A stretch of DNA of 64,000 bases. It comes from Calothrix anomala FACHB-343 (GTDB taxonomy: Bacteria; Cyanobacteriota; Cyanobacteriia; Cyanobacteriales; Nostocaceae). The notes under the pieces were generated by a model, which saw only the letters and a program-made list of their open reading frames with translations, did no database searches and was not told the DNA's origin. The position numbers and the translations under genes were made by a program. The stretch covers positions 93,224-157,223 of the forward strand of contig NZ_JACJQG010000014.1 in the NCBI RefSeq assembly GCF_014696435.1. The letters are read 5' to 3'. Below, piece after piece: positions 1-64,000 of this stretch (its first letter is position 1; each line of letters opens with the position of its first letter).

Positions 1-546
1 ATTTCAAATTTAGCTGCGAAGATGGCTTAAAAGTCAGGAACCTTGTGTTACGCTAAGATCTAGGGATTTTAAATTTTTCAGATATTCACCCGCCAAAGTT
101 AAATTGCCGATAGGTAATTTAGCATACAGCAGTTGTGAGTCAATACATAGTCGCGGTGAAATCTAGGAAGTAATTCCTGAATTTATACTGGCGACCTGCG
201 AAACTTTTTGGTAAGAGCTAGGCGCTACCCTTCGGGGAAATGCTCGTTTTGTCTTGACATTGAGCGTTGGCGTTGCTTTTCTAAATTGTGTATTCGCAGC
301 CAAACGCGGACTAGGTAGAATGCTGAGGAGCGCAGCAAGGGATTGCTATTTGGCAATTTAGCTTGCTCTGAAATGTATAGTCTGCGCCAATAATTTCCAT
401 AATAAATCCGTTAGCCGTCGAGCGTTGTCACTCTACGGCGTAGTCTAGCATAGCAAATCACAGCCAACAACAATTAGCTTGTTTGGCAAAGATTTTGCTG
501 AGGTTATGAAATTGCATATTCGTTAGATAAAGGTGCTGGTAGAACA
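1..546. other. Gene-free stretch
   Basis: No convincing coding region is visible on either strand. The stretch is AT-rich with short GC-rich islands. No RNA gene, terminator or long repeat could be recognised. Confidence 0.4.
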
Positions 547-744
547 ATGATGTACGGAAACATGCCTATGATGATTTTTATGTTAGCTGCTGGATATTTG
601 TTCACTGTCTACCTACTGTTAGCATTAGCAAAGCGTACAGGTAAAAATACTGAGACTACAAATATTTCTTTTTCCCATAAAGGAAAACACGAACAAGAGC
701 TATCAGTAGCACCAAAGGTGAGTGAGGCTGTTAATAGTCAATAG
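547..744 (+). CDS. Small membrane protein, function unknown
   Basis: A 65-residue ORF with one hydrophobic segment (about residues 5-28, Met-rich at its start) followed by a polar, Lys-rich tail. The layout suggests a single-pass inner-membrane protein with its tail in the cytoplasm. The last residues (VNSQ) and the stop fall in an intergenic repeat of the gtcaata type, so the native C-terminus may have been altered by repeat insertion. No clear ribosome binding site precedes the ATG. I do not recognise the family. A chance ORF remains possible, although hydrophobic small proteins of this form are common in Nostocales. Confidence 0.4.
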   Translation: MMYGNMPMMIFMLAAGYLFTVYLLLALAKRTGKNTETTNISFSHKGKHEQELSVAPKVSEAVNSQ

Positions 745-766
745 TCAATGATGAATATTCAATACG

Positions 767-807
767 CAAGAGTCAACAGTCAAGACTTAACTGACTGTTG
801 ACTCTTG
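767..807. terminator. Hairpin between convergent genes
   Basis: A perfect 15-bp inverted repeat (arms 767-781 and 793-807, 11-nt loop) built from gtcaaca-type repeat units. It sits between the small rightward ORF and the 3' end of leftward murI, where a bidirectional terminator would be expected. It lacks a strong T-run, so termination is inferred from position and stem. Confidence 0.45.
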
Positions 808-837
808 ATTTATGGTTGGTTATCCCAAAAAGTCTTG

Positions 838-1701
838 TTATAGATGGGAGACTTTAGCGTCGGTGAAGCAAACTTCTTCCACAAGGGGAGTATAGCCTAA
901 CCACTGCAATCCTGATTGAGCAAACTGCTGACCGCAACCGCTAACAGCAAAGCGAGTGGGTAATGGCGGATGGGTATTTCTTAAACCGAGAATGTCTAAA
1001 TCTTGGGCGCAAGCAGCGACTACATTCACCGCCGGATCGACGAGTTTAACATGAGCCGGGAGAAGCGATCGCAGTACAGGTGCTAGGTGGGGATAATGGG
1101 TACAGCCGTAAACTAATGTATCGATTTGCTGCTGGAGTAACGGCTCTAGGTAAGAGCGTGCTACTTCCATAGTATAGGGGTCATGAATCCGGTTTTGTTC
1201 AATTAAAGGCACAAATTCGGGACAACCTACCTGCCAAACTTGAACATGAGGATCGATTTCCAGTATGGCTTGCTTATAGGCATTACTCTTAGCTGTGGCT
1301 GGAGTAGCAATCACCCCAATCCGCTTACCTTGTTCTACCGCCGCTTTTGCACCGGGGAGAATCACACCCAGAATGGGTAAGTCAAATTCCTCGCGAACGA
1401 TATCTAAGGCTAAAGCAGAACTAGTATTACAAGCCATAATCACCATTTTGACCTGTTGCTGTTGCATCCAGGTCAAAATTTCGCGGACATACTGTAAAAT
1501 TTCTGCTTGAGAACGAATGCCATAGGGCAATCGAGCAGTATCGCCAAAATAAATAACAGATTCGTTAGGAAGTTGCCGATAAAATTGTCTTAATACTGTC
1601 AAACCACCAACGCCGCTATCAAAGATACCGATAGGCGCGCGTTGGGGTTCTTGTCCAGAAAAATTATTCAGATTACCTTCAAAAATGGAAGATGAATACA
1701 C
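838..1701 (-). CDS. murI: Glutamate racemase
   Basis: Converts L-glutamate to D-glutamate for peptidoglycan synthesis in the cytoplasm. The N-terminal IGIFDSGVGGLTVLR motif with the catalytic Asp/Ser region, GDTARLPYG, the first catalytic Cys in MACNTSSA and the second in YGCTHYPHL are all present, so the enzyme looks complete and cofactor-independent. I chose the GTG at 1701 (protein begins VYSSSIFEG). The frame stays open to another GTG at 1758, but that codon lies inside the terminal repeat of the adjacent IS200/IS605-type element and cannot be the ancestral start. The gene follows amiC1-amiC2 on the same strand, now separated from them by the tnpB insertion. The insertion may have changed its promoter. 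Confidence 0.93.
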   Translation of the reverse strand: MYSSSIFEGNLNNFSGQEPQRAPIGIFDSGVGGLTVLRQFYRQLPNESVIYFGDTARLPYGIRSQAEILQYVREILTWMQQQQVKMVIMACNTSSALALDIVREEFDLPILGVILPGAKAAVEQGKRIGVIATPATAKSNAYKQAILEIDPHVQVWQVGCPEFVPLIEQNRIHDPYTMEVARSYLEPLLQQQIDTLVYGCTHYPHLAPVLRSLLPAHVKLVDPAVNVVAACAQDLDILGLRNTHPPLPTRFAVSGCGQQFAQSGLQWLGYTPLVEEVCFTDAKVSHL

Positions 1702-1790
1702 GGGCAAATATTGGGTTGAGGTTTTTTGAACTAAGATACAGGATTTAGTGGTTGACACTCCGCCGCCCTATAAGGGCGGGGATTCTTGGT

Positions 1791-3014
1791 TCACAGTTCA
1801 ATCTTACCTTCGCAGGATTGCTCCAACGAAGCTAGAGGATCAAACTCCCCAAGCTTATAAGCTCCCGTGTGCCCCACGGTACTTAGTCCCTTGTGCAAGA
1901 TATTGATAGCAGCATTAATGTCCCTATCCTCAACAAATCCACAATGATGACAAATATGAGTTCTAGTTGATAGAGACTTCTGCACCTTGTCACCACAGTT
2001 AGAACAATTTTGGCTACTATTATGGGGAGCAACAGCAATGGTTATCTTCCCGTATTTATAACCAAAATAATCTAGCCAAGAGCGAAACTTTGACCATCCT
2101 GCATCACTTATCGACTTAGCCAGATGTCGATTTTTCACCATGCCTTTAACATTTAAATCTTCATAGGCTACTAAGTCGTTAGACTTGATTAAGCGGAGTG
2201 CCACTCTCTTGACAAACTCTTCTCGCTGCCTACTTACCCTTAAATGTTTACGGGCATATCGCTGCCTAGCTTTGTGATAATTCTGAGACTGCCTGCCCTG
2301 AGCGGAGTCGAAGGGTAGATTGCCTTTTTTGTATTTCTTAGAGCTTCTCCGATTGAGACGGCTTAACTGTTTTTCTCCTTGGCGGTAAAACTGCGGGTTG
2401 GGTTCAGTGTTGCCTTGGCTATCTGCCAGGAAATACTTGATACCCACATCAATACCCACTGCTTTTTGACTGGGAGTTATTGGCTTAACAGTATCCCTGG
2501 GGTCTAATTGCACCGAGAATTGCACATAATACCCATCGGCACGGCGTACAATCCTGACTCGCTTGATTTGCTCTAGTTGATAAAAGTTTAAGTCTCTAGT
2601 CCCTATCAGCTTCAGAGTTCCTATTCTTTTTTTATCCGTGAAAGTAATATGCTTCCTATTTTCTGACAGTTTCCATCCAGAGACTTTATATTCAACAGAG
2701 CGAGTATTTTTCTTGAACTTGGGATACCCCTTTTTGCCTGGAATTTGCTTCTTGCAGTTATCGTAAAAGCGGTTAACTGCTTTTAAAACTCGCTCAACAG
2801 CAGTTTGACAAGCATGAGAGTTTAAGTCCTCCACAAACTTAAATTCCTTCCTTAACAACGTGTTATATCTAAACATTTCTGTCTTCCCAACACCACGATT
2901 ATCCATCCAATAACGCAGCACTTTATTTCGGATAAACTGAGATGTCCTAATTGCTTCATCAATAGCGGTTGTTTGTTGTAGCTTTGGATTGACTTTAAAC
3001 TCGTAGATAAACAC
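1791..3014 (-). CDS. tnpB: TnpB RNA-guided endonuclease (IS200/IS605 family)
   Basis: TnpB proteins are RuvC-like nucleases guided by an RNA from the element's right end. The N-terminal helix-turn-helix region, the RuvC acidic residues (Asp in VGIDVGIK, Glu in YEDLNVKG, Asp in DRDINAAINI) and a zinc ribbon (CSNCG...CHHCG) are intact, so the protein could be active. The frame is open to a TTG at 3041, but the family usually begins at the GTG I use (VFIYEFKV). An in-frame insert, PFDSAQGRQ, comes from a dispersed palindromic repeat at 2294-2315. Full-length TnpBs of this group are close to 400 residues, so nothing seems missing. Confidence 0.93.
   Translation of the reverse strand: MFIYEFKVNPKLQQTTAIDEAIRTSQFIRNKVLRYWMDNRGVGKTEMFRYNTLLRKEFKFVEDLNSHACQTAVERVLKAVNRFYDNCKKQIPGKKGYPKFKKNTRSVEYKVSGWKLSENRKHITFTDKKRIGTLKLIGTRDLNFYQLEQIKRVRIVRRADGYYVQFSVQLDPRDTVKPITPSQKAVGIDVGIKYFLADSQGNTEPNPQFYRQGEKQLSRLNRRSSKKYKKGNLPFDSAQGRQSQNYHKARQRYARKHLRVSRQREEFVKRVALRLIKSNDLVAYEDLNVKGMVKNRHLAKSISDAGWSKFRSWLDYFGYKYGKITIAVAPHNSSQNCSNCGDKVQKSLSTRTHICHHCGFVEDRDINAAINILHKGLSTVGHTGAYKLGEFDPLASLEQSCEGKIEL
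2294..2315. repeat. Palindromic REP-like repeat inside tnpB
   Basis: The sequence reads TGCCCTGAGCGGAGTCGAAG plus GG on the + strand, a known type of dispersed repeat with CCCTTCGACTCCGCTCAGGG as its reverse form. It is read in frame by tnpB as LPFDSAQG. A relative (CTGAGCCTGTCGAAGTCAG) lies just outside the element at about 3077-3095. Confidence 0.75.
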
Positions 3015-3076
3015 GTTTGATACTGGAATAGTTGGTATCAAATACTATAATAACATCAAGCAGTCCTAGATGGTTA

Positions 3077-3095
3077 CTGAGCCTGTCGAAGTCAG
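3077..3095. repeat. REP-like repeat, second copy
   Basis: CTGAGCCTGTCGAAGTCAG, an imperfect palindrome of the TTCGACAGGCTCAG type. It lies between the tnpB left end and amiC2 and is related to the repeat inside tnpB. Confidence 0.6.
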
Positions 3096-3190
3096 GACGG
3101 GGCTTGTATCCCATTTTTTTGGTCATTGGTCATTGGTGAGAGAGAATATCCGTAAACCCGCCAATACAGTTATTCTCTTCTCTCGTCCAG

Positions 3191-5128
3191 TTATATCCGT
3201 TTGAGGTACCTGAGAATACCATTGGCGATCGCTTCAGCCATGCGACTTTGGTATGCTGGATTACCTAATCTCGGATTGTCTTCTCGACCAGTCATATAGC
3301 CAGTTTCTACCAAAATTGAGGGCATAGAGCTTTTTCTGAGGACGTAAAATCTGGCTTTACGGGTTCCTCGGTCTTTGATGGTACTAATATTATTCAGAAT
3401 TGAATTGCGGACTGTTTCGGCTAAAGCATAACCACTGTCGTAATAATATACTTCTAGACCATTGACATCAGAGCGTTTATCTACAGAATTGGCGTGAATG
3501 CTGACAAACGCAGTCGCATTGACTCGCTCGGCTATATCTACCCTTCCCTGAAGTTCGACAAAAAAGTCAGCATCTCTGGTGAGGACGACTTGTACGCCAT
3601 TGCGTTCTAAAATTCTCGCAACTTGAATTCCAATCGGTAAAACTACATCTTTTTCTAACAACCCACCTAAACCGGGTGCGCCGGAGTCTTTACCGCCATG
3701 TCCAGGATCAATTACTACTAATAATTTACCTCTGGGTACTGTTGGGCTGGGGACTGGCTGGGATACAGTTGGCGGATTATCTGTGACGGGGTCTGGTAAT
3801 TGTCCTTGATTTGGTAGTGGTAGTGGCGGTAAAACTACAGGGGGAGTTCTAGGCGCTGTGACTGAACGAGATCGTTGTAATTGTAGAGCTATCAGCTGAC
3901 TACCAACTTGGTTGAGTTCGCCAATTTGTACCCCAGCTGCTGGTTGAACGTAAACAACTACAGTATTCGCTTCTTGGGGTTGGACTCTCACCCTCAGAAT
4001 GGGGCTATTAGCGTCTAAGGCAGGCCCGGTGACTCTGGGAGACAATTTAGCATTGTTAATGGTGATGCGAAATAGACCACTCGTTCTATCCCATCCACCT
4101 GTAGCTGATAACTGTTGGTCAGCACGAATCAATAGTTGAGTCCCATTTCCACCGAGTTCGATGGCTTGAATTGTGGCTGGAGAGTCGGTATTAGAATTTA
4201 CAGGTGCTGGATTATTATTTCCTGGTAATCGCACCACACCACTGTTGGGTAAAAGCACAAAACCGCCCATAGTACTGCTAATAGCGCGCCAATCGGGGCT
4301 ATTGCTGTCTACCCGCATGGTCATACGTACTACTGGGGGTTGCGATGGTAATTGGCTAAAAATAATCCGATTGACACCATAGCGGTTAATCAAGACATCG
4401 CGCTGCTCTAGTTGTGGGGATAAAGAAGCGCCTGTAATATCAACATTAATGGCTTTGCGATCGCTTGTGCGATTGACTTGAATTTTCGGGGTATCGCCGC
4501 TAGTGCGGATGAAAAATCCATCACCAGTCACCCGTAAGTTCTCAATTTGCGTCGCCCCAGTAGCTGTGTTAACTGCGGTGCGGTCATTGATAGGGGTAAT
4601 TGGCCCGGTTTTAACTACGTTGTTATAAACATTAGTTGATGGATTAGTTGGTGGGATTGGCGATGTATTAGAAGGAACTACCACCCCTGATGAGTCTGGT
4701 TGCGGCCTGTTAGCGTCAGCTAAGACTGCTACCTGCTCAGGTTTGGGGTTAGGTAATTTTACTGTCCAACGGCTGGCGCTAAGACCTGTAAATTTTACCT
4801 GTTCCGGGTCTATGGTATAACCGGGAGCCAGTTCGACCACAATGCGGGTGGTTTCTGGGTCAAATTGACCGACACGCACGGACTGAATCGCACCACCTAC
4901 AGGCTGAGTGACTTGGGGACGCCCAAATACAGTTTGTGGTAAATCAATTACCAAGCGAGTGGGGTTGAAGATCAGCTGTGCTTTAGGTTGTACCCCACCT
5001 GCAGTGTTGATTTCTAATACATTTTGATTAGCGTCAAAACGCCAAGATTCTAGTCTCGCTGCAAAAACTGGCGACGACAATATGAGGATAGTTCCAAAAG
5101 TACCGGGTAGTAACCAGTGTAATTTCAC
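3191..5128 (-). CDS. amiC2: N-acetylmuramoyl-L-alanine amidase, AMIN-Amidase_3 (AmiC2)
   Basis: Cleaves the amide bond between N-acetylmuramic acid and the stem peptide in the periplasm. A signal peptide (to FAARLES) is followed by two AMIN domains (about 25-130 and 190-290), a Pro-rich linker (about 410-465) and a C-terminal Amidase_3 domain. The zinc ligands are visible: His in IDPGHGGKD, Glu in LLEKDV and His in SIHANSV. The catalytic Glu is in LVETGYMTGRED. It is a tandem paralogue of the gene upstream. In heterocyst-forming cyanobacteria the amiC1-amiC2 pair is established; AmiC1-type enzymes drill the septal nanopores used for cell-cell communication. The assignment as AmiC2 rests on gene order. 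Confidence 0.92.
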   Translation of the reverse strand: MKLHWLLPGTFGTILILSSPVFAARLESWRFDANQNVLEINTAGGVQPKAQLIFNPTRLVIDLPQTVFGRPQVTQPVGGAIQSVRVGQFDPETTRIVVELAPGYTIDPEQVKFTGLSASRWTVKLPNPKPEQVAVLADANRPQPDSSGVVVPSNTSPIPPTNPSTNVYNNVVKTGPITPINDRTAVNTATGATQIENLRVTGDGFFIRTSGDTPKIQVNRTSDRKAINVDITGASLSPQLEQRDVLINRYGVNRIIFSQLPSQPPVVRMTMRVDSNSPDWRAISSTMGGFVLLPNSGVVRLPGNNNPAPVNSNTDSPATIQAIELGGNGTQLLIRADQQLSATGGWDRTSGLFRITINNAKLSPRVTGPALDANSPILRVRVQPQEANTVVVYVQPAAGVQIGELNQVGSQLIALQLQRSRSVTAPRTPPVVLPPLPLPNQGQLPDPVTDNPPTVSQPVPSPTVPRGKLLVVIDPGHGGKDSGAPGLGGLLEKDVVLPIGIQVARILERNGVQVVLTRDADFFVELQGRVDIAERVNATAFVSIHANSVDKRSDVNGLEVYYYDSGYALAETVRNSILNNISTIKDRGTRKARFYVLRKSSMPSILVETGYMTGREDNPRLGNPAYQSRMAEAIANGILRYLKRI

Positions 5129-5847
5129 AATTTTTTCTCCTAATTCGTATTTATGGGAGCCTTTCGGCTATTAAAATGTCGTTTGTTCCTCACACCGTCA
5201 CCGCCCACACTAGAGATGGAATGCAGCAAAACATTTCTCGCTGGGATTAAAGACACAGCTAATGGCGAAGCATTGTAACATATCTTTGTAATTCTGCCAT
5301 GCTGCTAGCATTGCTAATTTTTAGCCAAGAAATTGTCAAGGTACACCAGAAAAAAGATAACTAAAGTTAAGCTGATGTAATCAATCCAAAATTGCTGTTA
5401 ATTTGTTTTGATTGTTAGTAGTTAATGCACCGATTGTAAAAATAGAACTATTATCAAATAGGCTTTTCAGGTTGGTGACAGCTACTCTTTCAATATTGAG
5501 AAAAATATTTATGAATAGGTGTGCCTAGCAGTACATAAGAGATTAATTTCCTGGGAAATAGAGGCGGTATTTTATAATTTTTTTTTGCAGCAATAATGTT
5601 TAGGGGCATTGGGCATTGGGCATTGGGCATTGAGAAGGGGAAGGGGAAGGAAGACAAGGAAGACAAGGGAAGGAAGAATAAAGACAATTAATGGTACAGA
5701 CAAGGGTTATCGCGTCTCTCACAAATGACAAATGACAAATGACTATTGACATTTTATTGAGTAATTTACTGATGATTGGATGACCCTGATGTGAGAGAAA
5801 ATAAGTAACCTTTAAGTGAAATTACCCAAAAGTTACTACTTATTTTC
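5129..5847. repeat. Repeat-rich gap between amiC2 and amiC1
   Basis: A 719-bp gap with no supported gene. It holds a heptamer array of gggcatt units (about 5602-5632), a purine-rich ggaagacaa-type stretch (about 5637-5680), a GACGCGAT-type repeat and taatgacaaatgac-type units (about 5720-5745). The leader of amiC2 presumably lies near its right end, but no clear promoter was found. Confidence 0.55.
5693..5729 (-). repeat. Inverted repeat flanking amiC1, left copy
   Basis: About 37 bp, the reverse complement of 7854-7890 with two or three differences (core GACGCGATAACCCTTGTCTG). The two copies bracket amiC1. They belong to a GACGCGAT-type dispersed family seen again near 16680. Confidence 0.8.
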
Positions 5848-7689
5848 TTATCTTTGTCGTAAGTACTGGAGAATACCGCGAGCGATCGCTTCTGCCATTT
5901 GATTTTGATAACTTGAAGTTTTTAAATTGGCAACATCTTCCCGACCCGTTAAATAGCCGGTTTCTACCAAAATCGAGGGCATAGAACTTTTTCTCAGCAC
6001 ATAAAATCTGGCTCGTCTGACTCTGCGATCTCGGACATTCACGCTTTGGAGAATGCTGTTATGAACCGCGCGAGCTAAACCTAAACCGTTGTCGTAGTAG
6101 TAGGTTTCTAAACCACTAACTTCAGGACGCCCCAATCCTACTGAGTTAGCATGAATACTCACAAATACACTGGCGTTGGCTCTCTCTGCCATTTCTACCC
6201 GCCCTGGTAGGCTGACAAAATAGTCAGAGTTTCTTGTCATAATCACTTGCACGCCATTTTGTTGCAAGATTTCTGCTACTCTTCTACCAATGGGTAGGAT
6301 AATATCCTTCTCTCGCACTCCACCAATCCCAATTGCTCCTGGGTCTTTACCACCGTGACCTGGGTCAATAACCACTACAGCTCGTCCAATGTTTGGGGGA
6401 CGGGAGCCTGGCTGAGGTGCGGGTGGCGGATTAGGAATGCTGGGATCTGGTAATGTGTTCCCAGGTGATGGTAAGGGTGGTAACCCTATAGGCGGTCTCA
6501 CTTGGGAAGAACGCTGTAATTGCAGTGCCAAAAACCCGTTATTTTGGTTGAGTTCGCCAATTCGCACTCCCGCAGCAGGTTGAATTAGAACAACTACAGT
6601 ATTCGATTCCTGGGGTTGCACTCTCACCCGTAACACTGGGCTATTAGCATTTAATGTCGGCCCGGTGACTCTAGGAGATAATTTGGCATTATTAATGGTG
6701 ATACGAAACAGACCACTGGTTCTATCCCACCCAGATGTGGCTGATAGAGGCTGATCGGCGCGAATCAACAGTTGGCTACCATCGCCACCGAGTTCGATGG
6801 CTTGAATTGTTGCCTGAGAATCGGTATTAGAATTTACTGGAGGTTGATTATTTTCCGGTAATCTTACTATACCCTTATTGGGCAGAACCACAAACCCGCC
6901 CACGCTGCTGCCGCTTGCTCGCCAATCAGGACTATTACTGTCTACCCGCATGGTCATGCGTACCACAGGCGGTTGTGATTGCAATTGGCTAAAGGTAATG
7001 CGATTGACACCATAGCGGTTAATTAAGACATCCCGCTGCTCTAGTTTGGGAGATAAAGCTGCGCCGGAGATGTCGATATTAATTGCTTGGCGATCGCTTG
7101 TGCGATTAACTTGAATTTTTGGGTTACCACCGCTAGTGCGAATGAAAAACCCATCACCTGTCACTCGTAAGTTCTCAATTTGAGTTATCCCAGTAGCAGT
7201 GTTGACAACTGGAGAAAATTCCGGTCTAGGTCTATTACCCGGATCGGTTGTCACAGCGTTGTAAACATTATTATTGGGCGTAGGTGATTTAACTACTTCT
7301 AATCTAGGTAATTGCACTAGCCAGCGACTAGCGCTAATACCCGTAAATTTTACCTTCTGGGGGTCTATGGTATAACCAGGAGTGATTTCAATTACTATGC
7401 GGGTTGTTTCGGAGTCAAATTGACCCACACGAATCGACCGAATCGCCCCACCTACTGTTTGGGTTACCTGGGGACGCCCAAATACAGTTTGTGGTAAATC
7501 AATCACCAAACGAGTGGGATTGAAGATTAGTTGTGCTTTTGGCTGGACACCACCAGCCGTATTAATTTCTAGTTGATTTTGGTCGCTATCAAAACGCCAA
7601 GATTCTAGCCTTGCTGCTAAGGTTGGTGACGATAGCAAGCAGATAGTCCCCAAAGTACTAGGTAGTAACCAGTGTAGTTTTACAGCCAT
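5848..7689 (-). CDS. amiC1: N-acetylmuramoyl-L-alanine amidase, AMIN-Amidase_3 (AmiC1)
   Basis: A periplasmic, zinc-dependent cell-wall amidase and paralogue of the downstream gene. It has a signal peptide ending near TLAARLES, two AMIN domains (about 28-130 and 165-265), a shorter Pro-rich linker (about 395-435) and Amidase_3 (about 437-613). Zinc ligands are in IDPGHGGKD, VREKDI and SIHANSV, and the catalytic Glu is in LVETGYLTGRED. In Anabaena-type cyanobacteria the first gene of the tandem pair is AmiC1, needed for septal nanopores and filament communication; I infer that role here. Inverted repeats 5693-5729 and 7854-7890 flank the gene. Confidence 0.93.
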   Translation of the reverse strand: MAVKLHWLLPSTLGTICLLSSPTLAARLESWRFDSDQNQLEINTAGGVQPKAQLIFNPTRLVIDLPQTVFGRPQVTQTVGGAIRSIRVGQFDSETTRIVIEITPGYTIDPQKVKFTGISASRWLVQLPRLEVVKSPTPNNNVYNAVTTDPGNRPRPEFSPVVNTATGITQIENLRVTGDGFFIRTSGGNPKIQVNRTSDRQAINIDISGAALSPKLEQRDVLINRYGVNRITFSQLQSQPPVVRMTMRVDSNSPDWRASGSSVGGFVVLPNKGIVRLPENNQPPVNSNTDSQATIQAIELGGDGSQLLIRADQPLSATSGWDRTSGLFRITINNAKLSPRVTGPTLNANSPVLRVRVQPQESNTVVVLIQPAAGVRIGELNQNNGFLALQLQRSSQVRPPIGLPPLPSPGNTLPDPSIPNPPPAPQPGSRPPNIGRAVVVIDPGHGGKDPGAIGIGGVREKDIILPIGRRVAEILQQNGVQVIMTRNSDYFVSLPGRVEMAERANASVFVSIHANSVGLGRPEVSGLETYYYDNGLGLARAVHNSILQSVNVRDRRVRRARFYVLRKSSMPSILVETGYLTGREDVANLKTSSYQNQMAEAIARGILQYLRQR

Positions 7690-7853
7690 TTCTCCTAATT
7701 CGCATTCATGGGAATAGTCAATATTTCAAGATATTGGCAAATTGTCACACTTTCACCACCAAAATTTAGCTGTTGTTGCCTGATGAAACTTGAGCGCCAC
7801 AAGCACAACATAGATAACAATGTATAAGTTTACACGTTTATTGCGCTTCTCTT

Positions 7854-7890
7854 GTCATTTGTTAGAGACGCGATAACCCTTGTCTGTACA
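7854..7890 (+). repeat. Inverted repeat flanking amiC1, right copy
   Basis: Partner of 5693-5729 in the opposite orientation. It starts GTCATTTGTTAGAGACGCGA and lies about 165 bp upstream of the amiC1 start. Confidence 0.8.
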
Positions 7891-7913
7891 ATCGTCAGTT
7901 GTCAGGAAACGCC

Positions 7914-8297
7914 ATGAATATATTCTCTTGGTTCAGGCAAGAAAAAACTGAATTTTTCAGGCGGGTGCTGGGTAATCCCTAATTGCGCGAAACTTAACGG
8001 AAGTGGCGAGAGAAAATCGGAACAACCTGGAAACCGATCGCATTCCGAAGGTTGATTGTCATCATAAAAAACTAAAATTGACAATCTTAGGGGACGGCGT
8101 CAGCGAGTGAGAAGTTTCCTAGTATCGCCGCTAAATCCCTAGATACTTCGGAGAATACTGACACAGAATGCTCAACAACCAACCTATTAGCGATCGCAAT
8201 TAGTAACTGAGTTCTGAGCAAGAATGATTCAGAACTCAGTCTTAATCTACCTTCAGGTAAAATCAACAGGGGGTTTCTACCCAAGGCAGATCGTTAA
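7914..8297 (+). pseudogene. Degraded unknown gene (two frameshifts and one stop)
   Basis: An ATG at 7914 with a good ribosome binding site (AGGAAA, 7904-7909) opens MNIFSWFRQEKTEFF and stops at 7980. The adjoining frame is open from 7982 to 8110 (ARNLTEVARENRNNLETD ... KLKLTILGDG). The original frame then resumes from about 8106 (SEKFPSIAAKSLDTSEN), stops at 8208 and is open again to 8295-8297 (VLSKNDSELSLNLPSG). The pieces have protein-like composition and join end to end, as expected for a decayed gene of about 125 residues. Its stop overlaps the 3' end of the convergent antiporter gene. I do not recognise the family. Minus-strand ORFs here look like shadows. Confidence 0.4.
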
Positions 8298-9736
8298 CTT
8301 TCACGTAAATCAGTTTCTGACTCCAGCAACGCAGGTTTTTCTATAGTTAAAGATGGCGCAGCACCATCTAAAATTAGTTTTTCTGAGTCTGTTGCTGTGT
8401 CTGTGTCTGGAAAGACAAACCGTAACAAGGGAGGCGCTAAAAAGGTTGTCAAGATTACCATCATGATAATTGCTGCACCTAGCGGTTTAGAGAGGACGCC
8501 ACTAGCCGCACCAACACCAGCAAATACTAATCCGACTTCACCCCTGGGAATCATCCCCACACCAATTGCCAACCTGTTGATTTGTGGTTGACCAAACACC
8601 GTTAAGCCCGTAATCACTTTACCGATAATGGCGACTAAAATCAGGAAAGTTGCCATCACCAAACCTTCACGATTGCTAGGAATGGCTGGGTTTAATACGC
8701 TTAAATCTGTTTTTGCCCCAACGACAACAAAGAAAATGGGGACTAACATATCAGCGACAGGAATCACTTGCTTTTGCAGTTCTTTGCGCTTATCTGTTTC
8801 TTCCAAAACCAAACCAGCCGCAAAAGCACCGAGAATTGCTTCTAATTGAATCACAGCCGCCAGATATGCCATCACAAAGGCAAAGATAAATGCTGGGATA
8901 ATCAATTCACCTCTGGTTTTGAGGCGATCGACAATGGCGACAAAAGACTTGTTAAAAAAATTACCCAGTAGGATCGCACCCAGTAAAAAAGCAGTGGCAC
9001 AGATAATGAGATAAATGACTTTAGTTACATCTACTTCACCATCTTTCGCTAAACTCGCCACCACTGCTAACACAATAATTCCCAGTACGTCATCAATTAC
9101 CGCCGCACCAAGAATAATCTGTCCTTCTTTAGAATTGAGACGACCAATTTCTGAAAGTACCTTGGAAGTAATACCAATACTCGTAGCTGTTAAAGCCGCC
9201 CCAGCAAAAATTGCTGGTACAGCACCCACACCAAACAAAGTCATTAATCCAACAGTACCTGCAGCAAAGGGTGCTACTACCCCTACTATCGCCACAATAG
9301 TAGCTTGGATACCAACTGCCATTAAATCTTTTAAGTTGGACTCCAAGCCAATTTCAAATAGCAGGATGATCACGCCCAATTCTGCTAAAACCGAAATTAC
9401 CTCTGATTGCGCTGTAAACACGCTATCAGCCGCTTGTGGGCTTAATCCAGCAGTGCTTTGCAAGAAAGAAATAATTAACGAACTAGAACTATCTGTACCA
9501 GCTTCAGGAAATACCAAAAGGTGTAAGACAGAAATACCAACGATTACACCACCAACGAGTTCGCCTAAAACAGGCGGTAAACCAACTCGATTGGATAACT
9601 CCCCACCAACTTTGCTAGCGAGGTAGATGACTACTAAGCTCAATAGTACTGCTGCGACTACCATTGAGCTATCTGCTGTTTCTGTTGTGCTTGCCAGCAG
9701 AGGAAAAGAGTAGTTGACTGCATTTAAAAGCTGCAT
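8294..9736 (-). CDS. CPA2-family cation:proton antiporter
   Basis: A 480-residue integral membrane protein with about 12 hydrophobic segments between residues 20 and 440. The family exchanges Na+ or K+ for protons across the inner or thylakoid membrane. The paired acidic residues of the transport site are visible in AAVIDDVLGI, and the glycine-rich GLPPVLGELVGGVIVG near the N-terminus is typical of Kef/NhaS3-like members. The polar C-terminal tail is short and has no TrkA-N domain, which favours a NhaS-type Na+/H+ antiporter over a KefB/C system. It is read toward amiC1-amiC2, but the 0.6-kb gap with a decayed gene argues against co-transcription. Confidence 0.9.
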   Translation of the reverse strand: MQLLNAVNYSFPLLASTTETADSSMVVAAVLLSLVVIYLASKVGGELSNRVGLPPVLGELVGGVIVGISVLHLLVFPEAGTDSSSSLIISFLQSTAGLSPQAADSVFTAQSEVISVLAELGVIILLFEIGLESNLKDLMAVGIQATIVAIVGVVAPFAAGTVGLMTLFGVGAVPAIFAGAALTATSIGITSKVLSEIGRLNSKEGQIILGAAVIDDVLGIIVLAVVASLAKDGEVDVTKVIYLIICATAFLLGAILLGNFFNKSFVAIVDRLKTRGELIIPAFIFAFVMAYLAAVIQLEAILGAFAAGLVLEETDKRKELQKQVIPVADMLVPIFFVVVGAKTDLSVLNPAIPSNREGLVMATFLILVAIIGKVITGLTVFGQPQINRLAIGVGMIPRGEVGLVFAGVGAASGVLSKPLGAAIIMMVILTTFLAPPLLRFVFPDTDTATDSEKLILDGAAPSLTIEKPALLESETDLRES

Positions 9737-10147
9737 TGGTTCTGTAATAATCCTTCTCTTTAATTTTTACCCTTTTATCGAAAGTAACTTTTTGCAGATT
9801 TTCGCTAAATTGGCATGAAATTGAGATATTAATTGGTGTTATTTGTCAACCGCATCAGACATTGCCAAGCTAAATGCAGATATTTCCCACCTAATAACCT
9901 ATGCCCAATGCCCCATGCCCCATGCCCAATTTTTTAGTTTCCAAAAATGTAACCATCCCAATTTTTGACTTGAGCAATGTCACAGTAGGAATACACAAAT
10001 CGTATCTATTCAATTGGTGTCAATTCGGGAGAATTGTGCAAATCTCTTGATGGCGGTTAACTATTAACAGTTGACCGTTCAATGACAATTGCTTAGATAT
10101 ACCATGACCAACATCTCTAATTAATTATTCCGAGGAGTGTACATCTT
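9737..10147. other. Divergent intergenic region
   Basis: 411 bp between the antiporter and the SIMPL gene, which point away from each other, so it should hold both promoters. A heptamer array of ccccatg/cccaatg units is at 9902-9930. GAGGAG at 10132-10137 is the ribosome binding site for the rightward gene. No further gene is visible. Confidence 0.5.
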
Positions 10148-10897
10148 ATGTCTAGAGCCGCTTTATCCGGTTCCCAATTTCGTATTGGCAAATTTTGGCA
10201 AACTTTACCTTTAGCAATGCTTGTCTGTGTAACTTTTATGCAGCCTGGATTGGCACAAGAAAAGGAAAAATTATGGCGCACACTGACTGTTAGCGGTAGG
10301 GGTATGGAATCAATTCCGACTACTTTATCTTTAGTCAGTTTGGGTGTAGAAATTCAAGGTAAAACAGCCCAAGAGGTACAAGAAGAAGCCGCCCGTCGGT
10401 CAGCAGCAGTGGTAGCTTTACTTAAGAGTCGGAATGTAGAAAAGTTGCAAACTACAGGTATCCGCTTGAATCCAGTTTATAGTTATACGAATAATGTGCA
10501 GCGAATTACTGGCTATGCGGCTAGCAATATTGTCAGTTTTCGGATTGCTACAGATAAAGCGGGTACATTATTAGACGATGCGGTAAAGGCTGGAGCAACA
10601 CAAATTAATGGTATTAGTTTTGTTGCTACTGATGAAGCGATCGCAACTGCTCAAAAGCAAGCACTTAAAGAAGCCACCCAAGATGCCCAAGCTCAAGCTC
10701 AAGCTGTGTTTAGTAGCTTAGGTTTGAATTCTAAGGAAGTGGTAAGTATTCAAATCAACGGTGCTAGCGCCCCACCACCTTCACCTGTATTAATGCGTTC
10801 TGAAGCTTTCAAAGCTAATAGTGCAGATGTCTCTACCCCCATCATTGGCGGCGAACAGCAAGTAGAAGCATCGGTAACTTTGCAAATTAGTTATTAG
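10148..10897 (+). CDS. Secreted SIMPL-domain (DUF541) protein
   Basis: A 249-residue protein with an N-terminal signal peptide (hydrophobic to about residue 36, ending GLAQ) and one SIMPL/DUF541 domain (about 45-248). Family hallmarks include the opening TVSGRGME, the TTGIRLNPVYSY region and the AAAR/QAQAQAVFSSLGL helices. Members such as E. coli YggE are periplasmic or surface proteins that form oligomeric rings; their biochemical role is poorly defined. The gene stands alone, with a good ribosome binding site, and converges on ssb across a hairpin-forming repeat array. Confidence 0.88.
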   Translation: MSRAALSGSQFRIGKFWQTLPLAMLVCVTFMQPGLAQEKEKLWRTLTVSGRGMESIPTTLSLVSLGVEIQGKTAQEVQEEAARRSAAVVALLKSRNVEKLQTTGIRLNPVYSYTNNVQRITGYAASNIVSFRIATDKAGTLLDDAVKAGATQINGISFVATDEAIATAQKQALKEATQDAQAQAQAVFSSLGLNSKEVVSIQINGASAPPPSPVLMRSEAFKANSADVSTPIIGGEQQVEASVTLQISY

Positions 10898-10985
10898 TCA
10901 ATAGTCCAAAGTCAATAGTCAATAGTCAATAGTCAATAGCATGAGACTGTTGACTGTTGACTGTTGACTGTTGACTGTTGACTAA
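10898..10985. repeat. Heptamer repeat array, likely bidirectional terminator
   Basis: Several agtcaat units are followed by gttgact units in the opposite sense. The two halves can pair as a long imperfect hairpin between convergent genes. Confidence 0.6.
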
Positions 10986-10990
10986 AATAT

Positions 10991-11353
10991 TTAGAAATTT
11001 TCTGGCGAAAAATCTCCTCCGCCCCCTTCATTATCGCGCTTGGAACCTAATAATTCTAGCTGGTCTACTCGAATGACGGGCATAGAACGGCTGGCTCCGG
11101 TTTGGCGATCGCTCCATGTGTCAAACTTGAGGGAGCCTTTAATGCCAATTAAGCTACCTTTGCGTACATAATTACCCGCAATTTCTGCTGTTTTATCCCA
11201 TAATTCTAAGGTGAACCAATCAGGCTCATCTCGATTTCGCGATCGCCGATTTACTGCTAGTGTCAATCTACACTTCACACTACCTGACTCAAAATATTTA
11301 ATATCTGGATCGCCGCCTACACGACCAACAAGGGTGACAATATTAATACTCAT
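10991..11353 (-). CDS. ssb: Single-stranded DNA-binding protein
   Basis: A 120-residue OB-fold protein (MSINIVTLVGRVGGDPDIKY) that coats single-stranded DNA in replication, recombination and repair. The OB domain fills residues 1-105. The tail is short and acidic/glycine-rich (NEGGGGDFSPENF) but lacks the DDIPF tip of E. coli SSB, which is usual for the short cyanobacterial SSB. A LexA-box-like palindrome lies 14 bp upstream of the start, so SOS-type control is likely. The gene diverges from mreB, an arrangement familiar in Anabaena-type genomes. Confidence 0.92.
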   Translation of the reverse strand: MSINIVTLVGRVGGDPDIKYFESGSVKCRLTLAVNRRSRNRDEPDWFTLELWDKTAEIAGNYVRKGSLIGIKGSLKFDTWSDRQTGASRSMPVIRVDQLELLGSKRDNEGGGGDFSPENF

Positions 11354-11366
11354 GGTTTCACCTTTC

Positions 11367-11380
11367 AGTACATACGTACT
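11367..11380 (-). promoter_or_regulatory. LexA-box-like operator of ssb
   Basis: AGTACATACGTACT fits the cyanobacterial LexA consensus RGTACNNNDGTWCB at all but the single D position. It lies just upstream of the ssb ribosome binding site, so a bound repressor would block expression. Confidence 0.65.
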
Positions 11381-11548
11381 TATTTATCTTGAATTCCATC
11401 ATAGCGAATTGTGAAACTATTGAAAATATGTTAAAGATTTAGCAATAAAGTTGTATCGAAAAATGATACAAAATACTAGGGATAAAGTAGAAAACTATAC
11501 GGATATATTGTTGAACTCAAAGAAGATCGAAAAATATTAGGCTGACAG

Positions 11549-11597
11549 CCAGTGAAGATTCTCAAAAAATATCCAAAAAAATATCTATCTTTACTGG
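11549..11597 (+). promoter_or_regulatory. Stem-loop in the mreB leader
   Basis: Arms 11549-11559 and 11587-11597 pair over 11 bp with one G-U (CCAGTGAAGAT / ATCTTTACTGG) around a 27-nt A-rich loop. It ends about 90 nt before mreB and would be transcribed if the promoter is upstream. A regulatory role is inferred from shape only. Confidence 0.35.
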
Positions 11598-11685
11598 ACT
11601 AAGGATCAAAAACGTAATAGAATCCAGCACGATTAACTCTAACCGTCGTAGTCATCAAGTATCGCAAATAGGGGGCGTAGGACGC

Positions 11686-12729
11686 GTGGGTCTTTTCAGG
11701 AACTTTCGCTCATCGTGGGATATGGGTATCGACCTCGGTACTGCTAATACCCTCGTTTATGTATCAGGTAAAGGTATTGTACTCCAAGAACCTTCGGTAG
11801 TAGCTATCGATCAAAACGAAAAGATTGCACTAGCTGTGGGTGAAGATGCTAAAAAAATGCTCGGTAGGACACCAGGAAATGTGGTTGCTCTTCGTCCTTT
11901 GCGGGATGGGGTAATCGCTGACTTTGACACAGCCGAGCTGATGTTAAAGAGTTTTATTCAACGTGTTAATGAAGGTAGGTCATTGATTCTACCACGAATT
12001 GTCATTGGTATTCCCAGTGGTGTCACAGGGGTAGAAAGAAGAGCTGTCATGGATGCAGCTTCCCAAGCTGGAGCCAGAGAAGTTTATTTAATTGATGAAC
12101 CAGTCGCTGCAGCTATTGGTGCAGGACTACCAGTAGCCGAACCAACTGGTAACATGATCATCGATATTGGTGGTGGTACTACAGAAGTTGCAGTACTCAG
12201 TCTCCAGGGTACAGTACTGAGCGAGTCAGTCAGAATTGCAGGCGATGAACTCACAGAAGCAATTCTGCAATATATGAAAAAGGTTCATAACTTAGTAATT
12301 GGGGAACGGACTGCTGAGGACATCAAAATTCGCATTGGTTCTGCCTATCCCACCAATGACGATAATGATTCCATGATGGAAGTCCGGGGCTTACATTTAC
12401 TTTCTGGTCTACCACGTACTGTGACAATTAAAGGCCCGGAAATTCGTGAAAGTATGCTTGAACCGCTATCAGTAATTATTGAAGCGGTGAAACGCACATT
12501 AGAACGGACACCTCCCGAACTAGCAGCAGATATTATTGACCGGGGTATTATGCTGGCTGGTGGTGGTGCTTTACTCAAAGGCATAGATACGCTGATTAGT
12601 CATGAGACAGGTATCGTCACACATATCGCTGCCGATCCTTTATGTTGTGTGGTTTTGGGAACAGGTCGTGTTTTGGAAAACTTCAAGCAACTGGAACGGG
12701 TATTTAGCGGTCGTTCTCGGAATATGTAG
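11686..12729 (+). CDS. mreB: Rod-shape determining protein MreB
   Basis: A bacterial actin that polymerises under the inner membrane and guides sidewall peptidoglycan synthesis. At 347 residues it is full length. The actin-fold phosphate and connect motifs are visible: GIDLGTANTLVY, IDEPVAAAIGAG, MIIDIGGGTTEVA and IMLAGGGALLKG. Translation starts at a GTG (MGLFRNFRSSWD), with AGGA 5-7 nt upstream. It heads the mreB-mreC-mreD cluster. A 130-bp gap with an 18-bp perfect inverted repeat separates it from mreC, so the mRNA may be cut or attenuated there. Confidence 0.97.
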   Translation: MGLFRNFRSSWDMGIDLGTANTLVYVSGKGIVLQEPSVVAIDQNEKIALAVGEDAKKMLGRTPGNVVALRPLRDGVIADFDTAELMLKSFIQRVNEGRSLILPRIVIGIPSGVTGVERRAVMDAASQAGAREVYLIDEPVAAAIGAGLPVAEPTGNMIIDIGGGTTEVAVLSLQGTVLSESVRIAGDELTEAILQYMKKVHNLVIGERTAEDIKIRIGSAYPTNDDNDSMMEVRGLHLLSGLPRTVTIKGPEIRESMLEPLSVIIEAVKRTLERTPPELAADIIDRGIMLAGGGALLKGIDTLISHETGIVTHIAADPLCCVVLGTGRVLENFKQLERVFSGRSRNM

Positions 12730-12734
12730 CAAAA

Positions 12735-12780
12735 ATATCAGATATTGAATTCAAAATATTGAGAATTCAATATCTGATAT
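12735..12780. repeat. 18-bp perfect inverted repeat between mreB and mreC
   Basis: Arms 12735-12752 and 12763-12780 (ATATCAGATATTGAATTC and its complement) with a 10-nt loop. The T-rich sequence after it is weak, so it could be a partial terminator, a processing site or an mRNA 3'-end stabiliser that uncouples mreB from mreCD. Confidence 0.7.
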
Positions 12781-12860
12781 TGGGTTTTATATAGATACAA
12801 CTAAATAAAACTGAAAATTTCTCAAATTATATAAACATATAAAAATTAAGGTATGGATAG

Positions 12861-13679
12861 ATGGTGTTACTACGTCGTTGGTGGGATCGCAAAAGTTTAC
12901 AACTAGGATTAGTTGCTTTGGCATTAGGTAGCGCTTGGGTATTACGGGAAACCCAAGGTGCTTTACTCCTGGAGATGTACCAAGTAATTACTCGTCCAGC
13001 ACAAATGTTACAAGCCGGGCCAACCCCTGAAGAACGCCTCAGAGATGCCCGTTCATTAGAGTTGCAAGCGCGAATCGTAGATTTAGAAAGCCAAAACAAA
13101 AAGTTACAAAACTTGTTGGGTTATGTCACCAAAGAACCAGTGGCATCACGCCCAATTCCCGCGCGGGTATTAGGACGTAGCGCCGATCATTGGTGGCAGC
13201 AAATTACCCTAGATCGGGGTAGTAATTCGGGAATTCAAGAAGGCTTTATTGTCAAAGCAGAAGGTGGCTTAGTCGGTTTAGTAGAAACTGTTACGCCTAA
13301 TACTAGCCGGGTGTTACTGATCAGCGATCTCAAGAGTCAAGTGGGTGTAACAATTAGCCGGACATCGGCTAAAGGCGTTTTGCGCGGCGATTCTTCAGCT
13401 GAGGCTGTGTTGGAATTTTATGAAAAAGTTCCCAATGTTAAGGTGGGTGATTTTGTCTCTACATCAACCTACAGTCAAAGGTATCCTTCTGGTGTAGCTG
13501 TAGGAAGAATTAAGTCTCTAGATTTAAAGAAACTGCCTGCATCAATTGCCAAAGTAGAACTTTTCCCGCCAATTAGGTCGTTAGATTGGGTAGCTGTCTA
13601 CCCCAAACCAGAAGAACCGATTCCAGAAACAGAAAATTCCCAACCGCCAACTAACCCACAACCGCAAAAGTCGAATTAA
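12861..13679 (+). CDS. mreC: Rod-shape determining protein MreC
   Basis: The 272-residue partner of MreB and MreD in the elongasome, anchored in the inner membrane with its bulk in the periplasm. It has a hydrophobic segment at about residues 15-33, a coiled coil (about 60-90, LQARIVDLESQNKKLQNLLG) and the beta-domain core (about 100-245) with ADHWWQQITLDRGSNSG and LISDLKSQVGV, both typical of MreC. The C-terminus is a Pro-rich tail. The ATG at 12861 gives the short basic VLLRRWWDRKS start seen in relatives. It is followed by mreD after 24 nt. Confidence 0.95.
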   Translation: MVLLRRWWDRKSLQLGLVALALGSAWVLRETQGALLLEMYQVITRPAQMLQAGPTPEERLRDARSLELQARIVDLESQNKKLQNLLGYVTKEPVASRPIPARVLGRSADHWWQQITLDRGSNSGIQEGFIVKAEGGLVGLVETVTPNTSRVLLISDLKSQVGVTISRTSAKGVLRGDSSAEAVLEFYEKVPNVKVGDFVSTSTYSQRYPSGVAVGRIKSLDLKKLPASIAKVELFPPIRSLDWVAVYPKPEEPIPETENSQPPTNPQPQKSN

Positions 13680-13703
13680 ATTCCCCCCAAGTCTTGTAAC
13701 ACC

Positions 13704-14324
13704 ATGAAGATCCCTGTATTGACTGGTCGCCGCCCAAAAAAATCAAAATCACCTGCGCGGAGAAAATCGCGAATTCAAATCCCGCCGATCGCGCGTTGGC
13801 ATCCGCGTACTCGTCAGTTTGTGGATTGGGGGGTGACAGTTGGATCTGTGTTGTTATGTTTGTTAATGTTGCCGACTCGCTTACCAGGGATGGAGTTATT
13901 GGGGATCGGGCCTAATTGGTTGTTAATTTGGGTGGTAGCTTGGAGTGTAAAACGCCCTGTATGGTCTGGGTTATTAGCAGGTATAGTTATGGGCTTACTT
14001 CAAGACGCTATGACCTCGCCTCACCCTACCCATGCTTTATCTCTGGGGATTGTGGGCATGTTGACGAGTTTGCTGCAAAAGCAGCGTTTCATTGAGGAAG
14101 ACTTTATTTCCATCGCTTTAATTGTGTTTGCAATGGCGTTTATCTGCGAGACTATTTTTGGTTTGGAATTGACTTGGGCAGGCGATCGCAAAGCTGAATA
14201 TATTTGGACATATTATCAGCGTGTTGCCCTAGCTTCTGCCATTCTCAGCAGTTTGTGGGCACCTGTAGTTTATTATCCGCTTAATCGTTGGTGGCAAGAA
14301 ATGAAGTTATTTGAGCAATCTTGA
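13704..14324 (+). CDS. mreD: Rod-shape determining protein MreD
   Basis: The membrane component of the MreBCD complex. The 206-residue protein has a basic N-terminal 45 residues that are longer than in E. coli, then about five membrane segments (from GVTVGSVLLCLLMLP onward). The GPNWLLIWVVAWSVKRP and GLLQDAMTSPHPTHALSLGIVGM stretches match the cyanobacterial family. It lies 24 nt after mreC with no promoter between, and a rho-independent terminator follows. Confidence 0.93.
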   Translation: MKIPVLTGRRPKKSKSPARRKSRIQIPPIARWHPRTRQFVDWGVTVGSVLLCLLMLPTRLPGMELLGIGPNWLLIWVVAWSVKRPVWSGLLAGIVMGLLQDAMTSPHPTHALSLGIVGMLTSLLQKQRFIEEDFISIALIVFAMAFICETIFGLELTWAGDRKAEYIWTYYQRVALASAILSSLWAPVVYYPLNRWWQEMKLFEQS

Positions 14325-14350
14325 AATTGCCTGATTCAAGGACAAAACAA

Positions 14351-14374
14351 AGCCTGCAGAAGCGGGCTATTTTT
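14351..14374 (+). terminator. Rho-independent terminator of mreBCD
   Basis: AGCCTGC-AGAA-GCGGGCT stem (7 bp, one G-T pair) followed by ATTTTT, 27 nt after the mreD stop. Confidence 0.8.
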
Positions 14375-14463
14375 ATGTATATTCAAAAAGAACTGGTATA
14401 AGTTGTTAATACTTATTTTTGAATTTTGAATTTTGAATTTTGAATTGTTAATCAGGAAGGCTT

Positions 14464-14853
14464 ATGGAGGGGATCAAAATTCAGCAGATTGCCCAGCAAG
14501 CATTTGACTACCTGGCTCAAGGATGGGCAACAGGGAATTTTCAACCCTTTATTGAGATGCTGGCAGATGAGGTGATATTCTGGCTACCGGTTGGTCAGCA
14601 GCGAAATACACCTTTTGGTTATGAGGATAAGCAGCAGCTAATTGCCAGATTCCAGGCGCGTGCAGAAAGGGGCGATCGCCTAATTTTTAGTCCACCCAAA
14701 AATATTATCAGTAATGATACTAGTGTGATAGTTGAGTTTGAAACTCAGGGAACTATTCGCAATCAGCCGTTTACAGGAAATAATGTTATTTCCTTCGATA
14801 TTCAAGATGACAAAATAACTGGTATCCGCGAGTATTTTGGCGAAATAGATTAA
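14464..14853 (+). CDS. SnoaL/NTF2-like protein
   Basis: A 129-residue cone-shaped alpha/beta barrel of the SnoaL/NTF2-like superfamily. The helix IAQQAFDYLAQGWATGNFQPFIEMLADEV leads into the strand-rich half (FWLPVGQQRN, VIVEFETQGTIRNQPFTGNNVISFDIQDDKITGIREYFGEID). Such proteins bind or isomerise small hydrophobic molecules or serve as stress proteins; the ligand cannot be read from the sequence. AGGAAGG lies 7-9 nt before the start. It converges with the cupin gene over only 9 bp. Confidence 0.82.
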   Translation: MEGIKIQQIAQQAFDYLAQGWATGNFQPFIEMLADEVIFWLPVGQQRNTPFGYEDKQQLIARFQARAERGDRLIFSPPKNIISNDTSVIVEFETQGTIRNQPFTGNNVISFDIQDDKITGIREYFGEID

Positions 14854-14862
14854 GCGCTATAG

Positions 14863-15354
14863 TTAAATCTGCTGCTTACCAAGCCAAGTAACTTTTTTAC
14901 TTACACCAAAGCCATCTTCAATGGTGTGGTCTTCAAAAGAACCTACTCGTGATTGAATCACAATCCAGCATAAATCCTCTGTATCTGAGGTATTTCGCAG
15001 ACATCTCTCGCCTTCCGGATCTACTCGCACAACAGTTCCTTCTCCCAGTGGAAAGACAAAATCATCAACTTGAAACTCGCCTTCCCCGCGAATAAAGATG
15101 TAAATTTCTTCATTTAAGCGATGCTTGTGATAAAAAAGCACTGATTTGTTGGGTGCGAGGTTATTGACCGAAATTTCCGCACTAGTGAGAGCGAGAATCT
15201 GCTTGAGAAATACCTTACCCTCTGCTTTGATGGGGATTTTTGGTGTTTCAAAAGTAAATTGCCGTAATTGCGAAAATAATCCTAAATCAGTCACAGCAAA
15301 GTTTTCGCCAGTTCTAGCAGTTGGTGGAACTTGGGTCATTGTTGTCTCTTTCAT
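14863..15354 (-). CDS. Cupin-domain protein
   Basis: A 163-residue single-domain cupin. Motif 1 is around FYHKHRLNEEIYIFIRGEGEFQ (metal-ligand His and Glu) and motif 2 around PEGERCLRNTSDTEDLCW, in which the usual histidine is replaced by Arg/Cys. Metal binding may therefore be altered. An internal ATG at 15339 (MTQVPPTARTGENFA) has an AGAGA sequence upstream and is an equally likely start. The gene diverges from an HxlR-type regulator 87 bp away, and two palindromes lie between them, so it is probably that regulator's target. The substrate is unknown. Confidence 0.85.
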   Translation of the reverse strand: MKETTMTQVPPTARTGENFAVTDLGLFSQLRQFTFETPKIPIKAEGKVFLKQILALTSAEISVNNLAPNKSVLFYHKHRLNEEIYIFIRGEGEFQVDDFVFPLGEGTVVRVDPEGERCLRNTSDTEDLCWIVIQSRVGSFEDHTIEDGFGVSKKVTWLGKQQI

Positions 15355-15369
15355 TTTTTTAACTTTTAA

Positions 15370-15422
15370 CTTGCAATTTGCAAGCTAATATAGCAAAACT
15401 TACTTGTAAAATGCAAGTAAGT
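15370..15422. promoter_or_regulatory. Two palindromic operators for the HxlR regulator
   Basis: CTTGCAATTTGCAAG (15370-15384) is a perfect odd palindrome. A longer one with 11-bp arms, one mismatch and a 3-nt centre lies at 15398-15422. Both contain the half-site ACTTG(C/T)A. Their place between divergent cupin and HxlR genes suggests one regulator dimer at each. Confidence 0.65.
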
Positions 15423-15441
15423 AGTAAATATAGTTTTAGCA

Positions 15442-15789
15442 ATGTCTCAAGCTCACCGTTCACCTTGCCCAATTGCTTGTTCGCTGGATTTAATAGGCGA
15501 TCGCTGGACGCTGCTAATTATTAGAGACATGCTATTCTTTAAAAAACAACGATTTGACGAGTTTTTGGAGTCTCCTGAAGGTATTTCTACTAATATTTTG
15601 ACAAATCGCCTAAAATTTCTGGAAGAAGCCGGTTTAATAGAGAAACAACCATACAGCAACCATCCTCGGCGGATGAACTATCAATTAACCGAGCGAGGAA
15701 AAAGCCTTCGTCCTGTACTGAAAACCATGATTGCTTGGGGACTGAAGCATATTCCGGATACCAAGATTCCTGATGATGAGCAGGGTTAG
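15442..15789 (+). CDS. HxlR-family transcriptional regulator
   Basis: A 115-residue winged helix-turn-helix DNA-binding protein. The family signature CPIACSLDLIGDRWTLLIIRDM is followed by the recognition region GISTNILTNRLKFLEEAGLIEKQPY and the wing NYQLTERGKSL. Two cysteines near the N-terminus (SPCPIACS) include the one that redox-sensing relatives such as YodB and HypR use, so quinone or thiol stress is a possible signal. It probably controls itself and the divergent cupin gene through the palindromes at 15370-15422. Confidence 0.92.
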   Translation: MSQAHRSPCPIACSLDLIGDRWTLLIIRDMLFFKKQRFDEFLESPEGISTNILTNRLKFLEEAGLIEKQPYSNHPRRMNYQLTERGKSLRPVLKTMIAWGLKHIPDTKIPDDEQG

Positions 15790-15842
15790 CAGCAGAGGGG
15801 GAGAATAAAGTTTTCACAAATTTTGGCGAGCGATCGCAGATA

Positions 15843-15967
15843 TTATGAAGAAATTGGAAAGCGCGATCGCTGTTTTTCTCGGTAACTCCGGAGTGTTTGT
15901 TTTGTCCAGCGTTTAAAGGCACGATGAAAAGCGCTAGGTTCAGAAAATCCTATTGACCGATGAATCA
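15843..15967 (-). pseudogene. AraC-family regulator remnant (C-terminal end only)
   Basis: Minus-strand translation gives IGFSEPSAFHRAFKRW followed by TKQTLRSYREKQ and a stop. This is the second helix-turn-helix of AraC/XylS regulators, whose relatives read GFSEPSAFHRAFKRWTG. Nothing upstream continues the domain; the frame is cut by a stop and then by the small Cys-rich gene. It is a fragment of about 35 residues of a lost regulator. Confidence 0.75.
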
Positions 15968-16117
15968 ATAGTCACTGTCAGCCACACAAATTCCCTTACA
16001 TTTAATGCCATTTGTCGCTGTACGCAAACAATGGGGACAAAGAATTTTTTCGGTTTCGGGTACGAGATTGGCGGTGGTGCTTGTTTGTGGTTTGTCTTTA
16101 TCGGTTTGAAGGCTCAC
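15965..16117 (-). CDS. Small Cys-rich protein (possible zinc knuckle), 50 residues
   Basis: A GTG-initiated ORF encoding MSLQTDKDKPQTSTTANLVP and then ETEKILCPHCLRTATNGIKC, ending KGICVADSDY. Two Cys pairs (CPHC and CKGIC) suggest a small zinc-binding fold. The N-terminal 20 residues are polar and probably disordered. No strong ribosome binding site is seen. The stop overlaps the AraC remnant by three bases. I know of no function; the coherent Cys spacing argues against a chance ORF. Confidence 0.5.
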   Translation of the reverse strand: MSLQTDKDKPQTSTTANLVPETEKILCPHCLRTATNGIKCKGICVADSDY

Positions 16118-16281
16118 GGTTATCGAGGTTAGTTAACTAAGTACAGCTTTGCATAAAATCCTGGCTGATTGCGGGGGGAATTTTCAACGCAAAAGGGTGC
16201 AAAAGTAGGCGCAGAGGTACGCAGAGAATGAGCTACGAATTAATTAATTGTTGTATTAAGTAAGCTGGAAATCTTTACCAA

Positions 16282-16330
16282 TGACGCCACTTGCTTCAAG
16301 CCGGGGAACCCGTCCAACGCAGTGGCTCAC
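16282..16330. repeat. Dispersed palindromic repeat, family C copy 1
   Basis: Begins ACGCCACTTGCTTCAAGC and ends CGCAGTGGCTC. The ends can pair (CCACTTGC with GCAGTGG) around a GGGGAACCC core. Similar copies are at 39844-39896 and 43120-43172. Confidence 0.7.
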
Positions 16331-16387
16331 AAATGACTAAGGACAAATGACAGCCTCAGCCAGTTATCTTTGATTTCGCCGAGCTAC

Positions 16388-16555
16388 TTAAGACTGCTTG
16401 AGAAGATGCTTAATCATATTGTCTTTGACCATTAACTGCCGTAATACTTCTAAAAGCAATTTTTGTGATTCTTCCTGGCTTAATGCTTTAATCTGTTCTT
16501 CGTAAACTTTGAGGTTGAATTTCTGTTCTAAGTTAAGGTCTATCGGCATATCCAT
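16388..16555 (-). CDS. nblA: NblA/Ycf18-like phycobilisome degradation protein
   Basis: A 55-residue helical protein starting MDMPIDLNLEQKFNLKVYEE and continuing through QIKALSQEESQKLLLEVLRQ. It fits the NblA pattern (MxxPIELSLEQQF near the start, then a second helix with a basic C-terminal segment). NblA binds phycobiliproteins and hands them to Clp proteases during nutrient starvation. The frame is open to a TTG at 16606, but the ATG at 16555 has AGAGAG upstream and matches the family start. A near NtcA half-site (GTAACTTTTGTTAAC) lies upstream but misses the GTAN8TAC consensus. Divergence from classical NblA is noticeable, so a paralogue with another role is possible. Confidence 0.72.
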   Translation of the reverse strand: MDMPIDLNLEQKFNLKVYEEQIKALSQEESQKLLLEVLRQLMVKDNMIKHLLKQS

Positions 16556-16678
16556 AGGTTTGACTCTCTGGTGTGTCGAAATATGAGTTTGATTATTCTG
16601 CTGCAAATTAAGTTAACAAAAGTTACATGGTCTTGACAAGTGGGTAGTTTTAGACGTTAGCGAATAAACGAATTGGTC

Positions 16679-16732
16679 AGAGACGCGATGAATCGCGTCT
16701 GTACAATTGTCAATGCCCCATGCCCCATGCCC
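16679..16732. repeat. GACGCGAT-type palindrome plus heptamer array
   Basis: AGACGCGATGAATCGCGTCT is a near-perfect palindrome (16681-16700). A cattgtcaatgccccatgcccc-type heptamer run follows. It is related to the repeats flanking amiC1. Confidence 0.7.
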
Positions 16733-16821
16733 AAAATCTCTAACTCAGGATGGCTCTAGCAGTTTTATAATTAACTATGATTGGGTTGCTCAACTTGTTG
16801 TTTGGAGTTAGCGTTTGATTT

Positions 16822-17451
16822 ATGGATGCAATGGAGTTTTTTCAACTAAGTACAGGTAAGTGGCGATCGCAGCGCACGACTCACCACTTAGCCTTTAAGC
16901 GTTCTGAAGCTGGGGAATCTAATATCTTGGTTGAAGCGCTGGGAGCCGATCATCCAAAAGTGATTGAAATTTGCGAACTTCATCAAGTTGACCCCAAATT
17001 GGCTATCGGTGGTGCTTTTGTATCTTGGCACGGTGCAATGGGCTGGGATCGGGAAGATGAAAACCATGAAGGTTCGACTGTCTTCTCGCTGATTCCTGAT
17101 GCCGATAACCCCCGTCAAGGTTCGCTGTTGCGGGAACGGGGTTATGCGGAAATCGTTCCTATAGCTGGGCGTTATGAAATGGATGATGAGGACGCTTTAG
17201 TTCTGATCACCGAGTACGAAACCATGAGTTCCATTGAGAGATTCTGGTTTGTTAGCCCTAGCATCCGGATGCGTACCAGTACAGTCAAAAGATTTGGTGG
17301 TTTTAGCACCGCTACCTTCTGTACAGAGTTCCGAGTAGGAGATGTTTCAGATACCTCTAATTCCGATGAGGCTGATCTCTCAAACCAGAACCCCGAACAG
17401 ATAAGCAATGCGACCGAATCCACAGAATACTTCTCACTCTTTGGTTGGTAA
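16822..17451 (+). CDS. cpcS: Phycobiliprotein chromophore lyase, CpcS/CpeS family
   Basis: A lipocalin-like lyase that attaches bilin chromophores to phycobiliproteins, typically at Cys-84 of phycocyanin or phycoerythrin subunits. The family start [20 protein letters not shown] is clear, followed by beta-barrel strands and the conserved [15 protein letters not shown] segment. The lipocalin domain covers about 1-170. A polar Ser/Asn/Glu-rich tail (about 175-209) is additional. It overlaps the next gene by 44 bp, implying translational coupling. Which lyase subtype (I, II or III) applies cannot be fixed here. Confidence 0.9.
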
Positions 17452-18007
17452 ATTAATCATCACCACCAGTACCGATCCATTTACGCGAGGGCTAGATTAT
17501 CTTTATGGAGTGAGGAGTCTAGCTCTCGATGCAGAGATGATTGATGTGGTTTTTGATATGGAAAACCGCAAACCTCTGTGCATGTGGATTGGCGAGCATA
17601 TTGAAGCGGTGAACGCAAAACTCGAAAACTATCTTCAGGCTTGCCACGATTGTTTTCATCCTTGGGAACAACCTGCGATTCAAATCTTTGCAGCGCCAAT
17701 TGCGCAGTCTTTTGGTCTTGATGGCTTGTGCAATCTGCAAACAAATCCGATTACCATCCTAATTGATGTGGGAAGAGTAATACCAGCTGACTGGCTGCTC
17801 TTAGTTGTCCATGAATATGCCCATGCTCATGCGGGTTCCCCAGGACACCACGAAAAATATGCGCGATCGCTCTCTCACCTCTGCTTGGGATTGGGGATTG
17901 CGCCCCCTGAATCTATTCAGGAATCTCAGCTGCGATTTTATCCTGATTACCGCCCCACTCAGAATCCCCTAGCTTTTTGGCGGGGAGAATCAGCAGTTAG
18001 TTATTAG
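17408..18007 (+). CDS. Putative HExxH zinc metalloprotein, conserved in cyanobacteria
   Basis: A 199-residue protein with a zinc-binding HEYAH motif in [20 protein letters not shown]; the later His/Glu residues could supply the third ligand. The rest has no recognised domain. Three or four Cys residues lie upstream ([21 protein letters not shown]). No signal peptide or membrane segment is seen, so it is probably cytoplasmic. Its start lies inside the cpcS gene (44-bp overlap), so the two are probably made together and it may act on phycobiliproteins. That link is inference. Its stop codon sits on the first bases of a MITE-like element. Confidence 0.75.
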
Positions 18008-18185
18008 GGACTTCCAAGTAAAAAAATATTCCATTGCTATTTTTGTACGGGCGGGTTTAACCGACATATCTGTTAGGAGCGTGAATATCTCACAAAACCC
18101 GCCCCTACAGACTGTTCACAGTTAACAGTCAACGGTCAACAGTCAAAGACTTGAACGGAATAATTTATTTTTTGGAGTTCCCTTA
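18004..18185. mobile_element. MITE-like element, copy 1
   Basis: About 182 bp with imperfect terminal inverted repeats: the left end reads TTAGGGACTTCCAAGTAAAA and the right end is the complement of TAAGGGAACTCCAAAAAATA. The inside holds a GGGCGGGTTT...AAACCCGCCC inverted repeat and gtcaaca heptamers. A shorter copy (51182-51299) lies inverted. It encodes no protein. Confidence 0.75.
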
Positions 18186-18471
18186 ACAGTAGCGCTTCAG
18201 TTGATAAAAGTCAGACTGTTTGTAGCATTCCAGATTAATTACGAATTATGAACCACAAATTACCAATTATTCTGGATTGTTAAGAAATACTGCTTTCTCC
18301 CGCAATTTGAAAGGTGAATTTCTGACACAGGCTTATTCTGTATTTTGAGATTCCGAATCTGGATAGCAGTTAAATGACTGCGAATTAGAAGCTGTGGCGG
18401 TTGGGTGCGACTAACTCGACTCACCAAAGCCGGAATTTTGCATGTCAGCTTACAGCATAGAGGTATTTATC

Positions 18472-19212
18472 ATGTCAATTCCTTTGTTGGAGTATGCTCC
18501 CTCATCTCAAAACCAGCGTGTTACTGGCTTTGAGATCCCTGGTGACGAACAGCCCAGAATTTACACAACAGATAACCTGCTGTCAGCTACAGAAATGGAT
18601 GTTTTGATTTTGGCAGCTTATCGCCAAATTTTCCACGAACAGCAGATGCTGTCTAGCAATCGTCAAATCTTCCTAGAATCTCAACTGAAAGCAGGACAAA
18701 TTACAGTTAAAGAGTTTATTCGCGGATTAGTTTTATCTGATTCGTTTCGGCGGTTGAATTACGATGCTAACAATAATTACCGTTTTGTCGAACTCTGTGT
18801 ACAACGGGTTTTAGGACGGAGAATTTATAGCGATCGCGAAAAACTCGCTTTTTCTATTGTGCTGGCGACTAAAGGAATAGTCGGCTTTGTTCAAGAGTTG
18901 CTCAACAGCGACGAATATCTGGAAAACTTTGGCGATAATACAGTTCCTTACCAACGCCGGCGGGTTTTACCCCAGCGTTCTCAAGGCGAATTACCTTTTG
19001 AGAGAATGGCGCGTTATGGTGCTGATTATCGCGATAAGTTACCACTTGTAACCGTCGGATATAAGCCTGTTCAAAGATTGACTTTACAAACCTTCTTACG
19101 CAGTCCTAACAGAGATTTGGTTTTATTAACCATAGGTTCTGGAGCATCTTTGATCCTGGCTCTATCTTTACTCACCTTATTTGGTTTATTCCCCCAACTT
19201 TTCCCCTACTAA
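18472..19212 (+). CDS. cpcL: Membrane-anchored phycobilisome linker, CpcL type (CpcG family)
   Basis: A rod linker that joins phycocyanin rods to the thylakoid membrane. The start MSIPLLEYAPSSQNQRV is the CpcG signature. The phycobilisome linker domain covers about 20-165 (LSATEMDVLILAAYRQIFHEQ, FVELCVQRVLGRRIYS). Instead of a core-binding C-terminus there is one hydrophobic helix (about 215-240), the mark of CpcL proteins, which form core-less phycobilisomes that feed photosystem I. The ATG at 18472 has AGAGG 8 nt upstream and gives the family N-terminus. An upstream in-frame ATG at 18442 adds 10 unrelated residues. Confidence 0.9.
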   Translation: MSIPLLEYAPSSQNQRVTGFEIPGDEQPRIYTTDNLLSATEMDVLILAAYRQIFHEQQMLSSNRQIFLESQLKAGQITVKEFIRGLVLSDSFRRLNYDANNNYRFVELCVQRVLGRRIYSDREKLAFSIVLATKGIVGFVQELLNSDEYLENFGDNTVPYQRRRVLPQRSQGELPFERMARYGADYRDKLPLVTVGYKPVQRLTLQTFLRSPNRDLVLLTIGSGASLILALSLLTLFGLFPQLFPY

Positions 19213-19250
19213 GCAATTCGCTAGTATTTGACGACAATAATCTTGCTGAA

Positions 19251-19300
19251 TTTGTAGTGAGGACTTTAGTTTTGAATCGGACTAAAGTCCTCACTACAAA
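19251..19300. terminator. 20-bp perfect inverted repeat after cpcL
   Basis: Arms 19251-19270 (TTTGTAGTGAGGACTTTAGT) and 19281-19300 with a 10-nt loop. It is a repeat-type hairpin 39 nt after the cpcL stop and probably ends its transcript. Confidence 0.65.
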
Positions 19301-19314
19301 CTTTTAATTATTTA

Positions 19315-19390
19315 TCCAAATTTTAAAAAAGAATGCGACAGATAGTACGGTCATGGCAATGCCATAACCTCTAAAATATATTCATGTGCT
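19315..19390 (+). repeat. Dispersed repeat family A, copy 1
   Basis: Contains GAATGCGACAGATAGTACGG and a TCATGGCAATGCCATA palindrome followed by CTAAAATATATTCATGTG. It resembles 34013-34075 and, inverted, 49731-49800. Confidence 0.7.
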
Positions 19391-19472
19391 GCAACTTCTG
19401 ATTGAAGAGGGCAACTAAATTTGTGTATTTTTCGTCATAGCCATTACACACCTAAACTTATTTATATTTGTT

Positions 19473-20711
19473 ATGAAAACCAAAGCTACTATTTGTTCTA
19501 TTGCTTCAATAGTAGGTGGATTGACGCTAGCCATTACTTTTACACATCAATATATTTTAGCTGATTCTCCTGGTAAATTATCTCAATCACAATCTGTATC
19601 TCAATCATCAACTATCCCCAGTAGTGTGAGTTTAAATATTCGTCAAGATATGGCGAAACGCTTAAATTTAAAACTTGGCAATGTCCGGGTTGTGAAAATA
19701 GAAAATCAGACATTTGATTCTTGCTTGAATCTGCCAGCAGCTAATGAGAAATGTCAAGAAATTGCTTTGAGAGGTTGGACTGTCAGCGTTATCGGTGGTA
19801 AACATCGGTGGTTATATCATGCTGTACCACCAAAGATTTTGCGCAATAATTTTCGGGTTAATGGTTTAGAAAGCTTACCTAAAGATGTACGACAAAAAGT
19901 CATCAGCAATGCTACATTACTCAGCGAACCACCAGTAGGTAAGATAAGAGTCACATCTGTTGAGCCAAAAGAATGGAAAAACAATTGCTTAGACTTTCCT
20001 AAGATATATGAGCGCTGTAATTCGACAAAAACCCCTGGATGGTTGATTACGCTCAAAAGCGATAAACCAAACTCGAAGGAACCACCAAAATGGGTATATC
20101 GTAGCGATTTAAATGGGAATAGATTTGAATTAGATATAGTTGCTAGTGTGGGGAATATACCTGAGAAAACAATTGCAGATATTTTAGCTGATGCAGAGAA
20201 ACGTTCCCAAATTTCGCGATCGCGCTGGAAAGTTGAGCGAGTTCAAGCGGTAAAATGGGGAAGCTCTGGCAACGATAGCCCATCTATGCCAATACAGGGA
20301 GCAGTTCCTAATATCGAAAATATCTTTGGTTGGAAGGTGGAAGTTTCATCGCCAAAACAGCAGTGGGTATATTTTGCTTTGCAAAACGGATTTCAATTTG
20401 ATGCGCCTAAAAGTATACCGCGTTCTCTTGTGAATGAAGCAATTAAAATGGCGGTTGCACAATCTGGTAAACCTGCTGATAGTTTTAATTTTCATTGGGC
20501 TGAACAAATAACTTGGAATGATACTTGTTTAGGTGTAACAATTAATAAACCAGCTTGTGAAAAAATTTCTGTTCCTGGTTGGACTATTAATTTGATGGGA
20601 CAGGGTGAGAATTCCCCAATTTTGTATACCTTCCACAGTCGTTTAGACCGAGATGTGCGATTTAATGGTAGTAATCCTTGGTTTCCGCCACCAGTAGCTA
20701 ATCCGCGTTGA
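19473..20711 (+). CDS. Secreted protein with four degenerate Cys-containing repeats
   Basis: A 412-residue protein with a signal peptide (about 1-33) and four repeats of about 85 residues. Each repeat carries an acidic/charged lead (EPKEWKNN, EQITWNDT), a Cys pair spaced about 10-12 residues, then GW(T/L)(V/I)xL and WVY or LYT. Repeat 1 is at about 80-130, repeat 2 at 165-220, repeat 3 at 255-310 and repeat 4 at 345-405. Repeat 3 has lost both Cys residues. The Cys pairs are suited to intradomain disulphides in the periplasm. The family is not one I can name. Function unknown. Confidence 0.75.
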   Translation: MKTKATICSIASIVGGLTLAITFTHQYILADSPGKLSQSQSVSQSSTIPSSVSLNIRQDMAKRLNLKLGNVRVVKIENQTFDSCLNLPAANEKCQEIALRGWTVSVIGGKHRWLYHAVPPKILRNNFRVNGLESLPKDVRQKVISNATLLSEPPVGKIRVTSVEPKEWKNNCLDFPKIYERCNSTKTPGWLITLKSDKPNSKEPPKWVYRSDLNGNRFELDIVASVGNIPEKTIADILADAEKRSQISRSRWKVERVQAVKWGSSGNDSPSMPIQGAVPNIENIFGWKVEVSSPKQQWVYFALQNGFQFDAPKSIPRSLVNEAIKMAVAQSGKPADSFNFHWAEQITWNDTCLGVTINKPACEKISVPGWTINLMGQGENSPILYTFHSRLDRDVRFNGSNPWFPPPVANPR

Positions 20712-20723
20712 AGTTGCAAATAT

Positions 20724-20781
20724 AGTCAACAGTCAACAGTCAACAGTCAACAGTCAACAGTCAACAGTCAACAGTCAACAG
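20724..20781. repeat. Tandem heptamer array (agtcaac)n
   Basis: About eight copies of a 7-bp unit between convergent genes, of the short tandemly repeated type common in Nostocales. Confidence 0.9.
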
Positions 20782-20792
20782 CTATACTCACC

Positions 20793-21329
20793 TCAACAAT
20801 CAATATTTGAGCTAGATTTTATCGCTTTATAAAGCCAATATTCAACTGTATGTAAACGCTTGCCACCTAAATTAATTTTGTCATATTCTGTAGCAATTAC
20901 TCCCCCCAAAGATTCAGGAATTTTCCGACTAGAGATATTACGTTTATCTACTGGATAACGCAAATATTCATAATCTAAATTTTCTTCTGCCCATGCTTTA
21001 AGCGCCGAAATTGCTTCTCTGCCATAATAATTGCCATGTGCAGATTTTTTCGTCCATATTCCTAATTCAGGAGTATTTGTATTGATAGCATGTAAGCCAG
21101 CACAACCGATAAATTCTTTTGTTTCTTTGAGCAAAATTACTAATATTAATTCAGTACCATTTTCTATCTCTTGAATTGATTGCTTAATAAATTTATCGGT
21201 TTGGGCAATATCTGCTGAAGGAACTGCATAGGTATACTCAGTGACTTCTGGTGTAAATTCCTGAAATATAATTTCTCTATATGTAGGTGAGATGGGTACT
21301 AACAGTAGACGCTTACTTTCAATTTGCAT
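20793..21329 (-). CDS. GNAT-family N-acetyltransferase (RimJ/RimL type)
   Basis: A 178-residue protein starting MQIESKRLLLVPISPTYREI, the typical RimJ/RimL opening. The acetyl-CoA-binding turn is in the GIWTKKSAHGNYYGREAISA region, where the usual Q/RxxGxG/A is relaxed. The fold then continues with AWAEENLDYEYLRYPVDKRNISSRKIPESLGG. These enzymes acetylate protein N-termini, amino acids or small amines; the substrate cannot be told. The gene stands alone. Confidence 0.82.
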   Translation of the reverse strand: MQIESKRLLLVPISPTYREIIFQEFTPEVTEYTYAVPSADIAQTDKFIKQSIQEIENGTELILVILLKETKEFIGCAGLHAINTNTPELGIWTKKSAHGNYYGREAISALKAWAEENLDYEYLRYPVDKRNISSRKIPESLGGVIATEYDKINLGGKRLHTVEYWLYKAIKSSSNIDC

Positions 21330-21538
21330 ATTTATATATTAAATAAAATCGAGTTTAACTATAAACCCAATAAGCAGCTTAAGTTGCTTATTGTTACAGT
21401 AAGACTATGGCATATAAAAATACTTCGTCCAAGCGATTCACCTGATTGGGTGATTCTTGTGGATGTAGCACCGCGCAGCAGCAGTAGATAAAACTAACAC
21501 TGTGGTGAATTGCGATCGCTTTAATAAAGGTATAGTCA

Positions 21539-22150
21539 ATGGGTTTCTATTCACAGTTTATCGCTCCGCGACTTATAGATGCAGCTATGTCTAGTCCTAC
21601 ATTGTCTGCATATCGTCGGGAAATTTTAGCAAATGTCACCGGAGAAGTGCTAGAAATTGGCTTTGGTTCTGGAGTCAACCTATCTTACTACCCAGAACAT
21701 CTACAAAAGCTAATTACAGTCGATGCAAATGCTGGAATCAATAAGTTAGCGCAAAAACGTATTCAATCTTCTCATATTCAAGTCGATAATCGAGTTCTCA
21801 ATAGCGAGAATTTACCAATGGCTGATAACACTTTTGATAGTGTCGTCAGTACATTTTGTTTATGTAGTATTGCCAACGTTTCTCAAGCGATTCACGAAAT
21901 TTATCGAGTTCTCAAACCAGGTGGAAGGTACTTTTTTCTAGAACATGGATTAAGTGATGAAGCAAATATTCAAGTTTGGCAACATCGCTTGAACCCCCTC
22001 AGTCAAGTCATTGGTGACGGTTGCAACATCAACCGCAATATCAGACAGTTAGTTGCAGCACAGTTTGCTAATTTGACGGTTGAGCAATTTTATATTCCCA
22101 AAATACCCAAAATCTCAGGATATTTATATAAAGGTGTTGCCTTTAAGTAG
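21539..22150 (+). CDS. Class I SAM-dependent methyltransferase
   Basis: A 203-residue cytoplasmic methyltransferase of the Methyltransf_11/UbiE-like group. Motif I is LEIGFGSGVNLSYY (SAM-binding loop), acidic motif II is VDANAGINK, motif III/IV is NLPMADNTFDSVVSTFCLCS and motif V is RVLKPGGRYFFLEHG. Several relatives act on lipids, quinones or arsenite. No Cys triad is present, so arsenite is unlikely. It is monocistronic. Confidence 0.88.
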   Translation: MGFYSQFIAPRLIDAAMSSPTLSAYRREILANVTGEVLEIGFGSGVNLSYYPEHLQKLITVDANAGINKLAQKRIQSSHIQVDNRVLNSENLPMADNTFDSVVSTFCLCSIANVSQAIHEIYRVLKPGGRYFFLEHGLSDEANIQVWQHRLNPLSQVIGDGCNINRNIRQLVAAQFANLTVEQFYIPKIPKISGYLYKGVAFK

Positions 22151-22440
22151 CAATTAAGTAGCAAGATTTCAGCTATAAATTATACAATTAGGGGCGTAAT
22201 ATTTTGCGTCCCCACAATTATATTCAAATTTTTTAAGAAATTATTCATATTTATTGACGATCGGACAGAACCAATTTAATGATAAGTTTGATTTCAGTAA
22301 ATATCTAGAAAGATAATTTTTACCACACTTTGTGGATTAGGTGCAGCTCATCTAAGTGTGTGCGATCGCACCTAATATCCCTTGATTAGAGTAGCTGACT
22401 GAGATTTAGTCAAACTAAAGTATATCCAAACTATATATTT

Positions 22441-23484
22441 ATGCGATCGCTGGCAGTAATGTATGTACAGAGACAAATTTCTCCCGTAAAAGTTATGGGA
22501 GTATTGCTTACATTACTGCTTACCGCTTGTTATTACGTCAAGCATAGACCTGAATCTATATTTAAAAATACTACAGCAGGTGCATTTAAAGTAGCAATTA
22601 TTTTACCAGGCCCAATCGACGATGAAAGTTGGAATCAATCAGGCTATACAGGATTAAAGTTAATTCAAAAGCAACTGGGCGCAGAAATAGCTTACACTGC
22701 TAACGTCACCACAAATAATGCAGAAGCAATTATCCGCCAATACGCGCAAAAAGAATTTGATTTTATTATTATTCATGGTGGTAACTATGTAAAAGCATCG
22801 GAAATCGTTGCCAAAGAATTTCCTCGAAGTAAATTTGCCATTGTTGGTAGTTATGGCGGTAATAATAGCAATTTAGGAGCCTTAGCATTTCGCAGTAATG
22901 AAGTTGGCTATTTAGCCGGAGTAATTGCTGCTTTAAAAACTCAAACTCATAAAGTTGCTTTTATTGGTGGGGAACCTTTATTAATTACTAAAGAACAAGC
23001 AATATTATTAGAGCGTGGTATTAAGAAAACCAACCCTAATATTAATGTTTCGATTAACTGGGTAAATAGTTGGCGAGATCCAGATACCGCTAAAAGCATT
23101 GCTCAAGCGCAAATTGCTCAGGGAGTAGATATTTTAGTTACAGATGCAGATTTTGGTAATCTTGGCGCGATTCAAGCGGCTGCTAGCCATAAATCAGTAG
23201 GGGTGATTACTTGGATGTATGCGATTGTTGGTGATGAGGATAAATATCAATTAGCTGCAAATAATATTATTGCTCGTGTAGTACAACAAGTACCCCAATT
23301 ATTATTAGAAGGAGCAACTCTAGCACAGCAAGGACGTTGGGAAGGAAAGCAATATAAGTTTGGATTTTTAGAGGGTTCTCAAGAATTAACCTCATTTAAT
23401 AGTTCATTAACTCCTAAACAAACAGAACTGGTGAAATCTATTAAGCAAGATATTATCACTGGCAAAATTGATATTTTTCCTTAA
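22441..23484 (+). CDS. BMP-family substrate-binding lipoprotein (PnrA/Med-like)
   Basis: A 347-residue periplasmic binding protein. The N-terminus has a hydrophobic signal and lipobox LLTAC, so the Cys would be lipidated and the protein held to the membrane. The BMP/PnrA fold starts with FKVAIILPGPIDDESWNQSGYTG; relatives bind purine nucleosides or similar ligands. No ABC permease or ATPase gene lies nearby. The stop is followed 9 nt later by a histidine kinase ATG, with the kinase ribosome binding site overlapping the stop. I infer that it passes a ligand signal to that kinase. Confidence 0.85.
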   Translation: MRSLAVMYVQRQISPVKVMGVLLTLLLTACYYVKHRPESIFKNTTAGAFKVAIILPGPIDDESWNQSGYTGLKLIQKQLGAEIAYTANVTTNNAEAIIRQYAQKEFDFIIIHGGNYVKASEIVAKEFPRSKFAIVGSYGGNNSNLGALAFRSNEVGYLAGVIAALKTQTHKVAFIGGEPLLITKEQAILLERGIKKTNPNINVSINWVNSWRDPDTAKSIAQAQIAQGVDILVTDADFGNLGAIQAAASHKSVGVITWMYAIVGDEDKYQLAANNIIARVVQQVPQLLLEGATLAQQGRWEGKQYKFGFLEGSQELTSFNSSLTPKQTELVKSIKQDIITGKIDIFP

Positions 23485-23493
23485 GGAGTAGTG

Positions 23494-26400
23494 ATGAAAA
23501 AATACCAACCTACTCATACCTCACATTCAGTAGGATCTGGATTATGTTCTATCACCAACAAATTACGATATGGTTTAGTGTTGCTTGTATTTATAGTTCT
23601 GTTACTAGTATCTGGGACATTAACCTATCTCAGCTTTAAAGCTCAAATGCAACAAGTAGAAGTTGCACAACAAGAAGTTTCTCAAGCAACAGCAGCAAAA
23701 ATTAATGCTTATTTAGATGACTTACAACGCAAACTTAGCTATTTAGCAAGAGTCCAAGGTTTAACTGATTTATCGCCAGAAATTCAACAAAAATTTCTGA
23801 CAGCTTTGACTCGTCATCATAACGCCTATGAAGCAGTAGCAATTTTAGATAGTCAAGGTAAAGTTACCTCTATAGTTTCCCCTTATGGACAATTCAACCT
23901 CAATAATATTGCGCAAACACCTTGGAGTTTATACGCTCTTAAATATCAAGAAGATTTTGTCAGTCCAGTAGAAATAGATGCGGTTACCAAGTTACCAATG
24001 GTAACATTAGCCGTACCAATTCGGAACAACCAAGATGAAGTTAATGGTGTATTAATAGCGCGGATTAATCTGAAGTTTCTCAGATTTTTTATCTATCAAA
24101 CTCATGTTGGTAAAACTGGTTATGCTTATGTGATTGATAATCGTAATTATTTAATCGCTGCCAAAGCCGAATTTTTAGAAAATTTAAAATATCGAGATTT
24201 ATCCGAGCAAATATTGATTTTGCGATTACATAAATCAAATGCAGACAAATGTTTAGCTAAATATCCCGGTTTAAAAGGTGTAGAAGTCATCGGTGCTATA
24301 GCACCAATTACTAGCTTAAGATGGCAAGTAGTCGTCGAACTTCCTATAGATGAAGCTTATGCTCCCATTCGCCAGATGCTGATATTTATGGGTGCTTCTG
24401 TTTTCATCGCCACAGCAGTAACTGTAGGAGTAGGTATTTACTTGCAAAGACAAATTGTTTTACCTTTACAACGATTAACAACAGCAGCAGCCAAAATTAG
24501 TCAAGGTGATTTAGATATCCAAATCAAAGTCTTTCAACGTAATGAAATGGGAGTCTTAGCCAGTACATTTAATCAAATGACTTTGCAGTTACGAGAACTA
24601 ATTCAGGATTTAAGCCAAGAACGTAACTTTGTTTCTGCTGTTCTCGATACAGTTGGCGCTTTAGTCATAGTAGTAAATCACCAAGGGGAAATTGTTCGCT
24701 TTAATCGTGCTTTTGAGCAAATTACTCAATATACTTTTGCTGAAGTAGCAGGTAAAATATATTGGGATATCTTTGCCGTGACTGAAGAATTAGAAATAGT
24801 TAAATCTGATTTTCAGAGTCTCAAAAAATTACAATTACCGCAAACATCGGAAAGATATTTATTAACCAAGGATGGAACAAGACGATTAATTGCTTGGTCA
24901 ACAACTACTTTATTAGATTATGCTGGGGAAATCAGTTATGTAATTGGTACGGGTTTAGATATTACAGAACGCAAGATAGCGGAAATTGAATTATGTCAAG
25001 AGAGAGATTTTAATACGACAATTGTACAAACTACTCCAGCTTACTTTGTCGCTATTAATCCCGATGGCACAGTGAGAATGATGAATCAAGTAATGCTTGA
25101 TGCTCTGGGTTACAATCTTGAAGAAGTTGTAGGGATGAGTTATCTGGAAAATTTTATCCCCCTAGAGCAGCAAGAAATGCTCGCAGAACTTTTTCATTCA
25201 ATAAATACACAGAAATTATTAGCTATTCAAGAAAATTATGTATTAACCAAAAATCAAAATAAATTACTTGTTGATTGGCGCGGTAAATCAATTTTTAAAG
25301 AAAATGGGGAACTTAATTTTCTCTTTGGGTTAGGAATCGATATTACCGAGCGCCGCAAAGCAGAAATTCAATTAAAAATTATTGCCGAACGCGAGCGATT
25401 GATTGCCGAAATTGCTTTAAAAATTCTCCGTAGTCTGAATTTAGAAGAAATTCTGCACACCACAGTTACAGAAGTGCGGCAATTTCTCCAAGCGGATAGA
25501 GTATTTATTAGTAACTTTAATGATAATTCAAACTGGAGAATATTCGCTGAATCTTTAGAGACAAATAGGGATTCGGTGGTGGATTTATTTTCTCCAAATA
25601 ATGATGGTATTAAAGAATTTATAAATTTGTTTTTTCAAGGTAATTTACAACAAATTGATGACATTAGCCAATCCCAAATTTCATCTAAGTATGTCTATTA
25701 CTTTGATAAATATCAAGTAAAATCTTCTTTAGCAGTGCCAATTATGGTGGGTGATGAATTTTTTGGTATGTTAGTTGCACATCAATGTTCTTCAGTACGT
25801 CATTGGCAGCAAGTAGAAATAGATTTATTACAGCAATTAGCTACACAAGTAGCAATTGCAATTCAACAAGCAAAGCTGTTTCAAGAAATTCAGACACTTA
25901 ATGTAACTTTAGAACGTAAAGTAGAAGCCAGAACTGCTCAACTACAGCAAAAAATGCTGGAATTACAAGATTTGTATAAACGTCAAGATGAGTTTTTACA
26001 TGCTGTATCTCATGACTTACGCACTCCCATTACAGGAACGTTGATGTTACTCAAACATTGGCAACAATTACCTGTTGAAAGTATCTCTTTACCGCGGAAG
26101 ATTTTAGAGAGAATGATTGAGAGTGGTGAACGTCAACTGAATTTAATTAACTCTTTATTAGAAGCTCATATATCAGAAAGTAAAGGAATAAACCTTAATT
26201 GCGAGCCGATAAAAATTGCCGAATTAGTAACATCTATTACCGAAGATCTAGCATCATTATTAACAAAACATCAAGCAACTATAAACAATTTAATATTCTC
26301 TGATTTACCTGTTGTGATTGCAGATCCGTTACAACTAAGGCGCGTATTTGAAAACTTAATTAGTAATGCTGTAAATCATAATCCTCCTGGTTTGGAAATT

Positions 26401-26658
26401 AATTTAAAAGCCAGTTTAGAAGGGGAAATAATTTCTTGTTTAGTAGAAGATAATGGTATGGGGATGAGTGAAGAACAATGCAAGCAAATATTTGAACGCT
26501 ATGCTAGAGGCGATCGCGCCCGTTCTACCGGTATTGGTTTAGGATTATACTTGTGTCGCCAAATCATCAGCGCACATGGCGGAGAAATTGGCGTTAAAAG
26601 TAGTCCTGGTAAAGGTGCAACCTTTTGGTTTACCCTACCTTGTGGGGAAAAAACTTAG
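23494..26658 (+). CDS. Multi-domain sensor histidine kinase (Cache-HAMP-PAS-PAS-GAF-HisKA-HATPase)
   Basis: A roughly 1054-residue membrane kinase. Order: TM1 (about 25-50), extracytoplasmic double-Cache domain (about 55-290), TM2 (about 300-320), HAMP (about 320-372), PAS1 (about 380-495), PAS2 (about 505-620), GAF (about 640-800), coiled coil (about 800-835), HisKA with the phospho-acceptor His in FLHAVSHDLRTPITG, and HATPase_c with the N box NLISNAVNHNP, EDNGMGMS and GIGLGLYLC. I chose the ATG at 23494, placed 5 nt after AAGGAG, over the GTG at 23491. There is no receiver domain and no response regulator nearby, so its partner is coded elsewhere. It is coupled to the BMP-type binding protein. 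Confidence 0.93.
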   Translation: MKKYQPTHTSHSVGSGLCSITNKLRYGLVLLVFIVLLLVSGTLTYLSFKAQMQQVEVAQQEVSQATAAKINAYLDDLQRKLSYLARVQGLTDLSPEIQQKFLTALTRHHNAYEAVAILDSQGKVTSIVSPYGQFNLNNIAQTPWSLYALKYQEDFVSPVEIDAVTKLPMVTLAVPIRNNQDEVNGVLIARINLKFLRFFIYQTHVGKTGYAYVIDNRNYLIAAKAEFLENLKYRDLSEQILILRLHKSNADKCLAKYPGLKGVEVIGAIAPITSLRWQVVVELPIDEAYAPIRQMLIFMGASVFIATAVTVGVGIYLQRQIVLPLQRLTTAAAKISQGDLDIQIKVFQRNEMGVLASTFNQMTLQLRELIQDLSQERNFVSAVLDTVGALVIVVNHQGEIVRFNRAFEQITQYTFAEVAGKIYWDIFAVTEELEIVKSDFQSLKKLQLPQTSERYLLTKDGTRRLIAWSTTTLLDYAGEISYVIGTGLDITERKIAEIELCQERDFNTTIVQTTPAYFVAINPDGTVRMMNQVMLDALGYNLEEVVGMSYLENFIPLEQQEMLAELFHSINTQKLLAIQENYVLTKNQNKLLVDWRGKSIFKENGELNFLFGLGIDITERRKAEIQLKIIAERERLIAEIALKILRSLNLEEILHTTVTEVRQFLQADRVFISNFNDNSNWRIFAESLETNRDSVVDLFSPNNDGIKEFINLFFQGNLQQIDDISQSQISSKYVYYFDKYQVKSSLAVPIMVGDEFFGMLVAHQCSSVRHWQQVEIDLLQQLATQVAIAIQQAKLFQEIQTLNVTLERKVEARTAQLQQKMLELQDLYKRQDEFLHAVSHDLRTPITGTLMLLKHWQQLPVESISLPRKILERMIESGERQLNLINSLLEAHISESKGINLNCEPIKIAELVTSITEDLASLLTKHQATINNLIFSDLPVVIADPLQLRRVFENLISNAVNHNPPGLEINLKASLEGEIISCLVEDNGMGMSEEQCKQIFERYARGDRARSTGIGLGLYLCRQIISAHGGEIGVKSSPGKGATFWFTLPCGEKT

Positions 26659-27223
26659 GGGATTTGCTGGATATTTTTCGCATTGTTGTGCTTTTACGCA
26701 TTTAAATCGAATATACTCGATATAGGCGCGTAAAAACTGAATTCTGTAAAGTGTTGCATTTACAATGCTTTCTCAAAGTAGTCAGCAGGATGATTGCGTT
26801 ATTTACTGTATATAGTCATAACTTTTAATACTGATGCAATATTGACATTGCTGTTTATTTTATAACTACAGACTTCAGGAAAAATACTGTTATTACTTGT
26901 TGAGCCGATGCTGGGTATGATGATAATAATTGCGATCGCAAGCTGCTTTTAAGAGATTAGCGACGGAAATACAACATCCCAGAGTCTATCTACCAACAAC
27001 GAATCTGCAAAACTATTGCCAGGCTCAACTATAAATACTGAAATACCGAGGTTTAGCGAGAGTAAATATATCCCAAAATTTGTGATCTAGATCGCACTGA
27101 ATTAATATATCTTAACTTGACATTATAGTAGTGATTCCGTATAGACACTAATGTCAAACTTTGTAAAACCTTGTTATTTTAACAACAGTTAATTATAGCA
27201 ATCCAAAAATCTTATTTAAAAAT
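26659..27223. other. Gene-free stretch of 565 bp
   Basis: AT-rich DNA with one HIP1 site and no supported coding region, RNA or strong hairpin on either strand. It should contain the promoter of the 66-residue gene that follows, but none was clear. Confidence 0.45.
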
Positions 27224-27424
27224 ATGCTAACCACCACCTCAAACCCAATGCAGTTAGAAACTGTTTTAGATCACATCTTTGCTATTCGCAGAATTACACG
27301 CCAGGATCAGCGTCTGTTGATGTCCACACTGCTATCTAAAGAAGATTTAAACGAACAAGAAAAATCGCAAATTAGTCGAGTTTTTAATGCTTTGCAAAGC
27401 GGACTAATTAAAGTTGTTGATTAA
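27224..27424 (+). CDS. Small helical protein, conserved type in cyanobacteria
   Basis: A 66-residue, largely helical ORF (MQLETVLDHIFAIRRITRQD, SQISRVFNALQSGLIKVVD). The regular alternation of charged and hydrophobic residues and the well-formed ends suggest a real protein. A second ATG at residue 9 (MQLETV) fits the core better as a start. I recall similar small proteins in filamentous cyanobacteria but cannot give a function. Isolated, with a long upstream leader. Confidence 0.7.
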   Translation: MLTTTSNPMQLETVLDHIFAIRRITRQDQRLLMSTLLSKEDLNEQEKSQISRVFNALQSGLIKVVD

Positions 27425-27645
27425 TATATCTATCTCTCGTACTTTACAATTTAAGATAAACCTGACAATTTTCTCTTCAAAATAACATTTTTTATCTCCG
27501 TCAGTCTTTGCTAGCATTGCGTAATCAAACATCGCGAGTTTAAATTTCCGAACATCTAGCCATAGTCAGAAGGTTTTTGGAAAATTTTCGTGCAAACTTA
27601 ATTTGTATACAGTCATGAAAAATCGCCAACCTTTTTACTTAGATT

Positions 27646-28479
27646 ATGGCTCCTACTGTTCTAATTACAGGTGCTTCCCAAGGTATTGGTAAAGCAACCG
27701 CGTTGTTATTTGCGCGTCAAGGATATCAGCTAGTCTTAACATCTCGAAATGCTGATAACCTAGAAAATACTGCACAAGAAATCAAAAATTTAGGTTATTC
27801 AACACCATTTACTATCACTTGCGATGTTACCAATCCATCTCAGGTAAGCAACCTAATTGAAACTGCATTGAGTCATTATAGCTATATTGATGTTTTAGTT
27901 AACAATGCAGGCATCTTTGCATCTGGGCCTGTTGAGCAGTTTTCTCTTGGCGATTGGCATCAGGTAATAGATACTAATTTATGGGGTTATATTCATACAA
28001 TTAATGCTCTTTTACCTCATTTTTTGGAGCGAGGTAAGGGAACAATAGTTAATGTTAGTTCTATTGGCGGTAAAGTACCTACTGCTTATTTAGTTCCTTA
28101 CTGTACGAGTAAATTTGCTGTGACTGGATTCACGGAAGCACTACAAGCAGAATTAAAACCAAAAAATATAGATGTTTGTGGTATTTATCCTAATCTAATT
28201 AAAAGTAGTTTTTTAGATAAGGCAATTTTTCGCGGTAAGGATCTGCAAGACTTAAATCAGCGTCGCGAACAACTGGAGAATGTTATCAAAAATCCTGTAG
28301 TTGAAAAGCCTGAGGACGTAGCTAATGCTATATGGGATGCAGTTGAGAATAAAAAATCAGAAATCCTAGTTGGTTCTGCAAATTTTTCCCAAACTATTTA
28401 CCGCTTATTTCCTGGCTTTATCAAGTGGATTTCTCAGAAAACATTAAAAAATCAAGATTTTTCAGCAAAAACTAAATAG
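27646..28479 (+). CDS. Short-chain dehydrogenase/reductase
   Basis: A 277-residue classical SDR. The cofactor motif TGASQGIG is at residues 7-14, the strand/turn motif NNAG at about 88, the catalytic Ser in VNVSSIGGK and the catalytic Tyr/Lys in YCTSK. An Arg after the second strand (SRNADNLE) suggests NADP(H) preference. The C-terminus has a 30-residue basic helix. The substrate is unknown. Single gene. Confidence 0.9.
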   Translation: MAPTVLITGASQGIGKATALLFARQGYQLVLTSRNADNLENTAQEIKNLGYSTPFTITCDVTNPSQVSNLIETALSHYSYIDVLVNNAGIFASGPVEQFSLGDWHQVIDTNLWGYIHTINALLPHFLERGKGTIVNVSSIGGKVPTAYLVPYCTSKFAVTGFTEALQAELKPKNIDVCGIYPNLIKSSFLDKAIFRGKDLQDLNQRREQLENVIKNPVVEKPEDVANAIWDAVENKKSEILVGSANFSQTIYRLFPGFIKWISQKTLKNQDFSAKTK

Positions 28480-28630
28480 ACAATAACAAATTGATGAGGG
28501 CGTAGCAATGAAAATACTAGTGATGGCTGTCATTAGTCATTTGTCATTAGTCATTTGTCATTAGTAAGGGGTTTCAGCTAATTTGCGTTGCTCCCACATA
28601 GTTGTATGTAATCGATTTACTTAGTTGAAA

Positions 28631-29464
28631 CTAGAGATGATTCAATCTCAATTCTAATGAGCCGCTACTACCTCTATGGGGAGGAATTGTTTGATTTTGA
28701 TTTCCTGGAGAGGTTCGTTGAGGTATGGGAGCGGGACTGGGATTGAAAGTATTATTGGGTGATATAGATTGATTCGCTGCTTGTAATTCCTCCTTCAAAA
28801 GTTTCTGATAAATTCGCGGTAAAGAACTACTAATAGAATTGGTTTCTATCCCATAGCCAAGACTTGTCCAAGTAGGTGATAAACGCTTTAAGACATCCTT
28901 TAACTTACCTTGATACAGCAGTTGGGTAATATCAACTCCCCAAACTTTAGAGTCAATTAACCAACGGTAAACCACCACATCTTGATACTCGGCTTCAAAA
29001 CTATAAGCCACCCAAAACATAAAATTCATCGGTTTTGGGTGATAGCGGGGTGCAATTTGATACCAAGTTGTATTGATGATTTGGTATCTTCCTGCAGCAG
29101 TGGAGCAATTACCCTTATTCGGGCCAGTAACAATAGTCACACAAATTTCTGGATGACGGCTGAGGTCGCGTACCTGCTGGCCGCCATAAAGTAGAGAATA
29201 GGGACGGTTACTGTTAGCTTCGCTGGCGGAAATCGTTCGCATTAAGGCGCGGATATAAGGATCGCCGCCTTTCATCACCAGGGGTGGTTGTTTAGCTTCA
29301 AAGATAGGATCGCCAGGCGATCGCAATTCCCCATTGATATACCATTGAAATAAGTATACAAAGCCGAGAAGTGCAGCTATCGGGCCAATTAGTTTTTCAA
29401 CACCCTTAAATTTAAAATTTTTCAGAGTTTGACTCCTTAATATTTGCTTGTTAGCTAACAACAA
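28631..29464 (-). CDS. Membrane-anchored lysozyme-like protein (phage lambda R/GH104 type)
   Basis: A 277-residue protein with one membrane segment (about 26-45, LIGPIAALLGFVYLFQWYI) and a lysozyme-like domain (about 75-225). The pattern ISASEANSNRPYSLLYGG followed by SRHPE, STAAGRYQIINTTWYQ and SLGYG matches phage lambda endolysin, a lytic transglycosylase; Glu in ASEAN would be the catalytic acid. It likely trims peptidoglycan from the outer face of the inner membrane. The C-terminal Pro/Ser/Asn-rich tail is probably disordered. No other phage genes surround it, so it is a domesticated wall enzyme, not a prophage relic. Confidence 0.8.
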   Translation of the reverse strand: MLLANKQILRSQTLKNFKFKGVEKLIGPIAALLGFVYLFQWYINGELRSPGDPIFEAKQPPLVMKGGDPYIRALMRTISASEANSNRPYSLLYGGQQVRDLSRHPEICVTIVTGPNKGNCSTAAGRYQIINTTWYQIAPRYHPKPMNFMFWVAYSFEAEYQDVVVYRWLIDSKVWGVDITQLLYQGKLKDVLKRLSPTWTSLGYGIETNSISSSLPRIYQKLLKEELQAANQSISPNNTFNPSPAPIPQRTSPGNQNQTIPPHRGSSGSLELRLNHL

Positions 29465-29616
29465 TAGTCAAGGCGATATTTTCGTCAAGATTCACCGCAG
29501 CATTGCTGCATTTTGTGTGAACTTGACAACTGATAACTTTCTCCAAAGGCGTGAATTTTGTCCAGACAGGTTAAACCCATCCATGTTAACGCAAGATTGA
29601 GCAATCTATAGTCAGA

Positions 29617-30276
29617 TCAGGCGACGTTAGCAAATAATTCACCAAAACTTTTAGCTAGCGCATCAGCTTTAGAGATAATCTCGGTAATTTTATTTCTCGC
29701 GCCTGGTTCAAATAGTGCTTCCACGCAAACTTGGGCAACTTTCTGCCGAGGAATGCTACCATCGAACAACGTATCAGCACCCTGCATCACTATTGGGTTG
29801 GAGTTATCTTCATTCTTCAACCCACCTGGCCGCACAATGGTATAAGTTAAACCACTTTTTTGCAAGTACTCCTCAGCTTGTTTTTTCCATACCAAAATTA
29901 GCCAAAACAAATTTAAGGGATGGAACAACAAAGAAGTACACAAAGAAGTCACCAAGACAAAATGCTCTATTTCCTTGGCTTTAGCCGCATCTACTAAATT
30001 TTTTGTGCCTTCAAAATCTACCTTGTAAGGCCCTGTAAAATCAAAACTGGGTTTTGCACCAGTGGCGCACAGCACAACTGTACTATCACCTAAAGCCGCC
30101 GTCAGGGTTTGAGGATTTAAGACATCACCCACTACCAAATCTACCTCAGCAGGTAAAATCCCTTGAGCTTTTTCAGTATCTCTGACTAAAGCACGGACAG
30201 GTATATTGCGTGCTATCAGTTCTTGTACGATGCGGCGACCTGTTTCACCTGTGGCCCCTGCTACAAATGCTTTCAT
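29617..30276 (-). CDS. NAD(P)-binding atypical SDR (NmrA/Ycf39-like)
   Basis: A 219-residue Rossmann protein. The nucleotide-binding motif GATGETGRRIVQELI is at the N-terminus. VVLCATGAKP, DFEGTKNLVDAAKA and TIVRPGGLKNE follow the atypical SDR5/NmrA pattern. The classical YxxxK catalytic pair is absent, so it may act as a redox-sensing or assembly factor, as some relatives do in photosystem II assembly, and not as a dehydrogenase. Monocistronic. Confidence 0.85.
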   Translation of the reverse strand: MKAFVAGATGETGRRIVQELIARNIPVRALVRDTEKAQGILPAEVDLVVGDVLNPQTLTAALGDSTVVLCATGAKPSFDFTGPYKVDFEGTKNLVDAAKAKEIEHFVLVTSLCTSLLFHPLNLFWLILVWKKQAEEYLQKSGLTYTIVRPGGLKNEDNSNPIVMQGADTLFDGSIPRQKVAQVCVEALFEPGARNKITEIISKADALAKSFGELFANVA

Positions 30277-30454
30277 GATAAACGCTATCCTGGGAAACTA
30301 ATATGTAATTGTTCAGTTCTTTATTGTAGTGATTCTACGAAGTCCATGACAGATTCATGAGGATTCCATCAAAATAGGATCTTAGTGCGATATGACCCAC
30401 CCCAGCTGGGAACGATTAATATAGACCAACGCCAAAGGATACAGGAACGCATTT

Positions 30455-31132
30455 ATGCTTTCAAAAAACGGCGAATATCAATCATTAGAAATAACAGAAA
30501 CAGTTTTACCTGTGGCGTCTCATCTCACAGAAGCTGAGGACGCACTCACAGGAGTATCTATAGCAACGCCAACTAAATTTTATGGTTGCTACAGCGATTA
30601 TATGGAAATGTCTGCACCAGCAGCTATAGTTGCTGAGTATTTGAATACTCATGCTTCATGGTTTGCACGCTGCGCCGAACCCATGAAGGTGCAACCTCTG
30701 GGAGAAAATGGTTATGCTTTAATAATTGGCCGTTTTGGTTCTTTTGGCTATGAAGTTGAACCGAAAATCGGTTTGGAATTATTACCAGCCGATGAAGGAA
30801 TTTACCGTATTCGTACTATCCCCATACCTGATTACCAAGCACCCGGTTACGACGTAGATTATCGAGCATCAATGAAATTAGTCGAAAATTTGGCTGAGGT
30901 TCCCGGTAAATTTGCTGAGTTAACAAGAGTCGAGTGGGAATTGGATTTAACTGTAGATCTTCACTTTCCCCGGTTTATTCAGCGATTACCCAAGTCTTTA
31001 ATTCAATCTACAGGCGATCGCTTACTTAACCAAATCGTCCGTCAAGTTTCTCGGCGCTTAACTCGCAAAGTCCAAGAAGATTTTCATCAATCTTTAGGAA
31101 TTCCCTTTTCTGCTTCTAAGAAAAAGCGGTAA
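30455..31132 (+). CDS. DUF1997-family protein
   Basis: A 225-residue soluble protein of the DUF1997 type known from cyanobacteria and plastids. It opens its conserved part with the region TKFYGCYSDYMEMSAPAAIV and has PLGENGYALIIGRFGSFGYEVEP. The middle has the YRIRTIPIPDYQAPGYDVDY stretch and the end has LLNQIVRQVSRRLTRKVQEDF. No motif suggests catalysis; a lipid- or ligand-binding SRPBCC-like fold is possible. Function unknown. Confidence 0.82.
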   Translation: MLSKNGEYQSLEITETVLPVASHLTEAEDALTGVSIATPTKFYGCYSDYMEMSAPAAIVAEYLNTHASWFARCAEPMKVQPLGENGYALIIGRFGSFGYEVEPKIGLELLPADEGIYRIRTIPIPDYQAPGYDVDYRASMKLVENLAEVPGKFAELTRVEWELDLTVDLHFPRFIQRLPKSLIQSTGDRLLNQIVRQVSRRLTRKVQEDFHQSLGIPFSASKKKR

Positions 31133-31212
31133 TACAGTCAACAGTCAACAGTCAACAGTCAATAGTGCATAATCCACAATCTATTGACTAATGACCATTG
31201 ACTAATGACTAA

Positions 31213-31683
31213 CTATGCATTTGTGAGAATTCTTTGCACAATTTGTACCCCAGTGACTGCTTGCCAAGCAAATAGTCCTAAAAGAGTAAAATTTAATAAA
31301 ATATGTGTCATTCTTGCCCAATTTGCTCCTTTTTGCATATAAGGAGATAGAGCAGCAGAAAAAGCAATCAGGGTAGTCATCCCTAAACCTGCCAATAGGT
31401 GAGGGCCAACAAACAATTTGCCATTATTAATGTAGGTTACGGCCATACCACCAACCGAACCCGCTACCATTAGACCCAAAAGTATAGAGCCAATTTGGTA
31501 ATGTCTAATGTTATACCTACCTTTAATTAGTTCTTTCTTTTGGTCGCTCGACGCATTTCTAGTACGCTGTACTTGTAGCCCTAAATAAGCAGCATAAATT
31601 GATACCGCAAGTAATAACCACATCAGCAGTGGGTGAAAGAAGTTCAGCCAATACTTGGTAGATTGAGAAAGTGCCAAATCCAT
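31213..31683 (-). CDS. DUF4079-family four-helix membrane protein
   Basis: A 156-residue inner- or thylakoid-membrane protein with four hydrophobic helices (about 15-33, 60-80, 95-112, 127-147). Histidines in or beside the helices (FFHPLLMWL, IRHYQIGS, GPHLLAGLG, RMTHILLNF) are placed as haem ligands would be in a cytochrome-b-like four-helix bundle. DUF4079 is a cyanobacterial family of unknown function; the haem idea is inference. Confidence 0.8.
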   Translation of the reverse strand: MDLALSQSTKYWLNFFHPLLMWLLLAVSIYAAYLGLQVQRTRNASSDQKKELIKGRYNIRHYQIGSILLGLMVAGSVGGMAVTYINNGKLFVGPHLLAGLGMTTLIAFSAALSPYMQKGANWARMTHILLNFTLLGLFAWQAVTGVQIVQRILTNA

Positions 31684-32027
31684 AGGTTAATCGCCCGATT
31701 ATTAAATCTTCATAAAAATTAGCATAACTCTATTTCTTTAGATTCGCGGTATAAGGTTGAAAAGAGACTAGTACCGCAAGGCGGAATTCAAAATTCAAAA
31801 TTCAAAATTCAAAATTAAGACATAGTAAGCGTTTCTCTGATTTGGAATGGTATATTCATCTACGCCGTAATGTACTAGGGGCTAGGGACTAGGGGCTAGA
31901 GATGAGGGAAGATGGTTTTGTTGTTGATTGTGAATTAGTTGGTGGAGTCTCTTGCAAAAGTGGATAAACAATTTCAGACTGAATTGTGAGGCTAGATCAA
32001 CAATAACCGTCTGTGCGGAATTTCTCG
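31684..32027. repeat. Repeat-bearing intergenic region
   Basis: Holds an aaaattc-type array (about 31788-31818) and a gactaggggctag-type array (about 31870-31905). Promoters for the flanking divergent genes should be here; none stands out. Confidence 0.6.
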
Positions 32028-33311
32028 ATGACAGAAAACAATGATATGTTGCTGCTTGCGGCGGCTAAAAGCGGTGATATCAAGCGGCTGAATGCGCTAT
32101 TGACTGCTGGTGTAAATGTAGACTCGTGCGATCGCGATGGAACGACAGCGTTAATGTTCGCTGCTAATTTAGGTTACACGGAAATTGTGCGATCGCTCCT
32201 AGATGCTGGGGCGAATATTAACCTACCGAGAAAACGTTACCGATTGACAGCTTTAATGCTAGCTGCTACTGCTAAACAGCTAGATATTGTCAAGCTTTTG
32301 ATATCTAGAGGCGCAGATGTCAATGCTACCAATGAAGATGGTAGTACAGCTTTAATGGCAGCCGCACTTAAAGGTTATGTCGATATAGTCAAAGTTTTAC
32401 TAGCTGCTGGTGCCCAAGTTAACATCACAGATAAAGATGATGACACAGCTTTAAAGCTAGCAGTCAAGCAGGGACATGCAGCCGTTGTTGAAGCATTTAT
32501 CCAAAATGGCGCAGATGTCAATACCCAAGATGCAGAAGGTGAAACACTGTTAACAATCGCCGTAGACTTGGGACATCTAGCAGTTGTGAACACACTTATA
32601 GCAGCTGGGGTTGATGTCAACGCAGAAAATCAAGATGGTGGAACTGCACTATCAGCCGCAGTCGCCGCAGGTAATGTAGAAATTGTTACCGCTTTATTAG
32701 ATAAAGACATTGATATCAATCGCCAAGATAGTGATGGCGAAACAGCTTTACATATTGCATCTGTGGAAGGCTATTTAGATATAGCGCAAGCCTTGCTAAA
32801 TCGAGGCGCAAATGTACATTTTAAAAATAACTTGGGCGATACACCCATGCTGTTAGCTGCGTTACAAGGACACAGCCAAATCGTAGAAGTACTTATACGC
32901 CACGGTGGAGACATTCATGACAAAAATTTGGGTGAGATACCTTTAACCCTAGCTGCATTCCAAGGACACAGCCAGACAGTAAAAGTATTATTAGATAACG
33001 GTGCCGATCCTAACATCCCCGCAGAAGACGGAAAAACCGCTTTGTTAAAAGCAGCACAAAGGAATCATCCAGCAATTTTGCGACTATTAATAGCCAAAGG
33101 CGCGAATATGAATTTTCAAGACTCAGCTGGGGCTACAGCATTAATGTGGGCGGCTTCAGGCGGTTTCCAGCAGTCAGTACAAGCATTAATTGAAGCTGGG
33201 GCTGATGTCAATTTAAAAAATCGCGGTGGTTATACTGCTTTAATGATTGCTGACTTTAATGGATTTAGAACTATCGTGCGGAGTCTGCAAAAAGTAGGAG
33301 CGCAAGAGTAA
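32028..33311 (+). CDS. Ankyrin-repeat protein
   Basis: A 427-residue protein made almost only of about 12 ankyrin repeats of 33 residues (pattern DGxTALMxAAxxGHxxIVxxLLxxGADVN). It forms a curved solenoid for protein-protein binding. The first repeat (LLLAAAKSGDIKRLNALL) and the last (GGYTALMIADFNGFRTIVRS) act as caps. I use the ATG at 32028 (MTENNDMLLL); a GTG at 32013 adds five residues. No signal peptide or enzyme domain is present, so it is probably a cytoplasmic scaffold with unknown partner. Confidence 0.93.
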   Translation: MTENNDMLLLAAAKSGDIKRLNALLTAGVNVDSCDRDGTTALMFAANLGYTEIVRSLLDAGANINLPRKRYRLTALMLAATAKQLDIVKLLISRGADVNATNEDGSTALMAAALKGYVDIVKVLLAAGAQVNITDKDDDTALKLAVKQGHAAVVEAFIQNGADVNTQDAEGETLLTIAVDLGHLAVVNTLIAAGVDVNAENQDGGTALSAAVAAGNVEIVTALLDKDIDINRQDSDGETALHIASVEGYLDIAQALLNRGANVHFKNNLGDTPMLLAALQGHSQIVEVLIRHGGDIHDKNLGEIPLTLAAFQGHSQTVKVLLDNGADPNIPAEDGKTALLKAAQRNHPAILRLLIAKGANMNFQDSAGATALMWAASGGFQQSVQALIEAGADVNLKNRGGYTALMIADFNGFRTIVRSLQKVGAQE

Positions 33312-33460
33312 TCTAAATTTTAGATTTTAGATTTTGGATTTTGGATTTTGGATGGTTGATTACAAGCTTAAAAGGCTGTTTCTTATTCCCTATTCCCTAT
33401 TCCCTGTTCCCTGTTCCCATCTATAGATGTGAACATTCCCACCCGCGACTGATTTAACCT
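33312..33460. repeat. ggattttgga and tattccc heptamer arrays
   Basis: Two short tandem arrays (about 33320-33352 and 33383-33418) between the ankyrin gene and tspO. Confidence 0.7.
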
Positions 33461-33531
33461 CTATCTGCAATTGCCAAACTTGCAGTGTATGTAAGCTTGT
33501 CAAAATTTACAAGCATAGAGAGGTGAACAGC

Positions 33532-34005
33532 ATGGTTGAATCTTGGATAGTAATTGGGGCTGTCACATTTTTTATTGCACTTGGTAGTTTCTTCATCACC
33601 CCTCGTGATGTTAAATGGTTTGCATTGTTAAGCCGTCCCCAATGGCTAATTTTTGAGCCATTAATTCCCCTAATTTGGACAATAATTTTTGTTTGCGGTG
33701 CAGCTTCAGCTAATATTGTCTGGCAAAAAAATCCAGGAAGTGCAATTACTTGGTTGCTAATGGGTTTGTACCTATTATTAGAGATAATTACCGTGGCTTA
33801 TATACCTCTAATGTTGCGGTTACGTAGTCTAGATGTAGGGGAAAAGATTGGACTAGCAGGTTTAATTTTCAGCGTGGTTTTGGCGGTTTTTGTTTTCCCA
33901 ATTTCTTGGCTAGCAGCGCTATTACTGGTTCCTTATTTAGTATGGAGTCCTATCGGGACATACACAACCGATGAGTTAAGACAGCTAAATCCTGAAGATG
34001 CGTAA
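33532..34005 (+). CDS. tspO: TspO/MBR-family membrane protein
   Basis: A 157-residue membrane protein with five helices, of the tryptophan-rich sensory/benzodiazepine receptor family, which binds porphyrins and related tetrapyrroles. WFALLSRPQWLIFEPLIPLIWTI matches the family's W-x5-P-x-W-x5-P region, and LLLEIITVAYIPLMLRL and AALLLVPYLVWSP match later helices. It is more divergent than typical TspO. AGAGAGG lies 9 nt before the ATG at 33532. A tetrapyrrole role would suit a phycobilin-making organism, but that is inference. Confidence 0.75.
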   Translation: MVESWIVIGAVTFFIALGSFFITPRDVKWFALLSRPQWLIFEPLIPLIWTIIFVCGAASANIVWQKNPGSAITWLLMGLYLLLEIITVAYIPLMLRLRSLDVGEKIGLAGLIFSVVLAVFVFPISWLAALLLVPYLVWSPIGTYTTDELRQLNPEDA

Positions 34006-34012
34006 ATCCTGA

Positions 34013-34075
34013 AACAATGCGACAGATTGTAGGGGCATGGCACTGCCATGCCTTTTAGAATATATTAATGTGCCA
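34013..34075 (+). repeat. Dispersed repeat family A, copy 2
   Basis: AATGCGACAGATTGTAGGGG followed by a GCATGGCACTGCCATGC palindrome and TTTTAGAATATATTAATGTG, close to 19315-19390. Confidence 0.7.
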
Positions 34076-34226
34076 GAAATCCTATTTAAATTGGCATGAG
34101 GCTCATCATGCGATCGCGTGACAAATCAACCAGCCTTTCACATCATTATAATCACGGTTGAGATATATATTTTACACCGCCTATAATGGCTAAATTAAGG
34201 ATTTGAAAAAAATATAAAATTTAGCC

Positions 34227-34502
34227 ATGACAAGCGGTATCTATATAATGACTAATAAAATTAACGGGCGTAGATATATCGGCTATAGTGAAAATCTTGA
34301 GTATCGTTTTGAAGCCAACATGCTAGAACTTCAAAGAGGTACATTTGGTTACAGACACAAACAATTCATTGATGACTATCAGCAGTATGGACAAGAAGCT
34401 TTCATTTCTGGAATCTTGGAAGTGACTGTTAATGACTCCTCACTGATGAATAAGAAAGCCGATAACTGGAAAAATATAATTAATCCTGAATACAATCAGT
34501 GA
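34227..34502 (+). CDS. GIY-YIG nuclease-domain protein
   Basis: A 91-residue protein with the GIY-YIG signature split as GIYIM (residues 4-8) and RRYIGYSEN (about 15-23), followed by EYRFEANMLELQRG with the conserved Arg and YGQEAF near the end. A catalytic Glu could be in EVTVNDSS or the last helix but is not sure. It lacks an attached DNA-binding domain. Stand-alone members may be repair or mobile-element nucleases. No intron or IS features were found around it. Confidence 0.8.
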   Translation: MTSGIYIMTNKINGRRYIGYSENLEYRFEANMLELQRGTFGYRHKQFIDDYQQYGQEAFISGILEVTVNDSSLMNKKADNWKNIINPEYNQ

Positions 34503-34553
34503 AAGAGTTAAACTATTAGAAAACTAATCCTTAAGCAGCTTGACAGTTAATCG

Positions 34554-35021
34554 ATGAAAGTCAGAACCGCTACCCCTGAAGATGTTTCGCTGATTTTCTC
34601 ATTCATTCAAAAGAAAGCCGAATTTGACCGCAGTATTGGCGCTTTTTCTGGTGTTTTGCAAGTTTCAGAAGACAAAATCCACAAAACGCTTTTTGGTGCA
34701 ATTCCCTTTGCTTACGTTTTATTCGCAGAGATTTCACAACGCGAAGTTGGATTTGCTTTATACGGATTTAGATACTCGTCATTTGCAGGACAACCGAGTA
34801 TTTGGCTAGATGATTTATATGTGGATGATAACATGAGAAGCCAAGGAGCCGGAGCAGCTTTGATGAGTCGTCTTGCGGAAATAGCCAAGCAAAACGATTG
34901 TACTCATATTGCTTGGAATGCTGATGCACGCAACAGTCGCGGTTTAAGTTTTTATCATCGGTTAGGTGCAAAAATTACCGAACACAAAGGTAATCGCTGT
35001 TTTTTAATCTGGACTCCGTAG
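34554..35021 (+). CDS. GNAT-family N-acetyltransferase
   Basis: A 155-residue acetyltransferase of the spermidine/diamine-type GNAT group. MKVRTATPEDVSLIFSFIQ is the usual start, IWLDDLYVDDNMRSQGAGAAL carries the acetyl-CoA loop (RSQGAGAAL) and AWNADARNSRGLSFYHRLGA the C-terminal motif B. It lies 51 nt after the GIY-YIG gene, so co-transcription is possible. Substrate unknown. Confidence 0.88.
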   Translation: MKVRTATPEDVSLIFSFIQKKAEFDRSIGAFSGVLQVSEDKIHKTLFGAIPFAYVLFAEISQREVGFALYGFRYSSFAGQPSIWLDDLYVDDNMRSQGAGAALMSRLAEIAKQNDCTHIAWNADARNSRGLSFYHRLGAKITEHKGNRCFLIWTP

Positions 35022-35524
35022 GCGATCGCTTTTCCTCAAAATTATAGCTTCTTACTAAGTGTTAGTTAATTAATTATTCATACTTGCATTATCTGTATTA
35101 ATACATAAACTTCCTAGTGGAGAAAATGCGATCGCTCTCACCACTTAAAACCCCCATACCCCATACTTAGTAACAATTTAATGATAATGATAAACATTTT
35201 CAATAAATCTTATATTTTTATAAATCCGCCAGCAGACTATACTACCGCTAGAGCCTCTGTTTAGGGCTTTTTTTCCACCCCTGACAAGCTAAATTCTCAG
35301 CTTGACTTATGGATTAGGTTAAGAGAAACTTACTAAAGACCAATGTACAGACTTGCAAAATTAATAATTTTTGTAAATTTTCTGAGATATATATTTTGAG
35401 AGATGGAACATTAGTTAACAAATGGCAACTTTGTATCTAAAGTAAAAATGTTCCGACGGCTATATAAATAGCCCTCTACTAAAGCAGTACAATTCAAGCG
35501 TACTAATCGTGGTTGGCCAAGAGC
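35022..35524. other. Intergenic stretch with a weak terminator-like element
   Basis: About 500 bp without a supported gene. At about 35251-35275 AGCC and GGCT can pair ahead of a run of eight Ts, a weak terminator far from the upstream gene, so a short non-coding transcript is conceivable. No promoter could be fixed. Confidence 0.3.
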
Positions 35525-35734
35525 ATGGAGACATTAGAGTTCATAATCTATCCAGATGGTCGGGTACAAGAGAAAGTCACTGGCATTATAGGTGCTTCTT
35601 GTGCTGAAGTCACAGCCGCTATAGAAGAGCAGCTGGGACAGGTACTTACTAATGAGCCAACCTCTGAGTTTTTTGCCACTATGGTACAGCAAGCCGGTGT
35701 GGCTAATACGCAAACCGCTTTGAGTGATTGGTAA
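35525..35734 (+). CDS. DUF2997-family protein
   Basis: A 69-residue protein opening METLEFIIYPDGRVQEKVTG and continuing IIGASCAEVTAAIEEQLGQV, the DUF2997 pattern of a small beta-rich start and a helix with a conserved Cys. The ATG at 35525 fits the family; a TTG at 35513 adds four residues. It heads an operon with ycf35 (DUF1257) and a ferredoxin, an order conserved in cyanobacteria and plastid relatives. Function unknown. Confidence 0.85.
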   Translation: METLEFIIYPDGRVQEKVTGIIGASCAEVTAAIEEQLGQVLTNEPTSEFFATMVQQAGVANTQTALSDW

Positions 35735-35773
35735 TTGTTCAAAATAGTTTAGTGTCGTTAATTCACCACCACC

Positions 35774-36160
35774 ATGTCACATTTTAGCCAAATTAAAACT
35801 CAAATCCGTAACCTCGAATCTTTAAAAGATGCTTTAACTGAATTAGGTATAGACTGGAAACCAGGCCCCCGTGAGGTACGTGGCTATCGCGGTCAAACTC
35901 ATCCTGCGGAAATTTCCATTGAGCAAGAAAATGGCTACGATATCGGCTTTAGATGGAATGGCCAAGAATATGAATTGGTGGCTGACTTGCAATATTGGCA
36001 ACAAAATCTTTCTGTTGATGGATTTTTGCGCCAAGTAACTCAGCGTTATGCTTATCAAACAGTGGTCAAAGAAACCGCTCGTGTTGGCTTTCAAGTTGCG
36101 GAACAAAAACAACAAGAAGATGGTTCAATTCGCCTGGTAGTACAACGCTGGAGTGCGTAA
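35774..36160 (+). CDS. ycf35: DUF1257/Ycf35 protein
   Basis: A 128-residue soluble protein of the Ycf35/DUF1257 family (MSHFSQIKTQIRNLESLKDAL, PGPREVRGYRGQ, DIGFRWNGQEYELVADLQYWQQ). The family is in cyanobacterial and some algal plastid genomes and has no established role. Its TAA stop shares a base with the ATG of the ferredoxin gene, so translation is coupled. The operon suggests a redox or assembly function. Confidence 0.92.
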   Translation: MSHFSQIKTQIRNLESLKDALTELGIDWKPGPREVRGYRGQTHPAEISIEQENGYDIGFRWNGQEYELVADLQYWQQNLSVDGFLRQVTQRYAYQTVVKETARVGFQVAEQKQQEDGSIRLVVQRWSA

Positions 36161-36621
36161 TGGATGACTTTCTGCCGTCACCGGAAGGACAAGAAGACAA
36201 CCGCACCGGTTTAGAACCAGAGTTAGGCGGTTTTTTAAGAGATGCGCCCGAACGCTCTGGTTTAGAACCAGAATTAGGCGGAATGCTGCGTCAAAAGGGT
36301 GTTTATGTTGACGAAATCACCTGTATTGGTTGTAAGCACTGCGCTCATGTTGCCCGTAATACTTTTTACATTGAACCAGATTATGGGCGATCGCGTGTAG
36401 TTCGTCAGGATGGAGACGCAGAAGAAGTTATTCAAGAAGCAATAGATACTTGTCCAGTAGATTGCATTCACTGGGTGGATTACACCGAAATCAAAAAATT
36501 AGAAGAAGAACGCAAATATCAGGTAATTCCTGTTGTCGGTTATCCAGTAGAACATGCTGTTGCTTCTACAGAACGGCGGCGTAAAAAGCAAAAATCAAAA
36601 ATCAAAAAATCCCGTTATTAA
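36160..36621 (+). CDS. Single-cluster ferredoxin with duplicated N-terminal motif
   Basis: A 153-residue protein with one [4Fe-4S] domain: CIGCKHC (about 46-52) and a remote Cys in DTCPVDCIHW. Before it lies a tandem repeat, TGLEPELGGFLRD and SGLEPELGGMLRQ (about 16-44), with one spacer. The C-terminal tail is basic (RRRKKQKSKIKKSRY). It transfers one electron at a time in the cytoplasm. It overlaps the ycf35 stop by one base. The repeat and basic tail may bind a partner or RNA. Confidence 0.9.
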   Translation: MDDFLPSPEGQEDNRTGLEPELGGFLRDAPERSGLEPELGGMLRQKGVYVDEITCIGCKHCAHVARNTFYIEPDYGRSRVVRQDGDAEEVIQEAIDTCPVDCIHWVDYTEIKKLEEERKYQVIPVVGYPVEHAVASTERRRKKQKSKIKKSRY

Positions 36622-36759
36622 ATGAGAATTCCTCATGCATAATTAAGGATTCGGCATCAATTACTGGGAAACTTAAATCTGTTTATTTATCCGCCAATCT
36701 TCTAGAATTCAATTAAGAATTCCAAATTTTTAAAATATCAAATGCAATTGAAAAATTAA

Positions 36760-36784
36760 GGGCTGGTTTTCCCAGCCCATTTTA
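36760..36784 (+). terminator. Terminator of the DUF2997-ycf35-ferredoxin operon
   Basis: GGGCTGG-TTTTC-CCAGCCC stem (7 bp) followed by ATTTTATTT, 139 nt after the ferredoxin stop. Confidence 0.75.
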
Positions 36785-36837
36785 TTTGTATTAATTATAT
36801 CGAATCCCAACCCTTGATACAGCAGATTTCAGGTACA

Positions 36838-36921
36838 TGAGGTACGCGCTTCGGGGCATGGCAGTGCCAGTGCCCCTACAATCAACGATATAATTTGTAC
36901 TTCACCAACTAGCAATCTGCT
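36838..36921 (+). repeat. Dispersed repeat family B, copy 1
   Basis: GGTACGCGCTTCGGGGCATG, then GCAGTGCCAGTGCCCCTACA and AACGATA. It recurs inverted at 49849-49929. Confidence 0.75.
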
Positions 36922-37263
36922 CTATATGCACAAAAAGGACAAGGGAAGGTGAGACAAGGAGGACAAGGAATATATTAGCCGTCATGAACTGAGTACACAA
37001 GAATAGATGAAAAAAGTTTCTTTCCTTCTGCCTTCTGCCCTTTGCCGCCTGCCTTTGAATAACGATGTTTTATTTTTGAATTTTTAATTTTGAATTGGTA
37101 TTAACTAGTTATTCCCGAAGTAAAAGTTGAGTCTACGGAAAATTTCAAACCACTTTAGTTAACTGTAAGAAATAGCTAAATGGTAAAGCAATTTACCGCA
37201 ATTGCTCAAACTTCTACTAAGAAAAACTGATTTTCTCAATGAAATTAGACTTTCCCTAAATTA

Positions 37264-38901
37264 TTAGTTTTCTGGGAAAATTTGAACTTTACCATCAGGA
37301 GTAAGTACAGCTCGCATTCGCATATTTTGCCCAGCTTTATTAGCTGAAACAAAAGGTGCTCCGATATTAGGCATTCCAGTGTTTTCCACAAATTCTCTGG
37401 CTGCTTTATTTAAAGGAAAAATGCGTTCAATGGTACCGTCAACATTTACCATCAAACTATACTCTAGGGTTTGTCGCAATCCAGAAGGTGGTTGCCAGCG
37501 TTTTTGAAGATATTGTCTAGCTTCTGATATCTGAGGTGTATCAAATAATGTGCTATCGCTGGCTGGCTGGTTAGATGAGACTGTTTGGCGTTGATTCCGC
37601 AATCTCTCAGCTAAGGAGCTACCAGTTGTGACTGTAGAGGTAGTAGATGCAGGATTATAATCTCCATCAACCTTGGTGGAACTTGCAGTTTCATTGGGGA
37701 TGGTGGGAAGTGGTGGCGCTGTTGTGACAACATTTGGGTTAACGCTGCCTCTGTTAGCAGTTAAGCTGGGTGGTAATTCTCGCCTTTTAGGTAGAGCTAG
37801 TTCTGCTGGGTTAGTTGTACCTGGACGGTTGGCTGTGGGATTTGGTTGAATGGCGATTTGCTGTCCGCCAGTAGAGGCTTTAAAGGGGGAATTCGCCGTC
37901 AGAGTTGGGCTAGTTGGTTCGGGTATGCCAAATACACTAGAAGCCGCAGATGGTTGATTGCTTTTAGGTAATTTGGAATTAGCTGTTGTTTGAGCGGTCG
38001 GGAAGCTAGAATTCGGTAATGTGGCTGATGGATTGGTAAGGGTAGAACTAGGCGCTGTTGGCAATGCGGTAGGTACTACAGGTAATGGTTGAGTAGAACC
38101 TATGGGCGGTACTGGTGGTAAATTGTCTGGGGGTAAAAGGCTAGCTTCTGGATTGAGGGATGATGGCGAGGGTTGCAGAGCGAGTTCTGATGAATCTGTA
38201 GTAGTTTTTGTGGCAACTTGCTGTTTTGGCTTGGCATTATTCACATATTGCCAGGTAATAGGTAATAAACCTACACCTAATACTAATACTGCTGCTGCGG
38301 GTGCCCAAGTAGGGAAACGCACAGTTGAACTCCGAGTATTTTCGAGAGTTGGCAACGCCATGATATCTGCTGAGTATTCATCTAAAGCAGTTGCTAAATC
38401 AAATAGTTGCAGCAAACTAAGCTGTATTACTGGCCCGGATGTCTGATTAGCCAGGGAACCAAGGAACAGATTGTGAGTTAAATAGCTACTTGGCTCTAAA
38501 TATATTTTTGTTTGTGGTAGATAAGTAGGAAAAGATTTGATTGATTTAGTAGTAGCTGGGACAGAAGAAGCGGCAAAATCTGATAATTGTGAATTATCAG
38601 CTACTTTACTAGAATCTTGCGGCCCGGTAAAACTGAGCCAAAAACTTTCTGGAGATTGGTGCAGAAATTGCTGCACGTAACTAGTGACAGCATCACATAA
38701 AGCTTCAAGTTGATCGCGATCGCCCCGAATTGGGAATCTGCTTTCTTCTGGCAGTCGCGGATCGTCAAAACGCAACTCAAAGCTTAACTGCTTGAGGACA
38801 GTTTTGCCCATCCACCGAGACAAAGCTGAGTCTTGCGCGAAGACTTCTAGCGTACAAGTGGGGGGTGTGTAGCGACGAATGACAGAATTTGATAGAGGCA
38901 T
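37264..38901 (-). CDS. DUF4335-family membrane protein
   Basis: A 545-residue protein of a cyanobacterial family. The N-terminal part (about 1-185, MPLSNSVIRRYTPPTCTLEV, SRWMGKTVLKQLSFELRFDD) is the DUF4335 core. One membrane helix follows (about 200-220, AAAVLVLGVGLLPITW). A long Pro/Ser/Thr-rich, probably disordered region (about 225-435) leads to a C-terminal domain (about 440-545). DUF4335 genes are regularly next to DUF3038 genes, as here (74 bp gap, same strand), so they are probably a functional pair. The role is not known. Confidence 0.88.
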   Translation of the reverse strand: MPLSNSVIRRYTPPTCTLEVFAQDSALSRWMGKTVLKQLSFELRFDDPRLPEESRFPIRGDRDQLEALCDAVTSYVQQFLHQSPESFWLSFTGPQDSSKVADNSQLSDFAASSVPATTKSIKSFPTYLPQTKIYLEPSSYLTHNLFLGSLANQTSGPVIQLSLLQLFDLATALDEYSADIMALPTLENTRSSTVRFPTWAPAAAVLVLGVGLLPITWQYVNNAKPKQQVATKTTTDSSELALQPSPSSLNPEASLLPPDNLPPVPPIGSTQPLPVVPTALPTAPSSTLTNPSATLPNSSFPTAQTTANSKLPKSNQPSAASSVFGIPEPTSPTLTANSPFKASTGGQQIAIQPNPTANRPGTTNPAELALPKRRELPPSLTANRGSVNPNVVTTAPPLPTIPNETASSTKVDGDYNPASTTSTVTTGSSLAERLRNQRQTVSSNQPASDSTLFDTPQISEARQYLQKRWQPPSGLRQTLEYSLMVNVDGTIERIFPLNKAAREFVENTGMPNIGAPFVSANKAGQNMRMRAVLTPDGKVQIFPEN

Positions 38902-38974
38902 GGCAGAAACTGCGAAGGAGATGATTGGTGATTTTGGATTTGGGATTTTGGAGGAGCAATCTAAAATCGAAAAT

Positions 38975-39580
38975 CTAAAATTGCGTGGAACGATCTATAA
39001 GTGCTAACCACAAACGGCGATGCCCACCGGGGGCGCTGTAAAACAGTAAATCTACCAGCAGCTTGAGTGCTAAATGGGTGAGTAAATCAGTGGAGATTTT
39101 ATCGTCCTCTTCCATTCGCTCTTGGTAAGTGTTGCAAAAAGCATCAATATAATCGCCAAGTAAAGCGGTTTGGTGAGGTTCCTGGTGATTTTCCGCCATT
39201 TGTTCTAATAAACCAACAGCACGACGAATTAATTCTTGGTGCTGTTTGGCAAGGTAGCAAATGATGAGAACTAGCGATCGCGCTTCTTCTACATCAAGTT
39301 TTTTGCGTCCTCCTTGTCCTTTGCGTAGCGGATTTGACTGGCGCAATCGCCACAAAGCCACGCGATCCGGCACTCTTGACTCCAAATTCAGCTCGATTGC
39401 GGCCGAGAGCATCGCCTCGGAACCAATGCCAGTCAATGTTTCGAGCGCCAACAGCACTAAGTCCAATTGGGTTTTAATGTTGTCCCACTGAACCGTGTTC
39501 GGGGCTGGGAGTTTAATTAAATCCTCCCACTGGGAATTTGGAGTGGCTGAATTAGTGGCCGAGTGCATAACTTTTAGCAT
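38975..39580 (-). CDS. DUF3038-family protein
   Basis: A 201-residue all-helical soluble protein (VQWDNIKTQLDLVLLALETL, ARSLVLIICYLAKQHQELI, LTHLALKLLVDLLFYSAPGG). DUF3038 is restricted to cyanobacteria. It lies just before the DUF4335 gene and is presumably co-transcribed with it. No catalytic motif is visible. Function unknown. Confidence 0.87.
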   Translation of the reverse strand: MLKVMHSATNSATPNSQWEDLIKLPAPNTVQWDNIKTQLDLVLLALETLTGIGSEAMLSAAIELNLESRVPDRVALWRLRQSNPLRKGQGGRKKLDVEEARSLVLIICYLAKQHQELIRRAVGLLEQMAENHQEPHQTALLGDYIDAFCNTYQERMEEDDKISTDLLTHLALKLLVDLLFYSAPGGHRRLWLALIDRSTQF

Positions 39581-39928
39581 AGGTGATCGGGCTAATAGGG
39601 ACGGTTGCTGTTACCCATTTTGAAACAGACTCTTAAGCATTTAGGTTAGTTTCCTCTAGCTATCTTAGTCAGAAGCTTTAGCTTGCTTTCTCACTGTGGT
39701 AATCAGCTTGTATCTCTGTCTTACTCTAAAGGAAAATTTATTTTCTACAAAGTAGAAGTATATTATGGGGCATTGGGCATTGGGCATTGGGCATTGGGCG
39801 AATAGTGACAAGAAGGAGAGTATCTGTATAATTTTCCTCCTCTGCACACGCCAGGTGCTACAACGCGGGTTACCCGCACAACGCACTGGCTCCCCTGCTT
39901 CCTCTGCTTCCTCTGCCTTTTTGTCCTC
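39581..39928. repeat. Repeat-rich gap with family C copy 2
   Basis: Holds a gggcatt heptamer array (about 39769-39799) and a family C palindrome (39844-39896, ACGCCAGGTGCTACAACGCG). Short minus-strand ORFs here are made of repeat sequence. Confidence 0.7.
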
Positions 39929-42370
39929 CTACTCCACATAGGCAACGGTAACACCGCTACCACCATCTACTTGTTCTGCTGCTTCGTATTTGCTGACTCT
40001 GGGGTGCTGTTGTAAATAGGTATGCACGCCTTGCCGTAGTTTCCCTGTACCGTGTCCGTGAATAATCCATATCGGGCCTATTGCTTCGGAAATTGCCTTA
40101 TCTAACAATAATTCAGCGTCAGGTACCCGTTTTCCGCGCAAATCTACTGTATTTTTAGAAGTCCGAATTGCTAAAGCTGGCGGTGCGGCTGGGGTAACTG
40201 GTGCGGGTGCTGGTTTAGATTTGACAGTTGCTTCAGCTTTTTGACCATCTAAAGATTCTACGTCTTCTAGTTTGACTGTCATTTTCATGATGCCAAAACG
40301 CACGGTCAATTCTCCATCCTCATCAGGAGCAACTAATACTTCTGCTGTTTGCCCAAACTGAGACAGCCGGATGCGATCGCCTACTTTGGGCATAAATCCC
40401 GCTTTGGGTTTGGCTGGCGCTGCTGGCTGGAATTTCTGCGCTATTTGATTGAGGGCGTTAGTTGCTTGCTGGGCATCTTGGGCGGTGGGTGTACCTTGCT
40501 GCAACCGCCGGATGACTTGGGCAATTTCACCTTTAGCTTGGGCGATCGCTTGTTGTACTGCTGCTTCTTGAGAAGCTTTTAATGTCCGTTCCCTTTCTTC
40601 TAAATTGGCAGCTTTGCTGGATACTTCCTTATATAACCGTTCTGCTTGCTGCAACAATTTTTGAGCTTCGGCTGCTTTGGTTTCTTGGCGGCGGCGTTGC
40701 GCTTCTAACCCAGCAATTACTTGGTTAACTTCGTCGGTTGCTCCTCCCAGGTGAGTTTTCGCCTGTTCGACAACTTCTAGTTTTAAACCTAAGCGCCGAG
40801 CAATTGTCAAGGCATTAGAACGTCCAGGAATGCCCCACAACAAGCGATAAGTTGGCGATAGGGTACTTTCGTCAAATTCGACTGAGGCGTTTTCAAAGCG
40901 CTCATCTTCGTATTTCAGCGCTTTTAGCTCGCCAAAGTGAGTTGTAGCTACTGTCAATCGGGCGTGGTTAGCTAAATGCTGCAAAAGGGCGATCGCTAAA
41001 GCACTACCTTCTGCTGGATCGGTTCCTGCACCTACTTCATCTAGTAATACTAGAGATTGGGCATGGGGCATTGATGATTCTTCTTTGTCCGCAGTCCCTG
41101 GTTCCACGCTTCCTAAAGCATCTAAAATCCGGCTAATCCGGCGAATATGACCGGAAAAGGTTGATAAACTTTGCTGTAATGATTGTTCATCGCCTATATC
41201 GGCTAATACTTGGTCAAACCAGGGTATTTCCACAGGTTCGCGGGCGGGAATAAATAAACCCACTTTCGCCATTAAGGCTGCCAAAGCTAAAGTTTTTAAG
41301 GTAACAGTCTTACCACCAGTATTTGGCCCGGTAATCGTCACTACCCGAATTATCGGATTAATCAGCAAATCTACGGGCACTACTGGTGAGCTTTGCTCGT
41401 GTTGATGCTGCCACACTAACAACGGGTGACGCAGTTGGCGTAAGGTAATACTTTCTTGCTGTTCCCAGCTAATAAATCTGGGAGGATTCGCACCTAACCA
41501 AAAACTGTAACGCGCCCTAGCTGTAGCCAGATCCAAGGTAGTCACAATTGCTAATAACCTTTCTAAATCTGGTTTAACTGCGGCTACTTGTTCTGTTAAA
41601 GCGCGACGGATGACTTCTTCTTCTGTTTGCTCTCTTCTAATGGCTTGGCGTAATTGGTTACCTACAGGGACGATGCTGTTCGGTTCCACATACAGGGTAG
41701 CGCCACTGGTAGAGGTATCGTGGACAATACCGGGGATAACGTCTTTGTGTGTCGCTTTTACCGGGATGACATAGCGATCGCCTCTTTGGGTAATTAATTG
41801 TTCTTGGACGGCGCTAGATTTTGCTTGTAAAATATTTTGCAGCTTTTGAGTAATTTGACTGCGTAATCTCCGCAAGTCCGTGCGAATTTCCCCTAATTTT
41901 TGGCTAGCGCGATCGGTTACCTGTCCCCGTTCGTCGATACAACGGTGAATTTCCTGCTCAAGTTCGGGATAAGTGCGTAAATCGGCAACCAACTCCGTCA
42001 AGATAGGTAAATCTTCTTGGTTGTCAATTATCCGCCGTAAATTCCTACTGCCAGCTAGTGTAGTAGCGATCGCTAACAGTTCATCTCCTGCTAAAATTCC
42101 CTGCAGTTCTGCACGTTCCAGAGAATCCCCAATATCTTGAATTCCCTCAAACGATAAACTGGGCGAGAGACGGCTTTCTAGTTGGTAAACTTCCTTTGTT
42201 TGCTCCAACAACTGCGTACTTTCCGCCTGAGAGTCGGGAATTTTTAGCTGACGCGACGCGATCGCCCCTAACTTAGTTGCCGCAAAAGTCGCAAGATGCT
42301 GGCAGAGGCGATTCCATTCTAATAGTTCTAAGGTTTCAGCTTGGATCAAGGCTTCATTATCTAATCTCAA
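39929..42370 (-). CDS. mutS2: Endonuclease MutS2
   Basis: An 813-residue MutS-family ATPase with a C-terminal Smr nuclease domain. In other bacteria it suppresses homologous recombination or rescues collided ribosomes. The core/clamp region is followed by the ABC ATPase with Walker A GPNTGGKTVTLKT (about 350), Walker B LVLLDEVGAGTDPAEGSA, and the H-loop ATTHFGELK. A coiled coil lies at about 540-640 and the Smr domain at about 735-813, with VDLRGKRV and HGHGTGKLRQGV. It lacks the mismatch-binding domain I of MutS, as expected. Confidence 0.95.
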   Translation of the reverse strand: MRLDNEALIQAETLELLEWNRLCQHLATFAATKLGAIASRQLKIPDSQAESTQLLEQTKEVYQLESRLSPSLSFEGIQDIGDSLERAELQGILAGDELLAIATTLAGSRNLRRIIDNQEDLPILTELVADLRTYPELEQEIHRCIDERGQVTDRASQKLGEIRTDLRRLRSQITQKLQNILQAKSSAVQEQLITQRGDRYVIPVKATHKDVIPGIVHDTSTSGATLYVEPNSIVPVGNQLRQAIRREQTEEEVIRRALTEQVAAVKPDLERLLAIVTTLDLATARARYSFWLGANPPRFISWEQQESITLRQLRHPLLVWQHQHEQSSPVVPVDLLINPIIRVVTITGPNTGGKTVTLKTLALAALMAKVGLFIPAREPVEIPWFDQVLADIGDEQSLQQSLSTFSGHIRRISRILDALGSVEPGTADKEESSMPHAQSLVLLDEVGAGTDPAEGSALAIALLQHLANHARLTVATTHFGELKALKYEDERFENASVEFDESTLSPTYRLLWGIPGRSNALTIARRLGLKLEVVEQAKTHLGGATDEVNQVIAGLEAQRRRQETKAAEAQKLLQQAERLYKEVSSKAANLEERERTLKASQEAAVQQAIAQAKGEIAQVIRRLQQGTPTAQDAQQATNALNQIAQKFQPAAPAKPKAGFMPKVGDRIRLSQFGQTAEVLVAPDEDGELTVRFGIMKMTVKLEDVESLDGQKAEATVKSKPAPAPVTPAAPPALAIRTSKNTVDLRGKRVPDAELLLDKAISEAIGPIWIIHGHGTGKLRQGVHTYLQQHPRVSKYEAAEQVDGGSGVTVAYVE

Positions 42371-42490
42371 TCTATGGTAACAATTCTGGCTACTTTAAAG
42401 CTGAACCTTGTTGCAGTTATTGGCAATAGAAAAAATATTTTTAGTAGAAGATATCAAGGGCTAAAGAGCTAGAACGGCTACCAGCAGCTT

Positions 42491-43418
<928 letters not shown>

Positions 43419-44582
43419 GTGGACATTCAACTTGGGCGGGGCAAAACAGCTCGGAGAGCTTACGGAATTGATGAGATTGCACTAGTACCTGGTAATAGAA
43501 CACTCGATCCGAGTTTGGCAGATACCAGGTGGCAGATTGGTAACATTGAGCGGGAAATTCCCATCATTGCTAGTGCGATGGATGGTGTAGTAGATGTGCG
43601 GATGGCTGTAAAGTTATCCCAACTAGGAGCATTAGGAGTTCTCAATTTAGAAGGTATCCAAACTCGCTATGCTGACCCAGATCCGATTTTAGATAAAATT
43701 GCGGCTGTGGGCAAAGATGAATTTGTCCACCTGATGCAAGAACTATATGCTGAACCAGTAAAGCCGGAATTAATAGAAAAGCGTATTCAGGAAATTAAGC
43801 AACAAGGTGGGATAGCAGCAGTCAGTGCTACGCCAGCTGGAGCCAGTAAATATGGCGAAGTAGTAGCCAAAGCTGGAGCCGATTTATTTTTTGTACAAGC
43901 TACAGTAGTTTCTACAGCACACCTCTCACCAGAGTCGATTGCGCCCTTAGATTTGGCAGAATTCTGCCAAAAAATGCCTATTCCCGTAATTTTGGGCAAT
44001 TGTGTAACTTACGAAGTGACATTAAATCTATTAAAAGCCGGAGCGGCTGGCGTACTGGTAGGAATTGGCCCTGGTGCGGCTTGTACCTCCCGTGGCGTGT
44101 TGGGTGTAGGCGTACCTCAAGCAACTGCGATCGCCGATTGTGCCGCCGCAAGGGATGATTACTATCAAGAAACTGGTAACTACATTCCTGTAATTGCAGA
44201 TGGTGGTTTAATCACTGGCGGAGACATTTGCAAATGCATTGCTTGCGGTGCTGATGGTGTAATGATTGGTTCTCCCTTCGCTAGAGCCGCCGAAGCTCCA
44301 GGACGGGGTTATCATTGGGGAATGGCTACTCCTAGCCCTGTCTTACCTCGTGGTACCCGGATTCGCGTTGCTACTACTGGTACTCTAGAGCAAATTCTCA
44401 TCGGCCCTGCCGGATTAGATGATGGTACTCATAATCTTTTAGGAGCCTTAAAAACCAGTATGGGCACCTTAGGAGCCAAAAATATCAAAGAAATGCAACA
44501 AGTTGAAGTTGTGATTGCTCCTTCTTTACTGACTGAAGGCAAAGTCTACCAAAAAGCCCAACAACTAGGTATGGGCAAATAA
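43419..44582 (+). CDS. guaB3: GuaB3-type IMP dehydrogenase-family protein
   Basis: A 387-residue (beta/alpha)8-barrel enzyme. It starts at GTG ([20 protein letters not shown]). The IMPDH loop with the active-site Cys is in [20 protein letters not shown], and [13 protein letters not shown] and [12 protein letters not shown] complete the phosphate site. There is no CBS insert. Cyanobacterial GuaB3 has been shown to act as an IMP dehydrogenase in guanine synthesis. It is followed by Yfr1 and trxA, an order typical of cyanobacteria. Confidence 0.93.
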
Positions 44583-44768
44583 AGGGACTAGGGGCTAGGG
44601 ACTAGGGATATGGAAAAAATCACTGTTGACAAACAACCATTGACCATTGACCATTGACTCTTGACTCTTGACTCTTAATTCTTAAAAAAGTCCAAACTTA
44701 ATATCCAAATCCTTCAGGAAATTTTTCCAGCATTTTAAACAATTACTGGAAAAATTACATATGTCGCC

Positions 44769-44774
44769 TACAAT
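44769..44774 (+). promoter_or_regulatory. -10 element of yfr1
   Basis: TACAAT, about 7-10 nt before the likely first base of Yfr1. No good -35 is seen. Confidence 0.55.
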
Positions 44775-44779
44775 AGAGA

Positions 44780-44856
44780 TAGCGGAGACGCATGTTTCCG
44801 TTCACTCCTCACACCACACTCCGCCCGGACTATGTTCGGGCGGTTCCTTATGTTTT
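44780..44856 (+). ncRNA. yfr1: Small regulatory RNA Yfr1
   Basis: The sequence shows a 5' stem (CGGA...TCCG, about 44783-44800), a single-stranded stretch with the ultra-conserved ACTCCTCACACC (44804-44815), and a strong terminator hairpin (CCGCCCGGAC...GTTCGGGCGG, 44821-44843) with T-rich tail. This is the Yfr1 pattern, and its place between guaB and trxA is the known one across cyanobacteria. Yfr1 binds mRNAs of outer-membrane proteins and helps stress growth. Exact ends need mapping. Confidence 0.92.
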
Positions 44857-44974
44857 TATAAATAAAATTCCATAGCTTCTTTGCAAATGTACATCCTTCG
44901 CTTTTAAGCAGCTGTTTTTGCTATGGTAGAATTTTCACGAAACTCAGAAATATAATTGGCAAAGGTTTTTAGGC

Positions 44975-45310
44975 ATGTCAGCAGCCGCACAAGTCACAGA
45001 TTCTACGTTTAAGCAAGAAGTACTCGACAGTGAAGTACCTGTTTTAGTTGATTTTTGGGCACCTTGGTGTGGCCCATGCAGGATGGTAGCTCCTGTAGTG
45101 GATGAAATCGCCGAGCAGTACAAAGGTCAGATAAAAGTCGTTAAAGTCAACACTGACGAAAATCCTAATGTTGCTAGTCAGTATGGCATCCGCAGCATTC
45201 CCACATTAATGATTTTTAAAGAGGGGCAAAAAGTTGATATGGTCGTTGGTGCCGTGCCTAAAAGTACATTAGCTAGCACATTGGAAAAGTATCTTCGTCC
45301 CTCCTCTTGA
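44975..45310 (+). CDS. trxA: Thioredoxin
   Basis: A 111-residue thioredoxin with the [10 protein letters not shown] active site (Cys pair at about 37 and 40), the buried Asp (LVDFWAP) and the cis-Pro (SIPTLMIF). It reduces disulphides in the cytoplasm and regulates Calvin-cycle and other enzymes. It is of the m-type and full length. AGGC lies just before the ATG; a better ribosome binding site is lacking. Confidence 0.97.
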
Positions 45311-45978
45311 ATCTCAATTGGTAGTAAAATCCTGTTGATTTTTCCCTTGGTTCTAATTTTTAGGTCAATTTTTGTAAACAAGTTTGCGAGGCGCGAAATT
45401 TCGCGTCTCTATCAAACTGTTTAACGTAATTATTGCTGTTTTTGAACCTATCCTGAGCAGAACTAGCGGAAACATTAATGCCTTTTGCGATCGCCTAGCT
45501 AGCATTGAAAAGAGATGAAACGCCTACCTAGCTTGGAAATAAGGGCTAGTAGTTAGAGGCTAGGAGCTAGGAAAGAGAGATTTTCATATTTGGTTGTGAG
45601 ATTTTCTCATGATTGACTAGCTGGAAAATAGGAGCGCTTAGGTTAGGGGCTAAGAAAGGTTAAAAAAGCAGGAGATCGAGGGAGATTAATGAATTTTTTA
45701 TGTATTCTGGTGTACGCAGTTCATAAAGCTACTTAACCAGCTTTTTAATTGTTTATTTTGCTGAAAGTCCCTGGCGAGATTTCTACAATCAAAATTTGCC
45801 CAGAGGAATTTTGATTTTAGCGATCGCCAAGCATCTCATAGAGAAGCGTTACTAGCGCCTTGGTTAATCCTTAACCACAGGTGCTTTTTAGTGCGGTATA
45901 TCAAAACTGTTATTCATCAACAAACCTGGCAACAGTTGATACATAGCGCTCCAAAATTAGATAAAATATAGTACCATT
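45311..45978. other. Gene-free, repeat-bearing stretch
   Basis: 668 bp with a GCGCGAAATTTCGCG palindrome (about 45391-45405), gctaggagctag-type repeats (about 45543-45575) and no supported gene. Confidence 0.5.
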
Positions 45979-45993
45979 GTGGCAGCGGTTATC

Positions 45994-47064
45994 ATGGCTT
46001 CATCTGCGTCGTTTGATACATTAGAGTCTCTCCAAGCGGACATCGCTGAATTAATCGATCGGTTACCGACGTTAAAAAATCAGCAACTCATCAAACAGGC
46101 ACTGGCTACCATAGTGCGTCTAGCTGATAGTGATATTGAGCGTCTGGATTGGAAAATATTGTCGGCTGCTTTAGCAGACATGGAACGGGGTTTTCAACTC
46201 TTTTATGCCTACCGACACATCCGTAAAGTAACTATTTTTGGTTCGGCTCGCCTAGCGCCAGAAACCCCAGAGTATCACATGGCTATGCAGTTTGCGCAGG
46301 CTGTTACCAAGCTGGGATTTATGGTCATGACCGGCGGTGGCGGCGGTATTATGCAAGCAGGCCATGAAGGTGCAGGACGAGAAAATTCCTTTGGCTTAAA
46401 TATTCAATTACCTTTTGAGCAGCAAGCGAATCCTTTTATTGAAGGCGATTCTAAGCTGATTCACTTTAAATATTTTTTCACGCGCAAATTATTTCTATTA
46501 AAAGAAAGCGATGCTGTAGCCTTATTTCCTGGCGGTTTTGGCACCCAAGACGAAGCTTTTGAATGCATGACATTAAGCCAAACAGGTAAATTTGGCCCTG
46601 TTCCTCTTGTGTTAATAGATCGTCCTGGCGGCGATTACTGGCGTTCTTGGAGTGAATATATCGATGAACAGCTAGTACAAAAAGGTCTTGTCAGTCCTGA
46701 AGATCCTAGTCTTTACACGATTACAGATAGTGTAGATGTAGCTTGCGAGGCAATTACCAGATTTTACCAGGTTTATCACTCTAGCCGCTATGTAGGCGAT
46801 CGCTTGGTCATTCGTCTGACAACAGATCTATCGGAAGCGGAAGTAGAAAAACTCAATGCTGACTTTAGCGATATTCTCGTGAAAGATAAAATCGAGAAAA
46901 GTCAGGCGTTATCCCAAGAAGGACAGGATGAAACATTAGGATTACCTCGTCTTGTTCTCTATTTCAATCAACGGGATTTGGGACGCTTATATCAGATGAT
47001 TGCTGCAATTAACCAAATGGGCGTGCATACAGTCGAAGAAACAGGTCATCCAGAACGTAAGTAA
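45994..47064 (+). CDS. LOG-family (TIGR00730-like) Rossmann protein
   Basis: A 356-residue protein. The C-terminal two-thirds is a LOG-type phosphoribohydrolase domain: FGSARLAPETPEY, MTGGGGGIMQAGHEGA and PGGFGTQDEAFECM, the last being the PGGxGTxxE catalytic motif. LOG enzymes release cytokinin-type bases from nucleotides. The extended N-terminus (about 1-70) and C-terminus (about 265-356) resemble the longer LDcluster4 type, in which substrate is not known. I use the ATG at 45994 (MASSASFDTLES); a GTG at 45979 adds five residues. Confidence 0.87.
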   Translation: MASSASFDTLESLQADIAELIDRLPTLKNQQLIKQALATIVRLADSDIERLDWKILSAALADMERGFQLFYAYRHIRKVTIFGSARLAPETPEYHMAMQFAQAVTKLGFMVMTGGGGGIMQAGHEGAGRENSFGLNIQLPFEQQANPFIEGDSKLIHFKYFFTRKLFLLKESDAVALFPGGFGTQDEAFECMTLSQTGKFGPVPLVLIDRPGGDYWRSWSEYIDEQLVQKGLVSPEDPSLYTITDSVDVACEAITRFYQVYHSSRYVGDRLVIRLTTDLSEAEVEKLNADFSDILVKDKIEKSQALSQEGQDETLGLPRLVLYFNQRDLGRLYQMIAAINQMGVHTVEETGHPERK

Positions 47065-47217
47065 AGCAGAGGGGGTGGGTTTACCACCCTTTAAATTTAA
47101 CTAGTACATGAATAGTACCAAAAATTATCAGTATTGATGCGGATAATTTTTAGTTTTATCTATATTTATCTACATAAAAAATTAGTATAATTACGTACCC
47201 TAAGAACAAGCCAGAAA

Positions 47218-47361
47218 TCAATTTTTAGCTGTATGATAAGCAGCAAATAGATGTCCTAAAACAGGTAATATTTCATCATCAACAGGTGGACAATTACCTA
47301 AAATGAGGACTAAACTAACTGGTGCAGATTCAGCCTTCTGCCTAAAGATAGAAATTCGACC
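47218..47361 (-). pseudogene. C-terminal remnant of an unknown gene
   Basis: The minus strand reads SAPVSLVLILGNCPPVDDEI then LPVLGHLFAAYHTAKN and a stop at 47218-47220, with no start codon and a stop just upstream. The clean, hydrophobic-helix-like sequence suggests the tail of a lost gene. Family not recognised. Confidence 0.35.
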
Positions 47362-47458
47362 TTATTTTAAAGATTTTATGTGTCAACCTTGTAGCTTTAC
47401 TCATAAAATCAAAAATAAGGCGATGTTTTGCATAAACATACTAGCCTAAATAAATTAA

Positions 47459-48718
47459 ATGAGTTCCTTAACAAATCAGGGTGGAAAATTTATCACTAAA
47501 TTAAAAATGGCAGATCGAATAAACGATATCGCTTGGCAAGCACACCAAGGTAGCGTTGCGGCGATCATTCAAATATTGAACGAAAAACTAGTTGCTTCTG
47601 GCGTGCGAACCAGAGCTATTTTCTCAGATGGGGTCTTACAACTGCTGTGTGAGGCTCAAACAGTCGATCAACTAGAACAATCTACTGTAGTGCAAAAAAT
47701 TCGGCAAATTCTTGAGTCTATTGCACCGCGTAATATTCGCCGGGTGAATATTAATAGTCGGATTGTCAGGGAACAACAATTACTTTGGTTGACGGAAATT
47801 TATCGCGATCGCGATGGTCAATTGCTTTGGTCAGAGGAAATTACATTACCACAACCAGGTCTAATTCAGCAACTAATTAATGATTTTCAAAACCTCAAAG
47901 AGACTAAGAGTGAACTAGCTCAAGTCAGCTTACCGAAGCCAAATTCTTTGCGATTTGTCATCTTTAAAAGAAGACATCGCCGCAGAAGCCAAAATAGATT
48001 TTTGAGTAAAAATATACCAAAGCGCTCTTTGCCAATTGAGGTATTAAAAGTCTCTGGCTTATGCTTACCACTGCTGTTGCTAGTTTGGGGTGCTTACAGT
48101 TGGTTAGAAGGAAAACAGGAAAGCTCTATTTCTGCACAAACTTCTCAACCCTCATCTGTTAAACTCCAAGGCGCAACTGTTTCCAATCCCAAAAATACTA
48201 CTCTTTCTGCAAAAGACCCCTTCAAAGACGCAGTGCGGATTGCAAATCAAGCTTCTGCATTGGGGAAAACAGCCACAACTTCACAGCAGCATTCAGAATT
48301 AGCTAGTAAGTGGCGAGAAGCTTCTAATTTAATGAATCAGGTGTCACCTAGCCACAGTCGCTTTCAAGAAGCACAAACCCGCGTTCAGCTATATAAAAAA
48401 TATGCAGATGCTTCTCAAAACATAGCGAATAAAAAAGCAGCACCAGCAGCAAATCCAAATGTCAGCAAAACTGTTACCATTCCCGCAGACGATCCATTTG
48501 CAGTCGCAGTGCGGATTGCTAATCAAGCTTCTGCATCTGGGAAAACAGCGACAACTCCCGAACAATGGTCAGCTTTAGCTGCACAATGGCAACAAGCTTC
48601 GGATTTCATGAGTCAGGTATCATCCAGCCATAGCCGTTATCCAGAAGCGCAAAGCCGTGTTAAGTTATACCAGCAATTTAGTGAGGCGGCTCAATCGAAA
48701 GCGCAAAAAGGTCAGTAA
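47459..48718 (+). CDS. Membrane protein with two C-terminal tandem repeats
   Basis: A 419-residue protein. An N-terminal cytoplasmic domain (about 1-150, INDIAWQAHQGSVAAIIQIL) is followed by a basic linker, one membrane helix (about 196-212, LCLPLLLLVWGAYSWLEG) and two extracytoplasmic repeats of about 70 residues (about 255-325 and 342-412). Each begins DPF..AVRIANQASA and ends with A(Q)xRVxLY. The two copies are about 60% alike, so they arose by duplication. The cytoplasmic domain resembles parts of other cyanobacterial proteins, but I cannot name it. Function unknown. Confidence 0.78.
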   Translation: MSSLTNQGGKFITKLKMADRINDIAWQAHQGSVAAIIQILNEKLVASGVRTRAIFSDGVLQLLCEAQTVDQLEQSTVVQKIRQILESIAPRNIRRVNINSRIVREQQLLWLTEIYRDRDGQLLWSEEITLPQPGLIQQLINDFQNLKETKSELAQVSLPKPNSLRFVIFKRRHRRRSQNRFLSKNIPKRSLPIEVLKVSGLCLPLLLLVWGAYSWLEGKQESSISAQTSQPSSVKLQGATVSNPKNTTLSAKDPFKDAVRIANQASALGKTATTSQQHSELASKWREASNLMNQVSPSHSRFQEAQTRVQLYKKYADASQNIANKKAAPAANPNVSKTVTIPADDPFAVAVRIANQASASGKTATTPEQWSALAAQWQQASDFMSQVSSSHSRYPEAQSRVKLYQQFSEAAQSKAQKGQ

Positions 48719-48877
48719 TGGAATTATCTCAAGATGGGGAAATTTACCTCCCCATCTTTTAAAATTGCACCGCAGAGGACGCAGAGGCGCAGAGAAAATA
48801 TGGAGTTAATAATTAATTTGAGATTGCTGTGGCTAGATAAATAAAGTAAAAAAAATTGCGATGAAAAATATCAATTT

Positions 48878-48911
48878 TCGTAGGGTGTGTTATGCCGTAG
48901 GCTAACGCACC
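48878..48911. repeat. Dispersed repeat overlapping a gene end
   Basis: GTAGGGTGTGTTATGCCGTA followed by GGCTAACGCACC, a repeat common in cyanobacteria. It supplies the last codons and stop of the leftward gene at 48902. Confidence 0.7.
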
Positions 48912-49591
48912 TTAATTTTTTTTCTAATAATTAACATCTGGTTACCCCCTTTTTGAAATTCGTAAGCAACAGGCTGAACCTGAACATCAAATCCTTGATT
49001 GGAAAACCTTTGAATCACTGGCTTAAGATAGGGTGATATTTCACAATTAAGTTTCAACAAGGGAAAAATCCGCACCTCTGGAGAGATTTTCAAGAGAGAA
49101 TCAATAGATGCAAGGTGAAAATCTAACGATAGTTGCTCAGAATAAAGAAAGAGTAAATGGGAACACACACATAACTCAAATTGATTGTTGGCTAGTTCTA
49201 GATGTGGTAAAGATAGGGGTAAGTAGCGCCCTTCTTTTCTACCAGTTTCATAGTCCGATAAAAATTTCTCCATTGCAGCCAAACGAGCATAACCAAGTTC
49301 ATCTGCATTGCGAAAGTTCTTCCAAATGTAGTTATTTGAATTTTGTTTAACTTGTGTTATTACTGACTCATAAGTTTCTTGAACTCGTTGTTTGATTTGT
49401 TGAGCAGCAAATTCATAGATAGGATCAATCGAAACAACTGAATATCCGAGTTCTGTCATTTCAGCATTGAAGCTTGCAGGGCCATCACCACACCCAAGAA
49501 TCGATTTATTCAGATCTGCATCTGATAAAGCAAACATCAGCTTGTACTCTTCAAGAGTTCTACCCCAAGGGACAACATTATCTAATTTCAT
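48902..49591 (-). CDS. SAM methyltransferase-like protein
   Basis: A 229-residue protein with a Rossmann-like methyltransferase start: KSILGCGDGPASFNAEMTEL gives motif I and YSVVSIDPIYEF motif II. The rest (LPHLELANNQFELCVCSHLLFLY) fits motif IV. Relatives are poorly characterised. The last residues (KIKVR) are read from a dispersed repeat, so the C-terminus may be displaced. Substrate unknown. Confidence 0.75.
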   Translation of the reverse strand: MKLDNVVPWGRTLEEYKLMFALSDADLNKSILGCGDGPASFNAEMTELGYSVVSIDPIYEFAAQQIKQRVQETYESVITQVKQNSNNYIWKNFRNADELGYARLAAMEKFLSDYETGRKEGRYLPLSLPHLELANNQFELCVCSHLLFLYSEQLSLDFHLASIDSLLKISPEVRIFPLLKLNCEISPYLKPVIQRFSNQGFDVQVQPVAYEFQKGGNQMLIIRKKIKVR

Positions 49592-49730
49592 AGATACTTA
49601 CCATAAATTACCAGCCTGTAGCTTGTATTATCGCTCTTTGGTATGGCAGGTTGAATTGTTGTTGGTGCGTTACTCTGTGAGACAAAACACACTACATTTG
49701 ACTTCAGAACCTATATTCTCGCCAAAGTTT

Positions 49731-49800
49731 ATCCATATATTTTGGAGGGCATGGCATTGCCATGCCCCTACTGTCGCATTCTTTTTTCAAATTGGTATAA
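49731..49800 (-). repeat. Dispersed repeat family A, copy 3
   Basis: Read on the minus strand it gives GAATGCGACAGTAGGGGCAT, then GGCAATGCCATGCCC and CCAAAATATATGG, like 19315-19390 and 34013-34075. Confidence 0.75.
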
Positions 49801-49848
49801 ACACAAGACTGATGCTTATAATCCAACTATTTCAAAGCAAAAAAATAC

Positions 49849-49929
49849 AGCAGATTGCCAGTTAGTGAGGTACAGATTATCGTTTATTGTAGGGGCACTG
49901 GCACTGCCATGCCCCGAAGCGCGTACCTT
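49849..49929 (-). repeat. Dispersed repeat family B, copy 2
   Basis: The inverse of 36838-36921 with roughly 85% identity by eye (core GGTACGCGCTTCGGGGCATG on the minus strand). It lies 50 bp from family A copy 3. Confidence 0.75.
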
Positions 49930-50010
49930 ATTTACTGCAAATATGCTGTATGTAGAGACACAAGAGAATTATGTCTCTACATAATATGAAAACTTAATTG
50001 ATGAATTTAC

Positions 50011-50985
50011 CTAAACACTCATCTCTAACATCCGTTGCATTGGACGCAAAGCCGCTAATCTAATATCTTCAGACATGGTGATTTCCGGAGTACGATTTTT
50101 CATCGCCCAATACACTTTTTCTAAAGTATTTAACCGCATAAACGGACATTCATTGCAATTGCAATTATTCATTGGTGGCGCAGGAATAAACCGCTTTTGA
50201 GGAGCCAGTTTTTGCATTTGGTGAATGATACCTGGCTCTGTAGCTACGATAAATTCCTGTGCAGCGCTGTTTTGACAATAGGTGAGTAAAGCTGCTGTAG
50301 AGCCAATATAGTTGGCGTGGCGCAAAATGCTAGTTTCGCATTCTGGGTGAGCGATCGCTTCTGCTTCGGGATGGGCTATTTTTAACTGGACTATTTTCTT
50401 TTCCGAGAAGGTTTCATGGACAATGCAGCTACCATCCCATAGCAGCATATCTCGTCCGGTTTGCTCCATGACGTACCGTCCCAAATTGCGATCGGGAGCA
50501 AAAATAATCGGCTGATCTTTCGGGATTTGCTGGACAATTTTCACAGCATTGGAACTGGTGCAGATAATATCGCTCATGGCTTTAATATCCGCAGAGCAAT
50601 TAATATAAGAAACCACTAGGTGATCGGGATGGGCAGCTTTAAAGGCTGCAAAGGCTTCCGCCGGACAACTATCGGCTAAAGAACAACCAGCATTCAAGTC
50701 TGGTAGCAGTACCAATTTATCAGGATTGAGTATTTTTGCTGTTTCTGCCATGAAGTGAACGCCAGCAAAAACGATCGCATCTGCATTGGTATTAGCTGCG
50801 GCTTTAGCTAGTTGTAATGAATCCCCAATAAAATCTGCAATATCCTGGATATCTGGCTCTTGATAGTAATGGGCTAATATCACTGCGTTGAGTTCTTTTT
50901 TGAGGCTTTCAATCGCCGCAAATAAATCCAGTGGTAGTACACCCGGATGGGTTGTTTCTCGATCGACAAGTGCAGTTTTAAACAC
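50011..50985 (-). CDS. nadA: Quinolinate synthase
   Basis: A 324-residue [4Fe-4S] enzyme that condenses iminoaspartate with dihydroxyacetone phosphate to quinolinate, the first ring of NAD. The cluster Cys residues are in [15 protein letters not shown] and [10 protein letters not shown]. Substrate residues include [20 protein letters not shown] and DRNLGRYV. NadB is not adjacent. The short N-terminus is normal for the cyanobacterial enzyme. Confidence 0.96.
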
Positions 50986-51181
50986 AGTTAGGGGTTACTT
51001 AAGGTTGCAAGTATTTGTGCTGTGGATTAATTATAGTAGTTTTTACCAAAAAATATAGTGGTTTTCACCAAAAATCCTAGAAGCTTTATGGAAGCGGCGG
51101 AGAACTTTATCTTTGCTTGGGGAAACAGAGATAGTCGCTCCGCCGCTTTGGGCATGGGGCATAGGGGATAGGGCATTGGTG

Positions 51182-51299
51182 TAAGGGAACTCCAAAAAAT
51201 AAATTATGCCAAATTGTAGGGGCGGGGTTACCCCGCCCCTACGAGTTGCGGGTTTGGTAAGTTAATGATTGGAATATTTTTTTATTTGGAAGTCCCTAA
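51182..51299. mobile_element. MITE-like element, copy 2
   Basis: About 118 bp with the same terminal sequences as 18004-18185 but inverted: TAAGGGAACTCCAAAAAATA at the left, complement of TTAGGGACTTCCAAATAAAA at the right. Inside is GGGGCGGGGTTACCCCGCCC. It lacks the heptamers inside copy 1. Confidence 0.75.
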
Positions 51300-51510
51300 A
51301 CTGAAAATACAACTCTTATTCCACGTTCTGCCTATGCTGATTTTTAGCAAGAGGCAAGAAACTGGATTTTCCAAGGCTTTTAGCTTAATTTAATAACTAG
51401 GGGCATAGTCAACAAACTACCAATGCCCAATGCCCCATGCCCCATGCCCCAATATGTGTGCAAATCCTGCTGAGTTGCCTATCCTAAAAGTAGACAGCAA
51501 GGACAGTGGC

Positions 51511-52440
51511 ATGACCAGTGAGATAACAAAATCAACAAACCTGAAAATAGCTGTAGTTGGCGACGTTCACGACCAATGGGAAGATGACGATGGAATTGCA
51601 CTCAAGCATTTGGGTGTGGACTTAGTGCTGTTTGTGGGGGATTTTGGTAATGAGTCGGTGGAAGTGGTGAGAGCGATCGCTTCTATTGATATTCCCAAAG
51701 CTGCTGTAATGGGCAACCACGATGCATGGTACACTGCCACAGAATGGGGACGGAAAAAATGTCCCTACGACCGCACCAAGGAAGACTGGGTTCAAGAACA
51801 GCTCGATTTATTAGGTTCCGCCCATGTCGGTTATGGTAAGTTGGATTTTCCCCAATGGAATTTAACTGTAGTTGGCGGTCGTCCTTTTAGTTGGGGCGGG
51901 CCAGAATGGAGATATGCTGACATCTGCAAAGAACGTTACGGTGTAACGGATTTGGAAGAATCAGCAAATAAAATTGTGGCTGCGGTCAAAAGTGCGGCAT
52001 ACGATACGATTATTTTTCTGGGACACAACGGGCCTAGTGGCTTAGGCGATCGCCCCGAAGATCCCTGTGGTAAGGACTGGCTCCCGCTTGGCGGCGATTT
52101 TGGCGATCCAGATTTGGGCGAAGCAATTTCCCAGACTCTCAACGCTGGTAAAACCATTCCTCTGGTGACATTTGGACACATGCACCATAATCTGCGGCAC
52201 ACGAAAAAGGAGTTACGCAAGCCTTTGCTAAAAAGTCCAGAAGGAACAATTTACTTAAATGCGGCTAGCGTACCCAGGATAGTGGAAATTCAAGGCAAAA
52301 AGCGGCGTAATTTCTCTTTAGTTACCCTAGAGGCGGGTGTGGTGTCCCAAGCCTCCCTAGTTTGGGTAGGCGACGATTACCAGATAGTGTCCGAGGAAAT
52401 TTTTTACGAGCGATCGCGTCCAGTAGTGCAATCTGCGTAG
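51511..52440 (+). CDS. TIGR04168-family metallophosphoesterase
   Basis: A 309-residue calcineurin-like phosphoesterase. Metal ligands are in VVGDVHDQW, FVGDFGNE, MGNHDAWY, LGHNGPSGLG and TFGHMHHNL. TIGR04168 is a cyanobacterial/plant group with unknown substrate. I use the ATG at 51511 (MTSEITKSTNLKIAVVGD), 7 nt after AAGGA. An upstream ATG at 51430 is in a ccccatg heptamer repeat and would add MPHAPCP-type residues that are repeat sequence. Confidence 0.9.
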   Translation: MTSEITKSTNLKIAVVGDVHDQWEDDDGIALKHLGVDLVLFVGDFGNESVEVVRAIASIDIPKAAVMGNHDAWYTATEWGRKKCPYDRTKEDWVQEQLDLLGSAHVGYGKLDFPQWNLTVVGGRPFSWGGPEWRYADICKERYGVTDLEESANKIVAAVKSAAYDTIIFLGHNGPSGLGDRPEDPCGKDWLPLGGDFGDPDLGEAISQTLNAGKTIPLVTFGHMHHNLRHTKKELRKPLLKSPEGTIYLNAASVPRIVEIQGKKRRNFSLVTLEAGVVSQASLVWVGDDYQIVSEEIFYERSRPVVQSA

Positions 52441-52528
52441 ATGTGAGATATAGTATTATCTGTCAGCTTTTGTGCTAATCTATGAAAGCCTGTGCATAGC
52501 AGATACACAAAATGCTAGACAGTTTACT

Positions 52529-52615
52529 GGAGAGGTGGCAGAGTGGTCGATTGCGTCTGACTTGAAATCAGATGAACCCGCAAGGGTTCCGGGAGTTCGA
52601 ATCTCCCCCTCTCCG
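52529..52615 (+). tRNA. tRNA-Ser(TGA)
   Basis: A class II tRNA with acceptor arms GGAGAGG and CCTCTCC (52529-52535, 52608-52614), discriminator G, D-arm with GCAGAGTGGTCGATTGC, anticodon loop CTTGAAA (anticodon TGA), a long variable arm (GAACCCGCAAGGGTTC) and GTTCGAATC T-loop. CCA is not encoded. It stands at the edge of the accessory right end of the window and tRNA genes of this kind are common integration targets. Confidence 0.96.
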
Positions 52616-52707
52616 TTGGAAAATTGGTGATTTAAACATTGTGCGATTGTTAGTTAAGACTTTTGAGCTTATTTACAAATAGCCTTAAATAACAATCGTG
52701 TTAATTT

Positions 52708-55701
52708 TTAGTATCCATTATTTTCACTATTCCAACTAGACTGGCGTTTGCCACTATAGTATTTATGGCGAATAATTGAAGGTTCCTCTTGTTGAAATAA
52801 ATTTTCTAACCCACCTTCTAATGCCATATTACTTGCTTCATCAAGTATATAGTCAGTCTCATTTTCTAACACTTCATAAATAATATCTTCTCGCTTATAT
52901 TGTCCTAGTATTAACAAATAGTTTTTCTTTAATCTATTAACAGGTGCTGGGTTGCTATTTAAAGCTTTTACTACAGAACTTATGTGCTGTTCTTGTACAA
53001 GTTGAGTGATTAAATTAGGGAAATAATTAATGAGGTACAACCAAGTCTCCGTTGCCATAATTTTTTCTACAGTAGAATTACTTTTTGTGGCAAAATAAAC
53101 TAGTGTATTCCAATCATGTGCGTCAATACTAGGCAAGAAGCGTATTGCACGCAGAGTAATAGAGCGCATATATTCAGCAGTTGGTGCTGTGCAGTTAGTA
53201 TAATATTCTAACAACTTCATCACTTCAGATCTATGCCCCTGACGTGCTAAACTTTCTACGATTGGTAAAGGTTTGCGAATCAGCCAAGGATAATCACATA
53301 AAATTTTAATAAGTTCTCTGCTGATTGATGCAAATCCTAAATAAATTAACTTGTTAATTACAAAACGTATTCGTCTTTCTGCTATTTCTCTTTCTGGATT
53401 AATATCACTCAAATATTTTAATTGCTCTTGAACTTCATAAAATAAATCTACTAGTTGCAAATGTAAGTTATATTTTGTCTCTGTCCAATCTAGGTTAAGA
53501 GAATTAAACATCAACCTCCAGTAGTGAATATTTTCTGGAGTACTGTTATCTGGTAGGCTTGTTAAAACTAAACAAGATTCAAGGTTTACTTCGCGCTTGT
53601 GTTTGAAGATATACTTATATATTTTTCGGCTTAGTTCAGGTGCAGTGATATAGATACCAATACTTTCTAAACAAATTCGATATTGCTCTAAAAAGTACCA
53701 CCACTTTTCATCTGAATCATAATAGTTTCTAAATTCAGTTCTATACTGCTCATTCATAACCCATACATGAGTCATTAAATTATTAAATTTCGTATTAATT
53801 TTGTTTAAAACATTATCATCTTGAGTTTGTTGAATAAATTCAGTAACTTCATATATCTGAGTTTTTTCCTCATTTAAACTCAGACCAAGTTTGAATAACT
53901 CTTCTTGAAGAGTATCTAAGACATTCTGAAAATATTGTGGATTAGGAATAATTAAAATAATGTCATCTAGATAACGATGATACTCAACATCCCATGCATT
54001 ATTTGCTCTAAATTTAGCATCAATAGATGTTAAATAAATATTTGCATAGAATCCTGAAGCACTACCCCCTTGAGTTATACCTCGACCAATTTCATGTTCA
54101 TCTAACTTTTGTGAAAGTAATATTCGTAGCAACCATCTAATACGTTCACTTTCAGTACGTAATTCATCCATCGCTAACTCAATTAGATGGTCTTGTATAA
54201 TTTTTGTATAATAAGATTTAATATCAACCTTTAGAACCAAAGCATTTTCATGCTTTTCTGCACTCCTACGAGCCTCAGCAAGAAAACTATCATAATATGC
54301 ATTGAACCAAGGTTCATATAAATATTCTGTTTCTTGGTTTCCATTTCTTCGAGCTAGACGATAAGCATTACTACTTTGCAAACTATCTGCTTTATCTCCT
54401 AGTTTCTGAATAATTGCTACTGATAATATTTCTTCTTCCATCCGCGATAATATTTTTAAACGACCAGATGAATGTTGTTTTATAAATTTGTATGATATCT
54501 GCTCATGAGTATGGGCTACATCCTCAGTGTAGGCAATTAATTGCTGTTGTAGCCTATTTAGGTTTGCATCCAGATTTTTCTCAAATAGACGAATTTCTAT
54601 CTCATCGAATAGCGATTCTGTAAAGAAGTTATGACGTGCCCTTACCCAAGCCAGTTTAAGATTTTCTAAGCTTGTAACATCAATCCAGTCTTGGTCAGAT
54701 TTTAATCCAGCACTATTGATAGTGCTGATATCAACATGAAATTCTGAATAATAATATTGTTGCTGATGCTTTTCTATCCAATAGCTACTATCAGGATTTG
54801 CATAGTCAACTCTATAAGTACCTTCACCTATTTGCTTTACAGTGTGGAGGCTACGACTGAAAACGTTTTTTAAAGCATTTCCCATCTCTCTAACACGGTT
54901 TTGAAGTAAGGAATAGTCAGTGCCAATTGTAATCACATGCATATGATCTATTGGCACTTCTTCAAATAATTGTTTGTATGCGAGTGCCTCTACATGCCCA
55001 AACTCCTCATAATCATCCACTAAAACATCTGAGCTAACGCCTAGAGCCTTAAGATTGCTGTAGAGTTGCTTGCAATCTTCATGATTGCTACTCAGTAGAG
55101 ACACTACATTAACCTGCATGATCAAAACATGGGCTAGACAAGGTTGTTGCCAATAATCACACTTTTGCTTGCAACGTCTAATCACTCTAGACATAGCATC
55201 TGGTATACCATAAGGTACTATTTCATACTCCAAGTTGATTTTTGATGAAACAACCTTAGCCTTGACTTGTTCCATCAATTGACTGTACAAAGCAACAGCC
55301 CCGGGATTAATATCTACACCTAAACAAAAAATATTTGGTGAATGATTGAAATTACCTATTTCCTGTAGGTAAAGGATTGTTTCTATAAAGGAAACAGAAG
55401 CTGCACCTGCGCCACATCCAACATCAATAAGGCAAATATGTGGGTTATATTTTATCCATTCTAATAACTGTTCTAAGCCAATAATCTCTCTTAAGGTATG
55501 GGTAAGTTTGAAATAGTGCGCTGGAAACAAGGCATAATACTGAGCTGCTGCACTTTTGAGAGTATTTTGACTCAAGGAACGAGTAATATCTTTAAAATGA
55601 ATCTTTTTATACCCATCTGCCTCTGACTTTGTTTCTAGCCAATCATGTACAGCAGTATATGCACTTGCAATGTAAGGATGAAATGATAGATAATGTTGCA
55701 C
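52708..55701 (-). CDS. Methyltransferase-reverse transcriptase fusion protein
   Basis: A 997-residue multidomain protein. Residues about 45-290 form a class I SAM methyltransferase-like domain (LIDVGCGAGAASVSF at 91-105, CLGVDINPG at 126-134), with a faint likeness to Rsm22-type enzymes. Residues about 420-640 form a reverse transcriptase: motif A VDIKSYYTKI (Asp493), motif B GITQGGSASGFYANIYL (541-557), catalytic RYLDD (Asp579, Asp580) and motif D LGLSLNEEKTQIY. Residues about 680-960 are helical, as in the helical tails of defence-type RTs. No intron maturase, retron RNA or Cas1 fusion is seen. It starts at GTG 55701, has its own likely promoter, and follows ZorB/ZorA-like genes. I place it in the unknown-group/defence RT class by inference; the fused methyltransferase is unusual. 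Confidence 0.85.
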   Translation of the reverse strand: MQHYLSFHPYIASAYTAVHDWLETKSEADGYKKIHFKDITRSLSQNTLKSAAAQYYALFPAHYFKLTHTLREIIGLEQLLEWIKYNPHICLIDVGCGAGAASVSFIETILYLQEIGNFNHSPNIFCLGVDINPGAVALYSQLMEQVKAKVVSSKINLEYEIVPYGIPDAMSRVIRRCKQKCDYWQQPCLAHVLIMQVNVVSLLSSNHEDCKQLYSNLKALGVSSDVLVDDYEEFGHVEALAYKQLFEEVPIDHMHVITIGTDYSLLQNRVREMGNALKNVFSRSLHTVKQIGEGTYRVDYANPDSSYWIEKHQQQYYYSEFHVDISTINSAGLKSDQDWIDVTSLENLKLAWVRARHNFFTESLFDEIEIRLFEKNLDANLNRLQQQLIAYTEDVAHTHEQISYKFIKQHSSGRLKILSRMEEEILSVAIIQKLGDKADSLQSSNAYRLARRNGNQETEYLYEPWFNAYYDSFLAEARRSAEKHENALVLKVDIKSYYTKIIQDHLIELAMDELRTESERIRWLLRILLSQKLDEHEIGRGITQGGSASGFYANIYLTSIDAKFRANNAWDVEYHRYLDDIILIIPNPQYFQNVLDTLQEELFKLGLSLNEEKTQIYEVTEFIQQTQDDNVLNKINTKFNNLMTHVWVMNEQYRTEFRNYYDSDEKWWYFLEQYRICLESIGIYITAPELSRKIYKYIFKHKREVNLESCLVLTSLPDNSTPENIHYWRLMFNSLNLDWTETKYNLHLQLVDLFYEVQEQLKYLSDINPEREIAERRIRFVINKLIYLGFASISRELIKILCDYPWLIRKPLPIVESLARQGHRSEVMKLLEYYTNCTAPTAEYMRSITLRAIRFLPSIDAHDWNTLVYFATKSNSTVEKIMATETWLYLINYFPNLITQLVQEQHISSVVKALNSNPAPVNRLKKNYLLILGQYKREDIIYEVLENETDYILDEASNMALEGGLENLFQQEEPSIIRHKYYSGKRQSSWNSENNGY

Positions 55702-55758
55702 TCTACTAATGATTCAATTTTTAACTAAGAATTTAATAAATAATAACTTAAGGGAGTG

Positions 55759-55786
55759 ATTATACGCATAATATTACTCACTTCAA
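55759..55786 (-). promoter_or_regulatory. Likely promoter of the methyltransferase-RT gene
   Basis: On the minus strand TTGAAG (55781-55786) and TATAAT (55759-55764) are spaced 16 bp, a good sigma-70-type promoter. It gives a leader of about 50 nt. A palindrome, TCAAGATATTCTTGA (55783-55797), overlaps the -35 and could bind a regulator. Confidence 0.6.
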
Positions 55787-55909
55787 GATATTCTTGATAT
55801 TTTCGGTTTTTTTATATTCCGAATTGCCGTTTTTCATGTTACGTGTGTAATGAAAGCGATCGCCACTTTCTCTCCCAAGATTTAGAATTTTTGCACGAAA
55901 TCATCAGTA

Positions 55910-56623
55910 TTAGCGTTTATTACCTATAGTCTTATACTGTCCCAACTGAGCGAAGCGAATTTCAATCCGCCGACGCTTGGGATTATCGCTTCTGTCTGGT
56001 GGCGCAAATCCTCTATCATCTGGTAATAGCAATTGCGCCGCAGAATAGGCTCGAAATTTTAGCTGCTTGAAAAGTCCTGATTTTTGTTGACGTTGCACAT
56101 TTTGCAGTTCTTTAACTACTGCTAAGGCTCTCATTAAGCCTAAATCAGCATTAGAACCTGGACATAAAATCGAAACATCGCGATTACGAGTAGCAACTTC
56201 TTCTAATTTTGTATCTAAATTCCCACCGTTTTGATTACTACATTTTAAATAACCAACTTCTTCACCATCTGTATGACCAATAACTTCAATAACATCAACT
56301 TTTTTATTACTATTTTCAATTTGCTTAATATTATTTTCAATTTCTTTTAAAATTATGCCATTTTGACCGATATCGGTTTTTAAATTACGTGGTAATACTG
56401 CGCTACCCGAAGGAAATTCATATTTTGCCGATGGTAGTTCAATAATTGTTGGCTTTTCATCAGCACCAGTTCCTATCTGGGCATCATTATTTTTTGAATT
56501 TCTGGCTATTACTAATAATAGCAGCAACGTCATAATCATAAAAGCATTAGACATTAAATCAGTAAAAGAAGTCCAGATACTAAAAGTATCATTCATCGGT
56601 ACAGTTCTTGTTCTTCTTGGCAT
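55910..56623 (-). CDS. MotB/OmpA-like membrane protein, ZorB-like
   Basis: A 237-residue protein with a short cytoplasmic start, one membrane helix (about 23-41) preceded by WTSFTDLMSN with an Asp at residue 22, placed like the proton-carrying Asp of MotB/ExbD/ZorB. The periplasmic part has an OmpA-like peptidoglycan-binding fold: VIEVIGHTDGEEVGYL and NPKRRRIEIRFAQLG. It should pair with the MotA/TolQ-like gene that precedes it by 25 bp. In Zorya defence systems ZorB anchors the motor to the wall. Here the role is inferred. Confidence 0.82.
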   Translation of the reverse strand: MPRRTRTVPMNDTFSIWTSFTDLMSNAFMIMTLLLLLVIARNSKNNDAQIGTGADEKPTIIELPSAKYEFPSGSAVLPRNLKTDIGQNGIILKEIENNIKQIENSNKKVDVIEVIGHTDGEEVGYLKCSNQNGGNLDTKLEEVATRNRDVSILCPGSNADLGLMRALAVVKELQNVQRQQKSGLFKQLKFRAYSAAQLLLPDDRGFAPPDRSDNPKRRRIEIRFAQLGQYKTIGNKR

Positions 56624-56648
56624 ATTATGTTCTCCCTTGAGGTTTAAC

Positions 56649-58055
56649 TCAAGATTGTTGTAATCTTGCTAATGCAGTTACTAAATTAGTCATATTAGTT
56701 TGAATATGCTGCATAGCTTGATTATTTTGCTCAAATTTTTCAGTAATTTTTTGTAATTGATTAATTTGATTATTTAATAGCGATGCATTTTGATTTAATG
56801 CTGAGACTAATTGCGTTGTATTCGTCTGAGAAGCTTGTGTAGTATTTTCAATAACTCCTACCAAACTTTGCAAGCGATTATTGTGTGTACCAACTTCGCC
56901 AGTGTGGTGCGTTAAAGATGTTGTTAGTTGGGATACATTAGTGTTGAAAAATTGGCTGCTTGTTGACAGTGTATTGGCATTTTGCACCAGGCGATCGCTT
57001 ACTTGCGTGAGGTTTTGTTGATTAGTTTGAATTAAGTTTTGGATTTGTAAAGAATTATTAACCAAAGTCTGACCAATAGCTTCTAGATTATCTGCATAGT
57101 CTTGTAATTTATCTATGGCGTTATCAAAAGAATTAGTCGATTTACGTAGAGAATTTGTGATATCGGAGAAAGTGTTAGTTAACTTTGCTAAGTTGTTAGT
57201 TGCACTACTTAAAACATTAGCGCCTGTTTGCATCGACTGCGAAGATTGATTCGCTACAGCTTGGAAGTTATTCGCAGATGTATTAAGTGTATTTGATGCT
57301 GCTGTCACAGCATTTTGAAAATCTTGAGTGCTTTTTGGTAAAGTGGTGATAAAACTATTTAAGCTTTGGGAATATTTATCGATAGACTTGATTAAAACTT
57401 CTATTTTTTCTACTACAGTTGGCTGATTTTGCGATAACAAAAAATCGTTATCTAGGTAATCTTCTAAAGAAATCAGCAGTTTATCTTTCTCTAAATCTAA
57501 ATCATAAGTCGGATGAAATTTCGTCAAAAACACGCTTCCTGCTAAAGCTGCAAGACTACTCACAAATGCGATCGCCATTGAACCGATAATATCTGGTAAG
57601 GCTTGTTGTAATTGCAGTTCGCCGCCAGTATTTCTACCGATTAAGAATAAATTCATTGTAATTCCCAAGAATGTCCCTAGTAAACCGAGAGCTAAAAGAG
57701 AGTTAGGAAGTAACTGATAGGAACGCTTATGTCTTTCCCAAATTTTTAATTCTGGGTTTTCACTACATCTTTTTTCTATTAAAGCTACTTTATTAATTTT
57801 CTCTAATTGGTATTTGCTAATACCTTGAACTTTCTGGACTAATTCAGCCTGAATTTTTTGTTCGATTGTATCTACTTGTTGAAGTAAATTTTTCTTCAGT
57901 CTGACACCATCAATCGTAGATTTAATAGTTAAAGTCACAAAACCCAAAACTATTAAATAAGGAAACCAAGGTATAGATGAAGGCTTAATTAAGTAAAGTA
58001 ATAATAAAACTGCACCAATTATTAATACACCAGAGCGAATTGAAAGTTGATTCAT
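56649..58055 (-). CDS. MotA/TolQ/ExbB-like protein with long coiled tail, ZorA-like
   Basis: A 468-residue protein. Four membrane segments: about 9-23, 29-46, 115-139 (LLALGLLGTFLGITMNLFLIG) and 157-178 (IGSMAIAFVSSLAALAGSVF); the last two match the MotA/TolQ/ExbB channel. A Ser/Thr/Asn/Gln-rich tail (about 190-468) follows with regular heptads, suggesting a long cytoplasmic coiled coil. ZorA has the same layout and its tail carries the signal to effectors. It is 25 bp before the ZorB-like gene, so the two are an operon. General proton-channel proteins outside defence remain possible. Confidence 0.8.
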   Translation of the reverse strand: MNQLSIRSGVLIIGAVLLLLYLIKPSSIPWFPYLIVLGFVTLTIKSTIDGVRLKKNLLQQVDTIEQKIQAELVQKVQGISKYQLEKINKVALIEKRCSENPELKIWERHKRSYQLLPNSLLALGLLGTFLGITMNLFLIGRNTGGELQLQQALPDIIGSMAIAFVSSLAALAGSVFLTKFHPTYDLDLEKDKLLISLEDYLDNDFLLSQNQPTVVEKIEVLIKSIDKYSQSLNSFITTLPKSTQDFQNAVTAASNTLNTSANNFQAVANQSSQSMQTGANVLSSATNNLAKLTNTFSDITNSLRKSTNSFDNAIDKLQDYADNLEAIGQTLVNNSLQIQNLIQTNQQNLTQVSDRLVQNANTLSTSSQFFNTNVSQLTTSLTHHTGEVGTHNNRLQSLVGVIENTTQASQTNTTQLVSALNQNASLLNNQINQLQKITEKFEQNNQAMQHIQTNMTNLVTALARLQQS

Positions 58056-58316
58056 AATTTAGCAACTTTAAAAGTATATTAGTAGATGACCTATATGTAA
58101 TAAAACTTCTCAGTGTGTAAAATTCATCATAACATGTATTTTGTAGTATAAAATATGTTACATACTTGACTCAATGCTTGTATCAGTAGACTTTTAGCCA
58201 TGCTAACTATAGATAGTTAGGGTGCAGTAGTGAAATATATTTGCTGATGCGGCAGACAAAGTAAGTATTTTTTTCATGAAATTACTTAGGGACAATCTCT
58301 GCTAGGGTACTGTCAG

Positions 58317-59348
58317 ATGAATACAGGGATATCTAAAATTATCGGTGGACGTTATGAGATTGTTGCATTACTTGGGGAAGGTGGTTTTAGCAAAACTTAC
58401 CTAGCGAATGACTTGTTACAATCTGGAATGCATTATGCAGTTAAGCATTTTACGTTTTCTAGTACTAAACCAAGTGCGGTTACTACAGCTAAAAATCTCT
58501 TTCAACGAGAAGTAAATATTCTGCAAAAATTAAACGGACATCCGAATATACCGAGTTTCTTTGAATATGTAGAAGAAAATCAAGAATTCTATTTAATTCA
58601 ACAATATATCCAGGGAAATACTTTAACTGAAAAAATCCAATCTCGGCAAAATCTCGCAGAGTCTGAAGTTATCGAAATGATACATAAAGTAATTAATATT
58701 CTCGAATTTGTCCATGAAAATAATATTATTCATCGAGATATTAAGCCAGATAATATAATTATAGATAAAGACGATAATTTATTTTTAATTGACTTTGGTG
58801 CTGTCAAAGAATTTATTGCTCAAAATACTCAGCTACAAAAACCAGGAACACAAATATATACCCAAGGCTATGCACCAATAGAACAAATGCGAGGATATCC
58901 CCGATTTAATAGTGATATTTACGCGCTAGGAATGACAGCAATTGAAGCACTCACAGGTTTAGAACCTCAAGCTTTAACCTTGGATATTTACGGAGAAATT
59001 GTCTGGAGAGATAAAGCAGAAGTTAGCGATTGGTTAGCAAATATATTATCAAAAATGGTTCGCTATGAATTTAGTACTAGATATCAAACAGTTATCGAGA
59101 TAAAACGAGATTTAAATCCAAATCAATCTGTAACAAACTTAGTACCAACACAAGCGATCGCACCATCGATTAATATATATCAAACAAGCAATGAATCCAC
59201 AAGTAATATGATTCTTTATACAATCATGGGTGTGTTATCGATCGGAGCAATTCTGTATGCGGCTGGATTACTACCAGGAACAAGAAATACTCAGCCGAAG
59301 AGACAACAAGCTTTATTACTAGAAACAACTTTAATTTCTGATGTTTAG
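58317..59348 (+). CDS. Membrane-bound Ser/Thr protein kinase (Hanks type)
   Basis: A 343-residue kinase. The Gly-rich loop is LLGEGGFSKTYLA (18-30), the ATP-binding Lys is in HYAVKHF (Lys43), the catalytic loop HRDIKPDN (139-146) and DFG (159-161) are intact, and GYAPIEQMRGYPRFNSDIYA forms the activation/APE region. One membrane helix (about 299-319) near the C-terminus leaves only a short tail outside. Cyanobacteria have many such kinases. It diverges from the ZorA-like gene over 261 bp, so regulatory sites could be shared, but a functional link is not shown. Confidence 0.9.
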   Translation: MNTGISKIIGGRYEIVALLGEGGFSKTYLANDLLQSGMHYAVKHFTFSSTKPSAVTTAKNLFQREVNILQKLNGHPNIPSFFEYVEENQEFYLIQQYIQGNTLTEKIQSRQNLAESEVIEMIHKVINILEFVHENNIIHRDIKPDNIIIDKDDNLFLIDFGAVKEFIAQNTQLQKPGTQIYTQGYAPIEQMRGYPRFNSDIYALGMTAIEALTGLEPQALTLDIYGEIVWRDKAEVSDWLANILSKMVRYEFSTRYQTVIEIKRDLNPNQSVTNLVPTQAIAPSINIYQTSNESTSNMILYTIMGVLSIGAILYAAGLLPGTRNTQPKRQQALLLETTLISDV

Positions 59349-59416
59349 ATACAGCAATACGCTGCTAAATTAAATCATGCTATTATTACTGATAAATCCC
59401 TTTGTGAGGTAGAACA

Positions 59417-59683
59417 ATGGCTACTCTAAATCTTCTACATATACCCGATGATTTATATGAACGATTGCAAGAGTTAGCTCAAGCTGAACATCGCTCAATT
59501 GACGATCAAGTCATTACAATATTACAGAATGCTTTGGAAACAAAGACACAGCAAACAGAAGAAGAAAGACGAAAAAACGTCCTAAAACTTTTAGAGGAAA
59601 GTAGTAGTCGTCGTCGCTTAAATCCAGCAGACTTTGGATTACCTGATAGTACTGAACTGATTCGAGAAGATCGCGATAGATGA
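59417..59683 (+). CDS. Ribbon-helix-helix antitoxin (FitA type)
   Basis: An 88-residue DNA-binding antitoxin. The start MATLNLLHIPDDLYERLQELAQAEHRSID is a FitA/Arc-like ribbon-helix-helix. The C-terminal part (SRRRLNPADFGLPDSTELIREDRDR) is where such antitoxins plug the toxin's active site. Its stop overlaps the toxin's ATG by four bases (ATGA). Confidence 0.88.
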   Translation: MATLNLLHIPDDLYERLQELAQAEHRSIDDQVITILQNALETKTQQTEEERRKNVLKLLEESSSRRRLNPADFGLPDSTELIREDRDR

Positions 59684-60132
59684 CAAATACTCTCAGATGT
59701 GTGGTAGATACTAGTGTGTGCATCAAGTATTTTATTGCTGACCCACTAACTGCTAAAATTAATCAACTTTTTGGACATCTCGCTAATCCACAGACTGAAA
59801 TCTATATCCCAGACCTATTTTACATCGAGTGTGCCAACGCTTTGTGGAAATACGTCCGTGCTAAGATGTATACTGCTAGTGAGGTACAAGCAGATTTAGC
59901 TACTCTTAAAGCTTTCCCGTTACATGTTGTCTCCACAGCCGAATTGATGGCAGATGCAGTTACTATTGCTTTAAATTATGGCATTTCAGCCTATGATGCT
60001 TCTTATGTTGCGCTTTCACAACAAGTAGGTGCTACTTTGCTGACTCTCGACGGTAAACTAGTCAGAGCATTAAGTACTTCATCTTTCGATATTTGCTTGT
60101 TTAATGATTTTGATGTACCACCCTTACCTTAA
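59680..60132 (+). CDS. PIN-domain ribonuclease toxin (VapC/FitB type)
   Basis: A 150-residue PIN toxin. The acidic residues are visible: Asp in CVVDTSVC, Glu in FYIECANALW, Asp in SAYDASYVAL and Asp in LLTLDGKLV. It should cut RNA and arrest growth when the upstream RHH antitoxin is lost. ATGA overlap gives coupled translation. The extra SSFDICLFNDFDVPPLP at the C-terminus is typical of cyanobacterial members. Confidence 0.92.
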   Translation: MTNTLRCVVDTSVCIKYFIADPLTAKINQLFGHLANPQTEIYIPDLFYIECANALWKYVRAKMYTASEVQADLATLKAFPLHVVSTAELMADAVTIALNYGISAYDASYVALSQQVGATLLTLDGKLVRALSTSSFDICLFNDFDVPPLP

Positions 60133-60155
60133 TATTAGGCTTATTTCAGCATCAA

Positions 60156-60368
60156 TTATTCCTGCACGACCTCAACTAATTCCTCAATCATTACGTCAAA
60201 AGTGCGTGCTAACTTCTGGATTGCGGTAAAATCTACAGTTGCCAGTCCAGGCGATCGCGCGTAGGTTCTGAGAGTACTATACACCACACCAGAACGGTCA
60301 GATACCTCTTTCAGCGTCCAACCCCTCTCCGCAGCAAATTCTCTAATCTTTAACCGAACCATTCCCAT
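60156..60368 (-). CDS. XRE-family helix-turn-helix protein
   Basis: A 70-residue Cro/CI-like DNA-binding protein. The helix-turn-helix is in WTLKEVSDRSGVVYSTLRTYA, and AIQKLARTFDVMIEELVEV is the last helix. It has no effector domain. It is convergent with the PIN toxin and diverges from the unknown gene at 60591, next to direct repeats at 60482-60584 that it could bind. Confidence 0.85.
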   Translation of the reverse strand: MGMVRLKIREFAAERGWTLKEVSDRSGVVYSTLRTYARSPGLATVDFTAIQKLARTFDVMIEELVEVVQE

Positions 60369-60481
60369 AATTTACTTGACAAATGACTTATATGAGTCGT
60401 TTAATAATTATAGCTTAAATAATAACAATCGCCCTCTGGCCTGGAAAACTAAAGGGCGATTGTGTTGAAGTTGATCGCGTA

Positions 60482-60584
60482 CATTCTGTTTACAGAGATG
60501 TTCTGTGTGAGAACAGTACGCATTTCCTTTAAACAGAAGGCATTCCCTTTAAGCAGAAATCCCATTCTTTTTAAACAGAAATTT
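60482..60584 (+). repeat. Iteron-like direct repeats
   Basis: Three units of 20-22 bp with the pattern CATTY-CYTTTAARCAGAA (60521-60540, 60541-60562, 60563-60584) and a degenerate fourth (60482-60500). They end 6 bp before the ATG at 60591, so they sit in its leader and could be operators or iterons. Confidence 0.7.
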
Positions 60585-60590
60585 AGTCTT

Positions 60591-61079
60591 ATGTTATCAT
60601 CCCTCAAGCCCAAAGCGCTTGTCATCCGTGAATCAAAAATTGTTCATAAATCAGCGATCGTTCATCCGTTAGCGCGATTTGTTACCGAAGAAGCTATTTG
60701 TTTAAGATTCCAAATTAATCGTGAAGATATATATACAGTCGAATGTTGGCGCTACATAATTTACGTTCATGGTAAAGGCGTGAGTAAATTTGTGAGCTAT
60801 GCTGATTTTCCGCCGATTTTGGGTGTAAAAGCACCGACGCAAAGCGATGTTGCAAAATGGCGTAGACGCTGGCGCAAGCAACATGAACCCCATCGCCACA
60901 AGCAAGCGCCTCATTGGTGGGGAGAATTTTTTATTGATGAATTCTGTCAAGCACAATCAGAGGCTATGTTACATCGTTGGCTAGAACTAGTTGAGTCGAT
61001 TCAATTTGCTTTTAATGCAGAAAAGTTAGCAGAATTGAGAAATCGCTATCAACAAGAAAAATTGCTTTTGCGGAGCTAA
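60591..61079 (+). CDS. Unknown protein with basic middle region
   Basis: A 162-residue protein (MLSSLKPKALVIRESKIVHK). The middle has GKGVSKFVSYADFPPIL and then KWRRRWRKQHEPHRHKQAP, very basic and likely to bind nucleic acid. HWWGEFFIDEFCQAQSEAML and a helical tail follow. I use the ATG at 60591; the frame is open to 60462, but that part is the direct-repeat array. I do not recognise a family. It lies among toxin-antitoxin and defence-like genes. Confidence 0.6.
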   Translation: MLSSLKPKALVIRESKIVHKSAIVHPLARFVTEEAICLRFQINREDIYTVECWRYIIYVHGKGVSKFVSYADFPPILGVKAPTQSDVAKWRRRWRKQHEPHRHKQAPHWWGEFFIDEFCQAQSEAMLHRWLELVESIQFAFNAEKLAELRNRYQQEKLLLRS

Positions 61080-61358
61080 AACACCTAAAGCTTTGGACAG
61101 GAGTAATTGATAAAAAATATTTGCAGTTATGTAATGAAATTGTTAATGGATAGGATTATCTCTATTCATGCTGTGATAGCGTTGTTAACCCAGGCGATGG
61201 CCTAGCTGATAATTCAGTTTTAATTTCTGATACGCAAAAATAATTAACAGTTAAATATAATACTGTATGTATAATCAATATTTATGGCGACCAGTACCAA
61301 GATGACGGGATTATTACACAAGACATAAGTCGCCAAGTAGCCCAAACAAGGCGTTATT

Positions 61359-63401
61359 ATGAAGCATGAAAAAATCCACAAATCCTCTTCCAGGAAACCC
61401 GCAACTCAGGAAGGAAGTATTTCGCAGTTAGCTTTGCGCCCGAATAATATCCAAGCAAAACAGAATTCCCAAAAACCTCCTACACAGGAAGAAATAGAGA
61501 ACGAAGCTTTCAACCAAGACAAGCAGGAAGCCTTTGGACTGCAACTTAAGGAAAAGTATGGCGCGATCGCTCCTGAAGAACAAGAAAGATTAGGCCTTTT
61601 GCAAGCCAAGATGGATGACTTCTGGGTGCAGAGATGGGAAAAGCGATCGCACTTAGGTCACAACTTTGCGAATATTCCCATTCATGCTCCAGATAAACAA
61701 GTATCAGCACCGATACAGCCTCATCTACCACCTTTCCAGGCAAAATTGACGATTGGGGAGCCTGGAGACAAGTATGAGCAGGAAGCAGATCGGGTAGCAT
61801 CCCAGGTAGTACAACAGATAAATACACCATCTGCGGCACAGTCAACTCAAGGACAGTCGGTACAGCGTCAGGAAGAACCAGACGAAGAACTAGAGACGAA
61901 ACCGAGTATTTCTGTCCTCCAGCGATCGCCTTTACCAACCCAGGTACAGTTAGAAGCGATGCCTGAAGATGAAGAATTACAAGCTAAGTCAATCTTACAA
62001 AGACGGGGTGCCCAGGGAGGCGGCGAAGCTTCAACAAATTTGGAATCAACCATTAATACTGCCAGGGGAAATGGACAGCCTTTAGATGCGGGTCTGCAAC
62101 AGTCAATGGGGCAGGCTATGGGGGCGGATTTTAGTGGGGTGAAGGTGCATACGGATGCTCAAGCTGACCAGTTGAATCGCTCGGTTCAGGCGAAAGCGTT
62201 TACAACGGGGCAGGATGTGTTCTTTCGGCAGGGGGAATATAACCCAGGGAGTCGCGGGGGGCAGGAGTTGATTGCCCATGAGTTGACTCATGTGGTACAG
62301 CAGAATGGTGGGGCAGTGATGCGATCGCAGTTGCAAAAGGATACAACGCTACATTTGTATAGAGCAGAGCCAAGTATAAAAGCAACCATCCAGCAACAGA
62401 AGATGAGCTTCTCCACTGCAACTTCTTCGACACCAGGCACGATTGTTCAGTGCAAAGTAACCATAGGATCGGACAAGTATGAGAGCGAACGGGGTGGACG
62501 ACGTTTAAAGTTTCGATTGGGTCGATCTCTAGAGATGATGTTTGGGAAACGAGCACCCGATGATGTCATGGAAAAAATAAAAGGCATGGTGACCGACGAG
62601 CGCAACCACATCTTTGATTCTGATTCGGCGTTTTTGCAATATGTTGTTGAGTCTTACGGACAGCAATTGACGCAGGTCGGAAGCACCAGACGCAGGGGAG
62701 CAAATAGCCATTGGACGACCAACCCGTTGGGACGAGCTAAGTTCACAACCCGGGTGCAACAGGATTTGCTTGTGGGAGAAGAAGAGCATCGCCGACATGT
62801 GATCCCCTCGCATACATTGGGTCAGGCGGCGGCGATGAGCACGAGTCCGCTTAATGATATCAATGATTTCAATGAACGATGGGGCGGGCAATCGTCTGAT
62901 TCGGAACATGACGCACGAAATAACAGTTACAATATTCTTCACAATAATTTGCATAACCTTTGGGTAGGTAAAGGTGGGACGAATAGTGCAATAGGCTTTA
63001 TTCAAAGCACTATGTTTGGCATCTCGGATTCCATTGTGAATATGGCAGACACATACGGAAATGTTGACTTACAAAATGTATTTCGTGTCATGAATGACAA
63101 GGCGAAACCGACATTTCCTGCATGGAAAGACTTTCAAACGGCATGGGATTTGATTATAGGGGTTACAACCGATTTGTTACAGTCCGTTGCTAACAACGAC
63201 GGGAAAGTCAACGTGGTGGATACGGCGGATGTGTTTACTGATATTGCAAATTCATGTGCACTCGACTTACCTGAGTCAGCTATAACACCACAGGCATACC
63301 AGCAGCAGGTAATAACGTTGTTTGAAGCTATGCATGTGGAACGTCAACATCATGCGAAGGATGGCGTGTTTGATAAGTTTATGAACTTGGGATCAACATG
63401 A
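61359..63401 (+). CDS. DUF4157 protein, eCIS-type cargo with possible nuclease end
   Basis: A 680-residue protein. Residues 1-235 are polar and disordered-like with the DUF4157-linked GEPGDKYEQEADRVASQV (134-151). DUF4157 (about 240-318) ends with zinc motif HELTHVVQQ (307-315). The last part (about 365-680) is distinct: EEHRRHVIPSHTLG (475-488) and NILHNNLHNLWVG (525-537) have spaced His/Asn residues that look like an HNH-type nuclease or similar toxin. DUF4157 marks proteins loaded into extracellular contractile injection systems in many bacteria. No eCIS structural genes are in the window. Confidence 0.8.
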   Translation: MKHEKIHKSSSRKPATQEGSISQLALRPNNIQAKQNSQKPPTQEEIENEAFNQDKQEAFGLQLKEKYGAIAPEEQERLGLLQAKMDDFWVQRWEKRSHLGHNFANIPIHAPDKQVSAPIQPHLPPFQAKLTIGEPGDKYEQEADRVASQVVQQINTPSAAQSTQGQSVQRQEEPDEELETKPSISVLQRSPLPTQVQLEAMPEDEELQAKSILQRRGAQGGGEASTNLESTINTARGNGQPLDAGLQQSMGQAMGADFSGVKVHTDAQADQLNRSVQAKAFTTGQDVFFRQGEYNPGSRGGQELIAHELTHVVQQNGGAVMRSQLQKDTTLHLYRAEPSIKATIQQQKMSFSTATSSTPGTIVQCKVTIGSDKYESERGGRRLKFRLGRSLEMMFGKRAPDDVMEKIKGMVTDERNHIFDSDSAFLQYVVESYGQQLTQVGSTRRRGANSHWTTNPLGRAKFTTRVQQDLLVGEEEHRRHVIPSHTLGQAAAMSTSPLNDINDFNERWGGQSSDSEHDARNNSYNILHNNLHNLWVGKGGTNSAIGFIQSTMFGISDSIVNMADTYGNVDLQNVFRVMNDKAKPTFPAWKDFQTAWDLIIGVTTDLLQSVANNDGKVNVVDTADVFTDIANSCALDLPESAITPQAYQQQVITLFEAMHVERQHHAKDGVFDKFMNLGST

Positions 63402-63597
63402 CATGATGCGTCGTAGCGGCAGTGCGTTAGCTGTGCTTGGGCGAGCTTTGTTATTGTAGTGCGATCGCAGATCTTGTAATTTGATCGCTCTCTCCATAAT
63501 CACCAAAAATGCGATCGCCCCGAAGTGTTTTTGTAAACAAGGCGATCGCTCATAAATCGCACAGACGCTACAATAAAACCAACTTTTTGTTCAGGAG

Positions 63598-63909
63598 GTG
63601 CTTTACCTGACAGAACCTGTAGACGATGCAGCGATCGCAGAACTTTACGAAACCATCGGCAATATTGTTATCCGATTTCCCCTACTTCACTGTCAAGAAT
63701 GTGCCAGCACCCTCAAAAAATGGCTAAAACAACGTGGAGTACCGGGAAAACTTTGGCGAATTTCTACCCGATACGACCATGAAGATTTTATCCTGAGCGA
63801 TCGCCTTGAACAACAGGGTTGCTTTGAAAGCATTACTGAAAATGGTGTTCACTACGGTGTTGAAGTCTATGGAAAAAGGGAGCATCCCAATTTTGACGCA
63901 ATACCCTAG
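63598..63909 (+). CDS. Papain-fold toxin-like small protein
   Basis: A protein of about 100 residues with RFPLLHCQECASTLKKWL (likely catalytic Cys) and SITENGVHYGVEVYGK (likely catalytic His), the pattern of papain-fold toxin 2 domains seen in polymorphic toxins of cyanobacteria. The start is odd: AGGAGG at 63593-63598 touches the GTG, so initiation at CTG 63607 (LTEPVDDAAIAE) may be real, or the protein is a loose C-terminal toxin cassette. The window ends before any immunity gene is visible. Confidence 0.65.
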   Translation: MLYLTEPVDDAAIAELYETIGNIVIRFPLLHCQECASTLKKWLKQRGVPGKLWRISTRYDHEDFILSDRLEQQGCFESITENGVHYGVEVYGKREHPNFDAIP

Positions 63910-63930
63910 AAGGGTATTGCTATACCAACA

Positions 63931-63979
63931 AAGCCTGCCTTCGCAGGCTAAAAGTTTGATAGCCTGCGAAGGCAGGCTT
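63931..63979. repeat. 20-bp inverted repeat made of two hairpins
   Basis: Arms 63931-63950 and 63960-63979 are exact complements. Each arm is also a hairpin (AGCCTGC-CTTC-GCAGGCT). A repeat-type element at the end of the toxin-like gene that may also stop transcription. Confidence 0.8.
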
Positions 63980-64000
63980 CGTATTTCTAGCCCCACCCTT

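Follow-up and report, generated by a model that had tools for sequence, protein, structure and literature searches.

The window (the whole stretch of DNA analysed, 64,000 nucleotides) carries on its minus strand the gene of a UG35 reverse transcriptase (RT) at 52708..55701, as judged by its open reading frame (ORF), its translation and the UG35 model. The gene runs from a GTG start codon at 55701 to a stop codon at 52708, and encodes a protein of 997 amino acids that consists of a methyltransferase-like region, an RT core and a C-terminal tail. The plus strand of the same interval is rich in stop codons, and the ORF is not a product of chance since relatives sharing 27-53% identity align with it along the whole protein. 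The 997-codon ORF given in a preliminary description of this DNA is therefore real, and the residue numbers assigned there to the Gly loop, the acidic residue and RT motifs A, B and C are correct. Upstream of the RT gene and on the same strand lie a MotB/ZorB/OmpA-like gene (55910..56623) and a MotA/ZorA-like gene with a coiled-coil-like tail (56649..58055). The pair is conserved in the genus and is about as AT-rich (33.9%) as the RT gene. On the other side, a tRNA-Ser (TGA) gene is located on the plus strand at 52528..52616. A 21-nucleotide inverted repeat just past the RT stop codon (52644..52698, fold z-score -4.96) separates the RT and tRNA genes and probably serves as a transcription terminator.

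The RT core occupies residues 481-618 (53848..54261, minus strand), where it matches Pfam RVT_1 (6e-19). It contains D493 in motif A, a QGGSASG motif B that begins at Q544 and a RYLDD motif C with D579 and D580, and these three residues together with K613 are invariant in all 19 aligned proteins. The PADLOC model RT_UG35 matches residues 2-994 with 1289.7 bits, and the next model, UG25, reaches 184.8 bits, a gap of about 1100 bits, which is why the RT is regarded as a UG35 enzyme. RT_UG35 is listed under DRT in the 2023 catalogue of PADLOC-DB (PDLC03774) as a candidate defence group, and its model of 938 positions already spans the N-terminal region. The earlier proposal of a new RT group is thus not borne out, as the match covers the whole length and the group had already been catalogued. 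The NCBIfam intron, retron and DRT models that match the protein all score far under their cut-offs. A search of solved structures by sequence (E <=0.01) returned prokaryotic RTs, including Drt2, Drt3a, group II intron RTs and a UG15 entry, as well as AprA methyltransferase 1.

The core is followed by a C-terminal tail of about 340 residues (residues 656-997, 52711..53736, minus strand). Y674, Y844 and Y928 in the tail are invariant in the 19 aligned proteins and are candidates for a residue to which DNA would be covalently attached. Comparison of the tail of the window copy with solved structures and Pfam gave nothing convincing; among relatives, the tail of the distant L021 protein matches HEAT_2 (E 7.6e-5, below the cut-off of that family) and that of one other relative matches ERAP1_C (E 5.5e-5).

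The N-terminal part of the protein contains what resembles the SAM-binding half of a class I methyltransferase domain (residues 77-146, 55264..55473, minus strand), with a Gly loop composed of D93-V-G95-C96-G97-A98-G99 and the acidic residue D130. D93, G95, C96, G99 and G128 are invariant in the 19 aligned proteins and position 130 is always acidic (D in 15, E in four). On its own, the window protein gives only weak matches, one to Methyltransf_31 (residues 91-151, E 0.08, below cut-off) and one to PrmC (E 0.0019). When the 19 UG35 N-terminal regions were scanned singly, Methyltransf_36 was matched in 10, Methyltransf_31 in nine and Methyltransf_12 in seven, and six further methyltransferase families in two to five each (best E 1.3e-4); unrelated families also appeared, the commonest being Thioredoxin_8 in six of the 19 (best E 0.03). 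Among solved structures, a profile of the 19 regions matched AprA methyltransferase 1 (E 0.0016), in an alignment that covers the Gly loop and the acidic residue; 12 other chains came next at E 0.06 to 1.9, six of them of methyltransferase type. The strongest likeness was obtained with hhalign against 19 Methyltransf_31 proteins of the same genome, which aligned over about residues 77-146 with a probability of 96.1% and an E-value of 3.2e-9 that applies to a library of one. Controls gave 0.1% for short-chain dehydrogenases, 0.1-0.6% for the RT and C-terminal parts and 0.1-0.9% for five column shuffles. These comparisons support a region that is class I methyltransferase-like and, by its looks, able to bind SAM, and they do so for one half-domain.

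Of the methyltransferase fold, motifs I-II can be recognised and nothing more; the presumed catalytic half (residues about 150-330) matches nothing. Of the N-terminal class I methyltransferase claimed earlier, the SAM-binding half alone is thus supported. The amino-methyltransferase motif IV, [DNS]PP[YFWH], is present in none of the 19 aligned proteins. Twelve of them, the window copy included, retain the middle glycine of the loop, which is replaced in all seven long proteins. On these grounds, modification of a nucleic acid by this domain is regarded as a conjecture. The same three observations, the missing motif, the unmatched half and the replaced glycine, would suit a degenerate methyltransferase fold which binds only SAM, or nothing at all, and which, with no transfer of methyl groups, serves the RT as a scaffold or as a sensor of metabolites. 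However, the invariant loop residues and the unfailing acidic character of position 130 argue against such decay, as does the canonical DIGCGAG loop retained in the distant relative L021. A degenerate fold is a possibility to be taken seriously, to which somewhat less than even weight is given. What remains of the proposed methyltransferase-RT fusion is a SAM-binding-like region joined in one chain to an RT with intact catalytic residues and with no sign of an intron or retron. What falls away is the new RT group, and the modification of nucleic acid stays conjectural.

UG35 RTs are patchily distributed. A search at E 1e-60 was positive for five genomes out of 388 in the class and for 14 out of 218 in the family, figures that both include the genome of the window, and for none of the eight other genomes of the same genus. 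In a second phylum, surveyed around an Anaerolineae relative at E 1e-40, one of 400 genomes was positive, namely that of the relative itself. A scan of a collection of species genomes, using an alignment as query and two peptide patterns, gave 42 matches that yielded 30 relatives (by record title, 28 cyanobacterial and two from Anaerolineae); the single protein as query gave seven pattern-matching stretches in the species genomes and no relative, and viral contigs gave 34 such stretches and again no relative. Plasmids gave no match at 1e-20; at 1e-3 there were 114 records, all of which cover less than 80% of the query, and in the 20 listed of the 114 the match is confined to the RT region. Together with the window, L020, L021, L030 and L032, the 30 relatives make up 35 distinct loci. 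At least seven of these genes are interrupted or frameshifted (L080, L083, L087, L088, L096, L100 and L101) and five more loci are fragments (L102-L105 and L109), some of them at contig ends; such frequent breakage is a pattern that would be expected of a dispensable gene.

A tree of UG35 proteins, which includes L080, L087 and L096 as one open piece each and excludes four other broken relatives, places the window copy as sister to L080 (97/98), within a region shared with L089 and L096; L021, L089 and L082 form long branches of unsure placement. A clade (100/100) is formed by the long proteins (about 1160 amino acids), whose additional N-terminal part gave sub-threshold ribbon-helix-helix matches in the single protein scanned; the short proteins with an adjoining helicase form another clade together with L084 (97/98).

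The RT gene occupies a variable slot (52618..55909) that is flanked on either side by DNA whose synteny is conserved in the genus. Seven of eight relatives of the same genus are collinear on both sides and differ in this interval. On the left the slot is bounded by the 3' end of the tRNA-Ser gene, as in all seven relatives scanned, and on the right by the stop codon of the ZorB-like gene or a point close to it. In relatives the slot holds a NACHT-NCH2 gene (G399, and G406 by similarity on reading only), GmrSD_N with HNH (G404), HEPN_Swt1 (G403), an IrrE-type gene with a second small gene that is PIN-like by eye and gave no PADLOC match (G400), or AAA_15 with a small gene on the opposite strand (G401). 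The slot is almost empty in G402 (0.4 kb without an ORF of 60 amino acids), and in G405 the contig ends inside it. The slot is therefore read as a defence hotspot, and the position of the RT among defence-type genes fits the defence role that had been suggested for it. No repeats linking the tRNA-Ser gene to the far edge as attachment sites and no direct repeats marking integration were found at the slot edges. The GC content of the RT gene is 33.7%, compared to 40.6% for the window, and only six of 245 windows of its size are lower. The gene also contains none of the 63 HIP1 octamers of the window. Low GC and the missing octamer suggest lateral gain, although the neighbouring ZorAB-like pair, conserved in the genus, is similarly AT-rich (33.9%). 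The RT gene was probably acquired sideways into the tRNA-Ser hotspot.

Most UG35 genes have a partner. RTasHel, a UvrD helicase with an inserted RNase_T (DnaQ-like exonuclease) domain at about 465-619 in all three proteins scanned, adjoins the RT in 22 of the 35 loci, where 18 copies are whole or cut by a contig end and four are damaged (L083, L087, L092 and L097); the PADLOC model itself was run on two of these genes and the rest were assigned by similarity to those two. RTasHel is catalogued in PADLOC as PDLC03802, which matched both proteins scanned, and judging by its length (675 positions, compared to about 818 residues here) the model may omit the exonuclease insert. The helicase gene lies downstream of the long RTs and upstream of the short ones, where the overlap between the two genes is 4 to 8 bases in the three cases measured. 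A DUF1848 gene is found beside three of the 35 loci (L080, L089 and L096), and the L080 protein matches PDLC03815. L082 is surrounded by AddB-like, UvrD-type, PDDEXK_1 and RecJ-like genes, and weak matches to 2OG-FeII_Oxy_2 and RNase_H_2, both under cut-off, occur beside L021. Nine loci have no RTasHel, DUF1848 or AddB-like gene, namely the window, L084 (1 kb upstream only), L095, L021 and the fragments L102-L105 and L109. RTasHel is absent beside the window RT. Elsewhere in the same genome, the candidates for a partner helicase were UvrD-type genes, the best of which has 33% identity and lies on a different contig, and were rejected. DUF1848 was found neither beside the window RT nor elsewhere in its genome, with the L080 genome as a working positive control.

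The partners raise the question of whether UG35 is an RT of DNA repair rather than of phage defence. RTasHel, the gene set around L082, the DUF1848 genes and even the sub-cut-off matches beside L021 can all be counted as repair-like. The patchy presence of UG35 in the family and its absence from the rest of the genus nevertheless point to defence cargo, as do the signs of lateral gain, the frequency of broken genes and the occurrence of defence-type genes in the same slot, and a repair function is considered quite improbable.

The MotAB/ZorAB-like pair next to the RT could suggest a Zorya-like system with the RT as its effector. The two are on the same strand and 208 bp apart, the ZorA and ZorB models give weak matches to the pair, and the slot occupants are on the strand of the pair in six of the seven occupied slots seen, the window included. 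However, the ZorA-like gene is present in all eight other genomes of the genus (with an in-frame stop in G399), none of which has a UG35 RT, and the slot of G402 is almost empty and that of G401 holds cargo on the other strand. ZorAB-like genes are found at none of 16 other UG35 loci and none of 30 in a second, overlapping set, in which some contigs are short. The ZorA match is 28 bits, compared to a cut-off of 500, other ZorA models are also below theirs, and ZorC, D, E, F or G is not among the matches listed for the nine neighbours scanned. Like Zorya ZorAB, the pair is MotA/MotB-like with weak ZorA and ZorB matches, but it is conserved independently of the RT and falls far under the curated cut-offs. 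A joint ZorAB-RT system is highly improbable and was rejected on the comparison of relatives.

That the RT belongs to a group II intron or retron is next to impossible, as the generic RT similarity to TIGR04416 (73 bits) is far below the cut-off of 300, the Pfam scan of the protein shows no maturase domain, no intron or retron RNA is found in the window at Rfam cut-offs or around the gene at E up to 1, and the UG35 model is far ahead of all others. The retron St85 RT model reaches 49 bits, compared to a cut-off of 235, and there is no Rfam match to an msr/msd, a test that retron RNAs absent from Rfam would escape. The window locus yielded no conserved non-coding RNA, and a comparison of its flanks with those of 19 other UG35 loci showed nothing in common. 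The 208 nucleotides upstream of the RT fold somewhat better than shuffled versions (z -2.11, 5 of 200 shuffles as good), which leaves room for an unshared RNA that may be encoded there.

It is proposed, with about even confidence, that the window gene is a one-gene UG35 system of the UG/Abi defence RTs, located in a tRNA-Ser hotspot and working like DRT1, with the SAM-binding region as effector or sensor and a helicase-exonuclease acting alongside it in most relatives. By analogy with DRT1, a phage cue would prompt the RT to make DNA, with the protein itself as the probable primer, and this synthesis would switch the state of the attached methyltransferase-like domain. In most relatives the adjoining UvrD helicase with its DnaQ-like 3'-5' exonuclease would trim or unwind the DNA, and the lineage of the window would do without it. 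A DRT1-like mode is favoured because RT, long C-terminal part and enzyme-like domain occur together with no partner and no conserved non-coding RNA.

A bolder proposal, which is judged unlikely, is that UG35 proteins are DNA-writing enzymes with an active SAM-dependent methyltransferase in the same chain. On phage-triggered DNA synthesis, the RT-made DNA, the priming protein or a host molecule would be methylated, or SAM would be consumed; the helicase-exonuclease would serve as an eraser in most lineages and be dispensed with in that of the window. In defence RTs with attached enzymes the making of DNA can switch the enzyme on or off, and UG35 would add SAM chemistry to these RT-switched enzymes. 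Should the domain be inert, UG35 would still be a useful case of a SAM-binding regulator of an RT. The group would further provide a ready two-gene test, the RT with and without the helicase-exonuclease, for which natural one-gene versions such as the window copy would show the minimal unit.

UG35 was reportedly defined in the founding classification by Mestre and others in 2022. A literature search that included RTasHel, DUF1848 with RT and methyltransferase with defence RT found no paper on UG35, within a reach that did not extend to that classification. The window copy differs from the catalogued RT_UG35 system in having neither partner, RTasHel or DUF1848. RT_UG25 (PDLC03763) probably has the same three-part layout, as its model matches residues 35-960, but it stands about 1100 bits below UG35; a genome survey for UG25 matched only two genomes, both through their UG35 genes. 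Like AbiA and other Abi RTs, the window protein has an RT core followed by a long C-terminal part, and UG RTs, too, are predicted to have the helical domain of Abi RTs; AbiA, in contrast, carries HEPN, and its description in the main text mentions no methyltransferase (PMC11077055). The word methyltransferase is likewise absent from the main text of four further papers (PMC8934634, PMC13174585, PMC12632851 and PMC13275509). Class 3 of the UG/Abi RTs, to which DRT1 belongs, is defined in the last of these by nitrilase or phosphohydrolase domains (PMC13275509), and Pfam finds neither in the window RT. According to the same paper, DRT1 is a single gene comprising an RT and a nitrilase, in which protein-primed, template-free synthesis controls the enzyme domain (PMC13275509). 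DRT1 and the window gene thus both combine an RT, helical repeats or a comparable long tail, and an enzyme-like domain in one gene, but the nitrilase of DRT1 is C-terminal, whereas the methyltransferase-like region of the window RT, recognised from its sequence, is N-terminal (PMC13275509).

We read the variable stretch between tRNA-Ser and the ZorB-like gene (52618-55909), which holds the UG35 reverse transcriptase (RT) gene of the window, together with the loci from other genomes compared with it (L070-L077), as a defence hotspot linked to tRNA-Ser in this genus of cyanobacteria. Besides the UG35 RT, at least five kinds of cargo are found when the window slot is compared with L070-L077, and one of these sites is near-empty. 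No integrase was found among the scanned genes of the slot in the window and L070-L077. A gene close to the hotspot (61359-63401) encodes a protein of 680 residues that carries an eCIS_core domain.

Among UG35 loci in other genomes, six genes for the long RTs have a small, related antisense ORF directly upstream (L020:11730-12116 and five other loci), and a scan of one copy gave no convincing family match. One Anaerolineae genome has its UG35 RT embedded in a multi-gene run (L082:7757-19781) with AddB-like, nucleotidyltransferase, HEPN, UvrD-type, PD-(D/E)XK and RecJ-like genes. Two genes adjoin the most distant UG35 RT (L021:8960-10328): one matches RNase_H_2 weakly, and the other, in antisense orientation, weakly matches a 2OG-Fe(II) oxygenase; neither match reaches its cut-off. 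Another UG35 RT gene is broken by one whose product has a DDE transposase domain (L022:8002-9375); L025 carries a similarly sized insert, and the ORF of this insert matches no Pfam family.

In the window, a MotAB/ZorAB-like gene pair (55910-58055) is divergent from a Ser/Thr protein kinase gene (58317-59348), and L078 and L079 have the same kinase neighbour by DNA similarity. The ZorA-like protein is present in all eight other genomes searched in the genus (77-98% identity), with an in-frame stop in the G399 copy, and the window protein scores far below the known Zorya models.
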